Positions 1 to 64,000 of a stretch of DNA of 64,000 bases are shown here, in pieces. Position 1 is the stretch's first letter; every line of letters starts with the position of its first letter. The DNA lies in the IMG/VR virus record IMGVR_UViG_3300032783_000063, positions 37,306-101,305 of that record; one strand, given 5' to 3'. The DNA is from a virus. A program made the position numbers and the translations under genes. The notes under the pieces are model-generated. The model saw only the letters and a list, made by a program, of their open reading frames with translations. It ran no database searches and was not told the origin of the DNA.

Positions 1-306
1 CCGCGCGACCGACTTCTCCGCCCGCGCCCACATCGACTCGAACCGGTAATCATCCAGGAACGAATGCGCCGCCGCGTTCGGCCCGGCATCGGCCAGGGCC
101 GCGCGGTCCGTCCACGCCAGCATTCGCTCCGGCACTGTGTACTCCGCCGCGACGTCTGGAATACCCCACTCATTTGAGCTCGGGAACACGGCCCGCAGGT
201 TCAGGTCGTCAAGGTGGCCAGGCGGCTTGGACAGCCACAGGGCGCTCGTCCGGGTGCCCGCCAGGTCAAACGCGCCTGGCTGCTCCGGAAACAGGACTTC
301 CTGCAA
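1..306 (-). CDS. DUF4417-like protein, partial (runs off the left end)
   Basis: The minus strand is open from a possible TTG start at 306 down to base 1 (102 codons, no stop). The translation contains FPSSNEWGIPD and, near residues 80-92, HSFLDDYRFESMW, which match the DUF4417 pattern (a conserved FxDDYxFExxW stretch) known from phages and mobile elements. The family's biochemical role is not established. The start is uncertain because the same frame stays open further upstream (to about 350) without an ATG. The C-terminal half lies outside the window. Confidence 0.65.
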   Translation of the reverse strand, partial: MQEVLFPEQPGAFDLAGTRTSALWLSKPPGHLDDLNLRAVFPSSNEWGIPDVAAEYTVPERMLAWTDRAALADAGPNAAAHSFLDDYRFESMWARAEKSVAR

Positions 307-708
307 GCTCGAATGTCCGATTTGAACCTTCCAGGGGGTTCTGAATGTCCGAAATAGCCCCTGAAAGTTGCCTAGGGAGAGAAAAACCTAAATGCACCTG
401 GGCATCCTCAGTGCGATCATGAAAAAAACGACCGCGTTCATCGCCGGGCTGCTCGCGTTCTCCGGGTGCTGTCCGGCCTGTCCTGTTTGATCGCATCGCG
501 GGCGAAGGGGGGTGGCTTGTCTGAGTCCTCGGCGCGCGCCCTCAGTCGTTCGGTCCGGGGTCTCATCGCAGGCACATGCCGGGAGGTTCCCGAAGGTACT
601 GGAATCAGGGACTCGGTCACCGACTCCCATTCCTTTAAATGGGAACTACTATAGTCATACCATCTTGTTTATCTTGAATGCTTATCGTGTAATGATTGCT
701 GTCACATG

Positions 709-722
709 CACACATATGTGTG
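709..722. repeat. 14-bp perfect palindrome in AT-rich spacer
   Basis: CACACATATGTGTG lies in an unusually AT-rich stretch (about 630-720) between the DUF4417-like gene and the tandem repeats. The 307-888 interval holds no convincing gene on either strand. The palindrome could be an operator or a structural site; no partner is evident. Confidence 0.5.
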
Positions 723-760
723 GATGGTCGCATGCGGCAGGCATACGGGCAGGGCATGCC

Positions 761-813
761 ACCACCCCCCTGCCATGGGCACCACCCCCCTGCCATGGGC
801 ACCACCCCCCTGC
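761..813. repeat. 20-bp tandem repeat, about 2.6 copies
   Basis: The unit accacccccctgccatgggc occurs at 761-780 and 781-800, with a partial third copy to 813. It is immediately followed by a second, unrelated tandem repeat. The copies are identical, which suggests recent slippage duplication. Confidence 0.85.
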
Positions 814-820
814 TGGCAGG

Positions 821-908
821 CACTCCCTCACCGTGGCCCTCTAATCACCAGGACCGTCCGCTGACACTCCCTCACCGTGGCCCTCTAATCACCAGGACCG
901 TCCACTGA
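821..908. repeat. 44-bp tandem duplication
   Basis: The 44-bp blocks 821-864 and 865-908 differ at only one position. The stop codon of the minus-strand HNH gene (889-891) falls inside the second copy, so the duplication has placed a copy of the gene's 3' end downstream of it. Confidence 0.85.
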
Positions 909-1263
909 CAGGCTGCGGCTGGTCGCCACGCTTCACTGCGTCAGCATGCTCACGACTACAGGCAAGCTGGCTGGCACGGGTGGCACGGTAGGTCACGTGG
1001 CAGATGGGGCAGACACGCTGGCGTGTTCTCTTGCCCTGCCTGCTGGTGCCGACGACACCGCCGGCTGACTCGTTGCACCGGTCGTGCTCGAGTCCCAGGT
1101 AAGCGCGCGGGCCTGCGCCGTCGCGGTGGCCGAGGTGCAGCTTAGTGGCGTCCCACGTGGGCTGGCCGCAGCGTGCGCATGGCTGGCCCGGGCGCCAGCG
1201 GGCGATGAGCCTGGCGCGCATCTTCTGGTGCGCAGGCCCGTATTTGGAGCCCTTGGGTGCCAT
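889..1263 (-). CDS. HNH endonuclease-like zinc protein
   Basis: A 124-residue protein with a CxxC pair (CARC, residues about 29-32), then LHLGHRD and a YLGLEHDRCN segment, the order of an HNH nuclease (Cys pair, His, His/Asn metal site). A second zinc knuckle (CPIC...C...H) follows at about 83-105. HNH proteins of this size are common in actinophages and mobile elements, where they nick or cut DNA. The gene is last in a minus-strand run starting near 4121. The preceding 56-residue ORF ends 3 bases before its ATG, suggesting translational coupling. Confidence 0.75.
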   Translation of the reverse strand: MAPKGSKYGPAHQKMRARLIARWRPGQPCARCGQPTWDATKLHLGHRDGAGPRAYLGLEHDRCNESAGGVVGTSRQGKRTRQRVCPICHVTYRATRASQLACSREHADAVKRGDQPQPVSGRSW

Positions 1264-1266
1264 CGT

Positions 1267-1437
1267 TCAGCCGATGTAGGTTCGTTCGCCGTTGAGGACG
1301 CGCACTGCGGTGATGGCGTCCATGATCCTGAGCACAGGCTCGCCCCACCGCTCGCTGAGTACGCCAAGCGGCAGCTGGTGGTCGGCGTCAGGCAGCGACT
1401 GGACTTCTTCCATGAGTCGCTCGAAGGGCATCCGCAT
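1267..1437 (-). CDS. small hypothetical protein (56 aa)
   Basis: Minus-strand ORF starting ATG CGG ATG CCC and ending TGA three bases before the HNH gene's ATG. The translation (MRMPFERLMEEVQSL...) is acidic and predicted helical, with normal high-GC codon choice. No domain is recognised. It is supported by tight packing in the minus-strand run. Confidence 0.5.
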   Translation of the reverse strand: MRMPFERLMEEVQSLPDADHQLPLGVLSERWGEPVLRIMDAITAVRVLNGERTYIG

Positions 1438-1447
1438 GGGTCAGCGC

Positions 1448-1789
1448 CTAGTCGGTATGGCGTGTGCGAGGCCGGCGAGGTAGCGGACCGGTCATGGTTT
1501 CCCTGTGCGGGCATGAGGTGTCAGGCCCAATATCACCACACATTTCGGGGTGGTGTCTAACCGTCCGTAAGACGCGTGCGAGCCAGGGTCCGAGGGCGGC
1601 GTGGAGGCGGAGGAGTTCCTGGGCGTTGTAGGTGAGTTCCGGGTGTCCTCGGCGGCCGGTGTAGCGGTAGCCGGTCGGGAGGAGGCCGAGTGCGCGGACG
1701 ATGGCGCGGAGTTGTCTTGTGGTGATGGGCGGGTCGAGGAAGCTGGCGGCTTCGGTGAGGGTGAACCCTACTTCTGCGGGTGCGGACAC
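1448..1789 (-). CDS. HTH DNA-binding protein (MerR/excisionase-like)
   Basis: GTG-initiated 113-residue protein. Residues about 9-38 (FTLTEAASFLDPPITTRQLRAIVRALGLLP) resemble the helix-turn-helix of MerR/excisionase-type proteins; the rest is basic and ends RPRTRHTD. It starts 9 bases after the upstream gene's stop and is probably co-transcribed with it. A regulator or recombination-directionality role is an inference. Confidence 0.5.
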   Translation of the reverse strand: MSAPAEVGFTLTEAASFLDPPITTRQLRAIVRALGLLPTGYRYTGRRGHPELTYNAQELLRLHAALGPWLARVLRTVRHHPEMCGDIGPDTSCPHRETMTGPLPRRPRTRHTD

Positions 1790-1798
1790 CGGTCCAGA

Positions 1799-2494
1799 TT
1801 AGCGGTGTGTAATTGTTTTAGCGCTGTGTGGTGACTGTGCGTATTCGGCGGATGTTGGCCGTAGCCGCAGCATGATCTCGGGTGTTGTGTAGATCGCCGC
1901 TGACGGGTAGTGGCGGCTGAGTTTGTCCTCGATCTCGGCTTTAACCAGGTCTGTGTCGGGTGACGGCACGAGCCGCTGGGTGACTGCATGTCCGGTGAGT
2001 GCCTCGAATGTGGCTGCGCCTGCGGGGCCGCGGCGGAACATGTTCGGATGTGGTGTCCAGCGCCGCTGGCCGCCGCCGGCTGGGATGAGGTTTTCGTGGT
2101 CGATGGCGAGGGCTACGATGCGTGCCCGCGCGGAGCGGAAGCCGAGCGGGCCGCCGATGACTTTCCCGTCGCCTTCGATGACGCCGATGATGGCGTTCTC
2201 GGGGTCGTAGATGGGTGCGTGGGCTCGTTGCCAGTATGCCCAGAACCCGCAGCCGCAGCGGTACGTGAACCCGGCGGGCTGGAGGTTCGCGGGACTTTTG
2301 TAATAGTCGAAGTCGACGGGCGGCTGGTGGGTGCGGTCATTGGAGCAGACGGCCTGGTTGTCGCCGTCTTTCCACACGTACCAGTTGGATCCCCGGAGCA
2401 TGCCTTCGCCGGTGAGCGTCCAGGTGCGGACGCCGAACACTGACCCGGCGGTGAATAACCCCGGGCCGTTCTCGTGGAATCCGTCTGCGCTCAT
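1799..2494 (-). CDS. conserved phage-type protein with a CGCGFWA zinc-like motif
   Basis: A 231-residue soluble protein. N-terminal FHENGPGLFTAGSVFGVRTW is followed by YRCGCGFWAY (about residue 77) and an AIIGVIEGDG strand, a pattern I associate with uncharacterised actinophage/plasmid proteins. Its ATG overlaps the stop of the preceding 44-residue ORF (ATGA). No catalytic motif is visible. Confidence 0.6.
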   Translation of the reverse strand: MSADGFHENGPGLFTAGSVFGVRTWTLTGEGMLRGSNWYVWKDGDNQAVCSNDRTHQPPVDFDYYKSPANLQPAGFTYRCGCGFWAYWQRAHAPIYDPENAIIGVIEGDGKVIGGPLGFRSARARIVALAIDHENLIPAGGGQRRWTPHPNMFRRGPAGAATFEALTGHAVTQRLVPSPDTDLVKAEIEDKLSRHYPSAAIYTTPEIMLRLRPTSAEYAQSPHSAKTITHR

Positions 2495-2625
2495 GCGGGG
2501 ATGGGTTCCCTGGCGGGTGCAGGCTGCGCCGGTGCTGGCTGCGGTACGGGTGCTGGTTCCTGTGCTGGGTGGTCGGGCCAGCGTTCATATTCGCGGACCC
2601 ATTCAGTTTCGCCGATGTTGCCCAT
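2491..2625 (-). CDS. small Pro/Ala-rich protein (44 aa)
   Basis: Too short for a routine ORF cut-off but framed by two overlaps: its ATG shares a base with the upstream stop (TGATG at 2623-2627) and its stop overlaps the next start (ATGA at 2491-2494). The sequence begins MGNIGETEWVREYERWP and ends in a PAPVPQPAPAQP-type tail. Function unknown. Confidence 0.55.
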   Translation of the reverse strand: MGNIGETEWVREYERWPDHPAQEPAPVPQPAPAQPAPAREPIPA

Positions 2626-3272
2626 CAGTCCGCCTCGCTGTCGGGTTGCGGTGGCACTGGCGGCACTTGTATCTGCCCGTCTGCCCATACGAGCATCGGC
2701 TCGCCGGATGCCTGCCCTATCTCCATGGTAGCTGTCGGGCGGCGGCCGGAACTGTCGGCGCAGTCCCCGTACCAGCACATGACAACGCCGGTGCGCTGTG
2801 CCACGCGAAGGGAGAATGTGGAGCAGTATGGGCAGCGTGGCGGGAGGCCGTCGGGTCCTGGCAGCAGACGGCGCCATACGGGTGCGGTGTCGATGGCGGG
2901 CAACTGCTGGGCTGCGGTGATCCACCGGGAGACAAGGTGCATGGCAGTGGTCTCGGCGTCGGTGCCGAGCTGGACGCCGAGCATGGCGATCGCGTCGATG
3001 GCTGCGAGGGTGTGGGCGTCGCTGCCGCCGCGGCGCCTGCCTGGCGTGCCGGTCAGGGCGAGCCGCATGGATGCCTCGAGGCGCCGGGATCCTTCATGCA
3101 CGTCGGTGATGACAGCGGCGACACGGGGGTTCCACGGTGGCGCGGAAGTGGCCTGGCCGTGGCCGTGGACGCCTTCCTCGTCGGGCTGGGTGATGAGCGC
3201 TTCGACTTTGGGCATCCAGGCTGCGAGGTCGTTGCAGGCGTCGGCGAGCTCGGATGGCCGTTCAGCCGGCAT
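2625..3272 (-). CDS. hypothetical protein with C-terminal zinc ribbon
   Basis: The start chosen (MPAERPSELADACNDL) gives 215 residues and an 11-base overlap with the upstream gene; an in-frame ATG at 3356 would overlap that gene much more. The C-terminal third has CPYC...C...C (CPYCSTFSLRVAQRTGVVMCWYGDC), a four-Cys ribbon. A helical N-terminal region precedes it. Probably DNA-associated, but no family is recognised. Confidence 0.6.
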   Translation of the reverse strand: MPAERPSELADACNDLAAWMPKVEALITQPDEEGVHGHGQATSAPPWNPRVAAVITDVHEGSRRLEASMRLALTGTPGRRRGGSDAHTLAAIDAIAMLGVQLGTDAETTAMHLVSRWITAAQQLPAIDTAPVWRRLLPGPDGLPPRCPYCSTFSLRVAQRTGVVMCWYGDCADSSGRRPTATMEIGQASGEPMLVWADGQIQVPPVPPQPDSEAD

Positions 3273-3642
3273 GGGTGTCTTCGGGTTGCTCGGTGACTTC
3301 GCCTTCTCCCCGCACTGTGACCTGTGGTTTGTCGCCGTGTGTAACAATTTCGTCACGCATTGCGATCCGCGAGCCTATACCTTTCCCGGCGTAAAGTTTT
3401 AGGTTGCGGTCTGGGTTATAAGCAGCGTTGGATTCGTCCGGGACTACAGCGGCCTGAACGACGTGCCATGGGGAACAGTCGCGCATGACCAGAGTGTGTC
3501 CGCCCGCGCCGAAATTGCAGCCGCAGTCGCGGTTAAGGCGGTCACGCTCGGCGGCCAGGCCATACCGATTCTGGTATGACGGTCCGGTGGAGACACTACC
3601 GTCTGGGTGCATGATCCCCCATTCGCGGCGGTCAGTCGGCAT
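3262..3642 (-). CDS. hypothetical protein (126 aa)
   Basis: Encodes MPTDRREWGIMHPDG..., with a CGCNFGAGGHTLVMRD segment in the middle and an acidic C-terminus. Codon use is normal for the region. It overlaps both neighbours by about 11 bases, as expected for a compact mobile-element operon. Function not recognised. Confidence 0.55.
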   Translation of the reverse strand: MPTDRREWGIMHPDGSVSTGPSYQNRYGLAAERDRLNRDCGCNFGAGGHTLVMRDCSPWHVVQAAVVPDESNAAYNPDRNLKLYAGKGIGSRIAMRDEIVTHGDKPQVTVRGEGEVTEQPEDTHAG

Positions 3643-3865
3643 GTGACCAGGTGGTGTCGGGCGGGGGCCTGAAGGTAACCATGGGCAGCGGTTTGTCCCG
3701 TTTCAGTGTGCTGGTGTCTTTGCGTTTGATGCGGCCTTCGGCGGCGAGGCGCATGATGACGGCGGTGACGAGCCAGGAGGACATGGGCTCGCCGTCGCGG
3801 GCGTCGTTGACGGCGGCGAGGACTTTCGCGGGCATTCTGGCCTGCACGACGGGTGAATTGGCCAC
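3632..3865 (-). CDS. ribbon-helix-helix-type DNA-binding protein (77 aa)
   Basis: Starting at the GTG at 3865, the protein begins VANSPVVQARMPAKVLAAVNDARDG, a beta-strand followed by two helices as in Arc/CopG repressors. Longer in-frame ATG starts would run through Ser/Pro-rich sequence that is the shadow of the neighbouring gene. It follows another RHH gene by 13 bases, so the pair may form a repressor system controlling this leftward operon. Confidence 0.55.
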   Translation of the reverse strand: MANSPVVQARMPAKVLAAVNDARDGEPMSSWLVTAVIMRLAAEGRIKRKDTSTLKRDKPLPMVTFRPPPDTTWSHAD

Positions 3866-3878
3866 GTTTTCTACTGTA

Positions 3879-4121
3879 TTACAGGTTGCCGGGGTCGGCT
3901 GGGTCGGGGATGCCCTGCTTGAGGACGACGACCGGGATAGTGGTGGTGCCGGTGCTGCTCGTGGCGGTGCTGGCGCCGAGGGCATGCGCCAGGCGGAGTG
4001 AGATGGCGTGCCTCAGCCATCCCGACCGTGTCATGTCGCCGCGGGCGTCGTCGATGGCCTCGAGGGTCTGCGCGCTGACCTTGACAGACAGGGTGGCTCG
4101 TTTGCCGGCGGACCGTGGCAC
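3879..4121 (-). CDS. ribbon-helix-helix DNA-binding protein (80 aa)
   Basis: Residues 8-45 (ATLSVKVSAQTLEAIDDARGDMTRSGWLRHAISLRLA) fit a CopG/Arc-type ribbon-helix-helix: strand, helix A, SG turn, helix B. First gene of the minus-strand run and divergent from the LysM gene at 4255. The 4122-4254 spacer contains GACAC/GTGTC half-sites around 4145-4165 that could be its operator. Confidence 0.65.
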   Translation of the reverse strand: MPRSAGKRATLSVKVSAQTLEAIDDARGDMTRSGWLRHAISLRLAHALGASTATSSTGTTTIPVVVLKQGIPDPADPGNL

Positions 4122-4254
4122 CTGGCCAGCGTAGCGAAACGTGAGACACGGGACACGGGGTGTCGTTAGGCTCCCGCGTCATCAGGCGCTCGGAGGAACG
4201 CCAGCAGGACCGGCGGTCGTCCGCATGGGCGCGAAGCGCGCGAGAAGGACGTTT

Positions 4255-5061
4255 ATGGGCCGCCATAGGAAACCGTCACGCCTGCTGACAGGTGCGACCG
4301 CTGGTGCCGCTGCTGCCCCCGCGCTGGCCGGGGTGGCGGCGGCTTTCTGTCTTACTCAGCCGCCGCCGCAGGAGCCTGCGGTGCTGCCTGACGTGCAGCA
4401 TGTGGCCATGGCTGCCCTGTCGGCGCCAGCGGGGACGTACACGGTGCAGCCAGGCGACACCCTGTCAGGCATCGCCGGCCGAGTGTGGGACAACCCGGCC
4501 GGATGGACAGAGATTTACGGCCAGAACCGGCAGGTGATCGGCGGCGACCCGAACCTGATCCTGGCGGGTGAGCGGCTGACGGTGGGCGCCGAGTTCCCGA
4601 GCCGGCCAGTGCAGGCTGCGCCGGCGCAGTCCGTGCCGCACCTGCAGGGCACTTACGGGCATCCGTATTACTGCGGTGACGGCGACGGCGACGGCTTCGA
4701 CATGCCGTGCTGGAAACTCCACCATGATGCTCCTGGACGGGCGTCCGCTCCCCCACAGGCGCCCGTCCAGGGATACCGGGCACCCGCGGCACCCGTGCAG
4801 GCCCCCGCCCGCGCGGTGTCATACACAGGCTCCGGCGGGTTCCAGTCATGTGTGATCGCACGCGAGTCGGGCGGGAACAGCCAGGTGATGAACTCGTCGG
4901 GGCATTACGGCCTGTACCAGTTCGCCGCGGGCACATGGGCGGCGGCGGGCGGGAACCCCGGCGACTTCGGGCATGCGTCGGTGGCCGAGCAGAACCAGGT
5001 GTTCGCGTCCGCGTATGCGAAGTGGGGCACACAGCCCTGGGCGGGTTACGACGGCTGCTGA
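4255..5061 (+). CDS. secreted LysM + transglycosylase-like (Rpf-type) cell-wall protein
   Basis: Start ATG 4255 follows GAGAAGGACG. Residues about 1-35 form a signal peptide (basic start, Ala-rich core). YTVQPGDTLSGIAGRVW begins a LysM peptidoglycan-binding domain (about 62-110). The C-terminus (CVIARESGGNSQVMNSSGHYGLYQFAAGTW) is a lysozyme-like resuscitation-promoting-factor/transglycosylase domain whose catalytic Glu is in ARESGG. It would act outside the membrane on peptidoglycan, plausibly opening the wall for element transfer or phage release. A Pro-rich linker separates the domains. Confidence 0.85.
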   Translation: MGRHRKPSRLLTGATAGAAAAPALAGVAAAFCLTQPPPQEPAVLPDVQHVAMAALSAPAGTYTVQPGDTLSGIAGRVWDNPAGWTEIYGQNRQVIGGDPNLILAGERLTVGAEFPSRPVQAAPAQSVPHLQGTYGHPYYCGDGDGDGFDMPCWKLHHDAPGRASAPPQAPVQGYRAPAAPVQAPARAVSYTGSGGFQSCVIARESGGNSQVMNSSGHYGLYQFAAGTWAAAGGNPGDFGHASVAEQNQVFASAYAKWGTQPWAGYDGC

Positions 5062-5071
5062 GGAGGGCTGG

Positions 5072-5203
5072 TTGGACGTTGCTGAGGTTCTCGGACTTTT
5101 GCTGACCGGGCTGGCCGGGGTGGCGTGTGTTGTGCTGCTGCGGGCCGTCCTCCACGTGATCCGGCACTGGAGGACGGCCCGCGACATCATCGACGACAGC
5201 TAG
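5072..5203 (+). CDS. small single-pass membrane protein (43 aa, TTG start)
   Basis: A strong AGGAGGG (5061-5067) sits 5 bases before TTG 5072. The product has one hydrophobic helix (GLLLTGLAGVACVVLLRAVL) and a basic/acidic tail. It begins 10 bases after the LysM gene and is probably co-expressed with it. Confidence 0.6.
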   Translation: MDVAEVLGLLLTGLAGVACVVLLRAVLHVIRHWRTARDIIDDS

Positions 5204-5538
5204 CCCGTAGCTAGCACCGGCTTGTCGAACGCCCGCACCTTCCCGTGCCAGGACTCGACCATGTCGAGGATGATCCTGGCCTCGGATACGTCCACCCGCA
5301 GGCTGCGGCGTTCACCGTGGCGGGCGCGGTCCATGACTGCCAGCAGCCTGTCCGTTGCGGCGGTCAGCTGGCTGGCCAGGTCCTCACCGCACGCCGGGTC
5401 GGATGTCGGCCAGTGGTCGCACTCGTCGGCGACGAAGTAGCCTTCCGGAGCGAGACCCGGGCTGGGCTCGAGGTGGACTGGGCGGCCTTCCTGCCAGTCC
5501 CTGAGACAGGCGGGGCACATCAGCTCGGGTTTTGTCAT
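5200..5538 (-). CDS. zinc-finger-like hypothetical protein (112 aa)
   Basis: ATG 5538 is preceded by GGAAAGGACCACA. The N-terminus has CPAC (residues 8-11) and later C...C (DECDH, PACGED), then a helical region. Its start overlaps the stop of the upstream secreted-protein gene by 4 bases (ATGA). Function unknown. Confidence 0.6.
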   Translation of the reverse strand: MTKPELMCPACLRDWQEGRPVHLEPSPGLAPEGYFVADECDHWPTSDPACGEDLASQLTAATDRLLAVMDRARHGERRSLRVDVSEARIILDMVESWHGKVRAFDKPVLATG

Positions 5539-5963
5539 TGTGGTCCTTTCCTGTTGCCGCATGTGTAGTGTCCGCGGTTTTGCGAGCAAAGCTCGACGTA
5601 GATGTGCTTGTAGGCGAACAGGGTGTCGGTGGTGGAGAAGTGCGTGCCGGCGGTCCCGCCGTTTTCCGCGGTTCCGACGGTGATGTCCTTGGGGTTGCTG
5701 ACCGTGTCGTAGTGGAGGTGGAGTTTCGCCCATCCTGTGCGGCAGGTGGATTTGAGGGTTCCGTCGACGTCGAGGTAGTGATCGCCGAGGGGGTGCGTGC
5801 CCCAGCCGATGGTGCCTTTCCATGTGGCGCAGCTGATGGCGGAACTGTAGTGCGCTGCGTACGCTACTGCCGGCCTGGGTGGTGGCTGCGTGGATGCGCG
5901 GGCTGCTGCGGGTGCGGCCAGCAGGCTGAGTGTTCCTGCGGTGGCCAGGATGGTGCGTGTCCT
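5535..5963 (-). CDS. secreted hypothetical protein
   Basis: The TTG at 5963, spaced from GAAAGGGCG, is preferred over the ATG at 5999. The product begins LRTRTILATAGTLSLLAAPAAARAS, a clear Sec signal peptide. The mature part (about 115 aa) has four cysteines likely to pair outside the cell and no recognised domain. Confidence 0.6.
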   Translation of the reverse strand, partial: RTRTILATAGTLSLLAAPAAARASTQPPPRPAVAYAAHYSSAISCATWKGTIGWGTHPLGDHYLDVDGTLKSTCRTGWAKLHLHYDTVSNPKDITVGTAENGGTAGTHFSTTDTLFAYKHIYVELCSQNRGHYTCGNRKGPQ

Positions 5964-6228
5964 CAAGTGTCGCCCTTTCGCTGGACGGACACCAGCCATG
6001 CGGACGGGAAGATGACAGAAACAGGTAGGATCATCGCATCTGCACCGGGTTCGCGTGGTCGGTGTGGGTCACGGCCTGGGACGCTCGAACGTCGCCAGGC
6101 CACTTACGTTGAGTATACCAGCCATCACCGCAGGTTAAACGGCTGTGCTGTCATACACAGTGGCGGTGGTGGCGCGGTGGCGGCCGACCGAAGCCGCCCC
6201 GCGCCAGACAAGCCTACGCTGGCCACAG

Positions 6229-6444
6229 TCACCCAGGCGGCGGCGCGTACGGGTCGACGGTCTGCTGCGGCAGCGCCGGCGCCCCCGAGAACGACGGCGC
6301 CGGGCCGTTGTACCCGCCCCCGCCGTCGGGTACATCCGGGGAGTCCTCGTGCACACGGCTGCACGAGCGCGCCGACGACACCGGGACGCCGACGAACACG
6401 ATCGCAGCCGCCAGGACTGACGCTAACCGCCGCCACTTCACCAT
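6229..6444 (-). CDS. small exported protein, paralogue of its upstream neighbour
   Basis: A 71-residue product starting MVKWRRLASVLAAAIVFVGVPVSSARSC. The signal-peptide core closely resembles that of the 6476-6613 gene (RRAAAILLAAIMFAGVPVAVSGC), and both starts lie in the same GGTGGAATG context, implying tandem duplication. Here the lipobox is weaker (SARSC), followed by a Gly/Pro-rich mature part. Confidence 0.5.
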   Translation of the reverse strand: MVKWRRLASVLAAAIVFVGVPVSSARSCSRVHEDSPDVPDGGGGYNGPAPSFSGAPALPQQTVDPYAPPPG

Positions 6445-6475
6445 TCCACCACCTATCTACCCGGATTGATCAAGG

Positions 6476-6613
6476 TTAGCCGTTGACGTCGCCGCCGCCA
6501 GTTTCGCCGGACGACGGGTGCTTGTGCGCCGGCCAGCAGCCGCTGACCGCCACCGGGACGCCGGCGAACATAATCGCAGCCAGCAGGATCGCAGCCGCCC
6601 GCCGTTTCTTCAT
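6476..6613 (-). CDS. small lipoprotein (45 aa)
   Basis: MKKRRAAAILLAAIMFAGVPVAVSGC ends in a good lipobox (AVSGC, Cys26), so the 20-residue mature peptide would be lipid-anchored outside the membrane. ATG 6613 follows GGCGGTGGA. Similar in the signal region to the gene at 6229-6444. Confidence 0.55.
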   Translation of the reverse strand: MKKRRAAAILLAAIMFAGVPVAVSGCWPAHKHPSSGETGGGDVNG

Positions 6614-6621
6614 TCCACCGC

Positions 6622-6804
6622 CTACGGGATGATCGGGCCGGTTGTCATGGGCGTCGGCGCTGTCGGGTCGCCGTTCCGGCACACCGTGTCGCATCCCTTG
6701 CTAAGGGTTCGCAGGCCGGGCCCCCACGGGCTCCCGTATCTCCTGCGCTTCGATGACCGTTTGCGCCACGGCCTAAGGTCAAGGATAGTAAGGAACACTA
6801 TCAC
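6622..6804 (-). CDS. possible small hypothetical protein (60 aa)
   Basis: An open frame starting MIVFLTILDL and ending TAPTPMTTGPIIP lies just upstream of the lipoprotein gene. The C-terminal part looks protein-like, but there is no clear ribosome-binding site and other short frames overlap it. Listed because it fills the interval with the same polarity as its neighbours. Confidence 0.25.
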   Translation of the reverse strand: MIVFLTILDLRPWRKRSSKRRRYGSPWGPGLRTLSKGCDTVCRNGDPTAPTPMTTGPIIP

Positions 6805-6851
6805 GCTCGACCACGCGAAGGCCCCGTGCTTATACTTGCCATGTCACACAC

Positions 6852-8102
6852 TCAAGCAGCACCATAGGTAATGAATCCACCTGGTGATGGTTTATGTGAA
6901 TCACACCATTTCCCGCCTGCGTATAGTCGTGGCGGCTGAGTGCAGTCAGGCACTATGCAACCTGTCACCTGCAGCACTGGCTCGGCGTTCTCCTGCCGCA
7001 TGTTCTCGACCAGATTGAGATCGCAGATCCAGCAAAGCTGTCCAGGACCTGGACTGCGGTTACCGCGTCCCGTTTTGTGGTCGTGCGGGTTAGCCGTACG
7101 CCAGCGATCTAGTTCCGCCAGCGCCACGGGATCGGGTTCCCCAGGGCGCATGTCACACAGGCATGGGATGTGACCATGATAGCGACATCGGCCAGACTTA
7201 TACCGTTGGGTTCGTTTCGTCTGAAACGCGCTACCAGGCATCCATGTGCCTTGACCATCAGTCAGATGCTGGTAACGCTCAAAGCAAGACGAATGAACTA
7301 GGTAAGCGTGGCCGTCCCAACTGCGCAGCGGAACGATCTCGCCGGCTGGCACGCCGACGACGACATCATCGACAGACAATCCCAGGGCGGGCGTGAGGAC
7401 TGGATGCTCGCGACCGCAGGGACGTCGACTGCCGTCTGGGCAGCGGGGCAGCAAGTTGTCGAAGGTCGCGCACTTGCGGGCTTCGACAACTCTGAGGCCG
7501 GTCGCTGTGACCGCGCGGCGTGGCGGTACACCTTCGCTGAAGATCCTCGGATTGTTGCAGCCCAAAGCTGGTACGGAGTCAAGCATCCGAGGCCGTGGGC
7601 CCCAGTCGTTGAACCACGCTGGAAGATACCCGGCAGCGTAGTACGTTTTAGTTCGATTGTTGATCTTTCTGGAATGTTGCTCGTATCGCTGGATTTCGAT
7701 GTCCGTTGGCACGACGCATCCTGTGATCGCCACATCGAGAACGCCTCCGTCGACCACAACCTCCTGGCCAACGGTCATCCCGGCGTCTTGCGGCGGCCGA
7801 GCACAGTAGTCCTGCTCATTCTGATGTTCAGCGCTCTTCCTGCTGATCTCATGATCATCGTCGTGCCGGTCGTGGCCTTCCCCCGCGAAGTGCCGCGCAA
7901 AGTATTTCTCCGGTGCGCTGGATGTGGCTTGCCGTCGAACGACGTGCATCGCCCCGTCCCCACCATGCTCTAAGCAGAGCAGAACTCGATCATCGCGCTT
8001 GATCTCGTTGTGCAGACTGGTGATAACCCGGTAATCCGCGCCGGACAGCTTGCCGAGATCCAGGTCGCGATGTTCAGGGACATAATGTACACGGCCGGTC
8101 AT
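6852..8102 (-). CDS. CoiA-like nuclease-fold protein
   Basis: A 416-residue protein of a family found on Streptomyces plasmids and chromosomes, related to competence protein CoiA. Residues about 85-140 carry HEISRKSAEHQ...QEVVV...VLDVAI...EIQ, fitting a PD-(D/E)xK nuclease core with E114, D123 and E136-x-Q138. The middle (GREHPVLTPALGLSVDDVV) matches the conserved C-terminal half I recall for this family, and two Cys clusters follow. GAAGGTGTCC precedes the ATG. A DNA-processing role in uptake or transfer is an inference. Confidence 0.65.
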   Translation of the reverse strand: MTGRVHYVPEHRDLDLGKLSGADYRVITSLHNEIKRDDRVLLCLEHGGDGAMHVVRRQATSSAPEKYFARHFAGEGHDRHDDDHEISRKSAEHQNEQDYCARPPQDAGMTVGQEVVVDGGVLDVAITGCVVPTDIEIQRYEQHSRKINNRTKTYYAAGYLPAWFNDWGPRPRMLDSVPALGCNNPRIFSEGVPPRRAVTATGLRVVEARKCATFDNLLPRCPDGSRRPCGREHPVLTPALGLSVDDVVVGVPAGEIVPLRSWDGHAYLVHSSCFERYQHLTDGQGTWMPGSAFQTKRTQRYKSGRCRYHGHIPCLCDMRPGEPDPVALAELDRWRTANPHDHKTGRGNRSPGPGQLCWICDLNLVENMRQENAEPVLQVTGCIVPDCTQPPRLYAGGKWCDSHKPSPGGFITYGAA

Positions 8103-8167
8103 TGGACACCTTCACGAAGTCATGGATATGCATGACCTCAGGGTATACGGACCCTCGGACACTCTGA

Positions 8168-8362
8168 TGTCACGGACGCGCGGCCCTTGACACGCAGTCC
8201 AGGGACAACGGGACATCGCGCCTGCCGTGGCCGTCGCTGGCGGAGGATGAGCTGGCGCGGTTCGCGGCGAAGCGGCTGTCCGAGGAGATGGCTGAACGGC
8301 AGCGGCAGGGCCAGGCCGCCAGGGCCAGGGCTGTGGCCGGGGACTCTGGTGATGCGGCGTGA
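8168..8362 (+). pseudogene. 5'-truncated ORF remnant
   Basis: Frame open from the TGA at 8165-8167 to TGA 8360-8362, reading ...RDNGTSRLPWPSLAEDELARFAAKRLSEEMAERQRQ..., a natural helical protein end. No ATG, GTG or TTG exists before the internal ATG of SEEMA, so the 5' part appears lost. Its stop overlaps the GTG of the next gene (GTGA), the normal operon arrangement here. It therefore probably marks a recombination junction between the leftward and rightward modules. Confidence 0.5.
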
Positions 8363-8706
8363 GAACCGACCTGCGTATCGCCTGCGACCGTTGCGGCATC
8401 GACGCCCCGGACATGCCCGACGTTCTGCGCTGGCTGATCAGCGATGAGGCCGGTGGCGGTGTCCCCGCTGTCTGCCCGGCTTGCCAGACCCTGGCTGAGA
8501 GGGGTCTTGTCGCAGCGGCTCACGAGGGGCTCCGGTGGATTCATGACAACGCTGGTGTAGGCGGTCCGGGGACGATGTTCCTGGATTACGTGTCCTGTGT
8601 CGGTGACCAGCTGGTTCGCCGTCGTCATCGCCGGGGTGACCATTCCCGGTGTTACGCGGACGACGGCTGCCGTTCTGCGGGGGCGCGTGTGTTACCGCCG
8701 GGGTGA
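8359..8706 (+). CDS. zinc-ribbon hypothetical protein (115 aa)
   Basis: GTG 8359 overlaps the preceding stop. Residues 10-13 (CDRC) and about 39-42 (CPAC) form a four-Cys ribbon. The central part (HEGLRWIHDNAGVGGPGTMFLDYVS) looks natural, while the Arg-rich C-terminus may be out of its ancestral frame. Function unknown. Confidence 0.5.
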   Translation: MRTDLRIACDRCGIDAPDMPDVLRWLISDEAGGGVPAVCPACQTLAERGLVAAAHEGLRWIHDNAGVGGPGTMFLDYVSCVGDQLVRRRHRRGDHSRCYADDGCRSAGARVLPPG

Positions 8707-9275
8707 CCCCGGATATGCGGAACGGCCGGGGTTACCACGCCCGGCCGCCCGCCAAACCAGCCCGGCTCCCTCAACAGAGCCGTCCAACAGCACCGGATCC
8801 CCACCGTCAAGAGAGGCCCAGATATGGAAAGAGTACCGGAAGAGGCCGACAGAACCACTGCTCCCCGGCCGGCTGCGTCCCGGCTGCATCGCATCAGCAA
8901 AGGCCGGTGGGGGTCGCACCTCTCGCACCCGCTCCGCGCTGGCTCGGGTCAGAGGAGGCGTCGCACCTCTCCCGCCCGCGCCGCAGGGCCCTGGCCTCGG
9001 GCGCTGTGCTCGGCGCGGGGGGCGCGGGAGGACCCGGACCGACCACAATGTCCGCCGATGAGTCGCACCTCACGCGGCACCAACTGCCCGGCCCCAGTGC
9101 AAACCAGTGTCACACCTCCCCGACCGCGAGGCCCGGCAGAGGGCCTACAGCAGCACGCATGGCCACCGCCACCCGGACCACACAGCGCTGCTGGCGCCAG
9201 CTCGAACAGGCCGGCTGGCTGTCACCGGCCCTCCGGCTCCATCCCGCCCTGAGACTTCGCGGCCGCTGAGGAGCC
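8707..9275. other. non-coding GC-rich stretch downstream of tnpB, with TCGCACCTC repeats
   Basis: No convincing gene: frames are open on several strands only because of high GC. The 9-mer TCGCACCTC occurs at 8914-8922, 8961-8969 and 9063-9071, with a variant at about 9110. This interval should contain the right end of the TnpB element and the target-matching (guide) part of any tnpB-associated RNA. Confidence 0.4.
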
Positions 9276-10832
9276 TCATGCCCTCATGTCGCCCCTCTGA
9301 GCGGTCAGGCAGCCTTGCGTACGGGCCCGCCGTCTGCGGCGGTGCTTACGTGTGCGCGGCGGCCCCAGGCCCCAGGCAGACGGCACCAGCGCGCCAGACG
9401 GCTCCGCGGCGCTCGGGAGTCGCGCGGCCTCTATGGAGTTAGGAGAGTTCACGGGCTGCTCCCTGACGGGTTGGCATATCTCCCGTGCTGCCACCGTTTG
9501 CGCCACGGCGGTAAAGCGATCCTTAATGTTACCTGCTGCGATTATGTCGGCGTGCCCTGACAATCCGCATCCGACACATTGGAACACGGCCCGGCTCGGC
9601 CGGTTCGCTGCGTCGACCAGCCCGCAACCGGGACACGTCTGCGACGTGTGCGGGGCCGGGACTTTCACCAGGGTCGTCTTGTAGGCAACGAACTGCTGGA
9701 GCTGATACCAGTTCCCGGCGAGGATCTCTCGGTTCAGCCCCGTCTTCTGTTTCACGTTCCGGCCCGGGGCGTCTTCGGTGCCTTTCGCTGATGCGGTCAT
9801 GGCGGACACGTCCAGGTTCTCCATCACCACGGTCGCGTATCTGGCCGCCAGCGCCCTGGAGGCCAGGTGAGCGCCTGCGGTGCGCTGCCTGGTCTCATGC
9901 TGCATCAGCTTCAGGTGCGCCATCTTGTCCCGCAGATACCTGCGCGAATGCTTCCAGCAATCACAATCGTGACCATCAGCGCCTGGCGGGGGGCAGTAGC
10001 CACGGAGCAGATGCGCGCGCCCATTCCGCTGGGTCCAGGTGTCGTGCCGACACGGGTTCAGCCGCCGTTTGCGGGCCATCGCAACCTGCAGCCGCCGTTT
10101 CCGCTCCTGCTGACCAGCAGACAAGCCAGGTGCGTCGTATGTTTCGCCATCCGACGTCATCGCCGTCACCGTCACGCCACGATCCACGCCCACCACCCCG
10201 GACGTCGCAGGCTGCCGCACCTCTGCAGTGTCATATTGGACAGTCGCCCAGTACCGGCCTGTGTCATCCACTCGCAGCGACGCGAACCCCACCAGCGTGT
10301 CCTCGGGCAGCACCCGGTGATAGCGGATCTTCACCAGGCCGATCGCACCGGGCACCTTCAACATGGCCCGGCCAGGACGGCCCGGCCGGATAACACCCGG
10401 CAGCGGACACCGCACCGAGCCCTCCTGCGTCTGCCAGTACAACGACCCGCCCTTATGAACCGACCGGAACCGAGGCGGACTGGACGGCTTGCCTTCCTTC
10501 AGCATCGTGAAATGCCGCGTCCACGACGCCGACAACTGCCGCAGGGCACCATGCAGCATCACCGACGGCACTATGGTGAATGGGTGGGTCTGGCCGTGAT
10601 GCCGAAACTCGCACCCCGCCTTGCGTGCTACCGACACCGCATAGCTGAGGCTCATGCACGACTCGACCCCGGCGTGATGCTTCCACCGGTCCAGCTGCGA
10701 CGCCACAGCCTCATTGAAGAACGCCGTCACCCCGGCGCGCTGCAAGGCGAATGTCTCAGCCTGGGCGGGCGATAACTCGGCGGCGTACACCTGGGCGCGC
10801 TTGTAACGCACCGGGACAACTAGCTGAGACAT
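9276..10832 (-). CDS. tnpB: TnpB-family RNA-guided nuclease (IS200/IS605- or IS607-type)
   Basis: A 518-residue protein with the TnpB RuvC triad: D217 in GVDRGV, E339 in VMENLDV and D429 in GHADIIAAGNI. The zinc ribbon CPGCG...CVGCG is at 400-422. TnpB proteins are RNA-guided DNA nucleases that cut the empty donor site and help retain the element. No tnpA transposase is adjacent, so the copy may be non-autonomous. An unusual Cys/His-rich insertion (about 259-295, including C261, H263, C280, H288, C290, C292) lies between RuvC I and II. The tail after residue 445 is Arg/Pro-rich and probably overlaps the omega RNA. Confidence 0.9.
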   Translation of the reverse strand: MSQLVVPVRYKRAQVYAAELSPAQAETFALQRAGVTAFFNEAVASQLDRWKHHAGVESCMSLSYAVSVARKAGCEFRHHGQTHPFTIVPSVMLHGALRQLSASWTRHFTMLKEGKPSSPPRFRSVHKGGSLYWQTQEGSVRCPLPGVIRPGRPGRAMLKVPGAIGLVKIRYHRVLPEDTLVGFASLRVDDTGRYWATVQYDTAEVRQPATSGVVGVDRGVTVTAMTSDGETYDAPGLSAGQQERKRRLQVAMARKRRLNPCRHDTWTQRNGRAHLLRGYCPPPGADGHDCDCWKHSRRYLRDKMAHLKLMQHETRQRTAGAHLASRALAARYATVVMENLDVSAMTASAKGTEDAPGRNVKQKTGLNREILAGNWYQLQQFVAYKTTLVKVPAPHTSQTCPGCGLVDAANRPSRAVFQCVGCGLSGHADIIAAGNIKDRFTAVAQTVAAREICQPVREQPVNSPNSIEAARLPSAAEPSGALVPSAWGLGPPRTRKHRRRRRARTQGCLTAQRGDMRA

Positions 10833-11102
10833 GCTGTAACCGTACTGCTGGAGTCCGACAGTGCAGGGTCACTGCCGGGCCAACCTGCCCGCCCGGCAGA
10901 GTGGGCGAAGTGACCTGGCGCGAAGATGGCCACTACCTGCCGCTGCCAGGGCACCCAGGAGGGATTGCACCATCATCCAGGACATGCTCAGTGCTTAGGA
11001 ACACTGTGCGGCCTGACTTGCCAGTGACATTCCGCTACGTCGACACACGACAAGGGCGCCACGCTCCCGAGGGAACACGGCGCCCTGTCCTACACCCCGC
11101 GG
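10833..11102. other. non-coding spacer at the tnpB 5' side
   Basis: No credible gene. It should contain the left end of the TnpB element and its target-adjacent motif. I could not fix exact element boundaries by eye. Confidence 0.35.
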
Positions 11103-11657
11103 CTACCCGTCGATCGTGAACTCGTAGTCCAGCACCCACTGGGAGGCCGCCACAACATGCACGCACACCTCAACCGCCCGGCCTTCAGCAGTCCAGCCCA
11201 CGTGGAAGATCTCCGTCACGAACTGGTCAGGGTCCAAGCCGAGCGCGGTCGCCTCGGCCTCGGTGGGCCGCCGTGACCTCACCGCCTCGGTGATCCTGGT
11301 CTGCGCGTAGCCGAGCTCAGCAAACCGCGACACGATCCCGCCCGGCCCCGAGTCCTGGTCGACGAGCCGGGTGCCGTCTGCGATGTCAGTCGGGATAAAC
11401 GATGTGGCGAGCTGGACCGTGACCCCGTCCGCGGCCATGCGGCGACGACGGGCCACCACCGGCACGCCCTCGTGAATGCCCAGCACGCGGGCGACGTCTG
11501 CCGACGCGGGAACGCGGCTGACCTCGACTTCTGAGTGCGGTTCGAGGCCGAGGCTGCGGATCTCGGCGTCGAACGCGCCACGGCCGCCGTTGCGTTCGCG
11601 CGCCTGGCGGTTGTAGCGGGTTACTGCGTTGCGGTGGATGACTGGGATCGTGCGCAC
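11103..11657 (-). CDS. UTRA-domain protein lacking a DNA-binding domain
   Basis: GTG 11657 follows AAGGGAGCACA. The product (184 aa) begins directly with the linker seen after the winged helix of GntR/HutC regulators (RTIPVIHRNAVTRYNRQARERNGG) and continues as a UTRA ligand-binding/dimerisation fold. The HTH is absent. It lies downstream of a full-length GntR-UTRA gene and could modulate it by heterodimer formation; that is an inference. Alternatively it is a decayed paralogue. Confidence 0.65.
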   Translation of the reverse strand: MRTIPVIHRNAVTRYNRQARERNGGRGAFDAEIRSLGLEPHSEVEVSRVPASADVARVLGIHEGVPVVARRRRMAADGVTVQLATSFIPTDIADGTRLVDQDSGPGGIVSRFAELGYAQTRITEAVRSRRPTEAEATALGLDPDQFVTEIFHVGWTAEGRAVEVCVHVVAASQWVLDYEFTIDG

Positions 11658-11726
11658 TGTGCTCCCTTTTCTTGTCGTGCGGTTATGTTGCGCTGCCATT
11701 GAGCGGTAGCGCGTCGTAGACGAGAG

Positions 11727-12476
11727 CTACCCGACAGGCTCCGGGTCCACCGCGTAGTCGTAACTGACTACCTGGTCAGGGGGCAGCACGTGCTCACCGT
11801 AGATCAGCACACCAGCATCGTCGGACCATACGTTCGTCGTGGCCAGGATCGGGGTGCCGATCGGAATACGCAGCGCACCCGCCTCTCGCGCATCTGCCGC
11901 CCGGCCGCGGAGATGATCCCGGCCGTGCGTGACACGCCGCCCCGTCACCGACTCAACCACACGAACAGTGCCGTCCGCCAGCGGCTCCGGTGATGTGAGC
12001 TCAGCTGCGAGCGGGCTGGAGCCGATCGGCGGCACCCAGTCCACCGACAGCATCTGCGGCCGGGCCCTCTTGTAAGTGACCTCTTCACGTCGGTTGACCA
12101 CCGTGCCGATCGGGATGCCCAGCAGTTCAGCCACATAGTTGGGTGCGGTGACCGTCTCTGCGGCGTTGACGATGATCCGTTCGCCGTTGGTGGTGGAGCG
12201 GCGCGGCCCGCCGCCTGTAATACGGTCACGGGCAGACTTGGTGATGATCTCCTTGTCGGCGACAAAAGACCCTTGGGGACTGGTCCAGATGGCGCCTTCT
12301 ACCTGAAGCTGGCTGATGGCCCGGGCGGCCGTGGCTACTGAGATGCCCCAGTCGGTGGCGATCTGGCTGATGGGCGGGAGCTTCTGCCCGGGAACAAGGT
12401 CACCATCGAGGATCGCGGTGCGGTAGTGATCCGCCACCTGTACGTAAACAGGTAGTGGCCGGTCGGCGCGTGGCAT
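11727..12476 (-). CDS. GntR family regulator, HutC/UTRA type (KorSA-like)
   Basis: ATG 12476 follows GGAGGCGGACCTTA. The 249-residue protein has an N-terminal winged helix (PLPVYVQVADHYRTAILDGDLVPGQKLPPISQIATDWGISVATAARAISQLQVEG, residues about 7-62) and a C-terminal UTRA domain. Regulators of this type (KorSA of pSAM2, TraR/KorA of Streptomyces plasmids) repress transfer and replication genes. Divergent orientation from the 12631 operon, with a palindrome between, fits that role. Confidence 0.8.
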   Translation of the reverse strand: MPRADRPLPVYVQVADHYRTAILDGDLVPGQKLPPISQIATDWGISVATAARAISQLQVEGAIWTSPQGSFVADKEIITKSARDRITGGGPRRSTTNGERIIVNAAETVTAPNYVAELLGIPIGTVVNRREEVTYKRARPQMLSVDWVPPIGSSPLAAELTSPEPLADGTVRVVESVTGRRVTHGRDHLRGRAADAREAGALRIPIGTPILATTNVWSDDAGVLIYGEHVLPPDQVVSYDYAVDPEPVG

Positions 12477-12583
12477 TAAGGTCCGCCTCCTGAGGTGGGG
12501 GTCCTTTGGCAGCGTACTCATAGATCTACTGCCCAACCGTATTCTAGTACACGAGTGCTTGTGCTGTGTACGGTGCAGGCGTA

Positions 12584-12601
12584 TGCTGTATACAGACAGC
12601 A
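12584..12601 (+). promoter_or_regulatory. candidate GntR operator upstream of the transfer operon
   Basis: TGCTGTATACAGACAGCA has perfect 6-bp arms (TGCTGT/ACAGCA) and contains TGTATACA, close to the GTNTANAC core bound by HutC-type GntR proteins. Related GTAC-centred sequences occur at about 12545-12572. The site lies 30 bases before the ATG at 12631 and between divergent genes. Confidence 0.55.
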
Positions 12602-12630
12602 ACGGAACGCAACCGAAGGGAGCACGCAGC

Positions 12631-12864
12631 ATGAGCGCCCCCACCATCACCAGCGCACACCCCCCGCTCACCGTGGAGCAGGCCGACATACTCACCGAGG
12701 CCATCGCCGACGCCATCACATTCCGGCAGCCCCACCACGACTGCCCGGCCTGCATGTGGGAGCCCATCCCGTGGGCCTGTGTCGAGCATTTCGCCGACGA
12801 GGCCCGCGCCGAGGCATACATCTCCCTCGCCGCCGAGCTCGGCCTGGAAGCACCGGAGGTCTAG
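12631..12864 (+). CDS. hypothetical protein, first gene of rightward operon (77 aa)
   Basis: GAAGGGAGCACGCAGC precedes ATG 12631. The product is acidic and helical, with HHDCPACMWEP...C...H, a possible small zinc site. Stop TAG abuts the next ATG. As first gene under the GntR operator it may be made early in element activation. No family recognised. Confidence 0.6.
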   Translation: MSAPTITSAHPPLTVEQADILTEAIADAITFRQPHHDCPACMWEPIPWACVEHFADEARAEAYISLAAELGLEAPEV

Positions 12865-13092
12865 ATGCCTGACGAACTAGCAGTCACGCCGATCGTTACC
12901 GGCAGCCCCGTCAAGTCGATCGCATATCTCGTCGGCTACGGCGAATACGACGACCAGGTAATCCTGTGTGTCTGCGTGGACGCGCGTGACGCCGCAATGC
13001 AGGCCGACGAGTGGAACCGCACCGGCCGCGAACGGATGCATGACAAAGCGTGGATCGAGACGGTGGACTTCATCCCCGCAGGCGGCTCCTGA
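12865..13092 (+). CDS. hypothetical protein (75 aa)
   Basis: Begins immediately after the previous stop and shares a base with the next ATG (TGATG at 13090-13094). The protein has a central VILCVCVDARDAAMQADEWNRTGR segment. Function unknown; operon packing supports it as real. Confidence 0.6.
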   Translation: MPDELAVTPIVTGSPVKSIAYLVGYGEYDDQVILCVCVDARDAAMQADEWNRTGRERMHDKAWIETVDFIPAGGS

Positions 13093-13376
13093 TGTCTGAC
13101 TGCGACCTGAACACTGAAAGCCCTCACATCGCCATGTCGGCGCCCGCCCGGTATGGCAAGAGCCCCGGCAAGTTCCTGCGGCTGGTCCCCCCCGACGGCG
13201 ACTATTACGCGAACGTCCTGGACGAGGAACTCGTGCAGACCGTCACAGCCCTGTGCGCTGAATGCGCCCACTGTCACCAGCCGGTCCGCCGCGAGCACGG
13301 CGGCGTCTGGTGCCACGTGTTCGCGTTCGACATGTTCATGTGCCCCGGCGTGCCAGAACCGGAGGCAGCGTCATGA
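13092..13376 (+). CDS. zinc-finger protein (94 aa)
   Basis: Starts MSDCDLNTESPH at 13092 within TGATG. Near residues 57-80 CAECAHC...H...C forms a likely zinc ribbon (ALCAECAHCHQPVRREHGGVWCH). Its stop overlaps the next ATG. Role in the operon unknown. Confidence 0.6.
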   Translation: MSDCDLNTESPHIAMSAPARYGKSPGKFLRLVPPDGDYYANVLDEELVQTVTALCAECAHCHQPVRREHGGVWCHVFAFDMFMCPGVPEPEAAS

Positions 13377-13645
13377 TCTGGGTGATGGGCGGGTCGATGG
13401 CCCTGTTCCTGGTTGTGATCGTCGGTTTCGGCGTGGCTGTGGTGGCCGAGCTTCTCGGCGGCGGCCGCCGGGCTGATAGGCCGCGGCTGCGGGACGCGGA
13501 TGTGGCCCTGGCCGTGGACGCAGCCCGGCAGGCCGCCTACGCCCAGGGCCAGGCAGACCAGGCCAGCCAGACGTTCGACGCCTACATCGCCGCCGGTCTT
13601 GACGACGTGGAGGCGTTCGCGAACGGCGAGCGGAGGCAGCCATGA
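13373..13645 (+). CDS. single-pass membrane protein (90 aa)
   Basis: N-terminal hydrophobic helix at residues 5-28 (MGGSMALFLVVIVGFGVAVVAELL), followed by a basic, helical cytoplasmic tail rich in Ala/Gln/Asp. Joined to both neighbours by ATGA overlaps. It resembles the next protein in layout (TM plus ROAAY-like helix, both reading RQAAY), so the two may be paralogues. Confidence 0.6.
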   Translation: MIWVMGGSMALFLVVIVGFGVAVVAELLGGGRRADRPRLRDADVALAVDAARQAAYAQGQADQASQTFDAYIAAGLDDVEAFANGERRQP

Positions 13646-13938
13646 CCGCCTGGGCTGTCCTCGGCGCCATGTTCGTATTCCTGTGCCTCGTCTTCGCCGC
13701 CGGCGAATGGGCGTTCGACATCGTCGGTGTGCGCCGCCGGTATTACGCGTGGCGGCTGGACCGGTGGGAGGCATCCCGGCAGGCCGCCTACGACCGGGCC
13801 GTCGCCGACCAGGAAGAAGAGGAACGCTACGTCCGCGCCGCCGCGGCCGCCGTGCAGGACGAAGCCTGGGACGACATGGTGGCCAAGGGCCTCGACCTCC
13901 TCGAGGCGTGCGCCAATAACGAGAGGACGGACTGGTGA
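13642..13938 (+). CDS. membrane protein with acidic tail (98 aa)
   Basis: A transmembrane helix at residues 3-22 is followed by a charged helix (RQAAYDRAVADQEEEERYVRAA). The RQAAY motif and the DDM/DDVEAF-like C-terminus echo the preceding gene, suggesting duplication. Probably part of the element's transfer membrane components, by context only. Confidence 0.55.
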   Translation: MTAWAVLGAMFVFLCLVFAAGEWAFDIVGVRRRYYAWRLDRWEASRQAAYDRAVADQEEEERYVRAAAAAVQDEAWDDMVAKGLDLLEACANNERTDW

Positions 13939-14387
13939 TGCACACCGTATCGACGTACAGCCCGCAGCTTGTGCTGGATGTCACTGACATGGCCTGGGCG
14001 GATGACGGCGACTGTCAGTACGCCGACCCGGAACTGTGGTTCCCCGCGCCGGGCGAACGGGCCGAAGAAGCGAAATCCATCTGCGCGCAGTGCCCGGTGA
14101 AAGCGGAGTGCCTGGCGTATGCGATGCCCCGCAGCGAGCTGGAGGGCATCTGGGGCGGGACGTCGCAACGTCAGCGTGCCCGCATGCGGGTCAAGGCCCA
14201 GCTGGCGCCCAGGAAGCACGCTGAGGCGGCGGCGCTGGCCGCGGAAGGCATGAAACGGTGCACCCGCTGCCGCCACCCGAAGCCCTATGCGGAGTTTTCG
14301 CTGGATTCCCGTTCACGGGACGGGCGGCGGCCGGATTGCAAGGCGTGCCTGTCGGCGCGCGGGTGGCGGAAGGAGAAGGCGGCATGA
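13938..14387 (+). CDS. WhiB-type iron-sulfur regulator fused to a C-terminal zinc ribbon
   Basis: About 149 residues. WhiB signature: Cys near 26, then C49-x2-C52-x5-C58 (SICAQCPVKAEC) and the GIWGGT turn, expected to bind a 4Fe-4S cluster and contact sigma factor region 4. Beyond the normal end is CTRCRHPKPYAEF...DCKACLSARGW, a second four-Cys module as seen in HNH-like zinc ribbons. GTG 13935 is an alternative start. Inference: it controls transfer genes. Confidence 0.85.
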   Translation: MHTVSTYSPQLVLDVTDMAWADDGDCQYADPELWFPAPGERAEEAKSICAQCPVKAECLAYAMPRSELEGIWGGTSQRQRARMRVKAQLAPRKHAEAAALAAEGMKRCTRCRHPKPYAEFSLDSRSRDGRRPDCKACLSARGWRKEKAA

Positions 14388-14962
14388 ACGCCCGCGAGAA
14401 ATACGCCCGCCACCACGACAGACCTGAAGGGAACACCATGAGCCAGCCATCTGACACGACACCCGGGGCAGCCCGCCTGAACGAGATCCGCGCCCGCGAG
14501 CAGGCCGCCACGCCCGGCCCGTGGGGCTGGCGCGGACACCTGAGCCAGTCCGTTGAACTGCGCACGATCGGCCAGGGCGGCAAGCGGATCATCACGACGA
14601 TGCGGCAGGACCCGTGCATCGGCGGGACCGAAGACATCGGCCTGTTCCTGCACGACGACCCATGCCAGACCTGCCGCAAGGCATTCGAGACCGGGGAACT
14701 GGTCGAGCCCTTTCAGTGTGAGAAGCCCGAGAATCTGGATACCGTCTGGGTCTGGGGACCGAACGATGCTTGCGAGCCGGTCAACAAGTACGCCAAGGCC
14801 GAGGTACTCGAATGGTCTGACCACGTGTACCGCGACGATGTGAAGGACACCACGCATCCGGACGCCGAGTTCATCGCCCACGCCCGCGAAGACATCAGGT
14901 TCCTCCTGGACATCATCGACGGCATGCAGGAGCAGGTCCGGGATCGTGACGGTGCGGCATGA
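14384..14962 (+). CDS. Ea22/Ead-like phage protein
   Basis: The product contains REQAATPGPWGW near the N-terminus and DAEFIAHAREDIRFLLDIID near the C-terminus, the two conserved ends of small phage proteins often labelled Ea22/Ead-like. A middle insert carries CxxC (PCQTC) and a second Cys. Start ATG 14384 overlaps the WhiB stop and has GGAGAAGG before it; ATG 14438 with GAAGGGAACACC is equally plausible. Function unknown. Confidence 0.6.
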   Translation: MNAREKYARHHDRPEGNTMSQPSDTTPGAARLNEIRAREQAATPGPWGWRGHLSQSVELRTIGQGGKRIITTMRQDPCIGGTEDIGLFLHDDPCQTCRKAFETGELVEPFQCEKPENLDTVWVWGPNDACEPVNKYAKAEVLEWSDHVYRDDVKDTTHPDAEFIAHAREDIRFLLDIIDGMQEQVRDRDGAA

Positions 14963-15180
14963 CTACGACCACTGTTTTGCAGCCGGGGCGGGCGCACCGG
15001 AACGTCAGGCGCGCTGTCCGGCTGTGGCGCAAGCACAAGGCTGCGGCGGCCGTGATGGCCGCTGCGGCGGCCGCTGAGGTTGTCCTGTGGGCGGCGTGGA
15101 CTGTGGTCGCCCTGGCCCTGGCCGTGGCTGTGGCGGGCGTGTCGCGGGCCGCCGCTTACATCAGGGGACGGCGGTCATGA
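14959..15180 (+). CDS. small membrane protein (73 aa)
   Basis: Residues about 28-62 are a long Ala/Val hydrophobic stretch (one or two helices), with a basic N-terminus and RGRRS at the end. ATGA overlaps on both sides place it directly before the coupling ATPase, with which it may associate. Confidence 0.6.
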   Translation: MTTTTVLQPGRAHRNVRRAVRLWRKHKAAAAVMAAAAAAEVVLWAAWTVVALALAVAVAGVSRAAAYIRGRRS

Positions 15181-16880
15181 ACATCATCACCACTTCCCAT
15201 ATCAAGGCCCAGGTTCGTGACAGTCATGCGGCGCGGCGGACAGCATGGGCGGGGGGTGTCATCCTGGCAGCGGGTGTCATACAGGCGGCACACCGTGTCA
15301 TGCACCTGCCAGGATGGCCGTATGCGCTGATGGCCGCCGCCATCCTGGCCTACCACTATGCGCGGGCCGGGTGGGAACTGGTGGAGTTCCGCCGGACCGG
15401 CGGCCGGGCCGCGCGACGTCGGCGGCGGAAGTATCAGGGCGCTGCCACATTGCGCGACATTCACAAGCACTTGTCACCGGCTGCGGTCACTAAGCGGGCG
15501 GCGGTGACCCGGCCGTCGCTGGACGGGAAGGTAACGCTGGCCGACACGGGTGTCTTCCTCGGCCGCACCCTCCGCGCCAGACGCCGGCTGTGCGGCACCC
15601 ACGAGGACTCGTATCTGATCGTCGGCCCGCCCAGGACGGGAAAGACGGGATGGCTGGCGGGTGTCGTACAGGACGCTCCCGGTGCGTGTGTCGCCACCTC
15701 GAGCCGGGTTGACGTCCTCGTTCACACTGCCCCTGTCCGTGCTGCGAAAGGCCCGGCGTGGGTGCTGAACCCCGGCGGGGACGGGTCCATCCCCACCACG
15801 CTCGCCTGGTCGCCGCTCGACGGCTGCTACACCGCCGCCGGGGCAGTGGAACGCGCCGGCTACCTGATGGCCGCCGCGCCCAAAGACTCGTCCGGGAAAG
15901 ACGCCTGGTGGGAAGGCAAAGGCCACGAGCTCCTCCGCCTCGCCCTGCACGCCGCCGCAGTCGACGGCGGCACCATCCGCGACGCAGCCCAGTGGGTCCG
16001 CGACCCAGCCGACCCGGGCTTCGCCGCCGCGCTAGCCCTCCCCGACGCGGCCCCCGGCTGGGCCGCCGAGCATGCGCGGCTCATCGAATCCGCGGGGGAG
16101 ATGCTGTCCGGCATCGTCGCCTCCGCCGCGGCGGCGCTGGCGTGGCTGGCCGACCCGGCCATGGCACAGGTCGCCGACCCGGACCCTGGCACCGAGTTCT
16201 CCGCCGAGGAGTTCATCCTGTCGCGCGGCACCCTCTACATGATCGGCGCCGACAAGCCCCACTCCAGTTACGCACCCTATTTCGCGGCACTGACAGCGGA
16301 GATTTTCGAGGCAGCGAAACGGGTCGCATCGAACATGCGGAACGGCAGGCTTGACCCGCCGCTGACACTGGCCCTGGACGAGGCGGCGATCATCTGCCCC
16401 GTCCCGCTGGACCGGTGGACGTCCGAGGCCGGCGGTCACGGTGTCACCGTCCTGGCAGGCGTGCAGGCCATGTCACAGCTGCGCGCCCGGTGGGGCGACG
16501 AAGGCGGCCGTACCATCTTCTCCAACTCCACGGTGAAGATGATTTTCGGCGGGCTGACAGACCACGCTGATCTGGAGGCACTGTCAGCGGTGTGCGGTGA
16601 CCGTGACACGTGGCACAAGGTCAAGAGCGACGGCGGGTCGACCAGGCAGCCCGGCAGCGAGCGGCTGTTCCCGCCGGAACGGATCCGGCTGCTGCCCGCC
16701 TGGCATGCCCTGATCCTGCACCGGTCCACGCGGCCGGTGGTAGCCCGTGTCACCCCCGTGTGGCAGCGGAAGGACTATCTGCCGCTGCCCGAGGCCACCT
16801 GCCCGCCGCCCGCTGACATGCCGGCGGTCACCGACGACATCCAGCTCGCACTGCCGCCCGGCACCCAGCCGGCGGCCTGA
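15177..16880 (+). CDS. VirD4/TraG-like type IV coupling ATPase
   Basis: 567 residues. Two N-terminal membrane segments (about 24-40 and 47-66), Walker A at 150-157 (GPPRTGKT) and Walker B at 396-402 (LTLALDEAA). The following GGHGVTVLAGVQAMSQLRARWG matches the TraG/TraD/VirD4 C-terminal (TraM-recognition) region. Such hexameric ATPases bring DNA substrates to conjugation machinery. Having this protein beside an FtsK/TraB translocase is notable, since Streptomyces-type transfer normally needs TraB alone. Start overlaps the previous stop. Confidence 0.85.
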   Translation: MNIITTSHIKAQVRDSHAARRTAWAGGVILAAGVIQAAHRVMHLPGWPYALMAAAILAYHYARAGWELVEFRRTGGRAARRRRRKYQGAATLRDIHKHLSPAAVTKRAAVTRPSLDGKVTLADTGVFLGRTLRARRRLCGTHEDSYLIVGPPRTGKTGWLAGVVQDAPGACVATSSRVDVLVHTAPVRAAKGPAWVLNPGGDGSIPTTLAWSPLDGCYTAAGAVERAGYLMAAAPKDSSGKDAWWEGKGHELLRLALHAAAVDGGTIRDAAQWVRDPADPGFAAALALPDAAPGWAAEHARLIESAGEMLSGIVASAAAALAWLADPAMAQVADPDPGTEFSAEEFILSRGTLYMIGADKPHSSYAPYFAALTAEIFEAAKRVASNMRNGRLDPPLTLALDEAAIICPVPLDRWTSEAGGHGVTVLAGVQAMSQLRARWGDEGGRTIFSNSTVKMIFGGLTDHADLEALSAVCGDRDTWHKVKSDGGSTRQPGSERLFPPERIRLLPAWHALILHRSTRPVVARVTPVWQRKDYLPLPEATCPPPADMPAVTDDIQLALPPGTQPAA

Positions 16881-16901
16881 CCGGAGAAAGGACACACCAC
16901 G

Positions 16902-17723
16902 ATGAGCGAAAGCACCTATTCGCCGCTCTCCCGCAGAGCAAAGCAGCTGCTCAGCCTGCTGAAACGCACCAAGGACAAAGGCGTCCAGCGGGCGATTCTG
17001 CAGGCCCTGGCCCGTGAGATCGAGAAAGGCAAGCGGGCGGTCGTCAGGCGCGCGAAGGAAGCCGCCGAGCGTGCGAAGGACCGGATCAAGTACGGCAAGG
17101 AGTTCGCCCGCAAGGAGGCCCGGAAAGCATCGACGCGGGCGAAGGAGCCGCTGATGCGGCAGCACGCCGCTGGCGGGCAGGCCAGGAAGCCGGGGCCGAA
17201 GATGACCCGCGACGGCTACCACAAAGCTGCCGGGCTCACCCCCGAGCAGTCACGGAAGGTAGCAGCCGGGCCGAAGCCGCTCCGCCGCAGCGTCCGGGAC
17301 CGGGCAGCGAAGGTGCAGGCGAAACTCCAGTCGAAAGCCCGGCCTGTGACGGTGCGCAACCCGGCACCGGCTAAGGCGAAGGTGGTGCACATCGGCGGCA
17401 AGCCGGCCGCTAAGCCAGCACGGACCGTCCGCCCGGCGCCCGCCCCGTCAGCGCCGGCCAGGACCACGCCAGCGCCAGCCCGCGCCCCCGCCGCCACCGC
17501 AGCCAGGACCCCCGTGCGGGCCCCCGCAGCACCCGCCAGGACACCCGTGCCGCTCCCGTCGCAGACCGTCGCACGCGACCACGCAGCCCGCCTCGCGCCC
17601 AGGCCCCGCAAGCCCGCAGCGCCCATCCGCGTCCGCGCACCCAGGGCCCGGGCGCCCAGGCCAGCCGTGCACCCCGTCAAGATCCGCGCACCACGGGTCC
17701 GCATCCCCATCCGCGGCCGCTAA
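16902..17723 (+). CDS. very basic Lys/Arg/Ala/Pro-rich protein
   Basis: 273 residues. The N-terminal 90 are amphipathic charged helix; the rest is a low-complexity tail of PA, AR, KP and RAP units ending RAPRVRIPIRGR, resembling histone H1-like or nucleoid-binding tails. GGAGAAAGGACACACC precedes ATG. It likely coats or condenses DNA during transfer or anchors it at the membrane complex; inferred from composition and position. Confidence 0.55.
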   Translation: MSESTYSPLSRRAKQLLSLLKRTKDKGVQRAILQALAREIEKGKRAVVRRAKEAAERAKDRIKYGKEFARKEARKASTRAKEPLMRQHAAGGQARKPGPKMTRDGYHKAAGLTPEQSRKVAAGPKPLRRSVRDRAAKVQAKLQSKARPVTVRNPAPAKAKVVHIGGKPAAKPARTVRPAPAPSAPARTTPAPARAPAATAARTPVRAPAAPARTPVPLPSQTVARDHAARLAPRPRKPAAPIRVRAPRARAPRPAVHPVKIRAPRVRIPIRGR

Positions 17724-17742
17724 CAGAAAGGAGAACACGCTC

Positions 17743-18021
17743 ATGGATGACAACAGGGCGAAAGCACTGAGCGAAGCCCGCCAGAAACTCACCGAAATGG
17801 AATTCGCATGGGCCGACGCCACCATCAACAGCGTCCACGCGACCGAGGACCCGGACCGCGACCCGCCGACGATCCGCCAGGGATTCGCCGCACTGCGTGG
17901 TCTTGCCGCCGAACAGGCACAACATGACGCGCTGGAAGCGCAGCGGAAGCTGATCTGGGACCTGGAATGGGGTCCGCAGTCGGCGCAGCGCCGCGCTCCC
18001 GGGCTTCGCCGCAGCCGGTAA
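17743..18021 (+). CDS. hypothetical helical protein (92 aa)
   Basis: AGAAAGGAGAACACGCTC precedes ATG 17743. The product is mostly helical and acidic, with a basic end (QRRAPGLRRSR). No family recognised; spacing of 19 bases from the basic protein indicates the same operon. Confidence 0.6.
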   Translation: MDDNRAKALSEARQKLTEMEFAWADATINSVHATEDPDRDPPTIRQGFAALRGLAAEQAQHDALEAQRKLIWDLEWGPQSAQRRAPGLRRSR

Positions 18022-18036
18022 CAGGAGAAAAAGAAC

Positions 18037-18213
18037 ATGAAAACCTTCCGGACCATCGTAGGCATCGGGTTCTTCGGTCTGATGGCCGTCGTCGCCACAT
18101 GGGCGATAGTGACGAGCCCCGGTCCTGTCCACTGGGGCCGGATGCTCGTCTTCGGCGTGATCGCGAGCATCCCGCTTGTGATCAAGATGCGCCGCGCCGA
18201 CCGTAACCGCTAA
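18037..18213 (+). CDS. small two-helix membrane protein (58 aa)
   Basis: ACAGGAGAAAAAGAAC precedes ATG 18037. Hydrophobic helices at about 6-25 (TIVGIGFFGLMAVVATWAIV) and 35-49 (RMLVFGVIASIPLVI) end in a basic KMRRADRNR tail. Fits the set of small membrane proteins common in actinobacterial conjugative elements. Confidence 0.6.
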   Translation: MKTFRTIVGIGFFGLMAVVATWAIVTSPGPVHWGRMLVFGVIASIPLVIKMRRADRNR

Positions 18214-18230
18214 CACAGAAAGACACACAA

Positions 18231-18899
18231 ATGTCCATTAACCTCCGCATCAGCCAGCGCAACCGTGGCACCGAACCCGGCAACCCGTTCAGATGTGCCA
18301 TCGCCAACGCCTGGCGGGCGCAGAAAGGCGGTGACCCGTACGTACCAGGAGACGGCCGCGTACACGTAAGCCACGGCCCGTTCTGGCGCGAAACCCACAA
18401 GATCGGCCCGGACGGCAACAAGGTCATCAAAACCCACGACACCAAAGGCCCGAAAGCAGTCCCGGACCAGGACATCACCCTCGACGGCCCCGCCAAGACA
18501 CCCGCGAAGACCAAGACACCGGCCAAGACGGCGGCGAAGGCATCTGCCCGCGCTGACCGGAAAGCCGCCAGGGCCGCCAGGAAAACAGACACCAAACCGG
18601 CCGCGAAGGCACCTGCTGCTGCCGCAGCACCACAGCAGCAGCGAGCGTGGCCGCCGAAACCAGCACGCACCGCCCCCCCGCAGCAGACACGCGCCACACT
18701 GCGCCGCCCGGCACCCCCGCAGCCAGCCAGACAGCCCGCCGCGACCGCCCAGGCACGCACCAGAGCGGCAGCCCCGGCCCAGGCCCGTGCCACCCAGCGG
18801 CAAGCCATCACCGCAGGCAAACCAGCACAGCAATGGCCGCCGCCATACCGGGAACCCGAGAAAGTCCCCGTCACCCGCAGCCGCAGCCGCGGACGGTAA
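18231..18899 (+). CDS. hypothetical protein with basic low-complexity tail
   Basis: 222 residues: a structured N-terminal 80 (MSINLRISQRNRGTEPGNPFRC...) then a Lys/Ala/Pro tail similar in style to the 16902 protein, with several RA/KA/PA repeats. Likely DNA-associated. ACAGAAAGACACACAA precedes the ATG; it lies 12 bases before the translocase. Confidence 0.55.
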   Translation: MSINLRISQRNRGTEPGNPFRCAIANAWRAQKGGDPYVPGDGRVHVSHGPFWRETHKIGPDGNKVIKTHDTKGPKAVPDQDITLDGPAKTPAKTKTPAKTAAKASARADRKAARAARKTDTKPAAKAPAAAAAPQQQRAWPPKPARTAPPQQTRATLRRPAPPQPARQPAATAQARTRAAAPAQARATQRQAITAGKPAQQWPPPYREPEKVPVTRSRSRGR

Positions 18900-18911
18900 A
18901 AGGAGCCCTGC

Positions 18912-20843
18912 ATGAGTGCCAGCAAGAAAGAAACCGCCGCGATGGACGCCATCGTCATGACCATCCGGTTCCTCTGGCGCTGGCACTCCGGCTACCCCCT
19001 CCACGGCCCCCACGGCAAATTCCGCACCGACGCCACCTGGTCAAAAGACGCAAAAAACGTCCTCCACCCGATCCCAGGCGGATACGCGCCCCGGTGGCAT
19101 CACCTCCGCTGGCGCCGCCGCGGCCTCTACCGCTCCGCCGCCACCTGGACTGTCATCGGCGCCATCTACGGGTACCTCACCGCACCCGCCGTCACCCTGG
19201 CCATCATCGCTGCCGCCACTGCGGCAGCAGCCGGATACGGCACCTGGAAAGCCATCCGCGTCATCCGCACCTGGCAGTCCGAACGACACGAAATCAGGCC
19301 GCTGAAAGCCCGCCTCAAGCACCTCACCGGCTGGGAACCCGTCAGCATCACCATCGTCCGCGAAGACAACCCCGGCGGCAAGGACTGGCGGGAACTCAAG
19401 ATCGTAGACGTCGAGATCGAATGGCCAGTCGCCGCGCAGCTCGGCCCCCGCGACCAGCCCCTCATCCTCGAGGGCCTCACCGACCGCCTAGCCATCGAAG
19501 CCCCCGAACAGGCCGGGTCAAAATTCAAAGGACGCAACCGGGTTGTCCGATACGTCCAGTCCGAGCCGCCTCCCGGCCTGATCGGCTGGGATCACGTCGC
19601 TGAAGCCGTCGCCGGCGCCGACCGGAACGAGCTCGTGTTCGGCCTCGGCCGGCCCGAGGTGACGGGCAACAGGAAAACCTACGCGATCGTCAAGGCATCC
19701 CTGTCCACCGATAGCCCGCACCTCGCGTGCTCCGGCGGAACAGGCGGCGGGAAAACCAACCTGGGCGCGCTCATCATCCTCCAGGAACTGCACCGCGGCG
19801 CGATCCTCTTCAACATCGACCCCCGCTGGGACTCCCACCTGTGGTCTGAGGGCCTGCCCAACGTCATCTCCGCCCATTCCATCCCCGACGTTCACAACGC
19901 CCTGGCCTGGCTCGGCGAAGAACTCCACCGCCGCTACCAGACCGTGTTCTACGCTTCCCGCGGCACCGGCCGCGCCAGGCCCAAGTGGGCCCGCATCCTC
20001 GTCAACTGCGAAGAACTCAACTTCGGCATGCAGGACCTCAAGGACTACTGGACCGAGTGCCGCGCCGGCGACAAGAGCCTGCCGAAACGGTCCCCCGCGC
20101 TGAAAGCCCTCCAGGCCCTGTCCTGCGCCGGGCGGGCCGTCGACATCCACATCATGCTCTGGGCACAGATGCTCACCGTCGAATGCACCGGAGTGAAGGA
20201 CTCCACCGTCCGCGCCAACGCCGGAATCAAAGCCATGGTCCGCTACGACACCAACAACTGGAACATGCAGATCGGCAAACGGTTCCCCATGCCCCCCGAG
20301 CCCACCGAGCCCGGCCGCATACAACTGGTAACCGCCCGCGGTGTCCAGGAAACCCAGGTCCCCTACCTGTGCCTCGACCAGGACAAGGGTGACGAAGAAG
20401 GCGACAAGGCAGTCGCATGGGCTCGCGAGTACGCCGTCAGCGGCCAAGTCGCAGCACTGCCCACAGGCAAGCACGGAATCCCCCAGAGACTGTGGCCGGT
20501 ACCCATCGCCGAACCCGTCCTAGGACAACTGCAACTTTCGCAAAACGCGGACTCAACCCCAGGTCAGAACCCTGAGACGCCTAGGACAGTCTCAACTGAG
20601 ACACCCGCGATCGAAGCTCCGGTGACCCTTTCCGAGGCATGCGACGAGGAAACAGGGTTCCTCACGTGCGGTCTGATCGCCGCCCGCCGCGCCAGCACCC
20701 GGCCCGGATTCCCCCCGTCATGCGGACACAGGGGCGCAGCGAAGCTGTACTGGCCTGCCGACCTCCGCGCCAAGCTCGCGCGCCCCGACGACACCAGCCA
20801 GATAGCGGACAGTGACGACGATCAGCAGGACGGCGCGGCATGA
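18912..20843 (+). CDS. FtsK/SpoIIIE-type DNA translocase (TraB-like)
   Basis: 643 residues. Transmembrane segment(s) at about 78-108, Walker A SGGTGGGKT at 274-282, Walker B-like ILVNCEELNF at about 362-371, and a hydrophilic C-terminus that may carry the DNA-recognition domain. In Streptomyces plasmids and integrative elements a single protein of this kind (TraB/TraSA) moves double-stranded DNA between hyphae, recognising short direct repeats (clt). A non-coding repeat block lies about 1 kb downstream. AGGAGCCCTGC precedes ATG. Confidence 0.9.
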   Translation: MSASKKETAAMDAIVMTIRFLWRWHSGYPLHGPHGKFRTDATWSKDAKNVLHPIPGGYAPRWHHLRWRRRGLYRSAATWTVIGAIYGYLTAPAVTLAIIAAATAAAAGYGTWKAIRVIRTWQSERHEIRPLKARLKHLTGWEPVSITIVREDNPGGKDWRELKIVDVEIEWPVAAQLGPRDQPLILEGLTDRLAIEAPEQAGSKFKGRNRVVRYVQSEPPPGLIGWDHVAEAVAGADRNELVFGLGRPEVTGNRKTYAIVKASLSTDSPHLACSGGTGGGKTNLGALIILQELHRGAILFNIDPRWDSHLWSEGLPNVISAHSIPDVHNALAWLGEELHRRYQTVFYASRGTGRARPKWARILVNCEELNFGMQDLKDYWTECRAGDKSLPKRSPALKALQALSCAGRAVDIHIMLWAQMLTVECTGVKDSTVRANAGIKAMVRYDTNNWNMQIGKRFPMPPEPTEPGRIQLVTARGVQETQVPYLCLDQDKGDEEGDKAVAWAREYAVSGQVAALPTGKHGIPQRLWPVPIAEPVLGQLQLSQNADSTPGQNPETPRTVSTETPAIEAPVTLSEACDEETGFLTCGLIAARRASTRPGFPPSCGHRGAAKLYWPADLRAKLARPDDTSQIADSDDDQQDGAA

Positions 20844-21727
20844 CACGCCAACTCACCGAGATCGTGCTCGCCAGCCGTGACGACATCCCCGCCGTCCCCC
20901 TCGGGGCGTGGCGCACCAGCGAGATCTGGTGCCCAGTCGGCGCCCCGTTCGGCGCCTATCAGGCGTCGTCACGCGGCCGTATCCGCAGCGTCGACCGCAC
21001 CGCAGCCAACGGCCGCGCCTACAAGGGCGTAGTGCTCAGCGCGCGGCTCTCCCACCGCGGCCCGAGCGCGGGCACCAGGCACTCCTACGAGCAAGTCAAC
21101 GTCACCGCCGGCGACGGCACGAAGCACACCAGGCCCGTCCACTGGCTTGTCACGCTCGCCTTCGAGGGCCCCAGGCCCGCAGGCCAGCCCGAGACCCGCC
21201 ACTACAACGACCAGCCGCTCGACAACAGGTGGGCCCCGGGCGCCACGAAAGAGGAACGGCAGGCCAACGGCGGGAACCTGGGCTACGGGTCGCGGGAGGA
21301 CCAGGAACGCGACCAGGCCGAGAACAACCCGCCCGAGCCGAGGCCGCCGCGACCGGTCGTCCTCTGCGAGCCCCACGGCCGGCCCGTAGTCAACGGCAGC
21401 AAGGTCCGCTGCCAGGCGTGCATCGAGCAGCTGGGCATCGCCGGCGCCCGCCTCATCGCCTCGGGCCTCAGCCCGGCCGAGGCAGCTGAGCAGCTGGGCT
21501 ACAGCTCGCCGGACGGCCTGGTGCGCCACGCCAAAAACCACGGCGGCCTGATCGAGACCATCACCTACTCGCTCGCCGGCGGGACACCGCCCGTGATACT
21601 CGCCGGGGACCCTCCCGCGAGTGTTATACGCAACCACCCTGTGACCAGCGGAAACGTGCCGGATGGCGGCCGCCGCCGAGTGTCCCGGCTGAGGCGCCTG
21701 TTCCGCCAGGTCGGTGACTCACAGTGA
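20840..21727 (+). CDS. HNH homing-type endonuclease with NUMOD4 motif
   Basis: WCPVGAPFGAYQASSRGRIRSVDR (residues about 30-53) fits NUMOD4, and VHWLVTLAFEGPRP...RHYNDQPLDNRW fits an HNH_3 core. A CEPHGRPV...CQAC zinc pair and an HTH-like LSPAEAAEQLGYSSPDGLVRHAKNHGG follow. These are features of homing-type nucleases in actinomycete elements. ATGA overlap with the translocase gene; a specific role in transfer would be inference. Confidence 0.7.
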   Translation: MTRQLTEIVLASRDDIPAVPLGAWRTSEIWCPVGAPFGAYQASSRGRIRSVDRTAANGRAYKGVVLSARLSHRGPSAGTRHSYEQVNVTAGDGTKHTRPVHWLVTLAFEGPRPAGQPETRHYNDQPLDNRWAPGATKEERQANGGNLGYGSREDQERDQAENNPPEPRPPRPVVLCEPHGRPVVNGSKVRCQACIEQLGIAGARLIASGLSPAEAAEQLGYSSPDGLVRHAKNHGGLIETITYSLAGGTPPVILAGDPPASVIRNHPVTSGNVPDGGRRRVSRLRRLFRQVGDSQ

Positions 21728-21870
21728 ACGCCGGCCTGACGTCACGCACAGTGAGCGGCCCGCTAATCCGATCGAACTGGAAACTCGCCCAAGATCGTTC
21801 ACCGCTAACCATAGTACGCAGCCACATAAGGGGCATAAGCGGGCGTTCTACGCTGGGGCGAGTTGCTCGC

Positions 21871-21918
21871 GGGGGGAGGCCCGCCGCGAAGCGGCGTAAA
21901 GGCGCGTGGCCTCCCCCC
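21871..21918. repeat. nested inverted repeats, candidate transfer/replication locus
   Basis: GGGGGGAGGCC (21871-21881) and GGCCTCCCCCC (21908-21918) are perfect 11-bp arms enclosing a second perfect hairpin CGCCGC-GAA-GCGGCG (21882-21896). It is followed at once by TGGGACA direct repeats. The 21728-22157 interval has no credible gene. Its position after the TraB-like gene suggests clt/oriT or an origin; a rho-independent terminator is the simpler alternative. Confidence 0.5.
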
Positions 21919-21932
21919 AAACCCGTCCCAGA

Positions 21933-21962
21933 TGGGACAAACTGGGACACCCTTCTGGGACA
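21933..21962 (+). repeat. three TGGGACA direct repeats
   Basis: TGGGACA at 21933-21939, 21943-21949 and 21956-21962, spaced 10 and 13 bases apart, with an inverted TCCCA at 21926-21930. Streptomyces TraB proteins recognise short direct repeats (TRS) in clt loci, so these are candidate recognition sites. No repeat has been tested. Confidence 0.45.
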
Positions 21963-22073
21963 GCCCAGGGAGACGAGTTGTTTGCTTGATATACACAGCA
22001 AACCGGCTGCCGAGCCGAGTCACACACAGTGAGCAACAAAAACAAAGGTCAGGTTCAAGGCAGGGGGACATCC

Positions 22074-22117
22074 TGTACACGTACATGGTTTCACGTGCCA
22101 CGTACAGTGGGTATACT
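22074..22117 (+). promoter_or_regulatory. candidate promoter with TGTAC/GTACA operator
   Basis: TGTAC-AC-GTACA (22074-22085) is an inverted repeat just upstream of a possible -35 (TTTCAC, 22089-22094) and -10 (TATACT, 22112-22117) with 17-bp spacing. It lies 40 bases before the ribbon-helix-helix gene at 22158, which may bind it. Confidence 0.4.
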
Positions 22118-22157
22118 TACGCGCAGAGAGATTCACTCCCTAGCCAACAGAGAGGCC

Positions 22158-22577
22158 ATGTTGAACATCACGGTGTACCTGCCAGAAGAGATCGGCACCT
22201 GGGCGAAGAAAGCGGACCTGAACCTGAGTTACATGCTGCGACGAGCAGTAGAGGGCGAGCAGCACCGCCAGGCCGTGCGGATGAACCTGGGCGACCAATC
22301 AGGCGTACACGAACTGGAGGTACAAGACAAGCACAAGCGGATCTACACCGCCAGGTTCCACGGCCGCCTGCTGACAGAGCATGACGGCGTAACGGCATAC
22401 CTCAGCGACGACGGGAACATCTGGACATACGACGGCTCATCTTTCGACCTGTGCCCGCACGATGAGCCGTGGCTGGACCTGCAGGACTGGCCGCTAGATG
22501 ACTATCTCACCGTGATGGAGGCCATCGGCGTGACAGGCGTCGTGGAGATCGGAAAAAGAAAGGGCATCGTCCCGTGA
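22158..22577 (+). CDS. RHH-containing hypothetical protein (139 aa)
   Basis: ATG 22158 follows AGAGAGGCC. Residues 1-34 (LNITVYLPEEIGTWAKKADLNLSYMLRRAVEGE) form a strand-helix-helix like CcdA/RHH antitoxins. The remaining 100 residues (YTARFHGRLL...VTAYLSDDGNIWTYDG...) have repeated strands of unknown fold. First gene of the Spd-like operon and a candidate autoregulator. The last codons are duplicated downstream (see 22841-22856). Confidence 0.6.
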   Translation: MLNITVYLPEEIGTWAKKADLNLSYMLRRAVEGEQHRQAVRMNLGDQSGVHELEVQDKHKRIYTARFHGRLLTEHDGVTAYLSDDGNIWTYDGSSFDLCPHDEPWLDLQDWPLDDYLTVMEAIGVTGVVEIGKRKGIVP

Positions 22578-22614
22578 CCACCAACATCAACTGTCAGGCG
22601 GGGGAGGTGCCCGC

Positions 22615-22797
22615 ATGAGCGGCCAGCGGTTCGTGGTCGCCTGCATCACCGTGTCATTGCTGGTGATCGTCACCCAGGTTCTGCTGTGCGTCCTGGGCGA
22701 CGCCCGCCTGGCGCGGGCGTGGGCCGCCGGGTTCGCTGGCGTCGCAGTCGCATCCGGCCTCATGTATCTCCGCAGCCAGAGAGGCGGCCAACGATGA
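22615..22797 (+). CDS. small two-helix membrane protein (60 aa)
   Basis: GGGGGAGGTGCCCGC precedes ATG 22615. Hydrophobic helices at about 7-27 and 35-51 with a basic C-terminus. Typical of the small spread (Spd-like) membrane proteins of actinobacterial conjugative elements; assignment is by context. Confidence 0.6.
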   Translation: MSGQRFVVACITVSLLVIVTQVLLCVLGDARLARAWAAGFAGVAVASGLMYLRSQRGGQR

Positions 22798-22856
22798 CCG
22801 CCATTGTGGCCGTGGACCGGCGGCAGCACGACAGTAGGGGGGGCATCGTCCCGTGA
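22794..22856 (+). CDS. possible 20-aa coupling peptide
   Basis: ATG 22794 overlaps the preceding stop and TGA 22854-22856 overlaps the following GTG, so a 20-residue frame exactly bridges two genes. It ends with the same GGGCATCGTCCCGTGA as the gene at 22158. It may be the fused remnant of a duplication that maintains translational coupling. Confidence 0.35.
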   Translation: MTAIVAVDRRQHDSRGGIVP

Positions 22857-23029
22857 GCACACTCATCGTCGTCGCGGTCATCGTGTTCGTCTTGCTGCAC
22901 GTCCTGGGCGCCGGACAGCATCACCGGCGCCGGTCACGCGGACTCCAGCCCAGGTTCTACTGGTCCTCGAAGTGGGGGCCGTACGGGTCGATCAAGATCG
23001 GGGGCTTTCGCATCGGTCACAAACTGTAG
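22853..23029 (+). CDS. small membrane protein (58 aa, GTG start)
   Basis: Starts STLIVVAVIVFVLLHVLGAG, a transmembrane helix, then a basic RRRSRGLQPRFYWSSKWGPYGSIKIGGFRIG tail. GTGA overlap with the preceding frame. Function unknown. Confidence 0.55.
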   Translation: MSTLIVVAVIVFVLLHVLGAGQHHRRRSRGLQPRFYWSSKWGPYGSIKIGGFRIGHKL

Positions 23030-23092
23030 GGGGGGGGATTATCCCCTCTATTAACTACTAGATAGTCGTTTCAAGTCAAGGGAGCACGAATC

Positions 23093-23536
23093 ATGTCATC
23101 TTGCCCGGGTTTGCATTGCCCAGGGTGCGGCGAGGTGGGGGCTGGCGGCCTGGTGGTCGCCGGTGTTGCCGCAGCGCTGGCTTATGAACTGGGTGCGACG
23201 ATCGCCACGATCGCCGCACTCGTCCTGACCATCGCCGGTGTCACGACTCTCGTCGTCGTCGTGCTGATGGCCATCTTCCTGCGGAAGGTCCTGAAGGACA
23301 CTGCGGGCCAGGAGCAGATCTTGCCGTTCGGTGAGGCGATGCGCCGGTCTGCGGCGGTGCGGGGGCCGTCGAATGCGGCGATCGGGCGGCGGCTGCGGGC
23401 GCTGGAGAACCGGCCTGCGCTGCATGTGCATCTGGGCGGCGAGCAGGACACCGCGCCGGTGTGGACGGCGCGCCAGCAGGCGACGGAGCGGAAGCAGCTG
23501 CCGGGCCGGTCGTGGCCGCGAGAGGACCAGCCGTGA
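23093..23536 (+). CDS. membrane protein with N-terminal CPGCG (147 aa)
   Basis: CAAGGGAGCACGAATC precedes ATG 23093. Begins SSCPGLHCPGCGEVGAGG (paired cysteines), then two membrane helices (about 19-37 and 41-66) and a cytoplasmic tail with NAAIGRRLRALENRPALHVH. Placed among DUF2637/Spd-like genes, so probably a spread-complex component. Confidence 0.6.
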   Translation: MSSCPGLHCPGCGEVGAGGLVVAGVAAALAYELGATIATIAALVLTIAGVTTLVVVVLMAIFLRKVLKDTAGQEQILPFGEAMRRSAAVRGPSNAAIGRRLRALENRPALHVHLGGEQDTAPVWTARQQATERKQLPGRSWPREDQP

Positions 23537-23916
23537 TCGTCCTGGCTGTGGCCGGGGTGGCCGTGCTGATCCTGTGGGCGGCGTTCGGGGATGTTGTTCT
23601 CTGGTCGCTGCTGGCCGCCGGGGTCGTGGTGGCCGCTGCCGGGGCGGTGTTCGCGGTGTGGTGGTGTCGGCGGACTGTGCCGCAGATCCGGCAGCCGTGG
23701 ACTGGTGACATGACCCTGGACGTGCTCAAGGCGCGCGAGCTGGCTGAGGAGCATCCGGTGAAGGTGATCGAGGGCGTGTTCGAGGTGTCGGAGGAACGGC
23801 TCCCGGCACGCAGGAAGAGAGCATGGACCGCTACCCCCAGTAATCAACCGAAGGGAACACACGCAGTGACCAAGCTCAGCGAATGCGACGACCGGCGGGA
23901 CCGGTCTAGGCGATGA
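23533..23916 (+). CDS. two-helix membrane protein (127 aa)
   Basis: GTG 23533 overlaps the previous stop. Helices at about 1-19 and 23-45, then a soluble tail. GTG and ATG overlaps link it to neighbours on both sides. No family recognised. Confidence 0.55.
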   Translation: MIVLAVAGVAVLILWAAFGDVVLWSLLAAGVVVAAAGAVFAVWWCRRTVPQIRQPWTGDMTLDVLKARELAEEHPVKVIEGVFEVSEERLPARRKRAWTATPSNQPKGTHAVTKLSECDDRRDRSRR

Positions 23917-24281
23917 ACATTCCAGTCACTCTGACCGGTTTGACTGCCGATGGCGAACTAGTGCCCTTTACCGGTTTCCCGACAGGTGTCCCCGGTCTTG
24001 TGGTCGCTAAGTCGGCCTTCCACCGTGACCCGCCACGGTATGCCGTGGTCCATGCCCGGTCAGGTCTGAGCCTTGGCTACTGCTTCACCGACCCGGAGGC
24101 TGCGCTCAGCTTCGCGCAGGCTGTCGGCTCCGTCGCCTGCTGGCGGCAGCCGGGACCTGCGGTACACGCCGCACTGCGAACCGATCGTTTCAAGGTGGCG
24201 CGAGAGCCATACCTGCGTGCGCGATGCCCTCATGGGCGTACTCGCGGAGCCCTGGATCACGACAACGGGGCAACGCTATGA
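23913..24281 (+). CDS. hypothetical protein (122 aa)
   Basis: ATGA overlap with the preceding gene. The N-terminal 80 residues (MNIPVTLTGLTADGELVPFTGFP...) look like a compact beta/alpha domain; the last third is Arg/His-rich. Function unknown. Confidence 0.55.
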   Translation: MNIPVTLTGLTADGELVPFTGFPTGVPGLVVAKSAFHRDPPRYAVVHARSGLSLGYCFTDPEAALSFAQAVGSVACWRQPGPAVHAALRTDRFKVAREPYLRARCPHGRTRGALDHDNGATL

Positions 24282-24682
24282 GCGGCGAAGAGAAGGGATG
24301 CGTCATGAACTCCACGAAAGGAATCGATCAGATGAATGCAATATCCGGGCCAGCAGTGCGGGCCGCCCCGCAGCCCGATTTCCCGTCCACCGCCTACGGT
24401 GTGCGCTTGACCTGGCTCGGTGAAGACGGTGGCATGGCCGCCGAAGGCCACGTCCCGCTGCTGCGGTTCGTCGCTGCCTGCAACCGTGTAGCGCGCACGG
24501 AGTGTGGTCTGCGGAACCTGGCAGACGAGCGAGGGTTCGCGCTGGACGATGTCCTGGACGTAGTCCGGCACGTCTGGGCCGTGACCGTCCCGCCAGAGGG
24601 CTGGTGCGAGTGGGCGGTCAGCTGGCAGGACGTCACGAAGGAAACTCCCGGCGCCATTCCCCTCACCGTCTACTGGCCGTAA
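24278..24682 (+). CDS. hypothetical protein (134 aa)
   Basis: Starts at ATG 24278 (ATGA overlap); ATG 24305 is an alternative. The core reads PDFPSTAYGVRLTWLGEDGGMAAEGHVPLLRFVAACNRVARTECGLRN, well-formed alpha/beta sequence without a recognised motif. Confidence 0.5.
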   Translation: MSGEEKGCVMNSTKGIDQMNAISGPAVRAAPQPDFPSTAYGVRLTWLGEDGGMAAEGHVPLLRFVAACNRVARTECGLRNLADERGFALDDVLDVVRHVWAVTVPPEGWCEWAVSWQDVTKETPGAIPLTVYWP

Positions 24683-24700
24683 GCGGACAGGGAGCACGCA

Positions 24701-24865
24701 ATGAGTGTGTATGACAAGGCTCTGGCGGCTCGGTGTGAGTTGTGCTGGGCGTCGCCGGGGACGGTGTGTCAGCGGCATCCGGCGGGGGTGCATGTGGGAC
24801 GCTTCCCGGACACTACGGTCACAGGCCGGGATGCGTACCGGATCGTACTGGAGGCGGCAGCGTGA
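24701..24865 (+). CDS. zinc-knuckle protein (54 aa)
   Basis: CAGGGAGCACGCA precedes ATG 24701. Contains CELC...C..H (RCELCWASPGTVCQRHPAG), a compact zinc knuckle. Its stop overlaps the next GTG. Small proteins of this pattern are frequent in actinobacterial plasmids and phages. Confidence 0.55.
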   Translation: MSVYDKALAARCELCWASPGTVCQRHPAGVHVGRFPDTTVTGRDAYRIVLEAAA

Positions 24866-24957
24866 TTCTCGATCTGGCCATGTTCGCGGTGGGGGTTGTC
24901 ATGGGCTGGGGTGCGGCCTGGTGGATGGCGCGCCGCGATAGGAAGGACAAGTCATGA
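24862..24957 (+). CDS. 31-aa membrane peptide (GTG start)
   Basis: VILDLAMFAVGVVMGWGAAWWMARRDRKDKS: a single helix followed by a strongly basic tail, framed by a GTGA overlap before and an ATGA overlap after. Probably a small partner of the DUF2637 protein. Confidence 0.55.
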   Translation: MILDLAMFAVGVVMGWGAAWWMARRDRKDKS

Positions 24958-25604
24958 CGCGCACGGGCAACACCACCAGGTACACGGCGGCGGCTGCGCT
25001 GGCTGGCGTGTCACTCATCGCCGCCGTCATCTCCTACCTGCACGCCCTCGCCGTGGTCCGCGCGGTCGGCGCCACGCCGCCGGTGGTGTACCTGATCCCG
25101 TTCCTCGCGGACCTGGTGATCCTGGGGGCGTCGGCGTCGCTGCTGGACGCAGCGTCGTCCGGGAAGGCGAAGCCGCGGCTGGCGGTGGTGTCGCTGGCGA
25201 CGGGGGTTGGGGTGACTCTGGCGATGAACGTGGCGGCGGGGCTGGGTCATGGTGTGGCGGGCGGTCTGGTGGCGGGGTGGCCGGCGGTGGCGTTCGTGTT
25301 GTCGCTGGAGTCCCTGGCGGTGATCGTCCGCTCAAACAGCCGCGAGGCGGCGCGGGCGGCGCGGCAGAGTGCCGTGGCGCCTGTCATACACGACGACAGG
25401 CCCGTCGCTCCCGCCACGGCCGAGCCTGCGCCGGTGGCGTCGGCGGCCGGGGACAACCATGAGGAGATCCGGCGGCTTCTCACCGCCGTCCCGCCGCTGT
25501 CGGTTTCCCAGATCGCTGACAGGGCGAATGTTTCCAAGTCCACGGTCCACCGGGTGAAGCGGCAGTCCCGCAACAACCGGCACGGCCTGTCCGCTGTCCG
25601 GTAG
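24954..25604 (+). CDS. DUF2637 membrane protein (SpdB-like) with C-terminal HTH
   Basis: 216 residues. Four membrane helices between about 10 and 125 carry the DUF2637 pattern SYLHALAVVRAVGA...PFLADLVILGASASLL...TLAMNVAAG. DUF2637 proteins occur beside tra genes in Streptomyces-type elements and are linked to intramycelial plasmid spread. The C-terminus adds LSVSQIADRANVSKSTVHRVKR, a helix-turn-helix. Direct overlap with the small membrane gene supports a complex. Confidence 0.85.
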   Translation: MTRTGNTTRYTAAAALAGVSLIAAVISYLHALAVVRAVGATPPVVYLIPFLADLVILGASASLLDAASSGKAKPRLAVVSLATGVGVTLAMNVAAGLGHGVAGGLVAGWPAVAFVLSLESLAVIVRSNSREAARAARQSAVAPVIHDDRPVAPATAEPAPVASAAGDNHEEIRRLLTAVPPLSVSQIADRANVSKSTVHRVKRQSRNNRHGLSAVR

Positions 25605-25615
25605 GAGGGAACCCC

Positions 25616-26341
25616 ATGGACGGTCACATGCTGAAGCGGACCCTGGCCGTGCACCAGCGCATAGCCGACGCGTTCAACGATGACCGGTTCCCGGTACGCG
25701 GCCCGAATACGCGGATGCTCGTTGTCACGGGCCTGTGGGTGGTCGGGATCGAGAGGCCCCCGCCTGGTGAGCGGTGGGATCGTGTCCGGGATCTGCTGCA
25801 GCTGAGTCCGTACGGGCTGCTGAACATGTTCAGGGAGGACGCACCTCGGTGGGCGCCGACTGACGAGCATGGCGTTGACCGACGCCGGGTGTGTGAGGCG
25901 CCGATGGTCCGCCGGTCCGGCCCGTGCGGGCAGTCTGAGTCGACTGCGTTCCGGGTGACTGATCCTGCTGATGGGACGTGGCGTATTGCCGGGTTCTGTA
26001 ACCGGCACCGGGAGTATGCGGCGGCGGTGCAGCAGGCTGAGCGTGTCCGCCGCCAGTCCGGGACGTTGCCGGTGCCTGTGCCGAACACGGGAGGGCTGCT
26101 GCCGTGTTATCTCGGCGGTAAACGGGAAGCCTGGGCTGAGAATTATGCGCGTGCCCGGCCGGGGTGGCAGCCTCCTGCGGAGGGTTTGCGGGCGGATGAC
26201 TGGCCAGTCATGGCAAAGGTCGTAGCCAAGGCGGCGGCTCCGCAGCTGTCGCTGCTCGAGGGTGACGGTGAGACCGAGTTCCTGTTCGCTGATGGTACCG
26301 GCCCTCCTTCGCTGCGTCTTTTGCCCGGAGGTGCGGCGTAA
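25616..26341 (+). CDS. hypothetical protein with zinc-like Cys/His cluster
   Basis: 241 residues following GTAGGAGGGAACCCC. N-terminal ALAVHQRIADAFNDD region, then a central C...C...C..H cluster (RRVCEAPMVRRSGPCGQSE...GFCNRHREYAAAV). Layout is reminiscent of plasmid/phage proteins of unknown role. Eleven bases after DUF2637, so same operon. Confidence 0.55.
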   Translation: MDGHMLKRTLAVHQRIADAFNDDRFPVRGPNTRMLVVTGLWVVGIERPPPGERWDRVRDLLQLSPYGLLNMFREDAPRWAPTDEHGVDRRRVCEAPMVRRSGPCGQSESTAFRVTDPADGTWRIAGFCNRHREYAAAVQQAERVRRQSGTLPVPVPNTGGLLPCYLGGKREAWAENYARARPGWQPPAEGLRADDWPVMAKVVAKAAAPQLSLLEGDGETEFLFADGTGPPSLRLLPGGAA

Positions 26342-26375
26342 GACTGGCAGCCGACATGAGTAGAAAGGCATCACC

Positions 26376-26795
26376 ATGTGCAACCCCGTGACAACCCTCA
26401 ACCCGGACTGCCTCCTCGCCAAAGGCACGGCGAACGGCTACGAGTGGGAAGTCGTCAGCAACCCGCTTGGCTACCGCTGCGGCTATGTGCGCATCCCGGC
26501 CGGGCACCCGTGGCACGGCAAGGGCATCGACGACGTCAACCCGGACCCGTTCGTACATGGCGGCCTGAACTTCGCCCGGGCGGACACTGACTGCGGCAAG
26601 GGCGGCGGGGATGATGCGTGGTGGCTCGGATTCGATTGTGCCCATGCGGGGGACGCCCCGGACCCGGCGCTGCCAGGCCATGATCCTCACATGCTGGAAC
26701 TGCTGCAGCGGGCGGGCTGGACTGTCCGGTCAACGGACTATGTAATCGGCGAGTGCGTGTCACTTGCCCGGCAGGCCGCCGCCGCAGTGCGGTAG
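26376..26795 (+). CDS. conserved phage-type protein (HPWHGK...GFDCAHAGD family)
   Basis: 139 residues with GYVRIPAGHPWHGKGIDD, VHGGLNFA and WWLGFDCAHAGDAPDP, a pattern I recognise from uncharacterised proteins in many phages. AGAAAGGCATCACC precedes ATG. Function unknown; its presence inside the conjugative module is a phage-like touch. Confidence 0.65.
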   Translation: MCNPVTTLNPDCLLAKGTANGYEWEVVSNPLGYRCGYVRIPAGHPWHGKGIDDVNPDPFVHGGLNFARADTDCGKGGGDDAWWLGFDCAHAGDAPDPALPGHDPHMLELLQRAGWTVRSTDYVIGECVSLARQAAAAVR

Positions 26796-26805
26796 AACAC
26801 TGTGC

Positions 26806-27252
26806 GTGAAAGCACTCACCGTCCGTAACCCCTGGGCTCACGCCATCGCCCACTGGCGCGAAACCATCATCAACATGACCTGGCCAACCGGCTACCGCGG
26901 CGAGCTCGCCATCCACGCCCACCCCGCCGCCGACCCCGCAGCGGATGATGACCCTCGCATCGCCGAGGTCGCAAGATCCCATCCGGGCATTCCCATGGCA
27001 GCCGGCGCGGTGGTCGCGGTCGGCCACCTCGCCGGCTGCCATCACGCTGAACGGTGCGACCATGCGTGGACGCCCTGCTGCCAGCCCGGCTGTCACCACC
27101 TGTGCGACCCGTGGGCCACCTACGGCATGTGGCACTGGCAGCTCACCGGAGTGCGGACGCTGGCGGTGCCAGTACCCTGCAAAGCCGGGCTCGGCCTGTG
27201 GGAACTCCCCGAGACGGTCGCCGACCAGACGTACCCGACCGAGGTGCTGTAA
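26806..27252 (+). CDS. ASCH-domain-like protein
   Basis: GTG 26806 gives a start KALTVRNPWAHAIAHWRETIINMTWPTGYRGELAIHAH, matching ASCH-type domains (ALTVxxPWAxAI...K/RT...YRGxLAIHA), a PUA-related fold linked to RNA binding. A Cys/His cluster (CHHAERCDHAWTPCCQPGCHHLC) suggests an added metal site. 148 residues. Confidence 0.6.
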   Translation: MKALTVRNPWAHAIAHWRETIINMTWPTGYRGELAIHAHPAADPAADDDPRIAEVARSHPGIPMAAGAVVAVGHLAGCHHAERCDHAWTPCCQPGCHHLCDPWATYGMWHWQLTGVRTLAVPVPCKAGLGLWELPETVADQTYPTEVL

Positions 27253-27284
27253 TACACCGTCCTGTCATACCTGTCGGTTACCTT

Positions 27285-27656
27285 ATGGGTATGTCTCGCC
27301 CTGTCGTACTCGCCGTCGCTGCCATCGTCTTACTCGTCGGCTGGGCCACCCACGGCCCCGTCGGCCTCGTCCTCGCCATCCTGCTCGAGGCCACGGTCTA
27401 CTTCATCTCGCTGCGGCTCCACCCGCGGATCCGGCACACCGGCATCCTCGGCCTCGGCTGGTTCACCTGCAGGGGCACCGGCGAGAAACACTCCCACCTG
27501 TTCCGCTGGATCTATCACCGGGATAAGCGGTGCGGCGGGTCGGGGCGGATCATCCGGTGGGGGGCCCGCCGGTGGGGCACTGACAATATCCGGCGGGCGG
27601 AGGTTCTGTCGGCGACACAGCGGGCCAACGCGAAACGTCTCCGCACCTGGCGCTAG
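27285..27656 (+). CDS. membrane protein with Cys-rich tail
   Basis: ATG 27285 or 27291. One or two membrane helices (about 5-42), then WFTCRGTGEKHSHLFRWIYHRDKRCGGSGRIIRWGARRWG. This CxGxG...CxGxG pairing is familiar from Streptomyces element proteins of unknown role. Last gene before a terminator-like hairpin. Confidence 0.6.
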   Translation: MGMSRPVVLAVAAIVLLVGWATHGPVGLVLAILLEATVYFISLRLHPRIRHTGILGLGWFTCRGTGEKHSHLFRWIYHRDKRCGGSGRIIRWGARRWGTDNIRRAEVLSATQRANAKRLRTWR

Positions 27657-27660
27657 GCAG

Positions 27661-27697
27661 CAGCCCGCCCATCCCAACCAGAGGGACAGGCGGGCTG
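27661..27697 (+). terminator. terminator-like hairpin after the Spd-like operon
   Basis: CAGCCCGCC (27661-27669) pairs perfectly with GGCGGGCTG (27689-27697) around a 19-nt loop, starting 5 bases after the operon's last stop. No strong T-run follows, as is common in actinomycetes. Confidence 0.55.
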
Positions 27698-27841
27698 ACT
27701 GTTGTACAGCCATTCAATTAGCCGACGCTAATTCCAAAATAATTGCGTTTCCATGTGTCACCGCTCCAGCGTGCTCCACAGTGCCTGATAGAGTTGCACT
27801 ACTCCACAGATTATCAACTCTAGGCATTTGGAGGTGCCCGG

Positions 27842-28453
27842 ATGAGCCCAAGACCACCACCTAAACGTAGATACCCTATCGAACCACTCACAGCAGGCGA
27901 AGTTAAGCTTCTGATGCGACAGTTCTCAACTACGACCGCAACGGGTATCAGGAACAGAGCACTCATAACAGTGATGTACCGCTCAGGACTGCGCATCTCG
28001 GAAGCGCTCGCGCTGAAGCCAGCCGACGTTGACCCGAAACAGGGATCAATCAGGGTCCTGCATGGCAAGGGCGACAAGAGCCGCGTCGTCTCCATTGACG
28101 ACGACGCGCTCGCTGTCGTACAGCGCTGGATGGACCGCCGCAAGATCGCCCGCATCAGAAACGGCTACCTGTTCTGCACCCTCCAGGGCGCAGACATCAA
28201 AGGCAGCTACGTCAGGGCAATGCTGAAGAGACAAGCGGAGAGGGCAGGGATCACCAAGCGGATCCACCCCCACGGCCTGAGACATTCCCACGCCGCCGAG
28301 CTCGTCGCCGAAGGCGTACCCGTCAACGTGATCCAGCAGCAACTTGGGCACGCCCACCTATCCACCACTGACGTCTACCTGCGGCACGTAGCCCCGGCAG
28401 ACGTGATCGCCATCGGCCGCAACCGCACATGGAACCTGGAGGACGAAGCGTGA
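27842..28453 (+). CDS. short tyrosine recombinase (integrase/XerD-like)
   Basis: 203 residues with the complete catalytic set: R51 (SGLRISEAL), K76/K79 (GKGDKS), H144-x2-R147 (HPHGLRHSH), H170 (LGHAHLST) and nucleophile Y179 (VYLRH). The usual N-terminal core-binding domain is nearly absent, so it is about half normal length. It would catalyse site-specific recombination, such as integration or dimer resolution. The 27698-27841 spacer is AT-richer than average and may hold its promoter or an att site, but no repeat was found to define one. Confidence 0.85.
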   Translation: MSPRPPPKRRYPIEPLTAGEVKLLMRQFSTTTATGIRNRALITVMYRSGLRISEALALKPADVDPKQGSIRVLHGKGDKSRVVSIDDDALAVVQRWMDRRKIARIRNGYLFCTLQGADIKGSYVRAMLKRQAERAGITKRIHPHGLRHSHAAELVAEGVPVNVIQQQLGHAHLSTTDVYLRHVAPADVIAIGRNRTWNLEDEA

Positions 28454-28674
28454 ATGGCATCCGCACCGACGCACACGCTCTGCCGTACGAGGACAGGGCT
28501 GTCACATTCATCCGCTGGCTGCCCGGCCGCAAGCTTGACGCCTGCGACGATCGAGCCACCAAGCGCGAATGGCTCACGCTGGGCGAGAGCCTGTTCGCGG
28601 CGTGGACCGGCCGCTACACCTCTGACATCTTCGTCGTAGACAGAGCAGCCGCCCGACGATGCCTGAAAATGTGA
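28450..28674 (+). CDS. hypothetical protein downstream of integrase (74 aa)
   Basis: GTGA overlap with the integrase stop. A compact, mixed-charge protein (GIRTDAHALPYEDRAVTFIRWLPGRKL...). No domain recognised; coupling suggests a recombinase accessory factor, by context only. Confidence 0.5.
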   Translation: MNGIRTDAHALPYEDRAVTFIRWLPGRKLDACDDRATKREWLTLGESLFAAWTGRYTSDIFVVDRAAARRCLKM

Positions 28675-28692
28675 CGCAGACACGGGCTCGCC

Positions 28693-28851
28693 CTAGATCC
28701 ATGCGTGGAGTCCGGCGGTGGCGGTCACCACCAGCACGATGAGCACGAACCTTGCTGCGGCCGCGTTGGAGCTGATGGCGTAGCGGACGACGGTCCACAG
28801 GTTTTCGTGGCGGGCCGGCGTGCGGCTTTCGCCGGTTCGGTTAGCCTTCAT
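28693..28851 (-). CDS. small C-terminal-anchored membrane protein (52 aa)
   Basis: CCGAGGAGGGTGCTCACC precedes ATG 28851. The sequence (MKANRTGESRTPARHENLWTVVRYAISSNAAAARFVLIVLVVTATAG) has a basic N-terminus and one C-terminal helix, resembling short Streptomyces membrane peptides I recall. Convergent with the integrase operon. Confidence 0.6.
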   Translation of the reverse strand: MKANRTGESRTPARHENLWTVVRYAISSNAAAARFVLIVLVVTATAGLHAWI

Positions 28852-29153
28852 GGTGAGCACCCTCCTCGGGGTGAGCAGTTTCTGGTGCCCTGCCTGCGGG
28901 AACAGGCGGGGCACTGCTCTTTCTCGGGTCAAGTTACCAGCGCGTATGGCGCCGGGCCCGGTTACGTAGCGTTGATTACCGCCATCCCCGAATGGTTCGC
29001 GGAACCCGGGCGGGGGGCATGGGACTTTAGTCCTGTCTTTCGCGTCTGCCCTAGGGGTGGTGTCGTACACCATGCTGGGGGATCATGAGGGCGGCAGCGG
29101 TTGCTGTCGTACACCAAGCGGGCGCCGTGAGGGGCGCCGCGGGGAGGACCGCG

Positions 29154-29372
29154 ATGGTTGAGTGGGATGCGTCTGGGCAGTTACCGGCACCGCCGGCGCC
29201 GGTGTCGCTGACGGTGGCCGTGGCTGCGTTTCGGGCGGTGGTGTCGGGGGATGTTGAACGGGACTGCGGGGAACTGCGGGAGCACGTGGCGTTCCTGGAG
29301 CGGCTGCTGCCTGATGCCGGGCAGGAGGCGGTGCGGGCGAAGTTCGGGAACCTGCTGGGGCACCGCGGCTGA
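29154..29372 (+). CDS. hypothetical helical protein (72 aa)
   Basis: GGGGAGGACCGCG precedes ATG 29154. VEWDASGQLPAPPAPVSLTVAVAAFRAVVSGDVERDCGELREHVAFLERLLPDAG is amphipathic helix. Two copies of the TGTCGTACA motif lie 40-95 bases upstream, and a strong terminator hairpin follows 14 bases after its stop. Confidence 0.55.
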   Translation: MVEWDASGQLPAPPAPVSLTVAVAAFRAVVSGDVERDCGELREHVAFLERLLPDAGQEAVRAKFGNLLGHRG

Positions 29373-29385
29373 CGTGCGGGTGAGC

Positions 29386-29420
29386 GAGGCCCCCGGCCGG
29401 TTACCCGGGCCGGGGGCCTC
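29386..29420 (+). terminator. strong terminator hairpin
   Basis: GAGGCCCCCGGCC (29386-29398) and GGCCGGGGGCCTC (29408-29420) form a perfect 13-bp stem with a 9-nt loop, followed by TGCATTTTGC. Confidence 0.8.
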
Positions 29421-30181
29421 TGCATTTTGCATGCGGTGTGTAAACCGCGTGTTTGTGTCGGGCGTCACATAGGTGTGGGGATGATCTGGCTGGGGGAGCG
29501 TACCCCGGCGCGGCACAGGCGGCGCAGGGTGCGGCATGCAGTCCGGGTCGTGCGAGGGTGGTGCTGGCCCGGCCGCGGGGGACAGGCCGGGCCAGCGGTG
29601 CCGTTCCACCTGCTGGCTCCGTCCCGGGAGCTCACGTCAACAGTGGGGCAGTCCGCAGACTACGTCAAGGTGCTGCCAGTATCACCATCTGGTGATAGTT
29701 CGCAGAAACGCGCGTCGTGATCGACTGGTCACGGCTAGCGTTTCCGGGCACAGGGCATCGGGTCCTGGCTGTGCGCTCTCTTAGGTTTCCCCGGGGGCAG
29801 GGCGGCCTGGGCCCTTGCCCTTCCAGTTCCGGTAGGCTCCCGTCGCTTGCGTTACGGGGACCGTCTCGGTTAGCTGGCGCTGTCTGGGGGTTCCGGCAGC
29901 GGCGGTGAGGGTCGCGGTGTGCCCGGCTAGGACTGGGGGGCACACCGCGACCGCACTTTACGTAACCCGACGGTTACAGTCGGTTCGCTCAAAGCTGTGG
30001 CGGCCCCCGGCCGGGCGGCATTACCGTGTCATGTATGACACGTATGCCCGGCCGGCTGCTCCCGCTGCCGGGCCGGTTACCGGACGTTTCGTATTCTGCT
30101 GGCAGGCATCGCGGCCGGCAGCAGCCCGCAGACCGGGTGCTGCGCGCGCTCACCTGGCGGCCGTCCCGGCGCGAAGGGTTC
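29421..30181. other. 760-bp non-coding region with hairpins and palindromes
   Basis: No frame looks coding: all translations are Arg/Pro/Ala-rich shadows. It holds a 15-bp perfect stem (29910-29924 with 29938-29952), the CCGAC...GTCGG pair near 29968-29984, and the palindrome GTGTCATGTATGACAC at 30026-30041, which includes one TGTCATACA motif. It precedes the ParB-like gene and could be a segregation or replication locus or an RNA gene. Confidence 0.45.
29910..29952. repeat. 15-bp perfect inverted repeat
   Basis: GGTCGCGGTGTGCCC (29910-29924) and GGGCACACCGCGACC (29938-29952) with a 13-nt loop. No clear gene ends here, so a terminator role would imply an unrecognised upstream transcript. Confidence 0.7.
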
Positions 30182-30385
30182 GTGTTGACGGAAACATATG
30201 AGGAGTGGCAGCAGCGGAAGCTGGAGGCTTCCCATCCGGGGTGGGAGATCAAGGTGACGTCGGATCGGGCGACGGCGCACCGGGGCGGGGATTTCCTGAC
30301 GGCCCCGACGGCGGTGGAGTTACGGATCATGCTGGACCAGGCTGCGTCGGAGGACGCGTGGAAAGAGGACTGGCGGCTGTGGTGA
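30182..30385 (+). CDS. hypothetical protein (67 aa, GTG/TTG start)
   Basis: GCGAAGGGTTC precedes adjacent GTG (30182) and TTG (30185) codons. The product (LTETYEEWQQRKLEASHPGWEIKVTSDRATAHRG...AVELRIMLDQAA) resembles the 32414 protein (EAEFPGWHIWATAENTY...), suggesting the same small family. Confidence 0.55.
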   Translation: MLTETYEEWQQRKLEASHPGWEIKVTSDRATAHRGGDFLTAPTAVELRIMLDQAASEDAWKEDWRLW

Positions 30386-30427
30386 GCCTTCAGGGCTGGT
30401 GCTGCTTAGACATGCGGAGGCGCCGGC

Positions 30428-31276
30428 ATGAGTGATGTCCCGTTCCCGGATCAGGTGAGCGGCGTGGGGCCGATGGACGGCGGGACGCTGGACGGGACCG
30501 TTCGGGCGCCCAGGCTGCCCGCAGCGGGCAGGTCGCAGCCGGTGGACATTTCCCGGCTGCACCCGCACCCGGATAACATCCGCGAGGATCTCGGGGACCT
30601 GGAGGACATGGCGGCGTCGATCCGCGTGCACGGGATCCTGCAGGCGCTCGTGGTCGTCCCGCATCCGTCCCGGGCAGGTCATTACCATGTTCTCGCCGGG
30701 CACCGGCGCCTGGCTGCGGCCAGGCTGGCGGGGCTGGCGGACGTGCCGGTCACTGTCCGCCAGGCTGACATCGGCGTGTCGAAAGCCGTGCAGGTGATGC
30801 TGATCGAGAACTGTCAGCGTGAGGATCTGGGCCCGGTGGAGAAGGCCGAGGCGATGGGGAAGCTCGTCTCGGGGGGCATGTCGCAGGTGCAGATCGCGAA
30901 GGCTATCGGGATGTCTGATACGACGGTGTCCACGTATCTGGCTCTGCTGGAGCTAGACCGGGCGACGCAGCGGCGGGTGGCTGCGGGGATGGTCCCGGTG
31001 ATGGATGCGGTGCGGGCGGTGCGGAAGACCCGGGCGGCGAGCCGGTCGCGGGACGGCGGGGCGGACCGTAACAAGGCGATGGCGCTGACGTGGGAGCCGG
31101 ATCATTTCACTGACCGGCATCCGCTGGCCCGGAAGGCGAGAGCGATGTGTGACGCACGGGAGCATAACGCGCGGCGGCGGCTTGGCCGGGTGGCGTGCGG
31201 GGAGTGCTGGGAAACGGTGATCCGCCGTGATGAGCAGCTGGTTGTCCGGGCGGGGATGCTGGAGGGCGGCCTTTAG
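30428..31276 (+). CDS. ParB/Spo0J-family DNA-binding protein
   Basis: 282 residues. ParB N-terminal domain with HPHPDNIRED, GHRRLAAARLAGL and VQVMLIENCQREDLGPVEKAEAM (about 45-145), then an HTH (SQVQIAKAIGMSDTTVSTYLALLEL). The C-terminus adds C...H...CGEC, unlike chromosomal ParB dimerisation domains. No parA is adjacent. It could act in partition or KorB-like regulation. Three TGTCRTACA sites lie within 1.4 kb upstream and a parS-like site lies at 49090. GGAGGCGCCGGC precedes ATG. Confidence 0.8.
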   Translation: MSDVPFPDQVSGVGPMDGGTLDGTVRAPRLPAAGRSQPVDISRLHPHPDNIREDLGDLEDMAASIRVHGILQALVVVPHPSRAGHYHVLAGHRRLAAARLAGLADVPVTVRQADIGVSKAVQVMLIENCQREDLGPVEKAEAMGKLVSGGMSQVQIAKAIGMSDTTVSTYLALLELDRATQRRVAAGMVPVMDAVRAVRKTRAASRSRDGGADRNKAMALTWEPDHFTDRHPLARKARAMCDAREHNARRRLGRVACGECWETVIRRDEQLVVRAGMLEGGL

Positions 31277-31469
31277 GCTGGCGCGGCGGCGCGCGGTTCC
31301 AACCAGGTAACTCACATATGGCTGGAGCGCAAGTCCATGCACTCCGCGTGTCGCCGTCGCCTTCCCGTGTTACTGGCGTGCCAAGTGATACCTTCCCCTA
31401 GTTGCAGCGTGTGACGACGCTCGACACGTACCGCTATCGTGGCCGTTCAGCAGGGGGAAGGCATCGTCT

Positions 31470-31670
31470 GTGTTTCACCGCCGCCACCGGGATCAGCTCA
31501 TCGTCCAGCTCGCAGGCCAGCTCGCCGACTCCCGTGCCCGTGAAGCCAAGATGGCTGAGCGGCTCGAGTGGTTTGAGGCAGCTCTGGCGGACACGCCGTT
31601 CGCCAGAGCCGGGGCCGGTCAGCCGGTGCGCCGACCGCCGCTGGCTGTCGTACACCGTTCGGCCAGGTAA
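31470..31670 (+). CDS. small coiled-coil protein (66 aa, GTG start)
   Basis: GGGGGAAGGCATCGTCT precedes GTG 31470. FHRRHRDQLIVQLAGQLADSRAREAKMAERLEWFEAAL is a charged heptad-like helix. Its 3' end overlaps the oppositely oriented HTH gene by about 50 bases. Confidence 0.5.
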   Translation: MFHRRHRDQLIVQLAGQLADSRAREAKMAERLEWFEAALADTPFARAGAGQPVRRPPLAVVHRSAR

Positions 31671-31975
31671 GCGTCCCAGAGAATGGCGACGCGCTCGTCC
31701 AGGCTGAGTTCCCGCGGCGGGGCGTCGTCCTGATGCGGCGGCGGGGCGAGGCCGAGGGCGAGACGGACGTCTGCCTCGGCGCCGGTGACACGGGCCATGG
31801 CCAGGATGGTGGCCTGGCGGCCGCAGCCGGTGCGGATGACTTTCCGCCAGCCGGCGGGGGTGATGCCGGCGCGGCGGGCGGCTTCGGCGAGGGTGAGCAT
31901 GGGCACGTGGCGGCGGAGTGCGGTGTCGATGATAACCGTGGCCGCACGTGTGGCATTTACGTCTTCTCTGGACAT
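31619..31975 (-). CDS. HTH regulator (repressor-like), divergent from 32091
   Basis: 118 residues from ATG 31975 (MSREDVNATRAATVIIDTAL...). LTLAEAARRAGITPAGWRKVIRTGCGRQATILAMARVTGA fits a Cro/CI-type HTH. It faces the XRE gene at 32091 across a 115-bp divergent spacer, the layout of a phage lysis/lysogeny switch. Confidence 0.6.
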   Translation of the reverse strand: MSREDVNATRAATVIIDTALRRHVPMLTLAEAARRAGITPAGWRKVIRTGCGRQATILAMARVTGAEADVRLALGLAPPPHQDDAPPRELSLDERVAILWDAYLAERCTTASGGRRTG

Positions 31976-32090
31976 CTCACACAGTATGGCATACCTGGCT
32001 GACAGTGTGCGGGCGTAACGCGCCGAAACTTTCCGCGACACGTTGCCGAACGTTGCCCCATGTCAGCGAAAGTACGCTAGAGTTAGCAAC
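31976..32090. promoter_or_regulatory. divergent regulatory region with CGTTGC/GCAACG half-sites
   Basis: CGTTGC occurs at about 32041 and 32051 and its complement GCAACG at about 32086, between two divergent HTH genes. These are candidate operators for either protein. Promoter elements are not clear enough to place. Confidence 0.4.
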
Positions 32091-32327
32091 GTGCAGCTAC
32101 TAGTGAACGCCGAGGCGCTGACGGCGATCCGCAGCAAGGACGGCCAGTCCATGGCGCAGCTTGCCCGCGGTGCGGGCATCAGCCGCCAGTACCTCAACGA
32201 CATCGAGAAAAAAAGGCGCAGCGCCGGGCCCGCCGTCCGCAGACGTCTCGCCCTGGCCCTCAACGTCCCCGTCTCGGCGATCGAGGCACAGGTCATTGAC
32301 GTGCGAAAACAGGACGATGCTGCATGA
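32091..32327 (+). CDS. XRE/Cro-CI type HTH regulator (78 aa)
   Basis: GTG 32091 gives QLLVNAEALTAIRSKDGQSMAQLARGAGISRQYLNDIEKKRRSAGPAVRRRLALALNVPV, a textbook XRE helix-turn-helix with the Q-L-A-x3-GIS-x2-Y recognition pattern. Likely repressor or Cro-like protein governing the rightward early genes that follow. Confidence 0.8.
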   Translation: MQLLVNAEALTAIRSKDGQSMAQLARGAGISRQYLNDIEKKRRSAGPAVRRRLALALNVPVSAIEAQVIDVRKQDDAA

Positions 32328-32413
32328 CCGGCAACATGCCCTGAACGCACTGCGGGCCGCCCCGGTGGTGCGAGGCGACCCGGCACATCTTCAAGCAAGG
32401 GAGCACGAAGAAT

Positions 32414-32671
32414 ATGCAGGACAATCCTAACAGCGATCTTCGGCACCTGCACGAGCCATCGCTCGCCGCCGAATACAAGGCCATCGAGGCCGAGTTCCCG
32501 GGGTGGCATATCTGGGCCACCGCAGAGAACACATATGCGGTACGGTCCCGGCCCGGCTGGTGCGGGTGCACCGTCTACGCGGCGGACGTGCCGGGGATCC
32601 GGACGGCGATCGCCGAGCAGATACACGAGTGGGCACTGCTCGAGGCCCGCAGAGCATGGGCGGCGGCATGA
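32414..32671 (+). CDS. hypothetical protein (85 aa)
   Basis: CAAGGGAGCACGAAGAAT precedes ATG 32414. LAAEYKAIEAEFPGWHIWATAENTYAVRSRPGWCGCTVYAADVPGIRTAIAEQIHEW is a small alpha/beta protein, similar in pattern to the 30182 product. Related sequences are common in actinomycete genomes; function unknown. Confidence 0.6.
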   Translation: MQDNPNSDLRHLHEPSLAAEYKAIEAEFPGWHIWATAENTYAVRSRPGWCGCTVYAADVPGIRTAIAEQIHEWALLEARRAWAAA

Positions 32672-32847
32672 TCTGCGACGACGTGATGGCTGCCCGCCCT
32701 GACCTGGCTTACCTGGCGGACCCGGACGCGGTGCGCCCGGCGACCGTCGGCGAGGCCGCCGAATACGCGCGGCGCGCCACCGACCCGGCATGGGCTGGCC
32801 TTTACGTCTACACCGTCCCGGAAATCGAAGAGAGGGGGAAGCCGTGA
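32668..32847 (+). CDS. hypothetical protein (59 aa)
   Basis: ATG 32668 overlaps the preceding stop and its own TGA overlaps the next GTG. ICDDVMAARPDLAYLADPDAVRPATVGEAAEYARRATDPAWAGLYVYTVPEI is natural sequence with no recognised motif. Confidence 0.5.
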   Translation: MICDDVMAARPDLAYLADPDAVRPATVGEAAEYARRATDPAWAGLYVYTVPEIEERGKP

Positions 32848-32987
32848 CGCTGACATATGTGCTCGTGGTGCTGGTCCTGGTCGTCCTGACCGCCAGTTTC
32901 ATGATCTTCCGGCGAAGACGGTGGGGTGAAGGCGACCTGCTCGCCGTGGCCCGCGCCGCCGGGGTAGCCCGGGAGGAGCGGTCATGA
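32844..32987 (+). CDS. small membrane protein (47 aa, GTG start)
   Basis: TLTYVLVVLVLVVLTASFMIFRRRRWGEGDLL: one helix with a basic stop-transfer stretch. Overlaps both neighbours by 4 bases. Confidence 0.6.
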   Translation: MTLTYVLVVLVLVVLTASFMIFRRRRWGEGDLLAVARAAGVAREERS

Positions 32988-33334
32988 CGGTCATCGACCT
33001 GCACACTCCCGCCACCGAGCTCGTGGCCGCGGACCTGCTCGAAGACGAAGCTGCCCGGTGGGAAACCGGCGACCCGCTGCCCCCGGTGGTGCGGCGGATC
33101 GCAGGTCCCCGGCTCGACGCCGGGGACCTGACAGAACTGTGGGCCTACTACGCCGAAACCGCCCGGGCTCGCGACCAGCTCCTCTCCTGCCCCGGCGACT
33201 GGCGGCTGTACTACACCGCTGAGGAACTCGGCTACGGCGACCACCAGGAAACCGCGATCGACCTGAAAGCCGCCGAGGCGGACTGGGCCCGCACCGTCAT
33301 CCAGTTCGGCCACTACGGGAGGGACGGACGATGA
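32984..33334 (+). CDS. hypothetical protein upstream of annealing protein (116 aa)
   Basis: Acidic helical protein (TVIDLHTPATELVAADLLEDEAARWETGDPLPPVVRRIAG...). ATGA overlaps on both ends tie it to the ERF-like gene, hinting at a recombination accessory; no domain seen. Confidence 0.5.
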   Translation: MTVIDLHTPATELVAADLLEDEAARWETGDPLPPVVRRIAGPRLDAGDLTELWAYYAETARARDQLLSCPGDWRLYYTAEELGYGDHQETAIDLKAAEADWARTVIQFGHYGRDGR

Positions 33335-34026
33335 CCGACACCAAGCCCACCGGGATCACCGCCGTATTGCAGCGGCCGTTCCCGCCCAACGAGATCGGCA
33401 AGCTGCCCCGCGGCGGCGCCATGCTCGACTACGTCGGCCACGCGGACGTGACCCGGCGGCTGCTCGAGGCGGACCCGGAGTGGAACTGGGAGCCGCTGGC
33501 CACTGATGACCACGGGCTTCCGGTGTTCGACTGCGGGCAGAACGGCCAGCCAGTCGGGCTGTGGATCAGGCTGACGGTCGGCGGGTTCACCCGGCTGGGT
33601 TACGGGTCGGTGCCGGCGAACCAGAACGACGCAGTGAAAGTCCTGATCGGCGACGCCCTCCGGAACGCTGCTATGAGGTTCGGGGTGGCTCTGGACTTGT
33701 GGGCCAAGGGCGACCGCGCCGACCCGACCGCAGAGAACGCGACCGCACCGGGCGGGCCGCGGGTCCAGGCAGCCCGGTCACCGCGCCGCCCGAAGCGTGC
33801 CGAGGTGAAAGCCCCCGACGGCGCCGAGACGGACCTTGAATGGATGGGGCACATGGTCGACAGCCTGATCCCCGCCGCGACCACCCGCGACGAGCTCAAC
33901 TCTTTCTGGGCGGCTGTGGACAAGCATGTTCTCGCCGGCGAATGCACAGACGAGCATGCAGTGCAGGTCAAGGCGATAGTGAAGGAACGCGCCCGCGAGC
34001 TCGGCCTCGACAAGGCGGCAGCGTGA
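33331..34026 (+). CDS. ERF/Rad52-like single-strand annealing protein (putative)
   Basis: 231 residues. FPPNEIGKLPRGGAMLDYVGHADVTRRLLEADPEWNWEPLA...LWIRLTVGGFTRLGYGS...AVKVLIGDALRNAAMRFGVALDLW follows the order of ERF/Rad52-type phage annealing proteins (a beta sheet, then the GDALrNAAmRFG helix). Such proteins pair complementary single strands in phage recombination. Position among phage replication genes supports this. A C-terminal charged helical part follows a basic linker. Confidence 0.6.
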   Translation: MTDTKPTGITAVLQRPFPPNEIGKLPRGGAMLDYVGHADVTRRLLEADPEWNWEPLATDDHGLPVFDCGQNGQPVGLWIRLTVGGFTRLGYGSVPANQNDAVKVLIGDALRNAAMRFGVALDLWAKGDRADPTAENATAPGGPRVQAARSPRRPKRAEVKAPDGAETDLEWMGHMVDSLIPAATTRDELNSFWAAVDKHVLAGECTDEHAVQVKAIVKERARELGLDKAAA

Positions 34027-34205
34027 TGTTCACCCTGAACGGTTACCCGTCGGCGTGGCTGGACCCCGACCATGTACGGCTGGCCATGTACCGGTCCTGG
34101 TGGGACCAGGGCGAGCCGGCGAACCGGGACCCGATAGCCGTGGACCTGTGGCTGGACGCCGGGCCCGTCCCTTTCCCCTGCGCAACGACGGAGGCAGTGT
34201 CATGA
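34026..34205 (+). CDS. hypothetical protein (59 aa)
   Basis: Starts inside TGATG at 34024-34028. FTLNGYPSAWLDPDHVRLAMYRSWWDQGEPANRDPIAVDLWLDAG. No motif recognised; supported by flanking overlaps. Confidence 0.5.
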   Translation: MFTLNGYPSAWLDPDHVRLAMYRSWWDQGEPANRDPIAVDLWLDAGPVPFPCATTEAVS

Positions 34206-34378
34206 CCGGACGCCACGGCGACGGCCCGCAAGGATACGAACGCCACGACTGGTACGCCGACTACCGGTGCATCTGCGGCCACATCGTGTATGCGAATGAC
34301 ACGCCGGGTGAGCCGTGCCAGTTCTGCGCCTGCCAGTCGCACACCGCGCCGGCCGCGCCGATCGCGGGTGCGGCATGA
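34202..34378 (+). CDS. small zinc-ribbon protein (58 aa)
   Basis: YRCICGHIVYANDTPGEPCQFCACQSH carries a CxC/CxxC four-Cys ribbon. ATGA overlaps both sides. Confidence 0.55.
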   Translation: MTGRHGDGPQGYERHDWYADYRCICGHIVYANDTPGEPCQFCACQSHTAPAAPIAGAA

Positions 34379-34584
34379 CGTCGCCGACCGTGTACGAGGC
34401 GAAACGGCGGATCCTCCGCGCCGCCCTCGACGTCCTCCGCTACGAACAGGACCTCGCCGACGACACACCGCCGCTGGCGCACCTGAAGCGAGCGGAGGAT
34501 GCGATGGCGCTGGCCGCCCGTGACCTCACGCAGGCAATCGACGCGCTGCCTGTCGTACAGCACCCGAAAGGCTGGGCAGCCTGA
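34375..34584 (+). CDS. hypothetical helical protein (69 aa)
   Basis: TSPTVYEAKRRILRAALDVLRYEQDLADDTPPLAHLKRAEDAMALAARDLTQAIDAL, two charged helices. Stop shares a base with the next start (TGATG). Contains one TGTCGTACA motif near its 3' end. Confidence 0.5.
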   Translation: MTSPTVYEAKRRILRAALDVLRYEQDLADDTPPLAHLKRAEDAMALAARDLTQAIDALPVVQHPKGWAA

Positions 34585-34886
34585 TGCGACGCACGCCACT
34601 CCGACACGTCTCAGCCAGGCGGGCGAAGGCCAACCGGGAACGCGCAGCCACAGTGAAAGCCCTGTGGCCTGCGCGGCCCTGGTGTGCAATGCCCGGCTGC
34701 CCCCTCCCCGCCGACGACGTCCACGAGCCCCTTACCCGGGCACGCGGCGGGTCGATCGTGGACCCGGAGAACATGCGGCCCCTGTGCCGTGCTCACCACC
34801 ACTGGGTCACGGTCAGCGAACCCCAGGCCGCTTACGACCTCGGCCTGCTCCGGCACTCCTGGGACCACGGAGGCGACGCAGCGTGA
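34584..34886 (+). CDS. HNH endonuclease-like protein (100 aa)
   Basis: WCAMPGC..., DVHEPLTRARGGSIVDPENMRPLCRAHHHWVT fits a minimal phage HNH nuclease: Cys pair, acidic/His motif, N in PENM and the C..HHH end. The C-terminus continues SEPQAAYDLGLLRHSW. Similar small nucleases take part in phage DNA processing. Confidence 0.7.
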   Translation: MRRTPLRHVSARRAKANRERAATVKALWPARPWCAMPGCPLPADDVHEPLTRARGGSIVDPENMRPLCRAHHHWVTVSEPQAAYDLGLLRHSWDHGGDAA

Positions 34887-35092
34887 TCTACCTCATCGAC
34901 ACGGTCATGGTCGCGTCCATCGCCTTCGTCATCTACCTCCTCCTCACCTGGCACCATCCCGTCGCCGCCCCCGAACTGCGGGAAGACGGCAGGCCCCTCA
35001 CCGACACCGAGAAACGCGCCTACGCGGCCATCTGCCAGACCTTCGACTACGAGTCAGCCCGGGACCCGCACCAGGACAGGAGACGACGATGA
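34883..35092 (+). CDS. single-pass membrane protein (69 aa, GTG start)
   Basis: IYLIDTVMVASIAFVIYLLLTWHHP is an N-terminal helix; the tail is charged (LREDGRPLTDTEKRAYAAICQTF). GTGA and ATGA overlaps at the ends. Function unknown. Confidence 0.55.
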   Translation: MIYLIDTVMVASIAFVIYLLLTWHHPVAAPELREDGRPLTDTEKRAYAAICQTFDYESARDPHQDRRRR

Positions 35093-35463
35093 GCGACCAT
35101 CCGCATGAACAGTGCGCGACCTGCCTCGCAGCCGCCTACGCCGCGAACGTCGCCCCCATCGACGAGCCCATGCACACCCCGGGCCCGGCACACCCCGCCT
35201 GGCGCGGCCTCACCGACATCCAGGTGTACGACACTTTCGCCGCCCTCGCCAAGGAGCTGACAGCAGTGCCCGACCCGATCGACTTCCCGCCGCTCCTCAC
35301 CCCCGCTGAGGTGGCCGCCATGTTCCACGTCAACCCCAAGACCGTCACCCGCTGGGCCGCCACCGGACGGCTCTCCTCCATCCGCACACCCGGGAACCAG
35401 CGACGCTACCTCGCCGACGAAATCCAGGCATTCCTCGACAGCAAGACCACCGAGCAGTCATGA
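35089..35463 (+). CDS. MerR/BldC-like HTH protein (possible excisionase)
   Basis: 124 residues. An N-terminal CATCLAAAYAANV segment precedes a BldC/excisionase-type winged HTH: LLTPAEVAAMFHVNPKTVTRWAATGRLSSIRTPGNQRRYLADEIQAFLD (about 71-120). It could be a recombination directionality factor for the integrase or a regulator of the early genes. One antisense TGTCGTACA lies at 35225-35233. Confidence 0.75.
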   Translation: MSDHPHEQCATCLAAAYAANVAPIDEPMHTPGPAHPAWRGLTDIQVYDTFAALAKELTAVPDPIDFPPLLTPAEVAAMFHVNPKTVTRWAATGRLSSIRTPGNQRRYLADEIQAFLDSKTTEQS

Positions 35464-35807
35464 ACAGCCCCGTGCCGTACGAACGGCAGGTCGGCGACAG
35501 GCTCCGCGCCATCCGCGCCAGCCGCGGCCTGTCCCTCCTGGACGTCCAGGATAAATCCGGCGGCAGATGGAAGGCTGCTGCCGTCGGCACGTATGAACGC
35601 GGCGACCGGAACATCAACGTGAGAACCCTGTCCGAGCTCGCCCGGTTCTACGGCGTGCACCCGGCGGTGTTCCTGCCGGAAGGCGACGCGCCGGGACTGC
35701 CGCTGCCCGCCCTGCTGGAACTCCTCGAGGCAGCGAAGTACCTCGCGGCAGCACTGCCGGACCTGGAAACCCTCGTCGACACTGCCACGGAAGGCCCCCC
35801 GTCATGA
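35460..35807 (+). CDS. BldD-like XRE regulator
   Basis: 115 residues. YERQVGDRLRAIRASRGLSLLDVQDKSGGRWKAAAVGTYERGDRNINVRTLSELARFYGVHPAVFLP closely follows the N-terminal DNA-binding domain of Streptomyces BldD (VGTYERGDR...L..LA.FY.V). The short C-terminus lacks the full c-di-GMP-binding domain. It may copy or compete with host developmental control; inference. Confidence 0.7.
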   Translation: MNSPVPYERQVGDRLRAIRASRGLSLLDVQDKSGGRWKAAAVGTYERGDRNINVRTLSELARFYGVHPAVFLPEGDAPGLPLPALLELLEAAKYLAAALPDLETLVDTATEGPPS

Positions 35808-36271
35808 CGGGCACCCACAGAACTCCGGGGCCGGCCATCGGTGAAAACCCCCTGGCCGGTCCTGGGTACACTCCTGGCCGGACCCCTTGGGGAAGTGCGG
35901 CCCGGCCAGGAAACAACATCACCCTCATGGCCACTGCCGCCGGGCGCATGAGCGAAGACGAACTCGACCAGCAAGTCCGCGGCATCCTCAAAGACCTCGA
36001 CCTCCACGGCCACCGGATCCTCCGGTTCCACCCGTGGTCCAGCAGGAAATCCGCAGCCGGCTGGCCGGACTGGGCGATGGTCGGCGCAGGCGGGTTCATG
36101 ATCCGGGAACTGAAACGGGAGAGCGAGAAACCCCGGCCGGACCAGCAGGAATGGCTGGACTGGCTGGCCGCGGCCGGGGTCGACGCAGGCGTGTGGCGGC
36201 CATCCGATTTGTACAGCGGAAGAGTCGCACGCGAACTCGCCTCGCTAGCGGGACTCGGAGATGCGGCATGA
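35804..36271 (+). CDS. VRR-NUC domain nuclease
   Basis: Core SRKSAAGWPDWAMVGAGGFMIRELKRESEKPRPDQQEWLDWLAAAGVDAGVWRPSDL matches VRR-NUC: PD motif, E-L-K catalytic pair, Q-x2-W and the terminal W-x-P-x-D. Phages use these for Holliday-junction or flap processing. ATG 35804 has the ATGA overlap; ATG 35927 or 35948 would remove a poorly ordered N-terminus and may be the true start. Confidence 0.75.
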   Translation: MTGTHRTPGPAIGENPLAGPGYTPGRTPWGSAARPGNNITLMATAAGRMSEDELDQQVRGILKDLDLHGHRILRFHPWSSRKSAAGWPDWAMVGAGGFMIRELKRESEKPRPDQQEWLDWLAAAGVDAGVWRPSDLYSGRVARELASLAGLGDAA

Positions 36272-37719
36272 CCTTGCGCATCGGCAGTTTGTGCTCCGGC
36301 TACGCCGGCCTGGACATGGCCATCCAGTCAGTCATCGGCGGCGAGCTCGCCTGGGTTGCGGACAATGACCCCGGCGCGTCAAAGATCCTCGCTCACCACT
36401 ACCCCCGCGTTCCCAACCTGGGGGACCTCAGCGAGGTGGACTGGGGCAGCGTCGAACCCGTGGACGTGGCCGCGATGGGCTTCCCCTGCCAGGACGTGTC
36501 CTGCGCCGGGGCTCGGGCGGGTCTGCGGGAGGGCAACCGCACCGGCGTGTGGAACTACTGCGCGACCGCGATCAGCGTCCTCCGCCCGCCTTTGGTGATC
36601 ATCGAGAATGTGAGGGGGCTGCTCAGTGCCTACGCCGACAGCAACATGGAACCCTGCCCGTGGTGTGTGGGAGACGCCGGAGACGAACTTGTTCTGCGAG
36701 CATGCGGGGCTGTTCTCGGAGACCTGGCCAGTCTCGGGTATGACGCGGAGTGGACGGTTGTTTCCGCGGCCGACGCTGGCGCCCCGCACCGCCGCGAACG
36801 GGTGTTCATCGTCGCGTGGCCTGCTGCCGACACCGCAGGCGCGCGATGGGGCCGGGGCGAAGACGCCAGAGCAGATAGCTGTGATGCGGGCACGTGGTCA
36901 TGGGGTGTCGAACCTGAACGAGGTCGCGCCGACGTTACTGAAGACGCCGACGGCGCAGCTGGCGGTGAACGGCGGAAGTCAGCACCCGGACAAACGCCGG
37001 GCGGGCGGGCACGGGCCGACGCTGGCCGACCAGATAGAACACCTCCTGCCCACGCCCAGGGCGACGGACGGGACGAAAGGCGGCCCGAACCAGCGAGGCT
37101 CAGCAGGAGACCTGATGCTCCCGTCAGCGGTCCAACATCTCCTGCCGACCCCGGCCGCGAGGGACTGGAAGTCCGGGCAGTCGAACATGATGGACCGGAA
37201 CGCCCGACCGCTGAACGAGGTCGTGGAAATGCTCCTGCCAACACCGGGTGCGTGCGACTGGAAGGGCTCCGGCCAGACCCAGGGCCGCACACGGGGCGGT
37301 CGGCCCCGGTCGCCTGGGGACAAGGACCTGCCCGAAGCGATAGCGCTCCTGCCGACCCCCAGGGCGAGCGACGGACTAGGTGGAACGGCACACAACCGCA
37401 GCTGGTCCACGACGGACCGGAGCCTGCACACGCTGATCCATACCGGGGAACTTGGGGCGCCTACGAGCCAGCTATCAGACGCTGGGAAGCCACCCTCAGG
37501 CGCCCCGCGCCAAGCCCAACTGAGCCCGGGCGAACCGGAGACCGCCTGAGCCCGGCGTTCGTCGAGTTCATGATGGGCCTGCCCGACGGGTGGATCACCG
37601 ACGTCCCCGGGCTGTCAAGGAACGACCAGCTCAAAGCCCTCGGCAACGGTGTCGTCCCCCAGCAGGCCGCCCTCGCGCTGCGGCTCCTGCTGCCATCCCT
37701 GACGGCGGCCGCAGCATGA
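36268..37719 (+). CDS. C5-cytosine DNA methyltransferase
   Basis: 483 residues. Motif I SLCSGYAGLDMAI (7-19), motif IV GFPCQD with catalytic C74, motif VI IIENVRG (111-117), motif VIII HRRERVFIVA (174-183), and motifs IX/X LSPAFVEFMMGLPDGW...LKALGNGVVPQQAA at the end. The 188-427 region, where the target-recognition domain sits, is Arg/Gly/Ala/Asp-rich and is read in +1 frame as a second recognisable protein. It would protect phage or element DNA from restriction. ATGA overlap with VRR-NUC. Confidence 0.9.
   Translation: MTLRIGSLCSGYAGLDMAIQSVIGGELAWVADNDPGASKILAHHYPRVPNLGDLSEVDWGSVEPVDVAAMGFPCQDVSCAGARAGLREGNRTGVWNYCATAISVLRPPLVIIENVRGLLSAYADSNMEPCPWCVGDAGDELVLRACGAVLGDLASLGYDAEWTVVSAADAGAPHRRERVFIVAWPAADTAGARWGRGEDARADSCDAGTWSWGVEPERGRADVTEDADGAAGGERRKSAPGQTPGGRARADAGRPDRTPPAHAQGDGRDERRPEPARLSRRPDAPVSGPTSPADPGREGLEVRAVEHDGPERPTAERGRGNAPANTGCVRLEGLRPDPGPHTGRSAPVAWGQGPARSDSAPADPQGERRTRWNGTQPQLVHDGPEPAHADPYRGTWGAYEPAIRRWEATLRRPAPSPTEPGRTGDRLSPAFVEFMMGLPDGWITDVPGLSRNDQLKALGNGVVPQQAALALRLLLPSLTAAAA
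36626..37549 (+). CDS. LLPTP-repeat phage protein encoded inside the methyltransferase gene
   Basis: GTG 36626 follows GAGGGGGCTGCTCA. 307 residues in the +1 frame relative to the methyltransferase, open for 924 bases. It reads GVWETPETNLFCEHAGLFSETWPVSGMTRSGRLF, then repeats of LLPTP(R/A/Q)A(S/R)DG, and NGGSQHPDKRRAGGHGPTLADQIEHLLPTP. These segments are conserved in a family I know from phage methyltransferase loci, so both frames seem to be coding. Function unknown. Confidence 0.7.
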   Translation: MPTPTATWNPARGVWETPETNLFCEHAGLFSETWPVSGMTRSGRLFPRPTLAPRTAANGCSSSRGLLPTPQARDGAGAKTPEQIAVMRARGHGVSNLNEVAPTLLKTPTAQLAVNGGSQHPDKRRAGGHGPTLADQIEHLLPTPRATDGTKGGPNQRGSAGDLMLPSAVQHLLPTPAARDWKSGQSNMMDRNARPLNEVVEMLLPTPGACDWKGSGQTQGRTRGGRPRSPGDKDLPEAIALLPTPRASDGLGGTAHNRSWSTTDRSLHTLIHTGELGAPTSQLSDAGKPPSGAPRQAQLSPGEPETA

Positions 37720-38054
37720 CCCGCATCGCCGACCAGGTATCCGCCGAGCGCATTCAGCGCGCCGCCAAAGGCGAACCCAACCCCGTCGTCGTCGGCCGTG
37801 AACTCGGCGGCGAAGCGTGCCTCTCCATGCCCTCGATCAGCGCCAAGGAGAAAGCCGCAGAAGAGCGCCGCGCAGCCCGGTATGCAACCCGCTGCACCAT
37901 GCTCGCCGTCCACGGCTGCGCCGCCCCCAGACGCCGCCAGTCCCCAGAAGGCCAGTTCCTTGACCTGGTCCTGCGGGCCCTCGGGTTAGCCCCCGACCCC
38001 GTCAAACCCGCCATCCCCAGGAAACGCAAATACGGAGAGGCCATCCCGAGGTGA
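37716..38054 (+). CDS. hypothetical protein (112 aa)
   Basis: TRIADQVSAERIQRAAKGEPNPVVVGRELGGEACLSMPSISAKEKAAEERRAARYATRC: basic helical protein. ATGA before and GTGA after. Precedes a WhiB gene. No family recognised. Confidence 0.5.
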   Translation: MTRIADQVSAERIQRAAKGEPNPVVVGRELGGEACLSMPSISAKEKAAEERRAARYATRCTMLAVHGCAAPRRRQSPEGQFLDLVLRALGLAPDPVKPAIPRKRKYGEAIPR

Positions 38055-38299
38055 ACGACTGGAGGCTGCGCGCGAACTGCCGGGGCATGGACCCCGACCT
38101 GTTCTTCCCCTTGTCCCGCACCGCGCCCATCGACCCCCGGGTGAAAGCCGCGTGCCGGGACTGCCTGGTCATGCGGGACTGCCACGACGACGCGGAGCGG
38201 CGGCAGGAGGCGTGGGGGATACGGGCGGGGATCAACCGGGAACTGCTGCCGTGGCGGCGGCGGGCGGTACAGCGGTCGCGGGGGAAGGTGCCAGCGTGA
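38051..38299 (+). CDS. WhiB-type protein (82 aa, GTG start)
   Basis: WhiB Cys pattern C10 ... C35-x2-C38-x5-C44 (ANCRGMDPDLFF ... AACRDCLVMRDC) with WGIRAG in place of the usual GIWGG turn. Phage WhiB proteins can interfere with host WhiB/sigma control, as mycobacteriophage TM4 WhiB does. The second WhiB in this window. Confidence 0.85.
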   Translation: MNDWRLRANCRGMDPDLFFPLSRTAPIDPRVKAACRDCLVMRDCHDDAERRQEAWGIRAGINRELLPWRRRAVQRSRGKVPA

Positions 38300-38304
38300 A
38301 CAGG

Positions 38305-38541
38305 TCAGGCAGCCCGGTCCGGGCGCGACACGCCGGCGGCCTTGCGAAGTTCCGGCACCGTGATACGGCTGATCGTCGCCCTGTCATAGAAACGCCCGAT
38401 CTTCTCTTCCAGGTCAGCGACCTTGAGGGCGGGATCTTCCATGCGGGCCTGGACGAGCAGCTGCTTGATCCGGTCAATGCGGCGCTGGCGGATCGCATCA
38501 GACCGGCGCACTGCCTTCACTTCGGCGAGCAGTTCGTCCAT
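38305..38541 (-). CDS. antisense-oriented HTH-like protein (78 aa)
   Basis: ATG 38541 (or 38571). MDELLAEVKAVRRSDAIRQRRIDRIKQLLVQARMEDPALKVADLEEKIGRFYDRATISRITVPELRKAAG resembles short phage/plasmid helical regulators with a terminal HTH (DRATISRITVPEL). Sits against the flow of the early operon just before the replication genes, which are preceded by 180 bases of spacer, and may repress them. Confidence 0.55.
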   Translation of the reverse strand: MDELLAEVKAVRRSDAIRQRRIDRIKQLLVQARMEDPALKVADLEEKIGRFYDRATISRITVPELRKAAGVSRPDRAA

Positions 38542-38720
38542 CGTGTCCACGCCTCCATCATCTGTTATCACCAGTCACCACCACAAGTCATGCACGGGTC
38601 AATGATACCACGCCTGCGTTCGAGACAGGACCGGTCCGCATGACGGCCACCGATGATATATAGTCATGATCGCAGGTTACAAGAAGAGCCACCCTGGACA
38701 ACGGCAGATGGTGGGGCCAT

Positions 38721-39602
38721 ATGGCGAACAGCGTTTTGGACTGGGTCTGGGCAAACTCCCAGTCCCGGCATGCTGCGCGCCTGGTGATGCTCTCTCTGGC
38801 TGACAGCACCAAGACTCCCGGCGGCTGGACGTGGCCGAGTGTCGCATCGCTCATGCAGCGCACAGGGCTCAAGGAGCGGGCCGTGCAGACCGCGCTCATC
38901 GAACTGGCCAGGATGGGCGAGCTAGCCGTCGAGTACAACGCCGGGCCGAAAGGCTGCAACCGCTACAAGGTCACCTGTCAGACCCCCGCAGAATCTGCAC
39001 CCCCCGCAGAATCTGCACCCCCGCAAACTTTGCGGGGTAACGATTTGTCCGAATCGGTATCTTCGCAGGTCGGCGACCCTACCCCCGCAGAATCTGCACC
39101 CCCCGCAGAATCTGCACCCCCGCAAACTTTGCGGCTGACCCCCGCAGAATCTGCACCCGGAACCGTAAGAGAACCGAACTCTCCTACGGAGAGTTCAACA
39201 ACATCTTGTGCAAATACCGCCGCCGTCCTCTTCGGCACGCCCGCCGGGCCACCGAAGACCAGACGCGGCCGTAGGACGACACCGACAGGTGACCCCCGCT
39301 TCGATGAGTGGTATCAGGCGTACCCGGTTCACAGATCACGCGGCGATGCTGAGAAAGCGTGGGCCGAAGCACTCGCTGACGAAGCAGACCCCGCCCAGCT
39401 CACTGCAGCGGCGAGGGCGTATCACGACGACCCGGACGTCTTGCGTGGCTACGCAAAACTCCCGGCCACCTGGCTGCGGAAGAAGTGCTGGCTAGACGAG
39501 CCCCCGCCACCGCCGCGCGTCCCGTTCGCCAGCAACGGACACGGACCTGCAGGCAAAACAACTAACTACACCGATGAGGAGTACCAGCGTGGCTGGACCT
39601 GA
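38721..39602 (+). CDS. replication initiator with HTH (phage O/DnaD-like), contains candidate origin
   Basis: 293 residues. N-terminal winged helix as in phage replisome organisers (WANSQSRHAARLVMLSLADSTKTPGGWTWPSVASLMQRTGLKERAVQTALIELARMGELAVEY, about 11-75). The central PAESAPP/PQTLR repeats are encoded by the palindrome cluster listed separately. The C-terminal FDEWYQAYPVHRSRGDAEKAWAEAL...YAKLPATWLRK is typical of replication proteins that hand over to a DnaC/DnaB pair, which follows directly. Confidence 0.75.
   Translation: MANSVLDWVWANSQSRHAARLVMLSLADSTKTPGGWTWPSVASLMQRTGLKERAVQTALIELARMGELAVEYNAGPKGCNRYKVTCQTPAESAPPAESAPPQTLRGNDLSESVSSQVGDPTPAESAPPAESAPPQTLRLTPAESAPGTVREPNSPTESSTTSCANTAAVLFGTPAGPPKTRRGRRTTPTGDPRFDEWYQAYPVHRSRGDAEKAWAEALADEADPAQLTAAARAYHDDPDVLRGYAKLPATWLRKKCWLDEPPPPPRVPFASNGHGPAGKTTNYTDEEYQRGWT
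38988..39196. other. candidate replication origin inside the initiator gene
   Basis: Five copies of the palindrome GCAGAATCTGC (38988, 39006, 39087, 39105, 39144; 11 bp each), two copies of CCGCAAACTTTGCGG (39021-39035, 39120-39134) and the inverted repeat GAACTCTCC-TAC-GGAGAGTTC (39176-39196), with AT-richer DNA at 39037-39066. Phage lambda and relatives keep their origin iterons within the O gene in the same way. Confidence 0.6.
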
Positions 39603-40299
39603 TGCACACGAAAACCTGCTCGGCAAGTTCCCCGGCGCGGTATCTGCCACATGCGACGGCCGGGGGGCCGTGAACCTGGAAGTCGCAGGTGAGGCCCCCG
39701 GCTGGCGGTCAGCGCGGTGCCCGATCTGCGCTGGAAAGAAAGTTTCCGCTGCTGTTGCGGGGTTTGTTCCGCCACGGTTCCGTGACCCGATCAATGTGCC
39801 CGCTGACGTCACGGAATGGGCGGCCCGCGGCCGGACTGCGCAGGGGCTTTACCTGGCTGGCCAGGTCGGTACCGGCAAGACTCATGCTGCATGGGTAGCC
39901 ACGGCTGAGTGGTGTCTGGCCACAGGGACGCTCCCGCATGGCGAAGACGAGCACTGGACTGTCGGCCGGGTGAGACCCACTGTCATTTTCACTCGCATGA
40001 CGGATCTTCTGGACGATCTGCGGCCTGGTGATGAAGCACGTCAGCGGGTTCGGGACTGCCAGTACGCTGACCTGCTGGTCCTGGACGATCTGGGCGCCGA
40101 GAAAGCGTCAGAGTGGACGCAAGAACGCATCTACAGCGTCATCGACCACCGTTATGTGACGTGCTTGCCGCTGATTGTCACGAGCAACCTGCCGCCGACC
40201 AAGCTTTCCGGGCAGACCGGCGAGCGCGTCGCGAGCCGGCTCGCCGAGATGTGCCTTGTGGTGCCGATGACTGGCCGCGACAGGCGGCGGCAGTCATGA
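39589..40299 (+). CDS. DnaC-like helicase loader ATPase
   Basis: GATGAGGAGTACCAGC precedes GTG 39589. 236 residues: an N-terminal CxxC pair (RCPICAGKK, about 44-47), Walker A GQVGTGKT at 91-98, Walker B LLVLDDLGAE at about 165, and the SNLPP sensor stretch. It would load the adjacent DnaB-type helicase at the origin. Overlaps the initiator gene by 14 bases and the helicase gene by 4. Confidence 0.8.
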   Translation: MAGPDAHENLLGKFPGAVSATCDGRGAVNLEVAGEAPGWRSARCPICAGKKVSAAVAGFVPPRFRDPINVPADVTEWAARGRTAQGLYLAGQVGTGKTHAAWVATAEWCLATGTLPHGEDEHWTVGRVRPTVIFTRMTDLLDDLRPGDEARQRVRDCQYADLLVLDDLGAEKASEWTQERIYSVIDHRYVTCLPLIVTSNLPPTKLSGQTGERVASRLAEMCLVVPMTGRDRRRQS

Positions 40300-41642
40300 C
40301 GGTCATCGACGCGCCGCCGGTGGTCATGCCGGACGTTGACCTCGCCGAGAAGGCCGTCCTGGCGGCGATGCTGGCGTCCCGCCGTGCAGCGGAGACGCTG
40401 ATCGAGATCCTGCCGTCGGCGGATTGTTTCGGCAGCCAGATCCACCGGGCCGTGTACGACGCTGTCCGGTATGTGACGGAAAGCGGGGAGCCGCATGAGC
40501 CGCCGTCGGTGCTGAAGCGGCTTGTCGCCGTCGAGGCGGGGGTTTGGCGGACCGGCCAGGCGGGGGTGATCCTCGCCGGCCTGGCCGGTTATGTGACGGC
40601 GTCGTACGAGGCGCATGCCCGGACGGTCCTGAACGCTGCGGTGCGCCGCCGGGGCGAGGTGGCGCTGCTGCAAATCGCGGACCTGCTGAAGGATCCGGCG
40701 TTTGATCCTGAGGGCGGCGGTGACCTGGCGCGGAAGCTGCTGGATGACGCCCTGACAGTGTCGGGTGATAACGGGGCTGCGGTTCCGGTGTCGGAATTGT
40801 TCGTGTCGTCGTTCGAGCGGCTGGAGGCGGGGAAGCAGCCGGGTGTCGTGCAGGTGCCGTGGCTGGATCTGCGGAGTCTGGTGCCGTGGCTGCGGCCGGG
40901 CCAGCTGGTGACGATCGCGGCGCGGCCGTCGCTGGGCAAATCGCTGCTGGGTCAGGACATTGCCCGGCATGTGGCGATGCGCCAGCACCTGCCGGTGATC
41001 TTGTTCACGATGGAGATGGACCGCGACGAGGTCATGGACCGTCTCATCGCTGCTGAGTCGTCGGTGCTGCTGAAGCGGATCACCGACTCCACCCTGGATG
41101 AGGACGAGTGGGATCGGATCGCGGCCACATCACCGCGGTTCGCCGACTCGAAGCTGATCATTGATGACACGCCGCAGATCACGCTGGCGCATATCCGGGC
41201 CCGGCTGCGGGGCATGGCGCGGAAAGATCCGGCGCAGGTGGCGATCGTCGATTACCTGCAGCTGATGGACGGCGCGGGCGGGGAGAACCGGCAGCAGGAG
41301 GTTGCCCGGCTGGTGTCGGGGCTGAAGGCGATTGCCCGCGAGTTCCGGATCCCGGTGGTGATGCTGTGCCAGCTGAACCGGGGACCTGAGGCCCGGCATG
41401 ACAAACGTCCGTACATGTCGGATGCCCGTGAGTCGGGCGCGGTTGAGAACGATTCGGATATCGCGATCCTGATTCACCGCCCGGATCACTATGAGGCCGA
41501 GTCGCCGCGTGCGGGTGAGGCGGACCTGATCGTGGACAAGAACCGGAATGGGCCGCGGGCGACGGTGACGGTGGGGTTCCAGGGTCACTACGGCCGGTTC
41601 GTTGATCTGGCGCCTGCGCATCTGGCGGGCGGTGTGCGATGA
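40296..41642 (+). CDS. dnaB: replicative DNA helicase, DnaB family
   Basis: 448 residues. DnaB N-terminal domain (DLAEKAVLAAMLASRRAAETLIEIL...), Walker A AARPSLGKS at 208-216, LFTMEM (motif H1a-like), VDYLQLM (Walker B) and CQLNRGPEARHDKRPYMSDARESGAVENDSD with the terminal DKNRNGP...TVGF. Length matches the family. Forms the phage replication fork helicase together with the preceding loader. Confidence 0.93.
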   Translation: MTVIDAPPVVMPDVDLAEKAVLAAMLASRRAAETLIEILPSADCFGSQIHRAVYDAVRYVTESGEPHEPPSVLKRLVAVEAGVWRTGQAGVILAGLAGYVTASYEAHARTVLNAAVRRRGEVALLQIADLLKDPAFDPEGGGDLARKLLDDALTVSGDNGAAVPVSELFVSSFERLEAGKQPGVVQVPWLDLRSLVPWLRPGQLVTIAARPSLGKSLLGQDIARHVAMRQHLPVILFTMEMDRDEVMDRLIAAESSVLLKRITDSTLDEDEWDRIAATSPRFADSKLIIDDTPQITLAHIRARLRGMARKDPAQVAIVDYLQLMDGAGGENRQQEVARLVSGLKAIAREFRIPVVMLCQLNRGPEARHDKRPYMSDARESGAVENDSDIAILIHRPDHYEAESPRAGEADLIVDKNRNGPRATVTVGFQGHYGRFVDLAPAHLAGGVR

Positions 41643-41842
41643 CCTTGCCCCGGCCTGCCGATAACTGCGGGGAGTGCGTGACGCAGGAGCGGGCGATCAC
41701 TGCCCGGCCGTATCTGGTGCGCGGTGATGGCCCGGATGGTGTGCGGGCGTACTACCGGTGCGGCGGCTGCGGGCATCAGTGGTGGACGTCCTGGAACACG
41801 TTCGGGATGGAAGCGGAAGAGACGGGAGCTGGTGCGGCGTGA
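41639..41842 (+). CDS. zinc-ribbon protein (67 aa)
   Basis: NCGECVTQ... and YRCGGCGHQWWTSW form a four-Cys ribbon reminiscent of small TFIIS-like zinc proteins of phages. ATGA/GTGA overlaps both sides. Confidence 0.6.
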   Translation: MTLPRPADNCGECVTQERAITARPYLVRGDGPDGVRAYYRCGGCGHQWWTSWNTFGMEAEETGAGAA

Positions 41843-42069
41843 GAGCCGAGATGGGCCTGTGTGGCTGCGGGAGCACGTTTCCGCGGCCGAAGGGCGAGAC
41901 GTACACGCAGTGCCTGGGCTGCCAGACGACGGCCCGGCTCGGGCGGGCTGGCCTGACGGCCGCCGACCCGCAGGTAGCCGCCCTGGCGGCGAGGATCACG
42001 AACGCATATGCGGCGGCCCGGCGGCGTGCCGGGCTTGACGACGCCGCAGCGGCGGGGGGGCTGGCGTGA
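41839..42069 (+). CDS. zinc protein (76 aa, GTG start)
   Basis: MGLCGCGSTFPRPKGETYTQCLGC gives a CxC...CxxC site, then an Ala-rich helix. Overlaps its neighbours by 4 bases each. Function unknown. Confidence 0.5.
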   Translation: MRAEMGLCGCGSTFPRPKGETYTQCLGCQTTARLGRAGLTAADPQVAALAARITNAYAAARRRAGLDDAAAAGGLA

Positions 42070-42272
42070 GCATCGAGCCGGACCCGCAGGCACGGTGGAT
42101 CCGGGCCGCCATGGAGGGCATGCGGGACCGGGACTCGGGTGTGGCGCACTGGGATGTGACGCGGATCGGGCTGATCGAGGTGCTGCCGGAGGTGGTGGCG
42201 ACGTGGGGCCTGGCGGATCAGGCGGATCTCGCGGACCGGCTGCTGGCGCTGCTGCCGCCGAGGTCCCCATAA
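42066..42272 (+). CDS. hypothetical protein (68 aa, GTG start)
   Basis: SIEPDPQARWIRAAMEGMRDRDSGVAHWDVTRIGLIEVLPEVVATWGLADQADLADRLLALLP: helical protein, no motif. GTGA overlap with the preceding gene. Confidence 0.5.
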   Translation: MSIEPDPQARWIRAAMEGMRDRDSGVAHWDVTRIGLIEVLPEVVATWGLADQADLADRLLALLPPRSP

Positions 42273-42319
42273 TCGGCGAACTATCAGCAATCAAGTCAAA
42301 TCGTTAGAAAGTGGAAGTT

Positions 42320-42598
42320 ATGAATGGTCACGAACTCGCGCGGCAGATCATCGACAAGCACGGCATCGACAGGTACCCGGACAAGTACCTGCAGGCCCTC
42401 AAGGTCATGGAGGAAATCGGCGAGCTCACAGGCGAGCTGCTCAAGAACCCAGACGGGCCGGGGGTGCTGAAGGAGTATGCCGATGTTGGGCTGGCGCTGT
42501 ACGCGCTGGGCAACAAGTTGGGCATCGACCTGGACGATGCGATGCGGCAGGTCATCGGCGGCGAAACGCGAACTTTCGCGAAGGTGACCGTGCGATGA
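42320..42598 (+). CDS. MazG-like NTP pyrophosphohydrolase
   Basis: 92 residues with EEIGELTGELLK...LKEYADVGLALYALGNKLGIDLDDAM, the MazG metal-binding order (ExxE ... ExxD). Phage MazG-like enzymes clear aberrant nucleotides or blunt alarmone signalling. ATG 42320 follows GAAAGTGGAAGTT. Confidence 0.8.
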   Translation: MNGHELARQIIDKHGIDRYPDKYLQALKVMEEIGELTGELLKNPDGPGVLKEYADVGLALYALGNKLGIDLDDAMRQVIGGETRTFAKVTVR

Positions 42599-42834
42599 GT
42601 GTGTGCAAATGCTCGCCGTGCGGCCGTGAGTTCACCGGGCTGAGCACGTTCGACAGGCATCAGGACGTGAACTACAACCGGCGGCCTGCGGTCGTCTGTG
42701 TGGATCCTGCTGGTCTTGGCATGGTTCAGAACAGATCGGGGCGGTGGGGGTTCCCGCTGGATGAGTCCGGCCGGGCATGGCTGGAGTCGCTGAGGGCCGC
42801 AGAGGCGGATGCTGCGGGGGAGGCCGGCCCGTGA
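42595..42834 (+). CDS. FDRHQ-motif zinc-finger phage protein (79 aa)
   Basis: CSPCGREFTGLSTFDRHQ...CVDPAGLGM..RSGRWGFP is the conserved pattern of small actinophage proteins (C2-type finger plus C-D-P). ATGA overlap with MazG. Role unknown; DNA binding plausible. Confidence 0.65.
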   Translation: MSVCKCSPCGREFTGLSTFDRHQDVNYNRRPAVVCVDPAGLGMVQNRSGRWGFPLDESGRAWLESLRAAEADAAGEAGP

Positions 42835-42965
42835 ATGCCCCTAGCCGTCGATCCCTGCGATTTCTGCGGGCCGTTCAGGGGCGTCTGGACACAACACTTA
42901 GGCCAGGCATTCCTGAGCCCGCAAAACGGCTCTCAGCGCTTCGCGGGGTGACGGGTCGTGGCTGA
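42831..42965 (+). CDS. short basic protein (44 aa, GTG start)
   Basis: GTGA overlap with the preceding stop; the frame reads NAPSRRSLRFLRAVQGRLDTTLRPGIPEPAKRLSALRG, then stops inside the start of the next gene. May be only a coupling frame. Confidence 0.4.
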   Translation: MNAPSRRSLRFLRAVQGRLDTTLRPGIPEPAKRLSALRGVTGRG

Positions 42966-43176
42966 GATCCGGCTGAAGCCCAAAGACGCCCGGGCGAAGT
43001 ACGTCCGCGACTACCGCCGCAACCACCCCGAGTACCGGGCCCGGAACAACCGCATGGCCCGCGCCCGCAAACGCGCCCAGGAGGCCCTGGCCCGCCGCTA
43101 CCCCGACGACTACCGGCGGCTGTACTGGGAGGAACTCGGGAAACTCCACGACGCGGGACTGCTGGACTCGCCGTGA
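42958..43176 (+). CDS. basic hypothetical protein (72 aa, GTG start)
   Basis: AEIRLKPKDARAKYVRDYRRNHPEYRARNNRMARARKRAQEALARRYPDDYRRLYWEELGK resembles the basic helical proteins often found beside phage HNH/early genes. GTGA overlap with the next gene. Confidence 0.6.
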   Translation: MAEIRLKPKDARAKYVRDYRRNHPEYRARNNRMARARKRAQEALARRYPDDYRRLYWEELGKLHDAGLLDSP

Positions 43177-43436
43177 AACTCATCATCCGCTCCGCCGCGC
43201 ACGGCCTTTACGATATTGAGGTTGATGGTCTGCGCGTCGGCCACATCATTAACGAGCGGGACGACTGCGGCAGGCGGAACGGGAGACGCGTCGCGCGGCT
43301 CTACACCCACCCCGGCCGTCCCGACATCAAAGCTGGCCTGATGTCGCGGCTGCGGCTCCGGGATCTCCGCGCTGACCTGCGGGAACACCTCAGAGAGAAT
43401 GGTCCGTGGTGGACATCGCCACCGGAAACCCGTTGA
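43173..43436 (+). CDS. hypothetical protein (87 aa, GTG start)
   Basis: KLIIRSAAHGLYDIEVDGLRVGHIINERDDCGRRNGRRVARLYTHPGRPDIKAGLMSRLRLRDLRADLREHL: beta-rich start and helical end. No family recognised. Confidence 0.5.
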   Translation: MKLIIRSAAHGLYDIEVDGLRVGHIINERDDCGRRNGRRVARLYTHPGRPDIKAGLMSRLRLRDLRADLREHLRENGPWWTSPPETR

Positions 43437-43496
43437 CGACTGGAAAGCCTGGCGTAACATCCAGGGAAAGCACAAGGCAACCATTCAGGAGCGCCA

Positions 43497-43856
43497 GTGA
43501 CTGCAACTGTTTACTGCCAGTGCCGGAAGATCATCGCCCGCTGTGAGGCCATGGGCGGATGCGAGTTCGACGGGTGGGTGCATGATTTCACCCGCGACCA
43601 TTTCTGTGGTGACGGGGAGATGGTCGCGGCGCCCGCCGGGCCTGTGCCGTCGGCCGCCCCGTCGGGGTGGGTTGTGCTCAGTTCCGATGATCCGCTGCTG
43701 TCACGAGACGAAGCGGTCGAGGTCGCGGCGAAGGGAAATCTGCGGCGGTCGCTGAAGGGCGAGCCGCAGCGGTACGTGGTCGCGGCGGTCAAGGTCGAGA
43801 GCGCGGCCCTTGAGAGCCGCCCGCGGCTACGTAATGCGGCCGGAAACGGCGCATAG
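43497..43856 (+). CDS. Cys/His-rich hypothetical protein (119 aa, GTG start)
   Basis: CAGGAGCGCCA precedes GTG 43497. N-terminus YCQCRKIIARCEAMGGCEFDGWVHDFTRDHFCGDG has Cys and His spaced as in a treble-clef-like metal site. C-terminal region is mixed charge. The 43437-43496 spacer holds a ribosome site only. Last gene of the early run. Confidence 0.5.
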   Translation: MTATVYCQCRKIIARCEAMGGCEFDGWVHDFTRDHFCGDGEMVAAPAGPVPSAAPSGWVVLSSDDPLLSRDEAVEVAAKGNLRRSLKGEPQRYVVAAVKVESAALESRPRLRNAAGNGA

Positions 43857-44017
43857 ATCCTCGCAGCGTGACTATTCTGTTACTGTCGGTTGGCGTTTCG
43901 CGTACCAATGTGACTCTTGACGTGGGATGATGCCGGTGCGCAACCGCCCGCGCGGGGAGAGGGTCCGGCCGGACCCGGGGCGGGAACGGTATACCGAGCT
44001 CAAAGGAGCAGATCATC

Positions 44018-44740
44018 ATGTTCAAGACAACCGCCAGGATCGCCGCGGCCGGGTTCGCCGCCAGCGCCCTGGCCCTCGCCGGCGCAGCCGCCGCGAACGC
44101 AGCCGCCCGCCCGGACGCCACCAACGCCTGCGGCGCAGCCTGCACTGACGTCATCTTCCAGAACCCCGGCGCGACCGGGCTTCCCGAGTCGGCGACCCTG
44201 GCCGGCAACGCGAACACCTACGTCAACCTCGACCAGGGCAGCAACACCAACGCGCGCGAGGACTTCACCCCGATCGCCGAAGGCACAGTCGTCCCGCTGT
44301 GGTGCAAGGCATCGGGCGCGAAGCAGGCCGGGTCGGTGTTCACGAACCACCAGTGCGCCCTGATCAAGAGCGCGGCCCTGACGGCTGCGACGTCGTTCGA
44401 GTTCAACTACAACCCGAACAACGGCGGCAGCAACGAGTGCGTCGGTGACTTTCACGGCCAGACCCCGGTCCCGTCGGGCTACCGGTTCCGTCTTACCCCG
44501 TGCGGCCAGACCGCAGCCAGTGTCGTGATCGTGTCGAATCACCTGCCCGGCGGCGTTCACACGCAGGCCGGCACGGTGATGGTGATCTCCGGCGGAAGCG
44601 ACAACTTCTCCCGGCCGATCGTCGCGACCTCGACCGGCAGCGCCCTGTTCCCGCAGCCGCTGAAGTGGACGCAGGTCAGCATCAACGGCGGTGTCGTGTC
44701 GGACACGCAGGTCGTGAAGCTGGCGCCTGCGCCGTTCTAG
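44018..44740 (+). CDS. secreted protein of unknown function (240 aa)
   Basis: CAAAGGAGCAGATCATC precedes ATG. Clear Sec signal (FKTTARIAAAGFAASALALAGAAAANAAA, cut near residue 29). The mature part is beta-rich with six cysteines and no recognised enzyme motif. Its own upstream spacer (43857-44017) and a strong downstream terminator make it a separate transcription unit, as expected of a moron-type gene expressed from a prophage. Confidence 0.65.
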   Translation: MFKTTARIAAAGFAASALALAGAAAANAAARPDATNACGAACTDVIFQNPGATGLPESATLAGNANTYVNLDQGSNTNAREDFTPIAEGTVVPLWCKASGAKQAGSVFTNHQCALIKSAALTAATSFEFNYNPNNGGSNECVGDFHGQTPVPSGYRFRLTPCGQTAASVVIVSNHLPGGVHTQAGTVMVISGGSDNFSRPIVATSTGSALFPQPLKWTQVSINGGVVSDTQVVKLAPAPF

Positions 44741-44823
44741 GCCGCTGGCCGGCGCGGCGTTTTCCTGACAGGACGCCGCGAAGGGCGGGCGCTGCGGTCC
44801 GACGACGGCCGGGCTCGTCCTGG

Positions 44824-44859
44824 GGCCCCTGCCCGCAGCGTGACCTGCGGGCAGGGGCC
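44824..44859 (+). terminator. strong terminator hairpin
   Basis: GGCCCCTGCCCGCAG (44824-44838) pairs perfectly with CTGCGGGCAGGGGCC (44845-44859) around a 6-nt loop, followed by TTTCCC. A weaker CGCGGCGT/ACGCCGCG hairpin precedes it at 44753-44780. Confidence 0.85.
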
Positions 44860-44885
44860 TTTCCCGTGGGAGAGGGGGATGGCTG

Positions 44886-45287
44886 GTGTCGGAGGGGGAG
44901 CGGGACGCGCGGATCGTGCAGCGGCTGATCGCGGCGGGGGTGATCCCGGTGGTGGTGTCGCTGGTGGCGCGGCCGCTGTTCGTGCATGCCGGGATGTTCG
45001 GGTTCGGGCGTCTGCGGGGGACCGGGAAGGCGTGCGCGGTTCAGTGGCTGCGGCTGGCGCGGGGGGTGCCGGGCCTGCGGATGCACCAGGTGGCCGGGGG
45101 TGTGGTGCTGATGGCGGCGGTGGCGGCTGCCGCGGGGGTTCTGGGGGTGACGGCTGTGCTGACCCGGCGCCCCGCGGGGCGGCATGCGGTAGGCGCGCCG
45201 GTGCTGGTGCCGCTGGTGGTGTTCGACGGCCGCGGCGGCGACACGTTCGAGATGACTGTCATACAGGAGGCGGGCTGGGCTGCTTGA
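44886..45287 (+). CDS. membrane protein (133 aa, GTG start)
   Basis: GGGAGAGGGGGATGGCTG precedes GTG 44886. Helix around 15-30 and a longer one at about 70-92 (VAGGVVLMAAVAAAAGVLGVTAVL). Ends with a TVIQ codon set that contains one TGTCATACA motif. Its stop lies at the promoter for the next operon. Confidence 0.5.
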   Translation: MSEGERDARIVQRLIAAGVIPVVVSLVARPLFVHAGMFGFGRLRGTGKACAVQWLRLARGVPGLRMHQVAGGVVLMAAVAAAAGVLGVTAVLTRRPAGRHAVGAPVLVPLVVFDGRGGDTFEMTVIQEAGWAA

Positions 45288-45326
45288 CAGCTGGTAGTAC
45301 CGGGTCATAGACTGGTACTACCAGCT
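45284..45326 (+). promoter_or_regulatory. promoter with flanking 13-bp inverted-repeat operator
   Basis: TTGACA (45284-45289) and TAGACT (45308-45313) are spaced 18 bp, a good sigma-70-type promoter. AGCTGGTAGTACC (45289-45301) and GGTACTACCAGCT (45314-45326) are perfect 13-bp arms flanking the -10 box, ideal for repression by a dimeric regulator. The gene at 45344 starts 17 bases beyond and may encode it. Confidence 0.75.
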
Positions 45327-45343
45327 AAGCAAGGGAGCCAAAA

Positions 45344-45556
45344 ATGGGCGAGACACTCAGCAATGCCGAACAATCAGTAAGAGCGTTCATGGACGCGCAT
45401 CGCGGGCAGTGGATGACTGCGAGAGAAGTCGCCAAGGGTACTGGCTGCCGACTGCCAGTGGCTGAGGACTTCCTGCTCATCATGGCACTAGACGCTGAGA
45501 TTGACAGGAAGCTAAGCGCGCCAGGTCAGTCTGGGCACCTATGGCGGATGCCATGA
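45344..45556 (+). CDS. small winged-helix-like regulator (70 aa)
   Basis: AAGCAAGGGAGCCAAAA precedes ATG. SNAEQSVRAFMDAHRGQWMTAREVAKGTGCRLPVAEDFLLIMALDAEIDRKL...HLWRM has the helix-turn-helix plus wing order of small phage regulators. Codon use is less GC-biased than its neighbours. Likely autoregulated through the upstream operator. Confidence 0.55.
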   Translation: MGETLSNAEQSVRAFMDAHRGQWMTAREVAKGTGCRLPVAEDFLLIMALDAEIDRKLSAPGQSGHLWRMP

Positions 45557-45738
45557 AACTCAGCGATAGGGAACTAGCGGATGCCGAGCGCATCGCCGCC
45601 CGCTACCACATGCCTCTGGCCGGTGTCATACACCTTGGCGAGGTGCTCAAGAACCTGCCCGTGGGCGAGGCGATCACCGCAGCCACCCTCGGCTACACCC
45701 CGCCGCCGCCGAAGCACGGGAAGCACGAAGATGCCTGA
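45553..45738 (+). CDS. hypothetical protein (61 aa)
   Basis: ATG 45553 overlaps the preceding stop (ATG 45541 is an alternative). KLSDRELADAERIAARYHMPLAGVIHLGEVLKNLPVGEAITAATLG is a small helical protein. Contains TGTCATACA in its GVIH codons. Confidence 0.5.
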   Translation: MKLSDRELADAERIAARYHMPLAGVIHLGEVLKNLPVGEAITAATLGYTPPPPKHGKHEDA

Positions 45739-45919
45739 CGAGCACCTGCGGCGGCCGCTCAGCGCCCGCCCCCCGGAAGCCCTTGAAACGTGGCTGCGTG
45801 AGCACGCCGCGGAAACAGGACACCCCCTCAACGCCATCATCACGGAAGCACTCACCCGCTACCGCGCATGGATCACCAGCAGGACCGACGAGCACGCCGA
45901 AGAAGATGACCAGTCATGA
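45731..45919 (+). CDS. ribbon-helix-helix antitoxin-like protein (62 aa)
   Basis: RRPLSARPPEALETWLREHAAETGHPLNAIITEALTRYRAW fits a CopG/RHH fold (strand, helix, GxPxN turn, helix). No toxin gene is evident beside it, so it is more likely a transcription regulator. Confidence 0.6.
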   Translation: MPDEHLRRPLSARPPEALETWLREHAAETGHPLNAIITEALTRYRAWITSRTDEHAEEDDQS

Positions 45920-46224
45920 CCACAGGGAATGGCACCTACCATCCTACGTCCCCCCGCCGCGCCATCCACGACCGCCTGGCGGCCGCCCGCCAGGCCGAGA
46001 CTGACCTCGACGCGGCAATCGCCCGCGTCACCGTCCCGCAGCGGATCCTCACCGCCGCCGACCAGATCTTCCTCCAGGCGTACCGGTCGTCGGGTCCTGC
46101 CCAGTCCCGGATGGCGTACATCGCGGCGATCGCGGATGCGCCCGGCGCGCAGCTGCTGGCAGCGCTGGCGCACCGCACCTACCTGAACGACCAGGCATGG
46201 AACCATTCAAGGAGCGCAGCATGA
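45916..46224 (+). CDS. hypothetical protein (102 aa)
   Basis: ATGA overlap with the RHH gene. The C-terminal AGAQLLAALAHRTYLNDQAW recurs in the 46559 protein (LAHRTYLADQED), suggesting shared ancestry by local duplication. Function unknown. Confidence 0.5.
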   Translation: MTTGNGTYHPTSPRRAIHDRLAAARQAETDLDAAIARVTVPQRILTAADQIFLQAYRSSGPAQSRMAYIAAIADAPGAQLLAALAHRTYLNDQAWNHSRSAA

Positions 46225-46562
46225 GCCTTCAGAGCAAGCCGTACTACTGGGTCCGCTGCGACAACTGCAGCGCAGACTGCGACCCCGGCGACGACAACGC
46301 TGTCTGGGGGACCATTGCCGACGCAGTCCGTGCTGGCGCCGTCCAGGACTGGCTGGAGATAGCCGGGAAGCATTACTGCCCGGACTGCCCGCCGTCGGCA
46401 TGGCCTGCCGGGCACGTCGCCTTCCCCCACTTCGCCCGAAACCCCGTCGCAGGCAGTGACTGGTGCCAGTGCCCGTGCGTCGAATGCAGCGGGCACGTCG
46501 AGGGTCTCGAGGGCATGGACTGCATGTGCCCGGACTGCGGCTGCCATGAGGACGTCAAATGA
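46221..46562 (+). CDS. multi-zinc-ribbon protein (113 aa)
   Basis: VRCDNCSADCDPG, HYCPDCPPS, WCQCPCVECSGHV and DCMCPDCGCHEDVK give at least twelve cysteines in CxxC-like pairs, so two or three zinc sites. ATGA overlaps at both ends. Function unknown. Confidence 0.6.
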   Translation: MSLQSKPYYWVRCDNCSADCDPGDDNAVWGTIADAVRAGAVQDWLEIAGKHYCPDCPPSAWPAGHVAFPHFARNPVAGSDWCQCPCVECSGHVEGLEGMDCMCPDCGCHEDVK

Positions 46563-46765
46563 GCACGCTGGCGCACCGCACCTACCTCGCCGACCAGGAA
46601 GACGTGCCCCTCAGGTCCGGGCACTGGATCGGCGCCGAGGATCTCGCCGGCGTCTCGTTCGACTGGGCCGGGTTCTACACCGGCCTGTACGGACGTGCAG
46701 ACCTTGGTGACGACGGCCAGGACCTGGCTGAGTATCTGCCTGCCGCGCTGGCCGAGCTCAGGTAG
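46559..46765 (+). CDS. hypothetical protein, last gene of rightward module (68 aa)
   Basis: STLAHRTYLADQEDVPLRSGHWIGAEDLAGVSFDWAGFYTGLYGRADLGDDGQDLAEYLPAALAEL. Acidic; shares LAHRTYL with the 46221 operon's preceding gene. Followed by a bidirectional terminator. Confidence 0.5.
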   Translation: MSTLAHRTYLADQEDVPLRSGHWIGAEDLAGVSFDWAGFYTGLYGRADLGDDGQDLAEYLPAALAELR

Positions 46766-46782
46766 CCCTGGCATGCAAAAAC

Positions 46783-46826
46783 CGGCCCCGGCCCGCGCAT
46801 TATCAGACTGCGCGGAACCGGGGCCG
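46783..46826. terminator. bidirectional terminator between convergent modules
   Basis: CGGCCCCGG (46783-46791) and CCGGGGCCG (46818-46826) form a perfect stem, extended inside by CGCGC/GCGCG. AAAAA precedes it. It separates the plus-strand early module from the minus-strand late module. Confidence 0.75.
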
Positions 46827-46855
46827 ATCTGTCAGACGGGATTACATCATAACAC

Positions 46856-47398
46856 TCACGGAGCGGGCGGCGGTGGCGGCGGAGGCTGGTCCGTCACCGC
46901 GCCCGGGGTCAGCACCAGCGACGCCACCCCGCCCGGAGTCACCGTGATCAGATCCGACGCCGACAGCGTCCCGTCCGTCACCGTGATCGTCGCCGTCCCC
47001 GGCGCCGCCGCCACGAACAGGCACGAGCTTCCGTCAGCGGACGGGGTGGCGGCCACGACCACGCCGCCGGAGTCCTCCGACCAGGTCAGCGTGTCCGCGA
47101 CCGGGAACCCCTTGGAATCGTCCGCCGCAACCGCATAGGTGACTTCCTGCGTGTCAGACATCTGCACAGACATGTTCTCTCCCAGAAATCGAGTAGGTAC
47201 CGGCAGAGCCGGGCGGCCCTGCTCGAACGTCCACCGTGACGCCGTCAGGACGAGGACGGCGGGCGTGCCGTGCAGGACACTGGCGAACAGTTGCCCGGTG
47301 GCGAGGACCTCGCCGTTGATGTCCCCGTCGCTGTCGCGGCCTTCCCAGAGCTGCACGGCAAACTGCAGGCCGCGGAACCTGGCCTGGTCAGCATCCAT
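46856..47398 (-). CDS. phage protein with Ig-like (Big-type) domain
   Basis: ATG 47398 follows CTAAGGAGGGCC. 180 residues; residues about 76-165 (VQMSDTQEVTYAVAADDSKGFPVADTLTWSEDSGGVVVAATP...GTATITVTDGTLSASDLITVTPG) are a bacterial Ig-like fold common in phage virion-associated proteins. The tail is poly-proline. An internal ATG at 47173 with GGGAGAGAAC would yield the Ig domain alone (105 aa), a known small actinophage protein type. Confidence 0.7.
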   Translation of the reverse strand: MDADQARFRGLQFAVQLWEGRDSDGDINGEVLATGQLFASVLHGTPAVLVLTASRWTFEQGRPALPVPTRFLGENMSVQMSDTQEVTYAVAADDSKGFPVADTLTWSEDSGGVVVAATPSADGSSCLFVAAAPGTATITVTDGTLSASDLITVTPGGVASLVLTPGAVTDQPPPPPPPAP

Positions 47399-47406
47399 GG
47401 CCCTCC

Positions 47407-47634
47407 TTAGGTAGTTGGCGGACCGGGCGCCGGGGGCGGCGCGGCATGTGACGGCGGCCGCGGCCCTGTCGGGGACACCTGCTGGCGCACCGTCACCCCG
47501 AGGACAGCCAGCAGCGCCGACAGGACCGCTGCCACCACCTGCGCGGACGCGCCGAACCCGTACGCGGTCGCCAGCGCGACGATGATCTGTATGACAGCGG
47601 CAGCAAGGACGGGTTCCTGCCGCAGCAGTTTCAG
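47407..47634 (-). CDS. holin-like membrane protein with apparent CTG start
   Basis: Reads LKLLRQEPVLAAAVIQIIVALATAYGFGASAQVVAAVLSALLAVLGVTVRQQVSP..., two membrane helices and a Pro-rich tail, the usual actinophage holin pattern, and it directly follows the endolysin. The frame has no ATG, GTG or TTG between the endolysin stop (47647-47649) and the helix; AGGAGG stands 8 bases before CTG 47634. Holins time lysis by opening the membrane. Contains TGTCATACA in codons VIQ. Confidence 0.65.
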   Translation of the reverse strand: MKLLRQEPVLAAAVIQIIVALATAYGFGASAQVVAAVLSALLAVLGVTVRQQVSPTGPRPPSHAAPPPAPGPPTT

Positions 47635-47646
47635 GACAGTGGCCTC

Positions 47647-48438
47647 CTAGGCGGACGGCAGGTACAGGGTCAGTCCCGGCGGCATGTGCGTGCCCGGCGG
47701 GACCTGGCCCAGGAAGATCTGGTTCACGTAGTCGCCGAAGGCTGCGTTCTGGGCCGGGGTGCCGGACAGGGCGGTCTGCCGGATGATCGCCGCAGGGGTG
47801 ATGTGATGCTCGGCGGCGAGCTCGGCGAGGGAGTCCATGCCGATGGTGACGTGGGCGACGACAACATGCGGCGGCGGCGTGCCTGAGCGGATGGCCAGCG
47901 CCCGGGCGATGATCTCCGTCCGCTGTGCCATGCGGACCCTGCCGGGACAGTCGTGGCCGCCCCAGGCTGCGCCGCCGTCCACGTGGAAGAGGATCCCGCG
48001 GCCGCCGTCCGGGTCGTCCGCCGGCGCGAGGGGCCAGCCGTCGAACGCGCTCATGGCCTCGAACACCTGGGCGGAGGCGGTGAGCTGCGCGTCAGTCATC
48101 GGATTGGCCGGGTTGCCCTGGTCCTCGTGCTCGACGCCGCGGTAATGGGGGTTGCCGGCGCACTGGGTCCACGCCATCCAGTCGTGCCCCAGGGTGCCGT
48201 ACTGGTGAATCCCGCCCGTTACGGAGATGCTGAAGTAAGCGCTGGCCTGGGCCGCGGGGTTGTTGAACTCTTCTATGACGTTGTGCTCGTAGCCGACCTC
48301 GGTGTGGATGACCCCGCCCCAGGCTGTCCCGAAGCCGCCCGGCGTGCCGTTCGGCGTGGGCATGGGGTCGTTCCAGGTGATGGCCGCCGGGCCGCGGAGC
48401 AGGCCGTCATCGCCGATCGTGAGCCTGCCTGCAGGCAT
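47647..48438 (-). CDS. endolysin, N-acetylmuramoyl-L-alanine amidase
   Basis: 263 residues. Amidase_2/PGRP fold: GVIHTEVG with zinc ligand H45, the central HxxYRGVEHED region, and AWGGHDCPGRVR with the second His and Cys ligands (about 161-163). The C-terminus (TIGMDSLAELAAEHHITPAAIIRQTALSG...YVNQIFLGQVPPGTHMPPGLTLYLP) is LysM-like wall binding. It cleaves peptidoglycan at lysis. Confidence 0.85.
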   Translation of the reverse strand: MPAGRLTIGDDGLLRGPAAITWNDPMPTPNGTPGGFGTAWGGVIHTEVGYEHNVIEEFNNPAAQASAYFSISVTGGIHQYGTLGHDWMAWTQCAGNPHYRGVEHEDQGNPANPMTDAQLTASAQVFEAMSAFDGWPLAPADDPDGGRGILFHVDGGAAWGGHDCPGRVRMAQRTEIIARALAIRSGTPPPHVVVAHVTIGMDSLAELAAEHHITPAAIIRQTALSGTPAQNAAFGDYVNQIFLGQVPPGTHMPPGLTLYLPSA

Positions 48439-48447
48439 CCTGCCCCC

Positions 48448-48543
48448 TCAACGACGGGTGATGAACCGGGACACGAGGATCCACACTGTGATCACGATGA
48501 CGAGCACGACGGCGCTGTCCGGCACGCCCGGCACCAGCACCAC
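48448..48543 (-). CDS. 31-aa membrane peptide next to endolysin
   Basis: AGGAGAT precedes GTG 48543. VVLVPGVPDSAVVLVIVITVWILVSRFITRR is one membrane helix with a basic end. Size and position suggest a lysis accessory (antiholin-like), by context. Confidence 0.5.
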   Translation of the reverse strand: MVLVPGVPDSAVVLVIVITVWILVSRFITRR

Positions 48544-48548
48544 ATCTC

Positions 48549-49070
48549 CTACTTGAGCTTGAGAAACAGGATGATCACGGAGATGACGGCGATGACCAGG
48601 GAGATGATCGCGACCAGCTGGGCGTTCGCCCCGGATTTCCCCCGTGACTTGTCCGCCTCGGCCTCGAGCTTGTCGATGCGGTCTTTCACCGACGCGGTGG
48701 CCTGGGCGAGGAGACGTTCCCAGTTGCCGCGGTCGGCGTTGATGCGCCGGTCGATCGAATCCTGGGCGGCTTCGAACATGTCGCGGGAGACCATCCGGGC
48801 GGCCTGGTCGGAGATCTGCAGCCGGAACTCGTTCATGCCGTCGAGCCGCCGCTCGAGAGCCGTGTCGGCGGCGGCGGTCTGTTCTTTCCCGTCGAGGAAC
48901 CGCTGTTCGACTTCGCGCTGGAAGGACGCGAACCGCCGGTCGATTTCATCCTGGATGTTCTGGAACCGGATGTCAGCGGCGTGTTCGTGGGATGCCATCT
49001 GAGCGTCGATGGTCTGGCGGGCCAGGACGAGCTGCGCGGCGATTGCTTCGGCCGGGTCGTGCCGGGGCAT
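48549..49070 (-). CDS. coiled-coil protein with C-terminal membrane anchor
   Basis: ATG 49070 follows GCGGGAGCAGTTC. 173 residues: a long charged coiled coil (IDAQMASHEHAADIRFQNIQDEIDRRFASFQREVEQRF...MVSRDMFEAAQDSIDRRINADRGNWERLLAQATASVKDRIDKLEAE) and a terminal helix LVAIISLVIAVISVIILFLKLK. Similar proteins sit in actinophage lysis cassettes, where a role in membrane disruption has been suggested. Confidence 0.65.
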   Translation of the reverse strand: MPRHDPAEAIAAQLVLARQTIDAQMASHEHAADIRFQNIQDEIDRRFASFQREVEQRFLDGKEQTAAADTALERRLDGMNEFRLQISDQAARMVSRDMFEAAQDSIDRRINADRGNWERLLAQATASVKDRIDKLEAEADKSRGKSGANAQLVAIISLVIAVISVIILFLKLK

Positions 49071-49089
49071 GAACTGCTCCCGCAATAGA

Positions 49090-49105
49090 TGTTTCACGTG
49101 AAACC
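49090..49105. other. parS-like ParB-binding site
   Basis: TGTTTCACGTGAAACC contains the perfect 14-bp GTTTCACGTGAAAC recognised by actinobacterial ParB. It lies in the only sizeable gap (49071-49226) of the late module. It may recruit host or element ParB. Confidence 0.75.
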
Positions 49106-49226
49106 AGGCGGCCAGGGGCGGGACCACGCGCTCTGCGGCGGCTCTCGCGCGCCGCGTCTCTGCCTGTCGCTAAACCCGTTCCGGCTGGGTTCCCCAGCTT
49201 CCCCTCGTTACCGGCGCGTCGGCCGC

Positions 49227-49790
49227 TCAGGTTTCCCACCCTGCCGCGGTGTTCCAGTCCCACCAGTCCGACGGCTGGATCCGCTCGCTCGTGCCAGCAG
49301 GCCGCGGCAGGCCCAGCGACCGGTACACCCACGCCGCCGCGGACGAGCACACCAGATGCCCCGGCGCCTGATGCGACTTGTCCGCCCAGCCCCACCACAG
49401 ATCCAGCAGCACCGCCAGCGACCCCAGGTGCAGGTCGTCGAGGCCGTCGGCGAAAATCCCGCCCGCCCAGTCATAGCCCACGCCGAGGAGGCCGGCTGCG
49501 ACGGTGGCGATGGTGACCCGCTGCGCCTCGGTGCGCGGCTGGGCGGAGTTGGAGTTCCCGAACTTCGCGAACGGCCCGCGGGTGTACTTGGCCATGTCCA
49601 CCCAGCCGACCCCGCCGGGGCGCCCCTCGATCCCCCACCAGCGTTTCCGGATGTCCCGGTGGTGGACGATCGCGACATGGGAGGCGAGGTTCGATTTCCC
49701 GCCGAGGGCCTCGGTGAACCGGATGACATCAGCGGCCCATCCGGATGTCCTGACGGCGATCACGTCCCCGACGGCGAGCTCGCCGATCAA
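49227..49790 (-). CDS. permuted NlpC/P60 (papain-like) family protein
   Basis: 187 residues. GDVIAVRTSGWAADVIRFTEALGGKSNLASHVAIVHH places a catalytic-type His in SHVAIV near residue 38, and GHLVCSSAAAWVYRSLGL supplies the Cys after it, the circularly permuted order of YiiX-like/lecithin-retinol-acyltransferase-type amidases. It could trim wall peptides or act in the tail tip. Confidence 0.65.
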   Translation of the reverse strand: MIGELAVGDVIAVRTSGWAADVIRFTEALGGKSNLASHVAIVHHRDIRKRWWGIEGRPGGVGWVDMAKYTRGPFAKFGNSNSAQPRTEAQRVTIATVAAGLLGVGYDWAGGIFADGLDDLHLGSLAVLLDLWWGWADKSHQAPGHLVCSSAAAWVYRSLGLPRPAGTSERIQPSDWWDWNTAAGWET

Positions 49791-49797
49791 CAGCCCC

Positions 49798-51030
49798 TCA
49801 TTTCTTCTTGTGATGCTTCGCGCCAGTCCACTTAACCCATTTCGCTCCCGTGGGCGTGCGCACCAGATGATACCCGGGGGTGGCGATCCAGCCTTTGTGA
49901 TGACCGCCCCAGTGCCCCGGCGCCCGCGGGATCTTCACCGGCGGGATCGTCGTCGACACCGCGGACAGCATGTTCGTCACGGACAGGTTCAGTGACTGGA
50001 ACGGGGTGATCGTCAGGGTCTGCGCGGCGTCGTCGTAGGCGACTGCGCCGGACAGGAACGTCACCGGGCCGGGGACGATCTCCCCGCCGTACCCGTAGTC
50101 GGTGAGGATGACCTTGTAAACGTGGCCGGCCTGTTCCGTGCCGATGTCGACTGGCTGGCCGCCGAGGGTGAGGACCTCGCCGTGGCGGGCGGTGAACGGC
50201 CCCGCGAAACTGGCCCGCTGGTAGCGGGCGAGGATGTTCGCGGCGTCGGTGGTGATGGTGCCGGAGGTCTGGTAGCCGGCTGAGGAGAAATCCTCGTACG
50301 CTTCCTGGACCCCGTGCTTCGTGATGGACGCCGGGGTGGTGACGTTCACCGTCGAGAACGTCGCGGCGGATGCGCCGTCGAGGGAGTTCTGATAGCGGAC
50401 ATACAGGGAGTTGATGTCCCCGCCGAGCGTCCGCGCGACGGGGGTCGCGGAAATCAGCACCCGGTCCGCCATGGCGGGCAGCGGGAAGATCGACAGGACG
50501 TTGCCCTGCGGGGTGACGCGCACATACCAGACCTGGCCGCCGGACGTGCAGCACATATTCAGGAGATCGGTGATGGTCTGCGAGCCCTGGTCGACGACCT
50601 GCCCGAACCACAGGCCGGTGTTGGACAGGCCGGGGTTGACCCAGCGGAGCCCGCGGGTGATGGCGGCGTTGATGTGAGAGTTAACGTCGGTCCAGTGCGG
50701 GACGGTCCAGAAGTCCAGGAAATCGGTTCCGAGGTTCCCGGCGCCGTTCGCGGTGATCGTCCACCCGTCCGGGCCGGGAGACGGCTCGAGGAGCTTCCCG
50801 TCCCAGACGGCCTGGCCGCCGCGGTAAACCCGGACGGTCCGCCCGGGGTCGAGGGCGTCGGTGCGGAACCTCGCGTCCGCCTGCAGGGTGCAGGTGAGCT
50901 GGTCCGGGCCGCCGGGCAGCGCATACGAGTAGGCGGCCGGGGTGACATGGCCGAGAGCGCCCAGCCACCGCTGATGGGTGCCGGCGGGGGTCTGCGTCAT
51001 GACCTGGGAGATGCCCGGCTCGCCGATCAT
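49798..51030 (-). CDS. minor tail (baseplate hub-like) protein
   Basis: 410 residues; beta-rich start (HQRWLGALGHVTPAAYSYALPGGPDQLTCTLQADARFRTDALDPGRTVRVYRGGQAVWDGKLLEP) typical of siphovirus tail-tip hub proteins, with a basic His/Lys-rich C-terminus ending KHHKKK. Located downstream of the tape measure and Dit-like genes, the standard order. Confidence 0.7.
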   Translation of the reverse strand: MIGEPGISQVMTQTPAGTHQRWLGALGHVTPAAYSYALPGGPDQLTCTLQADARFRTDALDPGRTVRVYRGGQAVWDGKLLEPSPGPDGWTITANGAGNLGTDFLDFWTVPHWTDVNSHINAAITRGLRWVNPGLSNTGLWFGQVVDQGSQTITDLLNMCCTSGGQVWYVRVTPQGNVLSIFPLPAMADRVLISATPVARTLGGDINSLYVRYQNSLDGASAATFSTVNVTTPASITKHGVQEAYEDFSSAGYQTSGTITTDAANILARYQRASFAGPFTARHGEVLTLGGQPVDIGTEQAGHVYKVILTDYGYGGEIVPGPVTFLSGAVAYDDAAQTLTITPFQSLNLSVTNMLSAVSTTIPPVKIPRAPGHWGGHHKGWIATPGYHLVRTPTGAKWVKWTGAKHHKKK

Positions 51031-51039
51031 CCGGGCCCC

Positions 51040-51480
51040 CTAGAAGGCGTAGGCGTTGAGCGGGTAGATCGTGTTCCAGGCGACTGCGGTCACGCTCGAG
51101 TCGACCCGCTGGCAGGAACACACCCCGTTTGTGCCGATGAACAGGTACGGGACGTTCACGATGGCACTGGTGCCGCCGGTTGTGGCGAGCGGGATCCGGA
51201 CCGGGGCGTTCTGCGGCTGGAAATCACCCGGCAGGGTGCCCATGATCTGGGTGCCGTTCGCTGTCGTCCCGGTGTTCAGGTAACCGCAGGTGAGAACCAG
51301 GTTCACGGCGCCGATAGAAGACGGGAGCAGCAGGAACGCGGCGTGCAGGTCACCGGTCTCGTTGGTCCAGCCGTTCTGGCCGTTGGCGAGCCACCACTGG
51401 CCCGGGTCGGTCCAGGATCCGAGCTGGCCGATGAGGCTGTTGAGCCGGTTTTCCGTCGCAATCGACTTCTCAGATGTCAT
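51040..51480 (-). CDS. minor tail/fibre protein (146 aa)
   Basis: TSEKSIATENRLNSLIGQLGSWTDPGQWWLANGQNGWTNETGDLHAAFLLLPSS...: short N-terminal helix and beta-rich body with repeated Gly/Thr, as in small tail-tip proteins. ATGA overlap with the large tail gene upstream. Confidence 0.6.
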   Translation of the reverse strand: MTSEKSIATENRLNSLIGQLGSWTDPGQWWLANGQNGWTNETGDLHAAFLLLPSSIGAVNLVLTCGYLNTGTTANGTQIMGTLPGDFQPQNAPVRIPLATTGGTSAIVNVPYLFIGTNGVCSCQRVDSSVTAVAWNTIYPLNAYAF

Positions 51481-54032
51481 GCGAAACGGTCATTCCACCA
51501 TCTAGGCCAGTATGTGAGCTGGACGGACGGCGCCCCGCCCGTTGAGTACACCAGCAGCTGCTGGTTGTTGTCCGGGTCGACGCCGATGCCCGGGCCGGAC
51601 ACGATGGCCCGGTCCAGGAGACTCACCGCCGCGGACCGGTCGAACACTGAGCCCATGATCAGGCCCAGGTCCTGGTCGACGGTCGGCTCGTCCAGGTAAT
51701 AGTTCGCGTACCCGGTGGGGGACTGGATGATGACCGTTGATCCCATCGTGTCAAGGAACAGGACGTCCTGGAATGTGTCGGAGGTGTCGGTGGATGTGAT
51801 GGCCACGGTGAAGTAGGCGGCGAAGTTGTCGGGGGCGAGGGCGTTGACGGGGAGCGTGACCTCGCCGAGGATGGCCATCTGCGATGGCAGGCTGCTGGGG
51901 GTGACCGTAGCGGACGCTGACGTGGTGTAGGACGCTCCGCCGCTGGGCTGTTCCCACTGGGTGACGGTGACGGTGAGGGTTCTCGGGGTTGTCGGGCTGT
52001 CCCAGACGTTGGCGACGAGGACGACGGTGTAGGTGCCGGCGAACCTGGCGTTGAGGGACGGGACGAGGGACGGGACGGGGTACTGGCTGGTGCCGTCGGG
52101 GGTGTCGTCGGGGCCGGGGGAGACGAACGGGCACAGGGTGTCGGGGGCGCCGGGTGCGGGCCGGTGGGCGAGGAGGGTGTTGGAGGTCTGCGGGTACAGG
52201 TAGGTGAGGACGACCTGGCCGTTTGCACCGTCGGCGGCGTTGCCGTTCGGGCTGCCCCCGCCGCCGCCGCCGCCGGGCCAGATGCCGTGCTTGGCGGGGC
52301 TGACGCCGGTTTTGCCAAGGCCGTGTCCGCCCGCGCCGCCGGTCCACCCGGGCGTGCCGCCCGCGCCGCCGGTGCCTCCCGTCCCGCCTGCGGTGGCGCC
52401 CCCGTCGCCGCCGTCGCCGCCCGCGCCGCCGGTGCCGCCCCCGCCGCCGCCTCCGCCGCCGCCGCCGCCGGTATACGCCAGGCCGCCCGCGCCGCCGTCG
52501 TAATGCACCGGCGCAGCCGACCCGGTGCCGCCGAGTCCGCCGACGCTGCCGGTGCCGTTCGTCCCGCCGTGAGCGGTTACCGTCACTGAATCGCCGGTGA
52601 ACTCGGATACGCCCGCGCTGCCCCCGCCGCCGCCGCCGACCCCGGCACCGCCGGACACGGTGAAACTGTAGATATTCCCCGGGGTTACCGCGACCGCAGG
52701 GTCATATGCGGCCTCGCCACCGCCGCCACCAGCGCCGGACCCGCCGATCGGGCCGGGTGCGCCCGCGCCGCCGCCGCCCGTGCATTCCACCGCGACCGTC
52801 GTCACGCCGTACGGCGCGGTCCACTGGAAATTCCCGGCCGTGGTAAACGTCTGGGTGGTCTCCACCAGGGAACCGCCGCCGCCACCCGGCAGCTGGAACT
52901 GCCACGACGCGGGCCCGCGTGCCGTGCCGACGATCCCCGCCAGGTCATAGACGGCGCCGCGGACCGGGGCGAGATCCTGCTCGACCGGCGGCGGCACCGC
53001 ATACAGGTCATCCAGGTAGAAGTTCGTGTACCGCAGGTCCCCGCCGCCCATGTTCGTGACCTGCACCGTGTATCCGGCGACCGCAGTGAAATCGAACGCG
53101 AGCGCGGCGACAGTCAGGGTCGGGAACGGGATCCGGATTTTCGTCCACTTCGGGGCAGCGGCCTGGTCCGACCCGAGGACCACCACGGATTTCGCGAACG
53201 ACAGGGTGTTCGCTGAACTGTCGGTGAGGGTGAACGCGAACCGGACCGGGCCGCCTGCCCGGCACCAGGCGCCGAAGAAATGGGTGGACGAGAACCCGGT
53301 CCACATGGTGATCGCGGCGAGGCCGGTCAGGTCCAGGTCCAGTCCGGTGACCGTGTAAGAGGGGTGGACGCCCGTCCCGTCAGGGTGGGCGCCGGGCGGC
53401 GGCCACCACGCTGACGACCCTGACGGCCCGGCTGTGGCCTGCGTCCACCCGGAGGCGGTCACCGACGTGAAATCGTCGATCAGCACCGGTGCGGCCGGGG
53501 CGGTCTGCCCGGAGATCGGCGACGGGAAATCCACGACGACGGGCAGGTCCGACCGGGCGTACGGGAGGGCCTGGAACGTGAGGGTCAGCTGGCCGTACGG
53601 GTGCAGGTTGTACTGGTCCGGGCCGCCCCATTTGATCACGGATGCCTGGGCGCGGAAACAGTCGAACAGCAGCGGCATCAGGCTGGTGTTCCCCGCGTAC
53701 GGCCCGGTCGTGTCGCGGGTCCACCGCATCGTCCAGGTCTGCTGGTTGATCGCGGACAGGAGCACTTCGCGGGCAGCGGCGAGGGTGTAGAAGTCCGGGG
53801 CGGTGATCAGGACGGGGAGGGTGATGGTGCGGTTGGAGGCGCGGTACCCGAACGGTCGTTCCCCGTCGAGGAGCAGCGAGGCGACCATGTCGGTGGTGGG
53901 TGCGGGGGCGCCGAGGTCGTAGCCGGGCTGGAGGCGGAAGGATGCGCCGGGACACCGCGGGTCGGTGGACTGGACCCCGCCGACCGCGCCGATGAGCTCG
54001 ATCGCGTTCGCGAGGATGAGGCTGTCCGTTAT
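51477..54032 (-). CDS. distal-tail protein with glycine-rich adhesin domain, apparent ATA start
   Basis: The frame opens at 54032 with ATA ACG GAC AGC CTC ATC, giving MTDSLILANAIELIGAVGG...CPGASFRLQPGYDLG...DGERPFGYRASNRTITLPVLITAPDFYTLAAAREVLL, a distal-tail (Dit-like) start. ATG 53888 would delete 48 of these residues. GGGGGGTGAG precedes the ATA. The middle (about 420-620) is a Gly-rich domain with many GGGG and GGTGG runs, like polyglycine receptor-binding modules. Total 851 residues. Confidence 0.7.
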   Translation of the reverse strand: MTDSLILANAIELIGAVGGVQSTDPRCPGASFRLQPGYDLGAPAPTTDMVASLLLDGERPFGYRASNRTITLPVLITAPDFYTLAAAREVLLSAINQQTWTMRWTRDTTGPYAGNTSLMPLLFDCFRAQASVIKWGGPDQYNLHPYGQLTLTFQALPYARSDLPVVVDFPSPISGQTAPAAPVLIDDFTSVTASGWTQATAGPSGSSAWWPPPGAHPDGTGVHPSYTVTGLDLDLTGLAAITMWTGFSSTHFFGAWCRAGGPVRFAFTLTDSSANTLSFAKSVVVLGSDQAAAPKWTKIRIPFPTLTVAALAFDFTAVAGYTVQVTNMGGGDLRYTNFYLDDLYAVPPPVEQDLAPVRGAVYDLAGIVGTARGPASWQFQLPGGGGGSLVETTQTFTTAGNFQWTAPYGVTTVAVECTGGGGAGAPGPIGGSGAGGGGGEAAYDPAVAVTPGNIYSFTVSGGAGVGGGGGGSAGVSEFTGDSVTVTAHGGTNGTGSVGGLGGTGSAAPVHYDGGAGGLAYTGGGGGGGGGGGGTGGAGGDGGDGGATAGGTGGTGGAGGTPGWTGGAGGHGLGKTGVSPAKHGIWPGGGGGGGSPNGNAADGANGQVVLTYLYPQTSNTLLAHRPAPGAPDTLCPFVSPGPDDTPDGTSQYPVPSLVPSLNARFAGTYTVVLVANVWDSPTTPRTLTVTVTQWEQPSGGASYTTSASATVTPSSLPSQMAILGEVTLPVNALAPDNFAAYFTVAITSTDTSDTFQDVLFLDTMGSTVIIQSPTGYANYYLDEPTVDQDLGLIMGSVFDRSAAVSLLDRAIVSGPGIGVDPDNNQQLLVYSTGGAPSVQLTYWPRWWNDRFA

Positions 54033-54046
54033 GTCCGCTCACCCCC

Positions 54047-57000
54047 CTACCGGTACATGGCGGAATAGCCGGCAGTGCGTGCCGCGCCGCCAAGTGCCCC
54101 CGTGATCCCCGCCGCCGTTGATCCCGGAGCCGCTGCGGCCACGCTGATCAGGGCCGACAGCAGGCCGCACACGTCATCCAGCGACGCCCCGTCCCCCCCG
54201 CCATCGGCGGGGGTGAGGTGCTCGGGTTTCCCGGTGTTGTTCTTCACCAGCGACAGGCCGGGCGGCAGCGTGCCGCCCTTGTCCATCAGGTACGGCTTGT
54301 ACGCCCCCGACTCGTACGTCGTCCACGGCGAGAACCCGTCCGCCGCATGGAACTTGTAAACGGCGGCGCGGGCGTTGTTCATCGGGATCAGCAGGGCCTG
54401 GTTCACGCCCACCGACGGGACGGAATTACCAGGCGTTATCTGCCAAAGGCCCCAGCCGGTCGTCGAGTACGGCTGGCCCTGCTGGACAGCGGACGGCCGG
54501 CGGGCGGATTCCGCGCCGGTGATGGCCTGGGCGATGTTCGCGTACTGGCCGCCGGGGCCGCCCGCAGCCACCCACAGTTTCGCGACGTCTTGCGCCGACA
54601 TGGCCCCCGCCGGGACGGCCCCGCCGCCGCCGCCGAACCCGCCGGGCGGGGTGCCGAACCCGACCGCCCCGCCGAGCCCGGCGACCTGCGTGCCCAGGCC
54701 GGGTGCTTCTGCGTTGACCATCTGCGACGGGGAGATGACGATGCCGACATGGCCGGGGGCGGAGACGGAGCCGCCGTCACCGGAGCCGACGAAGAACGCC
54801 AGGCCGCCGGTGGTCGGGCCTTTCTTCCGGTTCACCCAGTTCCACTGGTCCTGCGATGTCCGCGGTGGGTACAGGTGAAAATGGTTATAAACGTACTCAA
54901 CCATGCCCGAGCAGTCCCAGCCAGATGGGGATGTACCACCCCAGACATAGGGGACCTTGCCCACGAACGACTGGGCGAACTCCGCGATGGCGCTGCCGCT
55001 GCCGGTCGCCGCCCGCGCCGCCGCGATCCCCGCGAGGACGGCGTTCTTCAGCGCTTCAGCGACCTGGTTGTTCTGCGCCTTGTCTTCTTTCACCGTCCAG
55101 TTGCCCAGCCCCGGCGGGCTGGAGCCGACGTAACTGCCGGTGAGGAACCCGGGCACGCCGATCGCCTTGAACAGGCCGGCCAGGCCCTTCGTCCGCTGCT
55201 TGTCGACGACGGTCTCGCCGGGCTCGAGCAGCGCCGGGATGATGTCCCCGCCGCCGAACCCGGGGATTTTCCCGCCTGTCGCGCCGGTCCAGATGCCGGT
55301 GGCGCGGCTGGCGTTCCCCGGCCCGGGCGACCCGGGGAAGATCTGCTTGATCGACCAGTTGCCCGCAGCGGTGTAAGTCATGTCGGTGTAGACATGCTTG
55401 GGGACCTTGCCGTAGGCCGTGGTCAGGTCGTCGACCAGCCGTCTCGCGGTCTGGGCGTTGATCCCGGCGTTTTCCAGGTCGGTGATTACCTGCTGCCGGG
55501 CTTTCTTCGCCGCATCGGAGTCAGCCCCGTTTCTCTTGATGGTCTGGTTGTATTTGTCCAGGTCCGCGTGGCCCTGCCGGGCGTTCCCGGCTGCGGACTC
55601 GATGTCGTAGATGAGCTGCAGCCGGGCTTTGTGTGCCTCTTCGGAGTGGGATCCGTTCTGCTGCACGGCGGTCGTGTACCGGTTGACGTCCGTACGCGCA
55701 GTGTTGGCGTCGACCCCGGCCTGCTCCAGGTCGGACAGCAGCGACTTCCTGGCTGCCTTCGACGCGGCGGACCCGGCCCAGCCTTCGCTGAGCGCGGTGG
55801 TGTACTTGTCCAGCGCCGCCCGGGCAGTGTCGGCGCCTTTCGCCTGGTTCTGGAACTCCTTGAGGATGGCCGTCGTCTGCTTCGCCGCAGGCTCCTTGCT
55901 TTTCTCCAGGGCCTGCGTCCACTCGTTAAGCTTGCCGAGCACCCCGTTGAACGCATTGTCAGCGCTGGCCCTGAAGCCGTCAAACGCCTTCGCGGCGCTT
56001 CTGAGTTTCGGCCCGATCCCCGGCACCCATCCGAACACTTTCGCCAGGGAGTCGATGACCGAACTGACCAGCAGCAGGATCGCATCCATGATGAACTTGG
56101 CGCCCAGGACGACGCCTCCCGCCACGCCGAGCATGACGATCCCGATGTCCTTGATGATGTTCCGGAACTTACTTGACGTGTCATACGCCTTGTAAATCCC
56201 GAACGCCAGCGCCGCGATCCCGATGACGAGAAGAGCGACCGGGTCGGTCAGTATGGCGATTGCAGCTATCGCAAGGTTCAGCCCCTTGACCGCGACCGCT
56301 ACCGCGCCGATCGCCAGGGCGGTCTGCGCGATGCCCTTCCAGTGCTCCGACAGGGCCGCCATCAGCTTGATCACATACGGCATCAGCTTGACGCCGATCG
56401 CGATCGCCAGCGACTGGGCCCGCGCCTCCAGTTCCTTCCACTTCTGCGCCGGGGTCTGCTGCGTTCTCTTCCACGCATCCGCGAACCCGTCCGCGGCCTT
56501 CGTCAGAGCCGGGTACTTCGACTGAAGCCGGTCCAACTGCCCGGCCAGGATCGCGATCCCAGTCCCGGCTTTCTTCCCGAAAATCTGCGTGATCACATCA
56601 CCCTGCTGCTTGGCGGAAATCCCCGCCTCCCGCATGTGCGTGACCAGTTGCTCCACCGCAGGCAGCAGGCCCCCGGACTGCATCGTCTTCGCGAACGACG
56701 CCGCGTTCAGCCCGATCGACTGGAGTTCCTTCGCCCCGGCCTTTGCCGGCACCGCCAGAGCCTGCACCGCCATCCGCAGTTCCGTGCCCGCCTGCGCGCC
56801 GCGGATGTTGTTGTCGCCGAACACCGCCAGCGCCGCGCCCACATCCTTGATGGACAGGCCGTAGCCCTTCACCACAGCCACCATGCCCGTGCCGAACGCA
56901 TCCGCGAGGTCCTGCATCTTCATGTCGCCGACGCCGACGGTCGCGTTCAGCACGCCCATCGCCTGCTGCATGTTCTGCACGCCGGGGATCCCCGCTGCCA

Positions 57001-57502
57001 CCGAAGCGGTCAGCGCATTCGTCACATCCTCGAGGTTCGCCCCGCCGACCGCCGCGCCCTCCGCAGCGGTCTTCACGATCCCCAGCGCCTTCGCGGACGT
57101 GATCCCCAGCGACTCGAAGTTCGACTCGACGTGATACAGCGACACCGCGAGAGAATCCGGGGAGAACCCCACCTTCCCCGCCAGGTCCAGCACCCCCTGC
57201 CTCAGCCCGGCGAGCTTCGGCGCCGCGACCCCCGCCTGCGTGGACAGGCGGGTCATCTGCGCGTCGAACGTCGCCGCCATCTTCACCGACGCCACCGCTG
57301 CACCGGCCATCGCCAGCGAGATCATCCCCGAGACCTTGACCAGCTTCGAGTTCTGGAAGCCCTTAGCCCACGAATCCCCTGCCTTCGCGCCCGCCGCCCC
57401 GGCCCCGGCGGCGCCCTTAGCGGTCTCTGCCTGGATTTCCTTGCCCAGGTTCGCGCCGATGGCCTCGATTTTCACGAAGGCGGTCGCCAGCACAGACGGC
57501 AC
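54047..57502 (-). CDS. tape measure protein with NlpC/P60 and lytic transglycosylase domains
   Basis: 1151 residues. N-terminal TMP region (about 50-330; MTRLSTQAGVAAPKLAGLRQGVLDLA), hydrophobic helices about 395-440 and 455-490, and coiled repeats of YTTA...KAARKSLL-type. Residues 837-927 form an NlpC/P60 peptidase (C864 in WDCSG, H918 in GHVGIV). Residues about 968-1060 form a lysozyme-like transglycosylase (GAESARRP, GWGLWQITPG). It sets tail length and would open the wall during DNA injection. Confidence 0.92.
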   Translation of the reverse strand: MPSVLATAFVKIEAIGANLGKEIQAETAKGAAGAGAAGAKAGDSWAKGFQNSKLVKVSGMISLAMAGAAVASVKMAATFDAQMTRLSTQAGVAAPKLAGLRQGVLDLAGKVGFSPDSLAVSLYHVESNFESLGITSAKALGIVKTAAEGAAVGGANLEDVTNALTASVAAGIPGVQNMQQAMGVLNATVGVGDMKMQDLADAFGTGMVAVVKGYGLSIKDVGAALAVFGDNNIRGAQAGTELRMAVQALAVPAKAGAKELQSIGLNAASFAKTMQSGGLLPAVEQLVTHMREAGISAKQQGDVITQIFGKKAGTGIAILAGQLDRLQSKYPALTKAADGFADAWKRTQQTPAQKWKELEARAQSLAIAIGVKLMPYVIKLMAALSEHWKGIAQTALAIGAVAVAVKGLNLAIAAIAILTDPVALLVIGIAALAFGIYKAYDTSSKFRNIIKDIGIVMLGVAGGVVLGAKFIMDAILLLVSSVIDSLAKVFGWVPGIGPKLRSAAKAFDGFRASADNAFNGVLGKLNEWTQALEKSKEPAAKQTTAILKEFQNQAKGADTARAALDKYTTALSEGWAGSAASKAARKSLLSDLEQAGVDANTARTDVNRYTTAVQQNGSHSEEAHKARLQLIYDIESAAGNARQGHADLDKYNQTIKRNGADSDAAKKARQQVITDLENAGINAQTARRLVDDLTTAYGKVPKHVYTDMTYTAAGNWSIKQIFPGSPGPGNASRATGIWTGATGGKIPGFGGGDIIPALLEPGETVVDKQRTKGLAGLFKAIGVPGFLTGSYVGSSPPGLGNWTVKEDKAQNNQVAEALKNAVLAGIAAARAATGSGSAIAEFAQSFVGKVPYVWGGTSPSGWDCSGMVEYVYNHFHLYPPRTSQDQWNWVNRKKGPTTGGLAFFVGSGDGGSVSAPGHVGIVISPSQMVNAEAPGLGTQVAGLGGAVGFGTPPGGFGGGGGAVPAGAMSAQDVAKLWVAAGGPGGQYANIAQAITGAESARRPSAVQQGQPYSTTGWGLWQITPGNSVPSVGVNQALLIPMNNARAAVYKFHAADGFSPWTTYESGAYKPYLMDKGGTLPPGLSLVKNNTGKPEHLTPADGGGDGASLDDVCGLLSALISVAAAAPGSTAAGITGALGGAARTAGYSAMYR

Positions 57503-57517
57503 GGCAACCCCTCTCAG

Positions 57518-57889
57518 TCAAGGCATCTGGTATTTGGCCCAGACAGCGTCTGCCTGCGCCCACGGATCCAGCGGCGCCCTCAGCTCCTCCAGGAACTCCT
57601 CGCGCCCCTCCTCGTCCTTCGCGTCGAGAAGCACAGCGAAGATCAGGTTGCACAGCTGCCGCGGGTTCATGCCCTCCACCCCGCGCCCGGTCTTCGCCAG
57701 TTGCATGCCGTCGAGATGGGCAAGGTTCCCCGCTACGGACTGGAGGAGCCGGACCGCGGCAGGGTAGGGCGCGACGTCAGGATCTCCACCGTCTGCTGTA
57801 CGACAGGCAGGAGTTCCTCCGCCTCCGCTTTCGACGCGATCGCATGGGCCTCGAACTTGTGCCAGTCGCCCTTGTCCGCGAACGGGCAC
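57518..57889 (-). CDS. tail-assembly chaperone, second frame (T part)
   Basis: The reliable part runs from about PYPAAVRLLQSVAGNLAHLDGMQLAKTGRGVEGMNPRQLCNLIFAVLLDAKDEEGREEFLEELRAPLDPWAQADAVW to the stop just before the tape measure. Its 5' portion overlaps the upstream chaperone frame in -1 register. In siphoviruses this product is made as a G-T fusion by frameshifting. I see no canonical X-XXY-YYZ slip site, so independent start at an internal ATG is possible. Confidence 0.6.
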   Translation of the reverse strand: MPVRGQGRLAQVRGPCDRVESGGGGTPACRTADGGDPDVAPYPAAVRLLQSVAGNLAHLDGMQLAKTGRGVEGMNPRQLCNLIFAVLLDAKDEEGREEFLEELRAPLDPWAQADAVWAKYQMP

Positions 57890-58284
57890 ACTGCGGTCAG
57901 GTCACCTGCGGCGATATTCTTGCAGTCGGGGCAGTCGCCGCACGGTGGTACCTCACCCTGGATGCAGTCCTGCAGCATGTGGTAGATCGCTGACAAGGCC
58001 GCCATGTCCGACGTGTCCAGCTGGGAGTCCGCTGCGGCGGCGAACTTCATCAAGGGCATCAGCCCGACCTTCGCGGCGATCCGGTACCGGCGCCCCTGGA
58101 ACTCCACCGAGTTGACCGGGGTCAGGCCCTGGGTGAGTGCCTGCACCTCAGCCAGCGCCCGCTCATCCGCATCGCCCTTGAGCCGGCCCATGTCCGGCTC
58201 GGCCTCTGCGGTTATCACGGCCGCAGCGGACGGCGAAGAGGCCGCCCCGGCTCGAGAGCGAGGACGGCCATTAGGAACCGGCAT
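57733..58284 (-). CDS. tail-assembly chaperone, first frame (G part)
   Basis: 183 residues: basic start, then ADERALAEVQALTQGLTPVNSVEFQGRRYRIAAKVGLMPLMKFAAAADSQLDTSDMAALSAIYHMLQDCI...CGDCPDC...KFEAHAIASKAEAEELL. The layout matches actinophage gpG-type chaperones that guide tape-measure folding. A CxxC...CxxC-like insertion (about 112-130) is unusual. Carries an antisense TGTCGTACA. Confidence 0.7.
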   Translation of the reverse strand: MPVPNGRPRSRAGAASSPSAAAVITAEAEPDMGRLKGDADERALAEVQALTQGLTPVNSVEFQGRRYRIAAKVGLMPLMKFAAAADSQLDTSDMAALSAIYHMLQDCIQGEVPPCGDCPDCKNIAAGDLTAVCPFADKGDWHKFEAHAIASKAEAEELLPVVQQTVEILTSRPTLPRSGSSSP

Positions 58285-58295
58285 AAGCGAATCTC

Positions 58296-58601
58296 CTAGA
58301 GAAGTTTGGGAACGTCATGTTCCATCGCGTCAATCAGCGCGCGAGTGGCCTTGCGGATCTGCTTCGCCGGACGTTCCTGGAACAGGTCGTACCAGATCGC
58401 ATGCACCTCTGTGAAACCGCCGTCCTTGCCGTGACCGTGGCTCCAGCCGATGGAATCCCGCAGGTCTCCTGTCCGCACCAGAGCCCGGCGCCGCGCTCCC
58501 GCCGCCACTGCGGGCCCGATGACAGCCGAGATCTCCTCGCCGACCTGCGCGTCGAACAGCGCAATCTCGAAGTCATCAAGGACGACGTAGAAATCGGCCA
58601 T
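58296..58601 (-). CDS. head-tail connector/tail completion protein (HK97 gp10-like)
   Basis: 101 residues. ADFYVVLDDFEIALFDAQVGEEISAVIGPAVAAGARRRALVRTGDLRDSIGWSH...YDLFQERPAKQIRKATRALIDAM follows the HK97-gp10 pattern (RTGxLRxSI, then the aromatic/P-A segment). Such proteins complete the neck or tail terminator. Confidence 0.7.
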   Translation of the reverse strand: MADFYVVLDDFEIALFDAQVGEEISAVIGPAVAAGARRRALVRTGDLRDSIGWSHGHGKDGGFTEVHAIWYDLFQERPAKQIRKATRALIDAMEHDVPKLL

Positions 58602-58614
58602 CTAAGGCGCCGGG

Positions 58615-59031
58615 CTAGGTCCCGACGCCGCCCACGCCGTAGCGCTTTATCGGGCCAGATGCGTTCCAGGTGGCTTTGATTGACACGCCTGCGCCGACGC
58701 CGGATGCGACCGAGAAGTCGGGGAGGATCCGGCCGAAGAAATACTGGGTGGCCAGGTTCGTGGACGGGTACAGGTAGAAGTTCCGCGGCAGTCCGTCTGT
58801 GGCCGCCACGTAGGTCTGTGACGTCTCCGTGTCATACCATCCGGAGAAGTCACCGGACGCGTCCGGCAGGCCCGCCACGTAGACGAGGTTCGTGTCACCC
58901 ATCGCAGTTACGTCAACCTTCGCAACTGTGAAGTTAATGGTGAAATCCGACACGTACGCCATAGGTGAAGCCATATCGGTACTTTGCACACCACAATAGG
59001 CGATTCCGTTGCGGCCGTGGATCCGTGCCAT
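58615..59031 (-). CDS. major tail tube protein, copy 1
   Basis: 138 residues. DFTINFTVAKVDVTAMGDTNLVYVAGLPDASGDFSGWYDTETSQTYVAATDGLPRNFYLYPS...YFFGRILPDFSVASGVGAGVSIKATW is a tail-tube fold. More than half of the positions match the copy at 62587-63231. Adjacent to the connector and chaperone genes, so probably the main tube subunit. Confidence 0.8.
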   Translation of the reverse strand: MARIHGRNGIAYCGVQSTDMASPMAYVSDFTINFTVAKVDVTAMGDTNLVYVAGLPDASGDFSGWYDTETSQTYVAATDGLPRNFYLYPSTNLATQYFFGRILPDFSVASGVGAGVSIKATWNASGPIKRYGVGGVGT

Positions 59032-59055
59032 GTGCCACTCCGTCCTTGAAGCTGT

Positions 59056-60130
59056 CTAGCTGATCACTGCGGGCTGTCGGTCGAGCATGGCCAGCAGGCG
59101 CCTGGCGTTGTTGGTGAACGTCCGGTCAGCTACCGCCTGCCGGGCCTTCACCGCAACATCAGCGCGGGTCTGGTCCTGAGCGGGGCGAAGCCACCAGCGG
59201 AGCTTGTCCGACGCGTCCCGGGGCCCCTCGAACGTGGGGAGCATCCACAGCAGGTCGTCGCCTTCGGGCCGCGGGTCGCGGAGGAAGAACAGGCCGCAGG
59301 CGGCCTGCTCGATCTCCCGCGGGCCGACGGCCCAGCCTTTGCCGACATGGTTGTCCTGGGCTTCGCGGCGGTACAGGTTGATGCCCGCCCGGGCGGACCG
59401 GTAGCAGTCGACGACCTGCTCGTTGTCGAGGCACCGGTCTTTCTCGTGGGCGAGGTATTTGCTGATGGGCGACTCGTCGGGGAGCTCGGCCCAGTTGCCG
59501 GTGAGCATGACGTCGAGGCCGTCGAGGTCCATGGCCTCGAAGAACCGCATGCGGGATTCGTAGCCGGTGCCGTTGAAGGTGAAGTCGCAGGCGAGCTCGG
59601 GGGTGACGGGGCCGGGGGTGTGGATGCCGGGGCGGTATGCGTGGGGCATGTAGTGGGTGTCGGGGCAGACCTGGCGGAAGGCGTCGATGTTGGCGGGGTC
59701 GTTGAGGAGGTTGATGTGGGCTAGGTGCGCGCGTTCCAACTGGTCGTCGTCTTCGTAGGGTGATTCGGTGTGGAGTATGACAATTTTATGTCCTCTGCCG
59801 TGCATGATCTTGATGATGTGGGGGGGGACGAAGAACGCGGAGATGAGGAGGATGACGTCGGGCCAGAAGGTGTAGGCGGCGGACAGGAGCCCGGCGGCGG
59901 CGAGGGTGGAGGCTTGCTCGTTGGTGCAGGCGCGGCGGAGGAGGGGCTCGCCGTTGTCGTTGGTGGTGCCGGTTTCGACGAGGGCGGCGCCGTAGAAGGT
60001 GAGCCGGTCGGAGAGGTTGTATCTGGCGACCTGGTGGCCGAGTGCGGTGAGGGCCTCGACCCAGCCGGCGCAGACGTCGGCGACGGAGAAGTCAGGCTAA
60101 AGGCCCTGGGTGACCAACCAACCAGCGCAT
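59056..60130 (-). pseudogene. glycosyltransferase gene with a one-base frame break (or recoded)
   Basis: AGAAGGGAGGTGATGCTC precedes ATG 60130 (MRWLVGHPGPLA), stopped by TGA at 60092-60094. Skipping one base at this UGA continues as DFSVADVCAGWVEALTALGHQVARYNLSDRLTFYG and on through 59805 to TAG at 59056. The C-terminal half (FNGTGYESRMRFFEAMDLDGLDVMLTGNW...QVVDCYRSARAGINLYR...EIEQAACGLFFLRD) is a GT4-type (Glyco_trans_1_2) domain. It would glycosylate a virion or cell-surface target. Confidence 0.75.
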
Positions 60131-60158
60131 GAGCATCACCTCCCTTCTTCTGCGGCAG

Positions 60159-60578
60159 CTAGGGTGCTCCGCAGATCACGGAGAGGGTGGCAGCGAGGTA
60201 TTCGACGCCGCCGTAGGACATGAGCCCGTACCCGGACGCGCGGTCGAGGTAGGCGTAGGAGACGGCCCCGCCGAGCGACGGGTCGGTTCGGATGGCGGCC
60301 CAGATGGACTGCGGGCCGTCGGGGGACAGGTAGCTGTCGAGTTCGGTCTGGCCGGACCGGTCGGAGCCGGATGCGGTGAGAACGATGACGTCGAAGGTGA
60401 GGTCGGCGGCGTTGTCGCCCATGGTCTGGCCGTAGGTGATGAAGGTGCCGCGGGCGGGGCGGACGACGGCGGTCGGGGGGGAGATCTGGCCGGGGACGGT
60501 GGCGACGGTGCGGAGGCCGGGGATCTGGGCGGCGATCTGGCCGGCGAGGGCGCTGCGGATGCTGCTGATGGGGAACAT
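60159..60578 (-). CDS. tail terminator/minor tail protein (139 aa)
   Basis: FPISSIRSALAGQIAAQIPGLRTVATVPGQISPPTAVVRPARGTFITYGQTMGDNAADLTFDVIVLTASGSDRSGQTELDSYLSP...AIRTDPSLGGAVSYAYLDRASGYGLMSYGGVEYLAATLSVI fits siphovirus tail terminator-type proteins (helix, strand, DxYLxP segment). Directly downstream of the spike gene. Confidence 0.65.
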   Translation of the reverse strand: MFPISSIRSALAGQIAAQIPGLRTVATVPGQISPPTAVVRPARGTFITYGQTMGDNAADLTFDVIVLTASGSDRSGQTELDSYLSPDGPQSIWAAIRTDPSLGGAVSYAYLDRASGYGLMSYGGVEYLAATLSVICGAP

Positions 60579-62573
60579 TCAGGTGATCCAGCAGTAGAAG
60601 CCGGCGTTGATGTTGGCGGTGAGCGTTCCGATGCTGGTGTTGACTGACGGCGGGCTGGTGAAGGTGCCGCCGGTGCCGCAGAGCGCGGGGGCGGCGGCGG
60701 AGAACGCGGTGGTGCGGGGGCCGTCGGCGGCGAGGAGATGCGGGGGGGTGCCCTGGTAGAAGCTGATCCCGGCGTAATACTGGCCGGTGACTGGGGGTGT
60801 GTAGGGGCTGGCGAGGGTGACTGTCGCGGGTGCGTCGTCGTCGGGGAAGTCACCGGCGGTGATCGCTGAGGAGACGGCGGCGATTCTCGCGGTGCCGGAT
60901 GCCGTGACGGTGAGGATCGCGGCGAACCCGCTGGTGCCGCCGGATCCCGCAGCGCCGGTGTCGACCCAGAAGTTGAGTTTGCTGCAGGTGATCCCGGCGG
61001 CGAGGGTGATGGTCTGGCAGTACAGCAGCCCGGTGTTGGAGGGGGTGAGTTCCTGGGTGATGCCTGCGCTGCGGTCGTGGGTGACGGCGAGCGTTCCGGC
61101 GGGGGCGGTGTCGAGGATCCGCTGGACGGGGGCCAGGTACTGGGAGCTGGCGGATCCGTAGCCGTGGACGGCCTGGAGGGTGACGCCGGGGGCGTAGAGG
61201 ACGGGGGAGGTGAGGTTGGAGCCGCCCTGGCCCTGGCCGAAGATGGTGTCGCCGGAGATGGTGAGGGTGGCTGCCGTGTTGTCGTTGAAGATGCCGCCGG
61301 ACGCGCCGTTGAGGACGCTGCCGGACACGGTGATGTTGGTGCCGTGGTTGTTGCTGGTGCAGGCTAGGCCCCACTGGGGGCTGAACGACCCGGCCCCGTC
61401 GGGGAGGCCGGGGTAAACCTGGGTGCCGGAGATGTTGACGGGCCCGGAGTAGCCGTCGACGGCGATGCCGGCGTAGTTGCTGGTGGTGGATGTTGATCCG
61501 GGGCGGCGGAAGAACCCGCCGGTGATGTTGACCGGGGGCGCGGTGGCGGTGGCGCTGTTGGAGAACAGGTAGATGCCGTTGGTGGTGCCGCCGTCAGTGG
61601 TGCAGCCCTCGAAGGTGATGCCGCCGGAGTCGACGGTGCCCGAGTTGTAAGACCCTTCGTAGGAGATGCAGCCGTTGCCGGCGTTGCTGTGCTCGGCGTG
61701 GCACTGGCACCAGATGGAGTCGTAGGAGGCGTAGATGAGGAAGCCTTCTGCCTGGCAGTTGTAGGCGGCGCAGTACAGCCATTCGGAGTCGGAGGCGTGG
61801 ATGGAGAAGCCGCCGCCGGTGCCGGAGAGGGTGCCGCAGGTGCGGATGTTGACGTTCTGTGCGCGCATGGCGCCGCCGGCGTTGGGGGTGTTGATGTATC
61901 CCCAGTTCGGCATGTTGAGGACCATGACGTCAGTGAGGCTGGTGCGGCCGACGCCGGTTGATCCGGTGGCGGAGTAGACGCAGATCCCGGCGGTGCTGAC
62001 GGCGTTCCCGGTGGCGTCGGTGCCGCCGTGGGCGGCGGACATGCGGGAGCCGTCGATGAGGATGGATTCGACGTGCTGTTCGTTGGCGGCGATGCCGTAG
62101 CCGCCGGTGGTGGGGTCGGCGATGAGGATCGCGGCGATGGCGTCTGCCGGGTAGGTGCCGGAGGTGAAGGTTGCGGCGGGCTGGATGACGGTGCCGGTGA
62201 TGCCGGTGGTGAGCGAGACGTGTGGTGCCATCCTGCTGGAGGCGGGGGAGCCGAGGAGGGTGGTGAACGGGGGGATGGCGATGGGGGTGCTGGTTTTGTA
62301 GACGCCGGCGGGGAGGTAGCAGACGCGGCTTCCTGCGGCGGCGTCGGCGAGGGCGGCGTTGATCGCGGGTGCGTTGTCGGCGGCGCCGGGGGCGGCGCCG
62401 TAGGCGGAAGCGCAGGCGTTGACCCAGTCAACGGGCACCAGGTCGGCGACGGCGATTTTCCTGGTGGTGCCGGTGGCGTCCATGCTGGTGTCGTGGATGT
62501 CGACGATGGGGAGGACGTCGTCGGGCTGGACGCTGGCCGGGGCGAGGGCGGAGAAGGCGGTGATCTTGGTCAA
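60579..62573 (-). CDS. pectate-lyase-superfamily tail spike
   Basis: TTG 62573 follows GAAAGGCGGCGGCC; the ATG at 62648 would run into the previous gene. 664 residues: a short virion-binding start, then VDWVNACASAYGAAPGAADNAPAINAALADAAAGSRVCYLPAGVYKTSTPIAIPPFTTLLG, the classic Pectate_lyase_3 beta-helix opening, followed by repeated NITG/GGFF strands. It probably degrades or binds host surface glycan. It lies between two tail-tube genes. Confidence 0.8.
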   Translation of the reverse strand: MTKITAFSALAPASVQPDDVLPIVDIHDTSMDATGTTRKIAVADLVPVDWVNACASAYGAAPGAADNAPAINAALADAAAGSRVCYLPAGVYKTSTPIAIPPFTTLLGSPASSRMAPHVSLTTGITGTVIQPAATFTSGTYPADAIAAILIADPTTGGYGIAANEQHVESILIDGSRMSAAHGGTDATGNAVSTAGICVYSATGSTGVGRTSLTDVMVLNMPNWGYINTPNAGGAMRAQNVNIRTCGTLSGTGGGFSIHASDSEWLYCAAYNCQAEGFLIYASYDSIWCQCHAEHSNAGNGCISYEGSYNSGTVDSGGITFEGCTTDGGTTNGIYLFSNSATATAPPVNITGGFFRRPGSTSTTSNYAGIAVDGYSGPVNISGTQVYPGLPDGAGSFSPQWGLACTSNNHGTNITVSGSVLNGASGGIFNDNTAATLTISGDTIFGQGQGGSNLTSPVLYAPGVTLQAVHGYGSASSQYLAPVQRILDTAPAGTLAVTHDRSAGITQELTPSNTGLLYCQTITLAAGITCSKLNFWVDTGAAGSGGTSGFAAILTVTASGTARIAAVSSAITAGDFPDDDAPATVTLASPYTPPVTGQYYAGISFYQGTPPHLLAADGPRTTAFSAAAPALCGTGGTFTSPPSVNTSIGTLTANINAGFYCWIT

Positions 62574-62586
62574 GGCCGCCGCCTTT

Positions 62587-63231
62587 CTAGCCTGCCTGGA
62601 TGTCGTTGCCTGCCTGGTCGGAGATGTGGCTGCCGCCCTGGTCGTCAATGTCGCCGACGCTGAACTGGGCGAACGCCTCGGCCGCAGCTGCCGGGTCGGC
62701 GGTGCTGATATCGCGCGGGCCGGTCGTCGCCAGCGTTTCGGCTGCTGCCGCAGCTTCGGTGAGGGTGATGGTGTGCGGCCCGGCCGTCTCGATCAGGTCC
62801 GCGGCGGCGGCGGTGTCCGCCGGGACGGGTACCGGGGTGGTGCTGCGGAATACCGGTGAGGCGGCTGCCCAGGTGGCTTTCACCGACACGGCGCCGCTGG
62901 TGCTGCTGGTGACGTTGAAGTCGGGGAGGATCCGGCCGAAGAAATACCGGTCGTCCTGGGTGACGGACGGGTACAGGTAGAAGTTGCGGGGGAGGCTGTC
63001 AACGGCAGCGATGTAGGTCTGGGTGGTTTCGGTGTCGTACCAGCCAGTGAAATCCCCGGACGCCTCGGGGAGGCCGGGGACGTAGATGAGGTTGGGGTCG
63101 CCGACGCATTCGAGGGCGGTGCGGGCCGCAGCGAAGGTAATGTCCCAGTCCGTCATATAGGCGCAGGGCGACGCATCGGTGGTGGCGGTCTGGCCGACGT
63201 AGATGATCCCGGCGCGTCCGTGAATCCTCAT
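62587..63231 (-). CDS. major tail tube protein, copy 2 with C-terminal extension
   Basis: 214 residues. The first 130 parallel the 58615 protein (IHGRxGI, GDPNLIYVPGLPEASGDFTGWYDTETTQTYIAA, LPRNFYLYPS, YFFGRILPDFNV). The last 80 are a repetitive acidic Ala-rich extension (ETAGPHTITLTEAAAAAETLATTGP...). It may be a second tube subunit exposed on the tail exterior; the duplication is clear, the role is inference. Confidence 0.75.
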   Translation of the reverse strand: MRIHGRAGIIYVGQTATTDASPCAYMTDWDITFAAARTALECVGDPNLIYVPGLPEASGDFTGWYDTETTQTYIAAVDSLPRNFYLYPSVTQDDRYFFGRILPDFNVTSSTSGAVSVKATWAAASPVFRSTTPVPVPADTAAAADLIETAGPHTITLTEAAAAAETLATTGPRDISTADPAAAAEAFAQFSVGDIDDQGGSHISDQAGNDIQAG

Positions 63232-63247
63232 CGCAGCCGGGCTCCCT

Positions 63248-63883
63248 TTAGTTCGGTGAGCCCCAGTCCAGCCGCCAGGCTTCCTCGATGACCGCGGCAG
63301 GGAATGTGTCAGGGTCGCAGGTTTCGCCCCAGGTCAGCCACGCAATGCTGTGCGGTGACGCGGCGGCGGTGAGGACTGTGTGCGGGCCTGGCAGGTCAAG
63401 GCCCAGGACCAGCCCCGGCTCGTCCGCCTCGTCCAGGTGCGCGGCCGTGAAGCTAGCCAGGTTGCAGCCGGCGAGACCTTGCAGGGTGATGACCTCGAGC
63501 AGGTCCGGGATGTAGACGCCCCCGGCCGGCCGGCCGCCCGCCGCGGCGAACAGGTCCCGGAGTTCACTGTCCGGCGCCCTGATCCCGGTGGCTAGCCAGA
63601 GGCTGGCGGCGATGGCCTGCACCGCGCACCCGTCGTAGCCGAGGTCCCTGGCGAGCGCGCGGCGTTTCGCCGCAGCGTGCCGGCGCCGGGTCGCTGCGGC
63701 TTTCCTCGCCGCGATACGTTTCGTTTTCGCGGACTCATGGTGGCGGCGGCCCTTAGTGTGCGGTACGCCCCCGCCGCCAGCGTTCGGGGCCTTGACGGCC
63801 TTCGCGGCCTTATGTGCCTTGATTGTCTTCCTGACCGCGGCAGGTTTGCGGCTGGCGGGTTTCGCTTTGCCGTGAGCCCGCAC
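63248..63883 (-). CDS. papain-like (C39-type) protein with basic N-terminus
   Basis: GTG 63883. Residues 1-80 are Lys/Arg/His/Ala-rich. The C-terminal domain has DGCAVQAIAASLWLATG, LDLPGPHTVLTAAASPHSIAWLTWGE, the Cys ... His order of papain/C39-like folds. A peptidase or virion-processing role is plausible but untested; neighbours are tail and neck genes. Confidence 0.45.
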   Translation of the reverse strand: MRAHGKAKPASRKPAAVRKTIKAHKAAKAVKAPNAGGGGVPHTKGRRHHESAKTKRIAARKAAATRRRHAAAKRRALARDLGYDGCAVQAIAASLWLATGIRAPDSELRDLFAAAGGRPAGGVYIPDLLEVITLQGLAGCNLASFTAAHLDEADEPGLVLGLDLPGPHTVLTAAASPHSIAWLTWGETCDPDTFPAAVIEEAWRLDWGSPN

Positions 63884-64000
63884 CTACACCCCGACCTTCC
63901 TGGACGGGTCTATGTACCGTTGCAGCAGGTACTCGACCTGTGATCCTGCCTGCACATGCACCATGCCGAAGTCGGCCATGCCCTGCACGCCGAACGGGGC
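63884..64000 (-). CDS. phage structural protein, C-terminal fragment
   Basis: The minus frame from the right edge reads APFGVQGMADFGMVHVQAGSQVEYLLQRYIDPSRKVGV and stops (TAG) at 63884-63886, touching the next gene's GTG. The start lies beyond base 64000. Likely another neck/tail gene by context; no family assignable. Confidence 0.45.
   Translation of the reverse strand, partial: APFGVQGMADFGMVHVQAGSQVEYLLQRYIDPSRKVGV

What the first reader, a model, noticed from the sequence alone, without database searches (positions are those of the whole stretch)
49090..49105. Perfect parS core inside the phage late module
GTTTCACGTGAAAC, the ParB-binding core of actinobacterial chromosomes, lies in the only large gap among tail/lysis genes. 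Together with a ParB-like gene at 30428 it suggests the element uses ParB-mediated segregation, its own or the host's, as a phage-plasmid or prophage might.
Basis: partly seen in the sequence, partly recalled or inferred. Interest (0 to 1): 0.6.

Follow-up and report, generated by a model that had tools for sequence, protein, structure and literature searches.

The report
Host-type centromere site in a phage
A complete 101-kb soil phage, probably of an actinobacterium, carries one perfect copy of the DNA site that bacteria use to grip and separate their chromosomes (parS); the phage's own ParB-like protein does not look able to read it, so it most likely borrows the host's segregation protein, as phage phi29 does and as many other phages appear to do.

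Summary
The site is real: GTTTCACGTGAAAC at 49091-49104, the only copy with 0-1 mismatches in the 101,305-base record; chance expectation 1e-4 to 2.5e-4. It lies 20 nt upstream of the ATG of a probable lysis-cassette gene. It is not in 'the only large gap'.

It is most likely a genuine host-type parS. Its flank pattern occurs at real actinobacterial chromosomal parS. In high-GC viral contigs the core is at least about 7 times commoner than matched control palindromes. Named phages of many families carry 17-20 bp parS matches (212 records; mirrored control 0), and in one Microbacterium phage group the site is fully conserved inside a diverging gene.

The site is not conserved in capsid relatives (1 exact hit in 81 records, different context).

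Best reading: the phage uses the host's ParB. The precedent is phi29, with reported Spo0J-dependent spore entrapment and four near-parS sites found here. Binding and function are inferred. The record is closed by a 127-bp terminal repeat and carries plasmid-type genes, so 'phage-plasmid' stays plausible.

The parts
49091..49104 (.). parS core GTTTCACGTGAAAC, perfect 14-bp palindrome
   Evidence: Exact match, only one in the record; expected 1e-4 to 2.5e-4; 19-nt string ATGTTTCACGTGAAACCAG is identical to a chromosomal copy on an Actinomadura contig, L367
49071..49226 (.). 156-bp intergenic gap holding the site; no sigma-70-type promoter or terminator matched there
48549..49070 (-). Gene just downstream of the site: 173 aa, long charged region plus one C-terminal hydrophobic segment (holin/spanin-like by position only); GGGAG before the ATG; site 20 nt upstream of the ATG
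   Evidence: no Pfam match and only a weak unnamed PHROG match
47647..48438 (-). Endolysin, N-acetylmuramoyl-L-alanine amidase (Amidase_2)
49227..49790 (-). Gene upstream of the site; weak match to phrog_1128, possibly NlpC/P60-like (my reading of the sequence)
   Evidence: 60% identical relative in L210 without a parS
54047..57502 (-). Tape measure protein; fixes the late, minus-strand module
30428..31276 (+). ParB-like protein (282 aa): CTPase motifs kept (GHRRLAA, ENCQRED), parS-reading residues changed, no ParA-binding motif
38721..39602 (+). Lambda-O-like replication initiator with iterons (5x CCGCAGAATCTGC, 2x CCGCAAACTTTGC) inside the gene; probable origin
27842..28453 (+). Short tyrosine recombinase (203 aa, Xer-like)
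15177..16880 (+). VirD4/TraG-like conjugative coupling protein of actinobacterial plasmid type

Best explanation
The 14-mer is a genuine host-type parS carried in cis by the phage. Shown: the exact sequence; its rarity by chance; flanks within the range of actinobacterial chromosomal parS; the widespread and, in one group, selectively conserved presence of the same site in other phages; and that the phage's own ParB-like protein lacks the residues that read it. Inferred: the host's chromosomal ParB (a CTP-loaded clamp) nucleates there, slides onto flanking phage DNA and, through host ParA and SMC, ties the phage genome to host chromosome positioning and segregation. This would keep a circular phage-plasmid or carrier-state genome in dividing or sporulating cells, as reported for phi29 and Spo0J. 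A cis-acting 'handle' fits better than control of one particular gene, because parS lies next to quite different genes in different phages.
For: Rarity. Viral sites at GC >=0.6: at least 28, against 2 and 4 for the controls. Flank classes none/one/both T..A: high-GC viral 5/12/11, actinobacterial chromosomes 8/14/13. Named phages: 212 records match the 20-mer at 17-20 bp, reversed control 0. In Quhwahvirus/Metamorphoovirus gene 67, 16/16 parS columns are invariant against 32% of flanking columns. Phonegingi has the same layout as here: parS, then ribosome-binding site and ATG of a late gene. phi29 has four TGTTTCACGTGGAACA copies; 100 shuffled palindromes gave at most 1 hit each; Spo0J-dependent spore entrapment of phi29 is reported in PMC9437464 citing Meijer 2005. 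Own ParB excluded as likely reader. Record closed by a 127-bp terminal repeat, with plasmid genes, recombinase and lambda-O-type origin.
Against: Only one site, with one consensus-mismatched flank base. Not conserved in capsid relatives: one exact hit in 81 records (2.24 Mb), in a different context. The host is unknown and no prophage relative was found. Many carriers look virulent and some are tiny ssDNA phages, where segregation is not obviously useful. The INPHARED count includes duplicate accessions and unannotated Listeria LM 4-11-1/4-14-1 contigs that may be host DNA. No binding data.
Confidence: 0.55

Rival explanations
1. Chance: the 14-mer arose by drift and nothing binds it usefully.
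For: Absent from nearly all relatives; single copy; flank not the full consensus; many windows and motifs were read, so a rare match will sometimes turn up; 20 perfect 14-bp palindromes in the record.
Against: Expected 1e-4 to 2.5e-4 per record; in high-GC viral contigs chance accounts for at most about 2-4 of 28 or more such cores.
Confidence: 0.17
2. Regulatory: host ParB loaded 20 nt upstream of the first lysis-cassette gene acts as roadblock or silencer, delaying lysis while the host segregates its chromosome.
For: Position in the 5' region of the lysis cassette; the same layout before a late gene in Phonegingi; increased ParB level represses promoters next to parS3/parS4 in P. aeruginosa (title of PMC5521831).
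Against: Across phages parS sits by unrelated genes or inside coding sequence; no promoter found in the gap.
Confidence: 0.15
3. Decoy: the phage site, multiplied by replication, titrates host ParB/SMC off the chromosome and disturbs the host cell cycle.
For: Works for virulent and small phages that need no segregation; some carry several sites (e.g. Bacillus phage BcoS-136 with 4 in about 1 kb).
Against: A single site here, against about 16 reported in S. venezuelae (PMC12511625).
Confidence: 0.08
4. The phage's own ParB-like protein at 30428 is the reader, making a self-contained ParB-parS pair.
For: Same genome; CTPase motifs kept; ParB and HTH domains.
Against: K171M, R173D, N178T, G201M, R204V in the parS-contact set; no ParA, no ParA-binding motif; site 18 kb away; the parS-carrying relative G018 has no ParB_N hit.
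Confidence: 0.05

Closest known systems
phi29-family Bacillus phages exploiting host ParB (Spo0J) for spore entrapment
   Same: Host-type parS in a phage genome with no ParA/ParB pair of its own; phi29 has four one-mismatch sites and B103 one perfect and one near site; Spo0J reported to be involved (PMC9437464).
   Different: Here one perfect site, an actinobacterial-type 101-kb genome with plasmid-like genes; no functional data; host sporulation unknown.
SGI1 hijacking the parABS of its IncC helper plasmid (PMC10954446, abstract and title)
   Same: A mobile element stabilised by another replicon's partition system.
   Different: The partition system belongs to a plasmid, not to the host chromosome; not a phage.
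Extrachromosomal mycobacterial prophages (PMC7157519, abstract only)
   Same: Actinobacterial phages maintained as plasmids.
   Different: From general knowledge they bring their own parABS with own centromere; here the site is the chromosomal type and there is no ParA.
Actinobacterial chromosomal parS
   Same: Identical 14-bp core; the 19-nt extended string occurs on an Actinomadura contig (L367).
   Different: Chromosomal sites are clustered near oriC; here a single site in a phage late module.

Membership tests
Chromosomal-type parS site | 14-bp core GTTTCACGTGAAAC | tested here: met
   Exact
Chromosomal-type parS site | T..A outer bases of the 16-mer | tested here: inconclusive
   T present, A replaced by C; 14 of 35 actinobacterial chromosomal copies also have only one of the two
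Chromosomal-type parS site | Bound by ParB | not testable with these tools
   needs gel-shift, BLI or ChIP
Self-encoded ParABS partition system | ParA-type ATPase | tested here: not met
   PF13614 absent from record; control genomes 14/14
Self-encoded ParABS partition system | ParB able to read this parS | tested here: not met
   5 of 8 contact residues changed, by alignment only
Self-encoded ParABS partition system | LG-K/R-GL ParA-binding motif in ParB | tested here: not met
   Absent from P0001 sequence; motif definition from PMC12704722
Phage exploiting host ParB (phi29-like) | Host-type parS in a phage genome among phage genes | tested here: met
Phage exploiting host ParB (phi29-like) | Host ParB required for carriage of phage DNA | not testable with these tools
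   no host, no experiment
Phage-plasmid | Circular or circularly permuted genome with phage structural genes | tested here: met
   127-bp exact terminal repeat; capsid, portal, terminase, tape measure
Phage-plasmid | Plasmid-type replication or partition genes | tested here: inconclusive
   Plasmid-type coupling protein, but replication genes are lambda-O-type phage genes and no ParA

The most novel reading that the evidence does not exclude
Carrying the host's own centromere site is a general phage strategy, evolved many times (dsDNA tailed phages of actinobacteria, bacilli, lactobacilli and roseobacters, and ssDNA micro- and inoviruses), by which phage DNA hitchhikes on or manipulates host ParB/SMC; this phage, with conjugation-type genes and a ParB-like protein of other specificity, is one case.
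Probability: 0.5. Interest if true: 0.8.

Novelty: new member of a known kind. Interest (0 to 1): 0.52.

Why it matters
If host ParB loads on phage DNA, then chromosome segregation is a host function that phages widely exploit, which would explain how phages without ParAB or a full integrase could persist in dividing or sporulating cells. It makes a concrete prediction (parS mutation lowers retention or spore carriage) that can be tested in cultured Microbacterium, Gordonia, Arthrobacter or Bacillus phages. Outside phi29 I found no report of it in the searched open-access library; that is no proof of absence.

Tried and rejected
Own ParB as reader: rejected on contact residues. Conservation at the same place in relatives: tested in 81 records, not found. 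RNA hairpin or terminator in the gap: fold no better than shuffles (z -0.66), no Rfam match. Promoter: none matched. Relatives via the gene after the site: none in viral contigs; a 26%-identical homologue in G003 without a site. Host through prophage relatives of the capsid: none. Host DNA contamination: rejected, because the site lies among late genes of a record closed by a terminal repeat. The Caulobacter ParB typed for one search was in part from memory and is not relied on; the residue comparison rests. The iteron array at 38.98-39.16 kb looked like a centromere, but lies inside a lambda-O-like initiator gene and is better read as the origin.

Full report
What is there. GTTTCACGTGAAAC occurs once, at 49091-49104, and nowhere else with up to one mismatch in the 101,305-base virus record that holds the window. 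Record-specific Markov models expect 0.75e-4 to 2.5e-4 copies per record. The record ends in a 127-bp exact terminal repeat, so it is probably a complete, circular or circularly permuted genome. Terminase, portal and capsid lie on the part left of the window; tape measure and endolysin are in the window; the late genes run on the minus strand across the junction. The site is in a 156-bp gap between 49227-49790 and 48549-49070. The latter gene is best started at ATG 49070 with GGGAG before it, so the site is 20 nt upstream of the start codon. The gap is not the only large one; gaps of 248, 158 and 353 bp are in the same module.

Is it more than chance? Seventeen parS contigs had several copies, none of the control contigs did. 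Of 142 distinct viral sites, 88 had T before and A after the core, where unbiased flanks would give about 9. If flanks were unbiased at chance sites, the 8 sites with neither base imply about 14 chance sites at most among 142; at GC >=0.6 the classes are 5/12/11, which leaves roughly 80% of one-sided sites such as this one as real (my calculation). High-GC control sites numbered 2 and 4 against at least 28 for parS. Actinobacterial chromosomal copies have the same spread, 8/14/13, and one on an Actinomadura contig shares the 19-nt string ATGTTTCACGTGAAACCAG (contigs).

Other phages. A 20-mer parS query matched 212 of 50,697 phage records at 17-20 bp (a few with one mismatch); its mirror matched none. 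Carriers include Microbacterium, Gordonia, Arthrobacter, Clavibacter, Bacillus, Lactobacillus, Enterococcus, Butyrivibrio and Roseobacter phages, microviruses and inoviruses. Duplicated accessions inflate the number, and the Listeria LM contigs may be host DNA. Sites were read in 17 regions; many lie 10-60 nt upstream of a start codon, others inside genes. In Phonegingi the order parS, ribosome-binding site, ATG of the tail assembly chaperone is like the layout here. In Quhwahvirus/Metamorphoovirus gene 67 the site is invariant (16/16 columns) where only 32% of neighbouring columns are, a clear sign of selection; Gillianvirus and Woesvirus alignments were too conserved around the site to add to this. 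Gordonia phage Woes has two sites, each at the centre of a 30-36 bp perfect palindrome with different arms. phi29 has four copies of TGTTTCACGTGGAACA, one mismatch from consensus, which fits the reported role of Spo0J in spore entrapment of its genome (PMC9437464 citing Meijer 2005; the original paper was not available).

Relatives of this phage. The site is absent from 80 of 81 records found mostly through the capsid (2.24 Mb; many are fragments); the exact copy in G018 (210 kb) is itself unlikely by chance (expected 0.0055 in all relatives together) but lies among other genes. The relative L210, with a 60% identical neighbour gene, has no site. The site is therefore a lineage-specific gain, as expected if gains recur, or chance.

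Which ParB? The gene at 30428-31276 is a ParB/KorB-type protein with the CTPase motifs. Aligned with Caulobacter ParB, the parS contacts Q162, G170 and S172 are kept, but K171, R173, N178, G201 and R204 are M, D, T, M and V (contact list from PMC7383237). It has no LG-K/R-GL motif (definition in PMC12704722) and the record has no ParA. It is thus unlikely to read this site. Streptomyces plasmid SCP1 ParBs likewise have specificities distinct from the chromosomal ParB (PMC13245405).

Lifestyle. The middle of the genome holds a VirD4-like coupling protein matching 581 plasmid records, mostly actinobacterial, and no phage record, GntR/UTRA regulators and a WhiB factor, a short Xer-like recombinase, a TnpB and a lambda-O-type initiator with iterons, helicase loader and DnaB. 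Among 20 capsid-relative records only this one has the coupling protein or a ParB_N domain. WhiB, the plasmid matches and Streptomyces-phage endolysin relatives point to an actinobacterial host, but no host was identified.

Judgement. A real host-type parS: about 0.8. Function through host ParB as a segregation or positioning handle: about 0.55 in all, inferred. Control of the lysis cassette, titration of ParB and chance remain open.

Noticed in passing
window 15177-16880 (+), also 18912-20843 (+): VirD4/TraG-like coupling protein (and a weakly TraD-like neighbour) of actinobacterial plasmid type inside a phage genome; 581 plasmid records match and none of 50,697 phage records; absent from 19 capsid-relative records. 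A phage with conjugation-type genes.
   Followed up: partly
whole record, ends of C1: 127-bp exact direct terminal repeat: the 101-kb record is probably a complete circular or circularly permuted genome.
   Followed up: yes
window 38983-39158 (+): Iteron array (CCGCAGAATCTGC x5, CCGCAAACTTTGC x2, 9 matches against 0.02 expected) inside a lambda-O-like initiator gene 38721-39602, followed by DnaC-like loader and DnaB.
   Followed up: yes
window 30428-31276 (+): Lone ParB-like CTPase-type protein with altered reading helix and no ParA; its own DNA site is unknown.
   Followed up: partly
window 11103-11657 and 11727-12476 (-); 13938-14387 (+); 9276-10811 (-): GntR/UTRA regulators, a WhiB factor with an endonuclease VII-like tail, and a TnpB RNA-guided nuclease relative.
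   Followed up: no
L231 2082 and 2503 (Gordonia phage Woes 71020 and 71441): Two parS cores, each centred in a long perfect palindrome (36 and 30 bp) with unrelated arms, in successive intergenic gaps.
   Followed up: partly
L449, L232, L450-L452 (Quhwahvirus/Metamorphoovirus gene 67): parS perfectly conserved inside the gene of an HTH DNA-binding protein whose surrounding sequence diverges with indels on both sides.
   Followed up: yes
L318 1504, 2338, 2374, 2494 (Bacillus phage vB_BcoS-136): Four parS cores within about 1 kb of a 160-kb phage.
   Followed up: no
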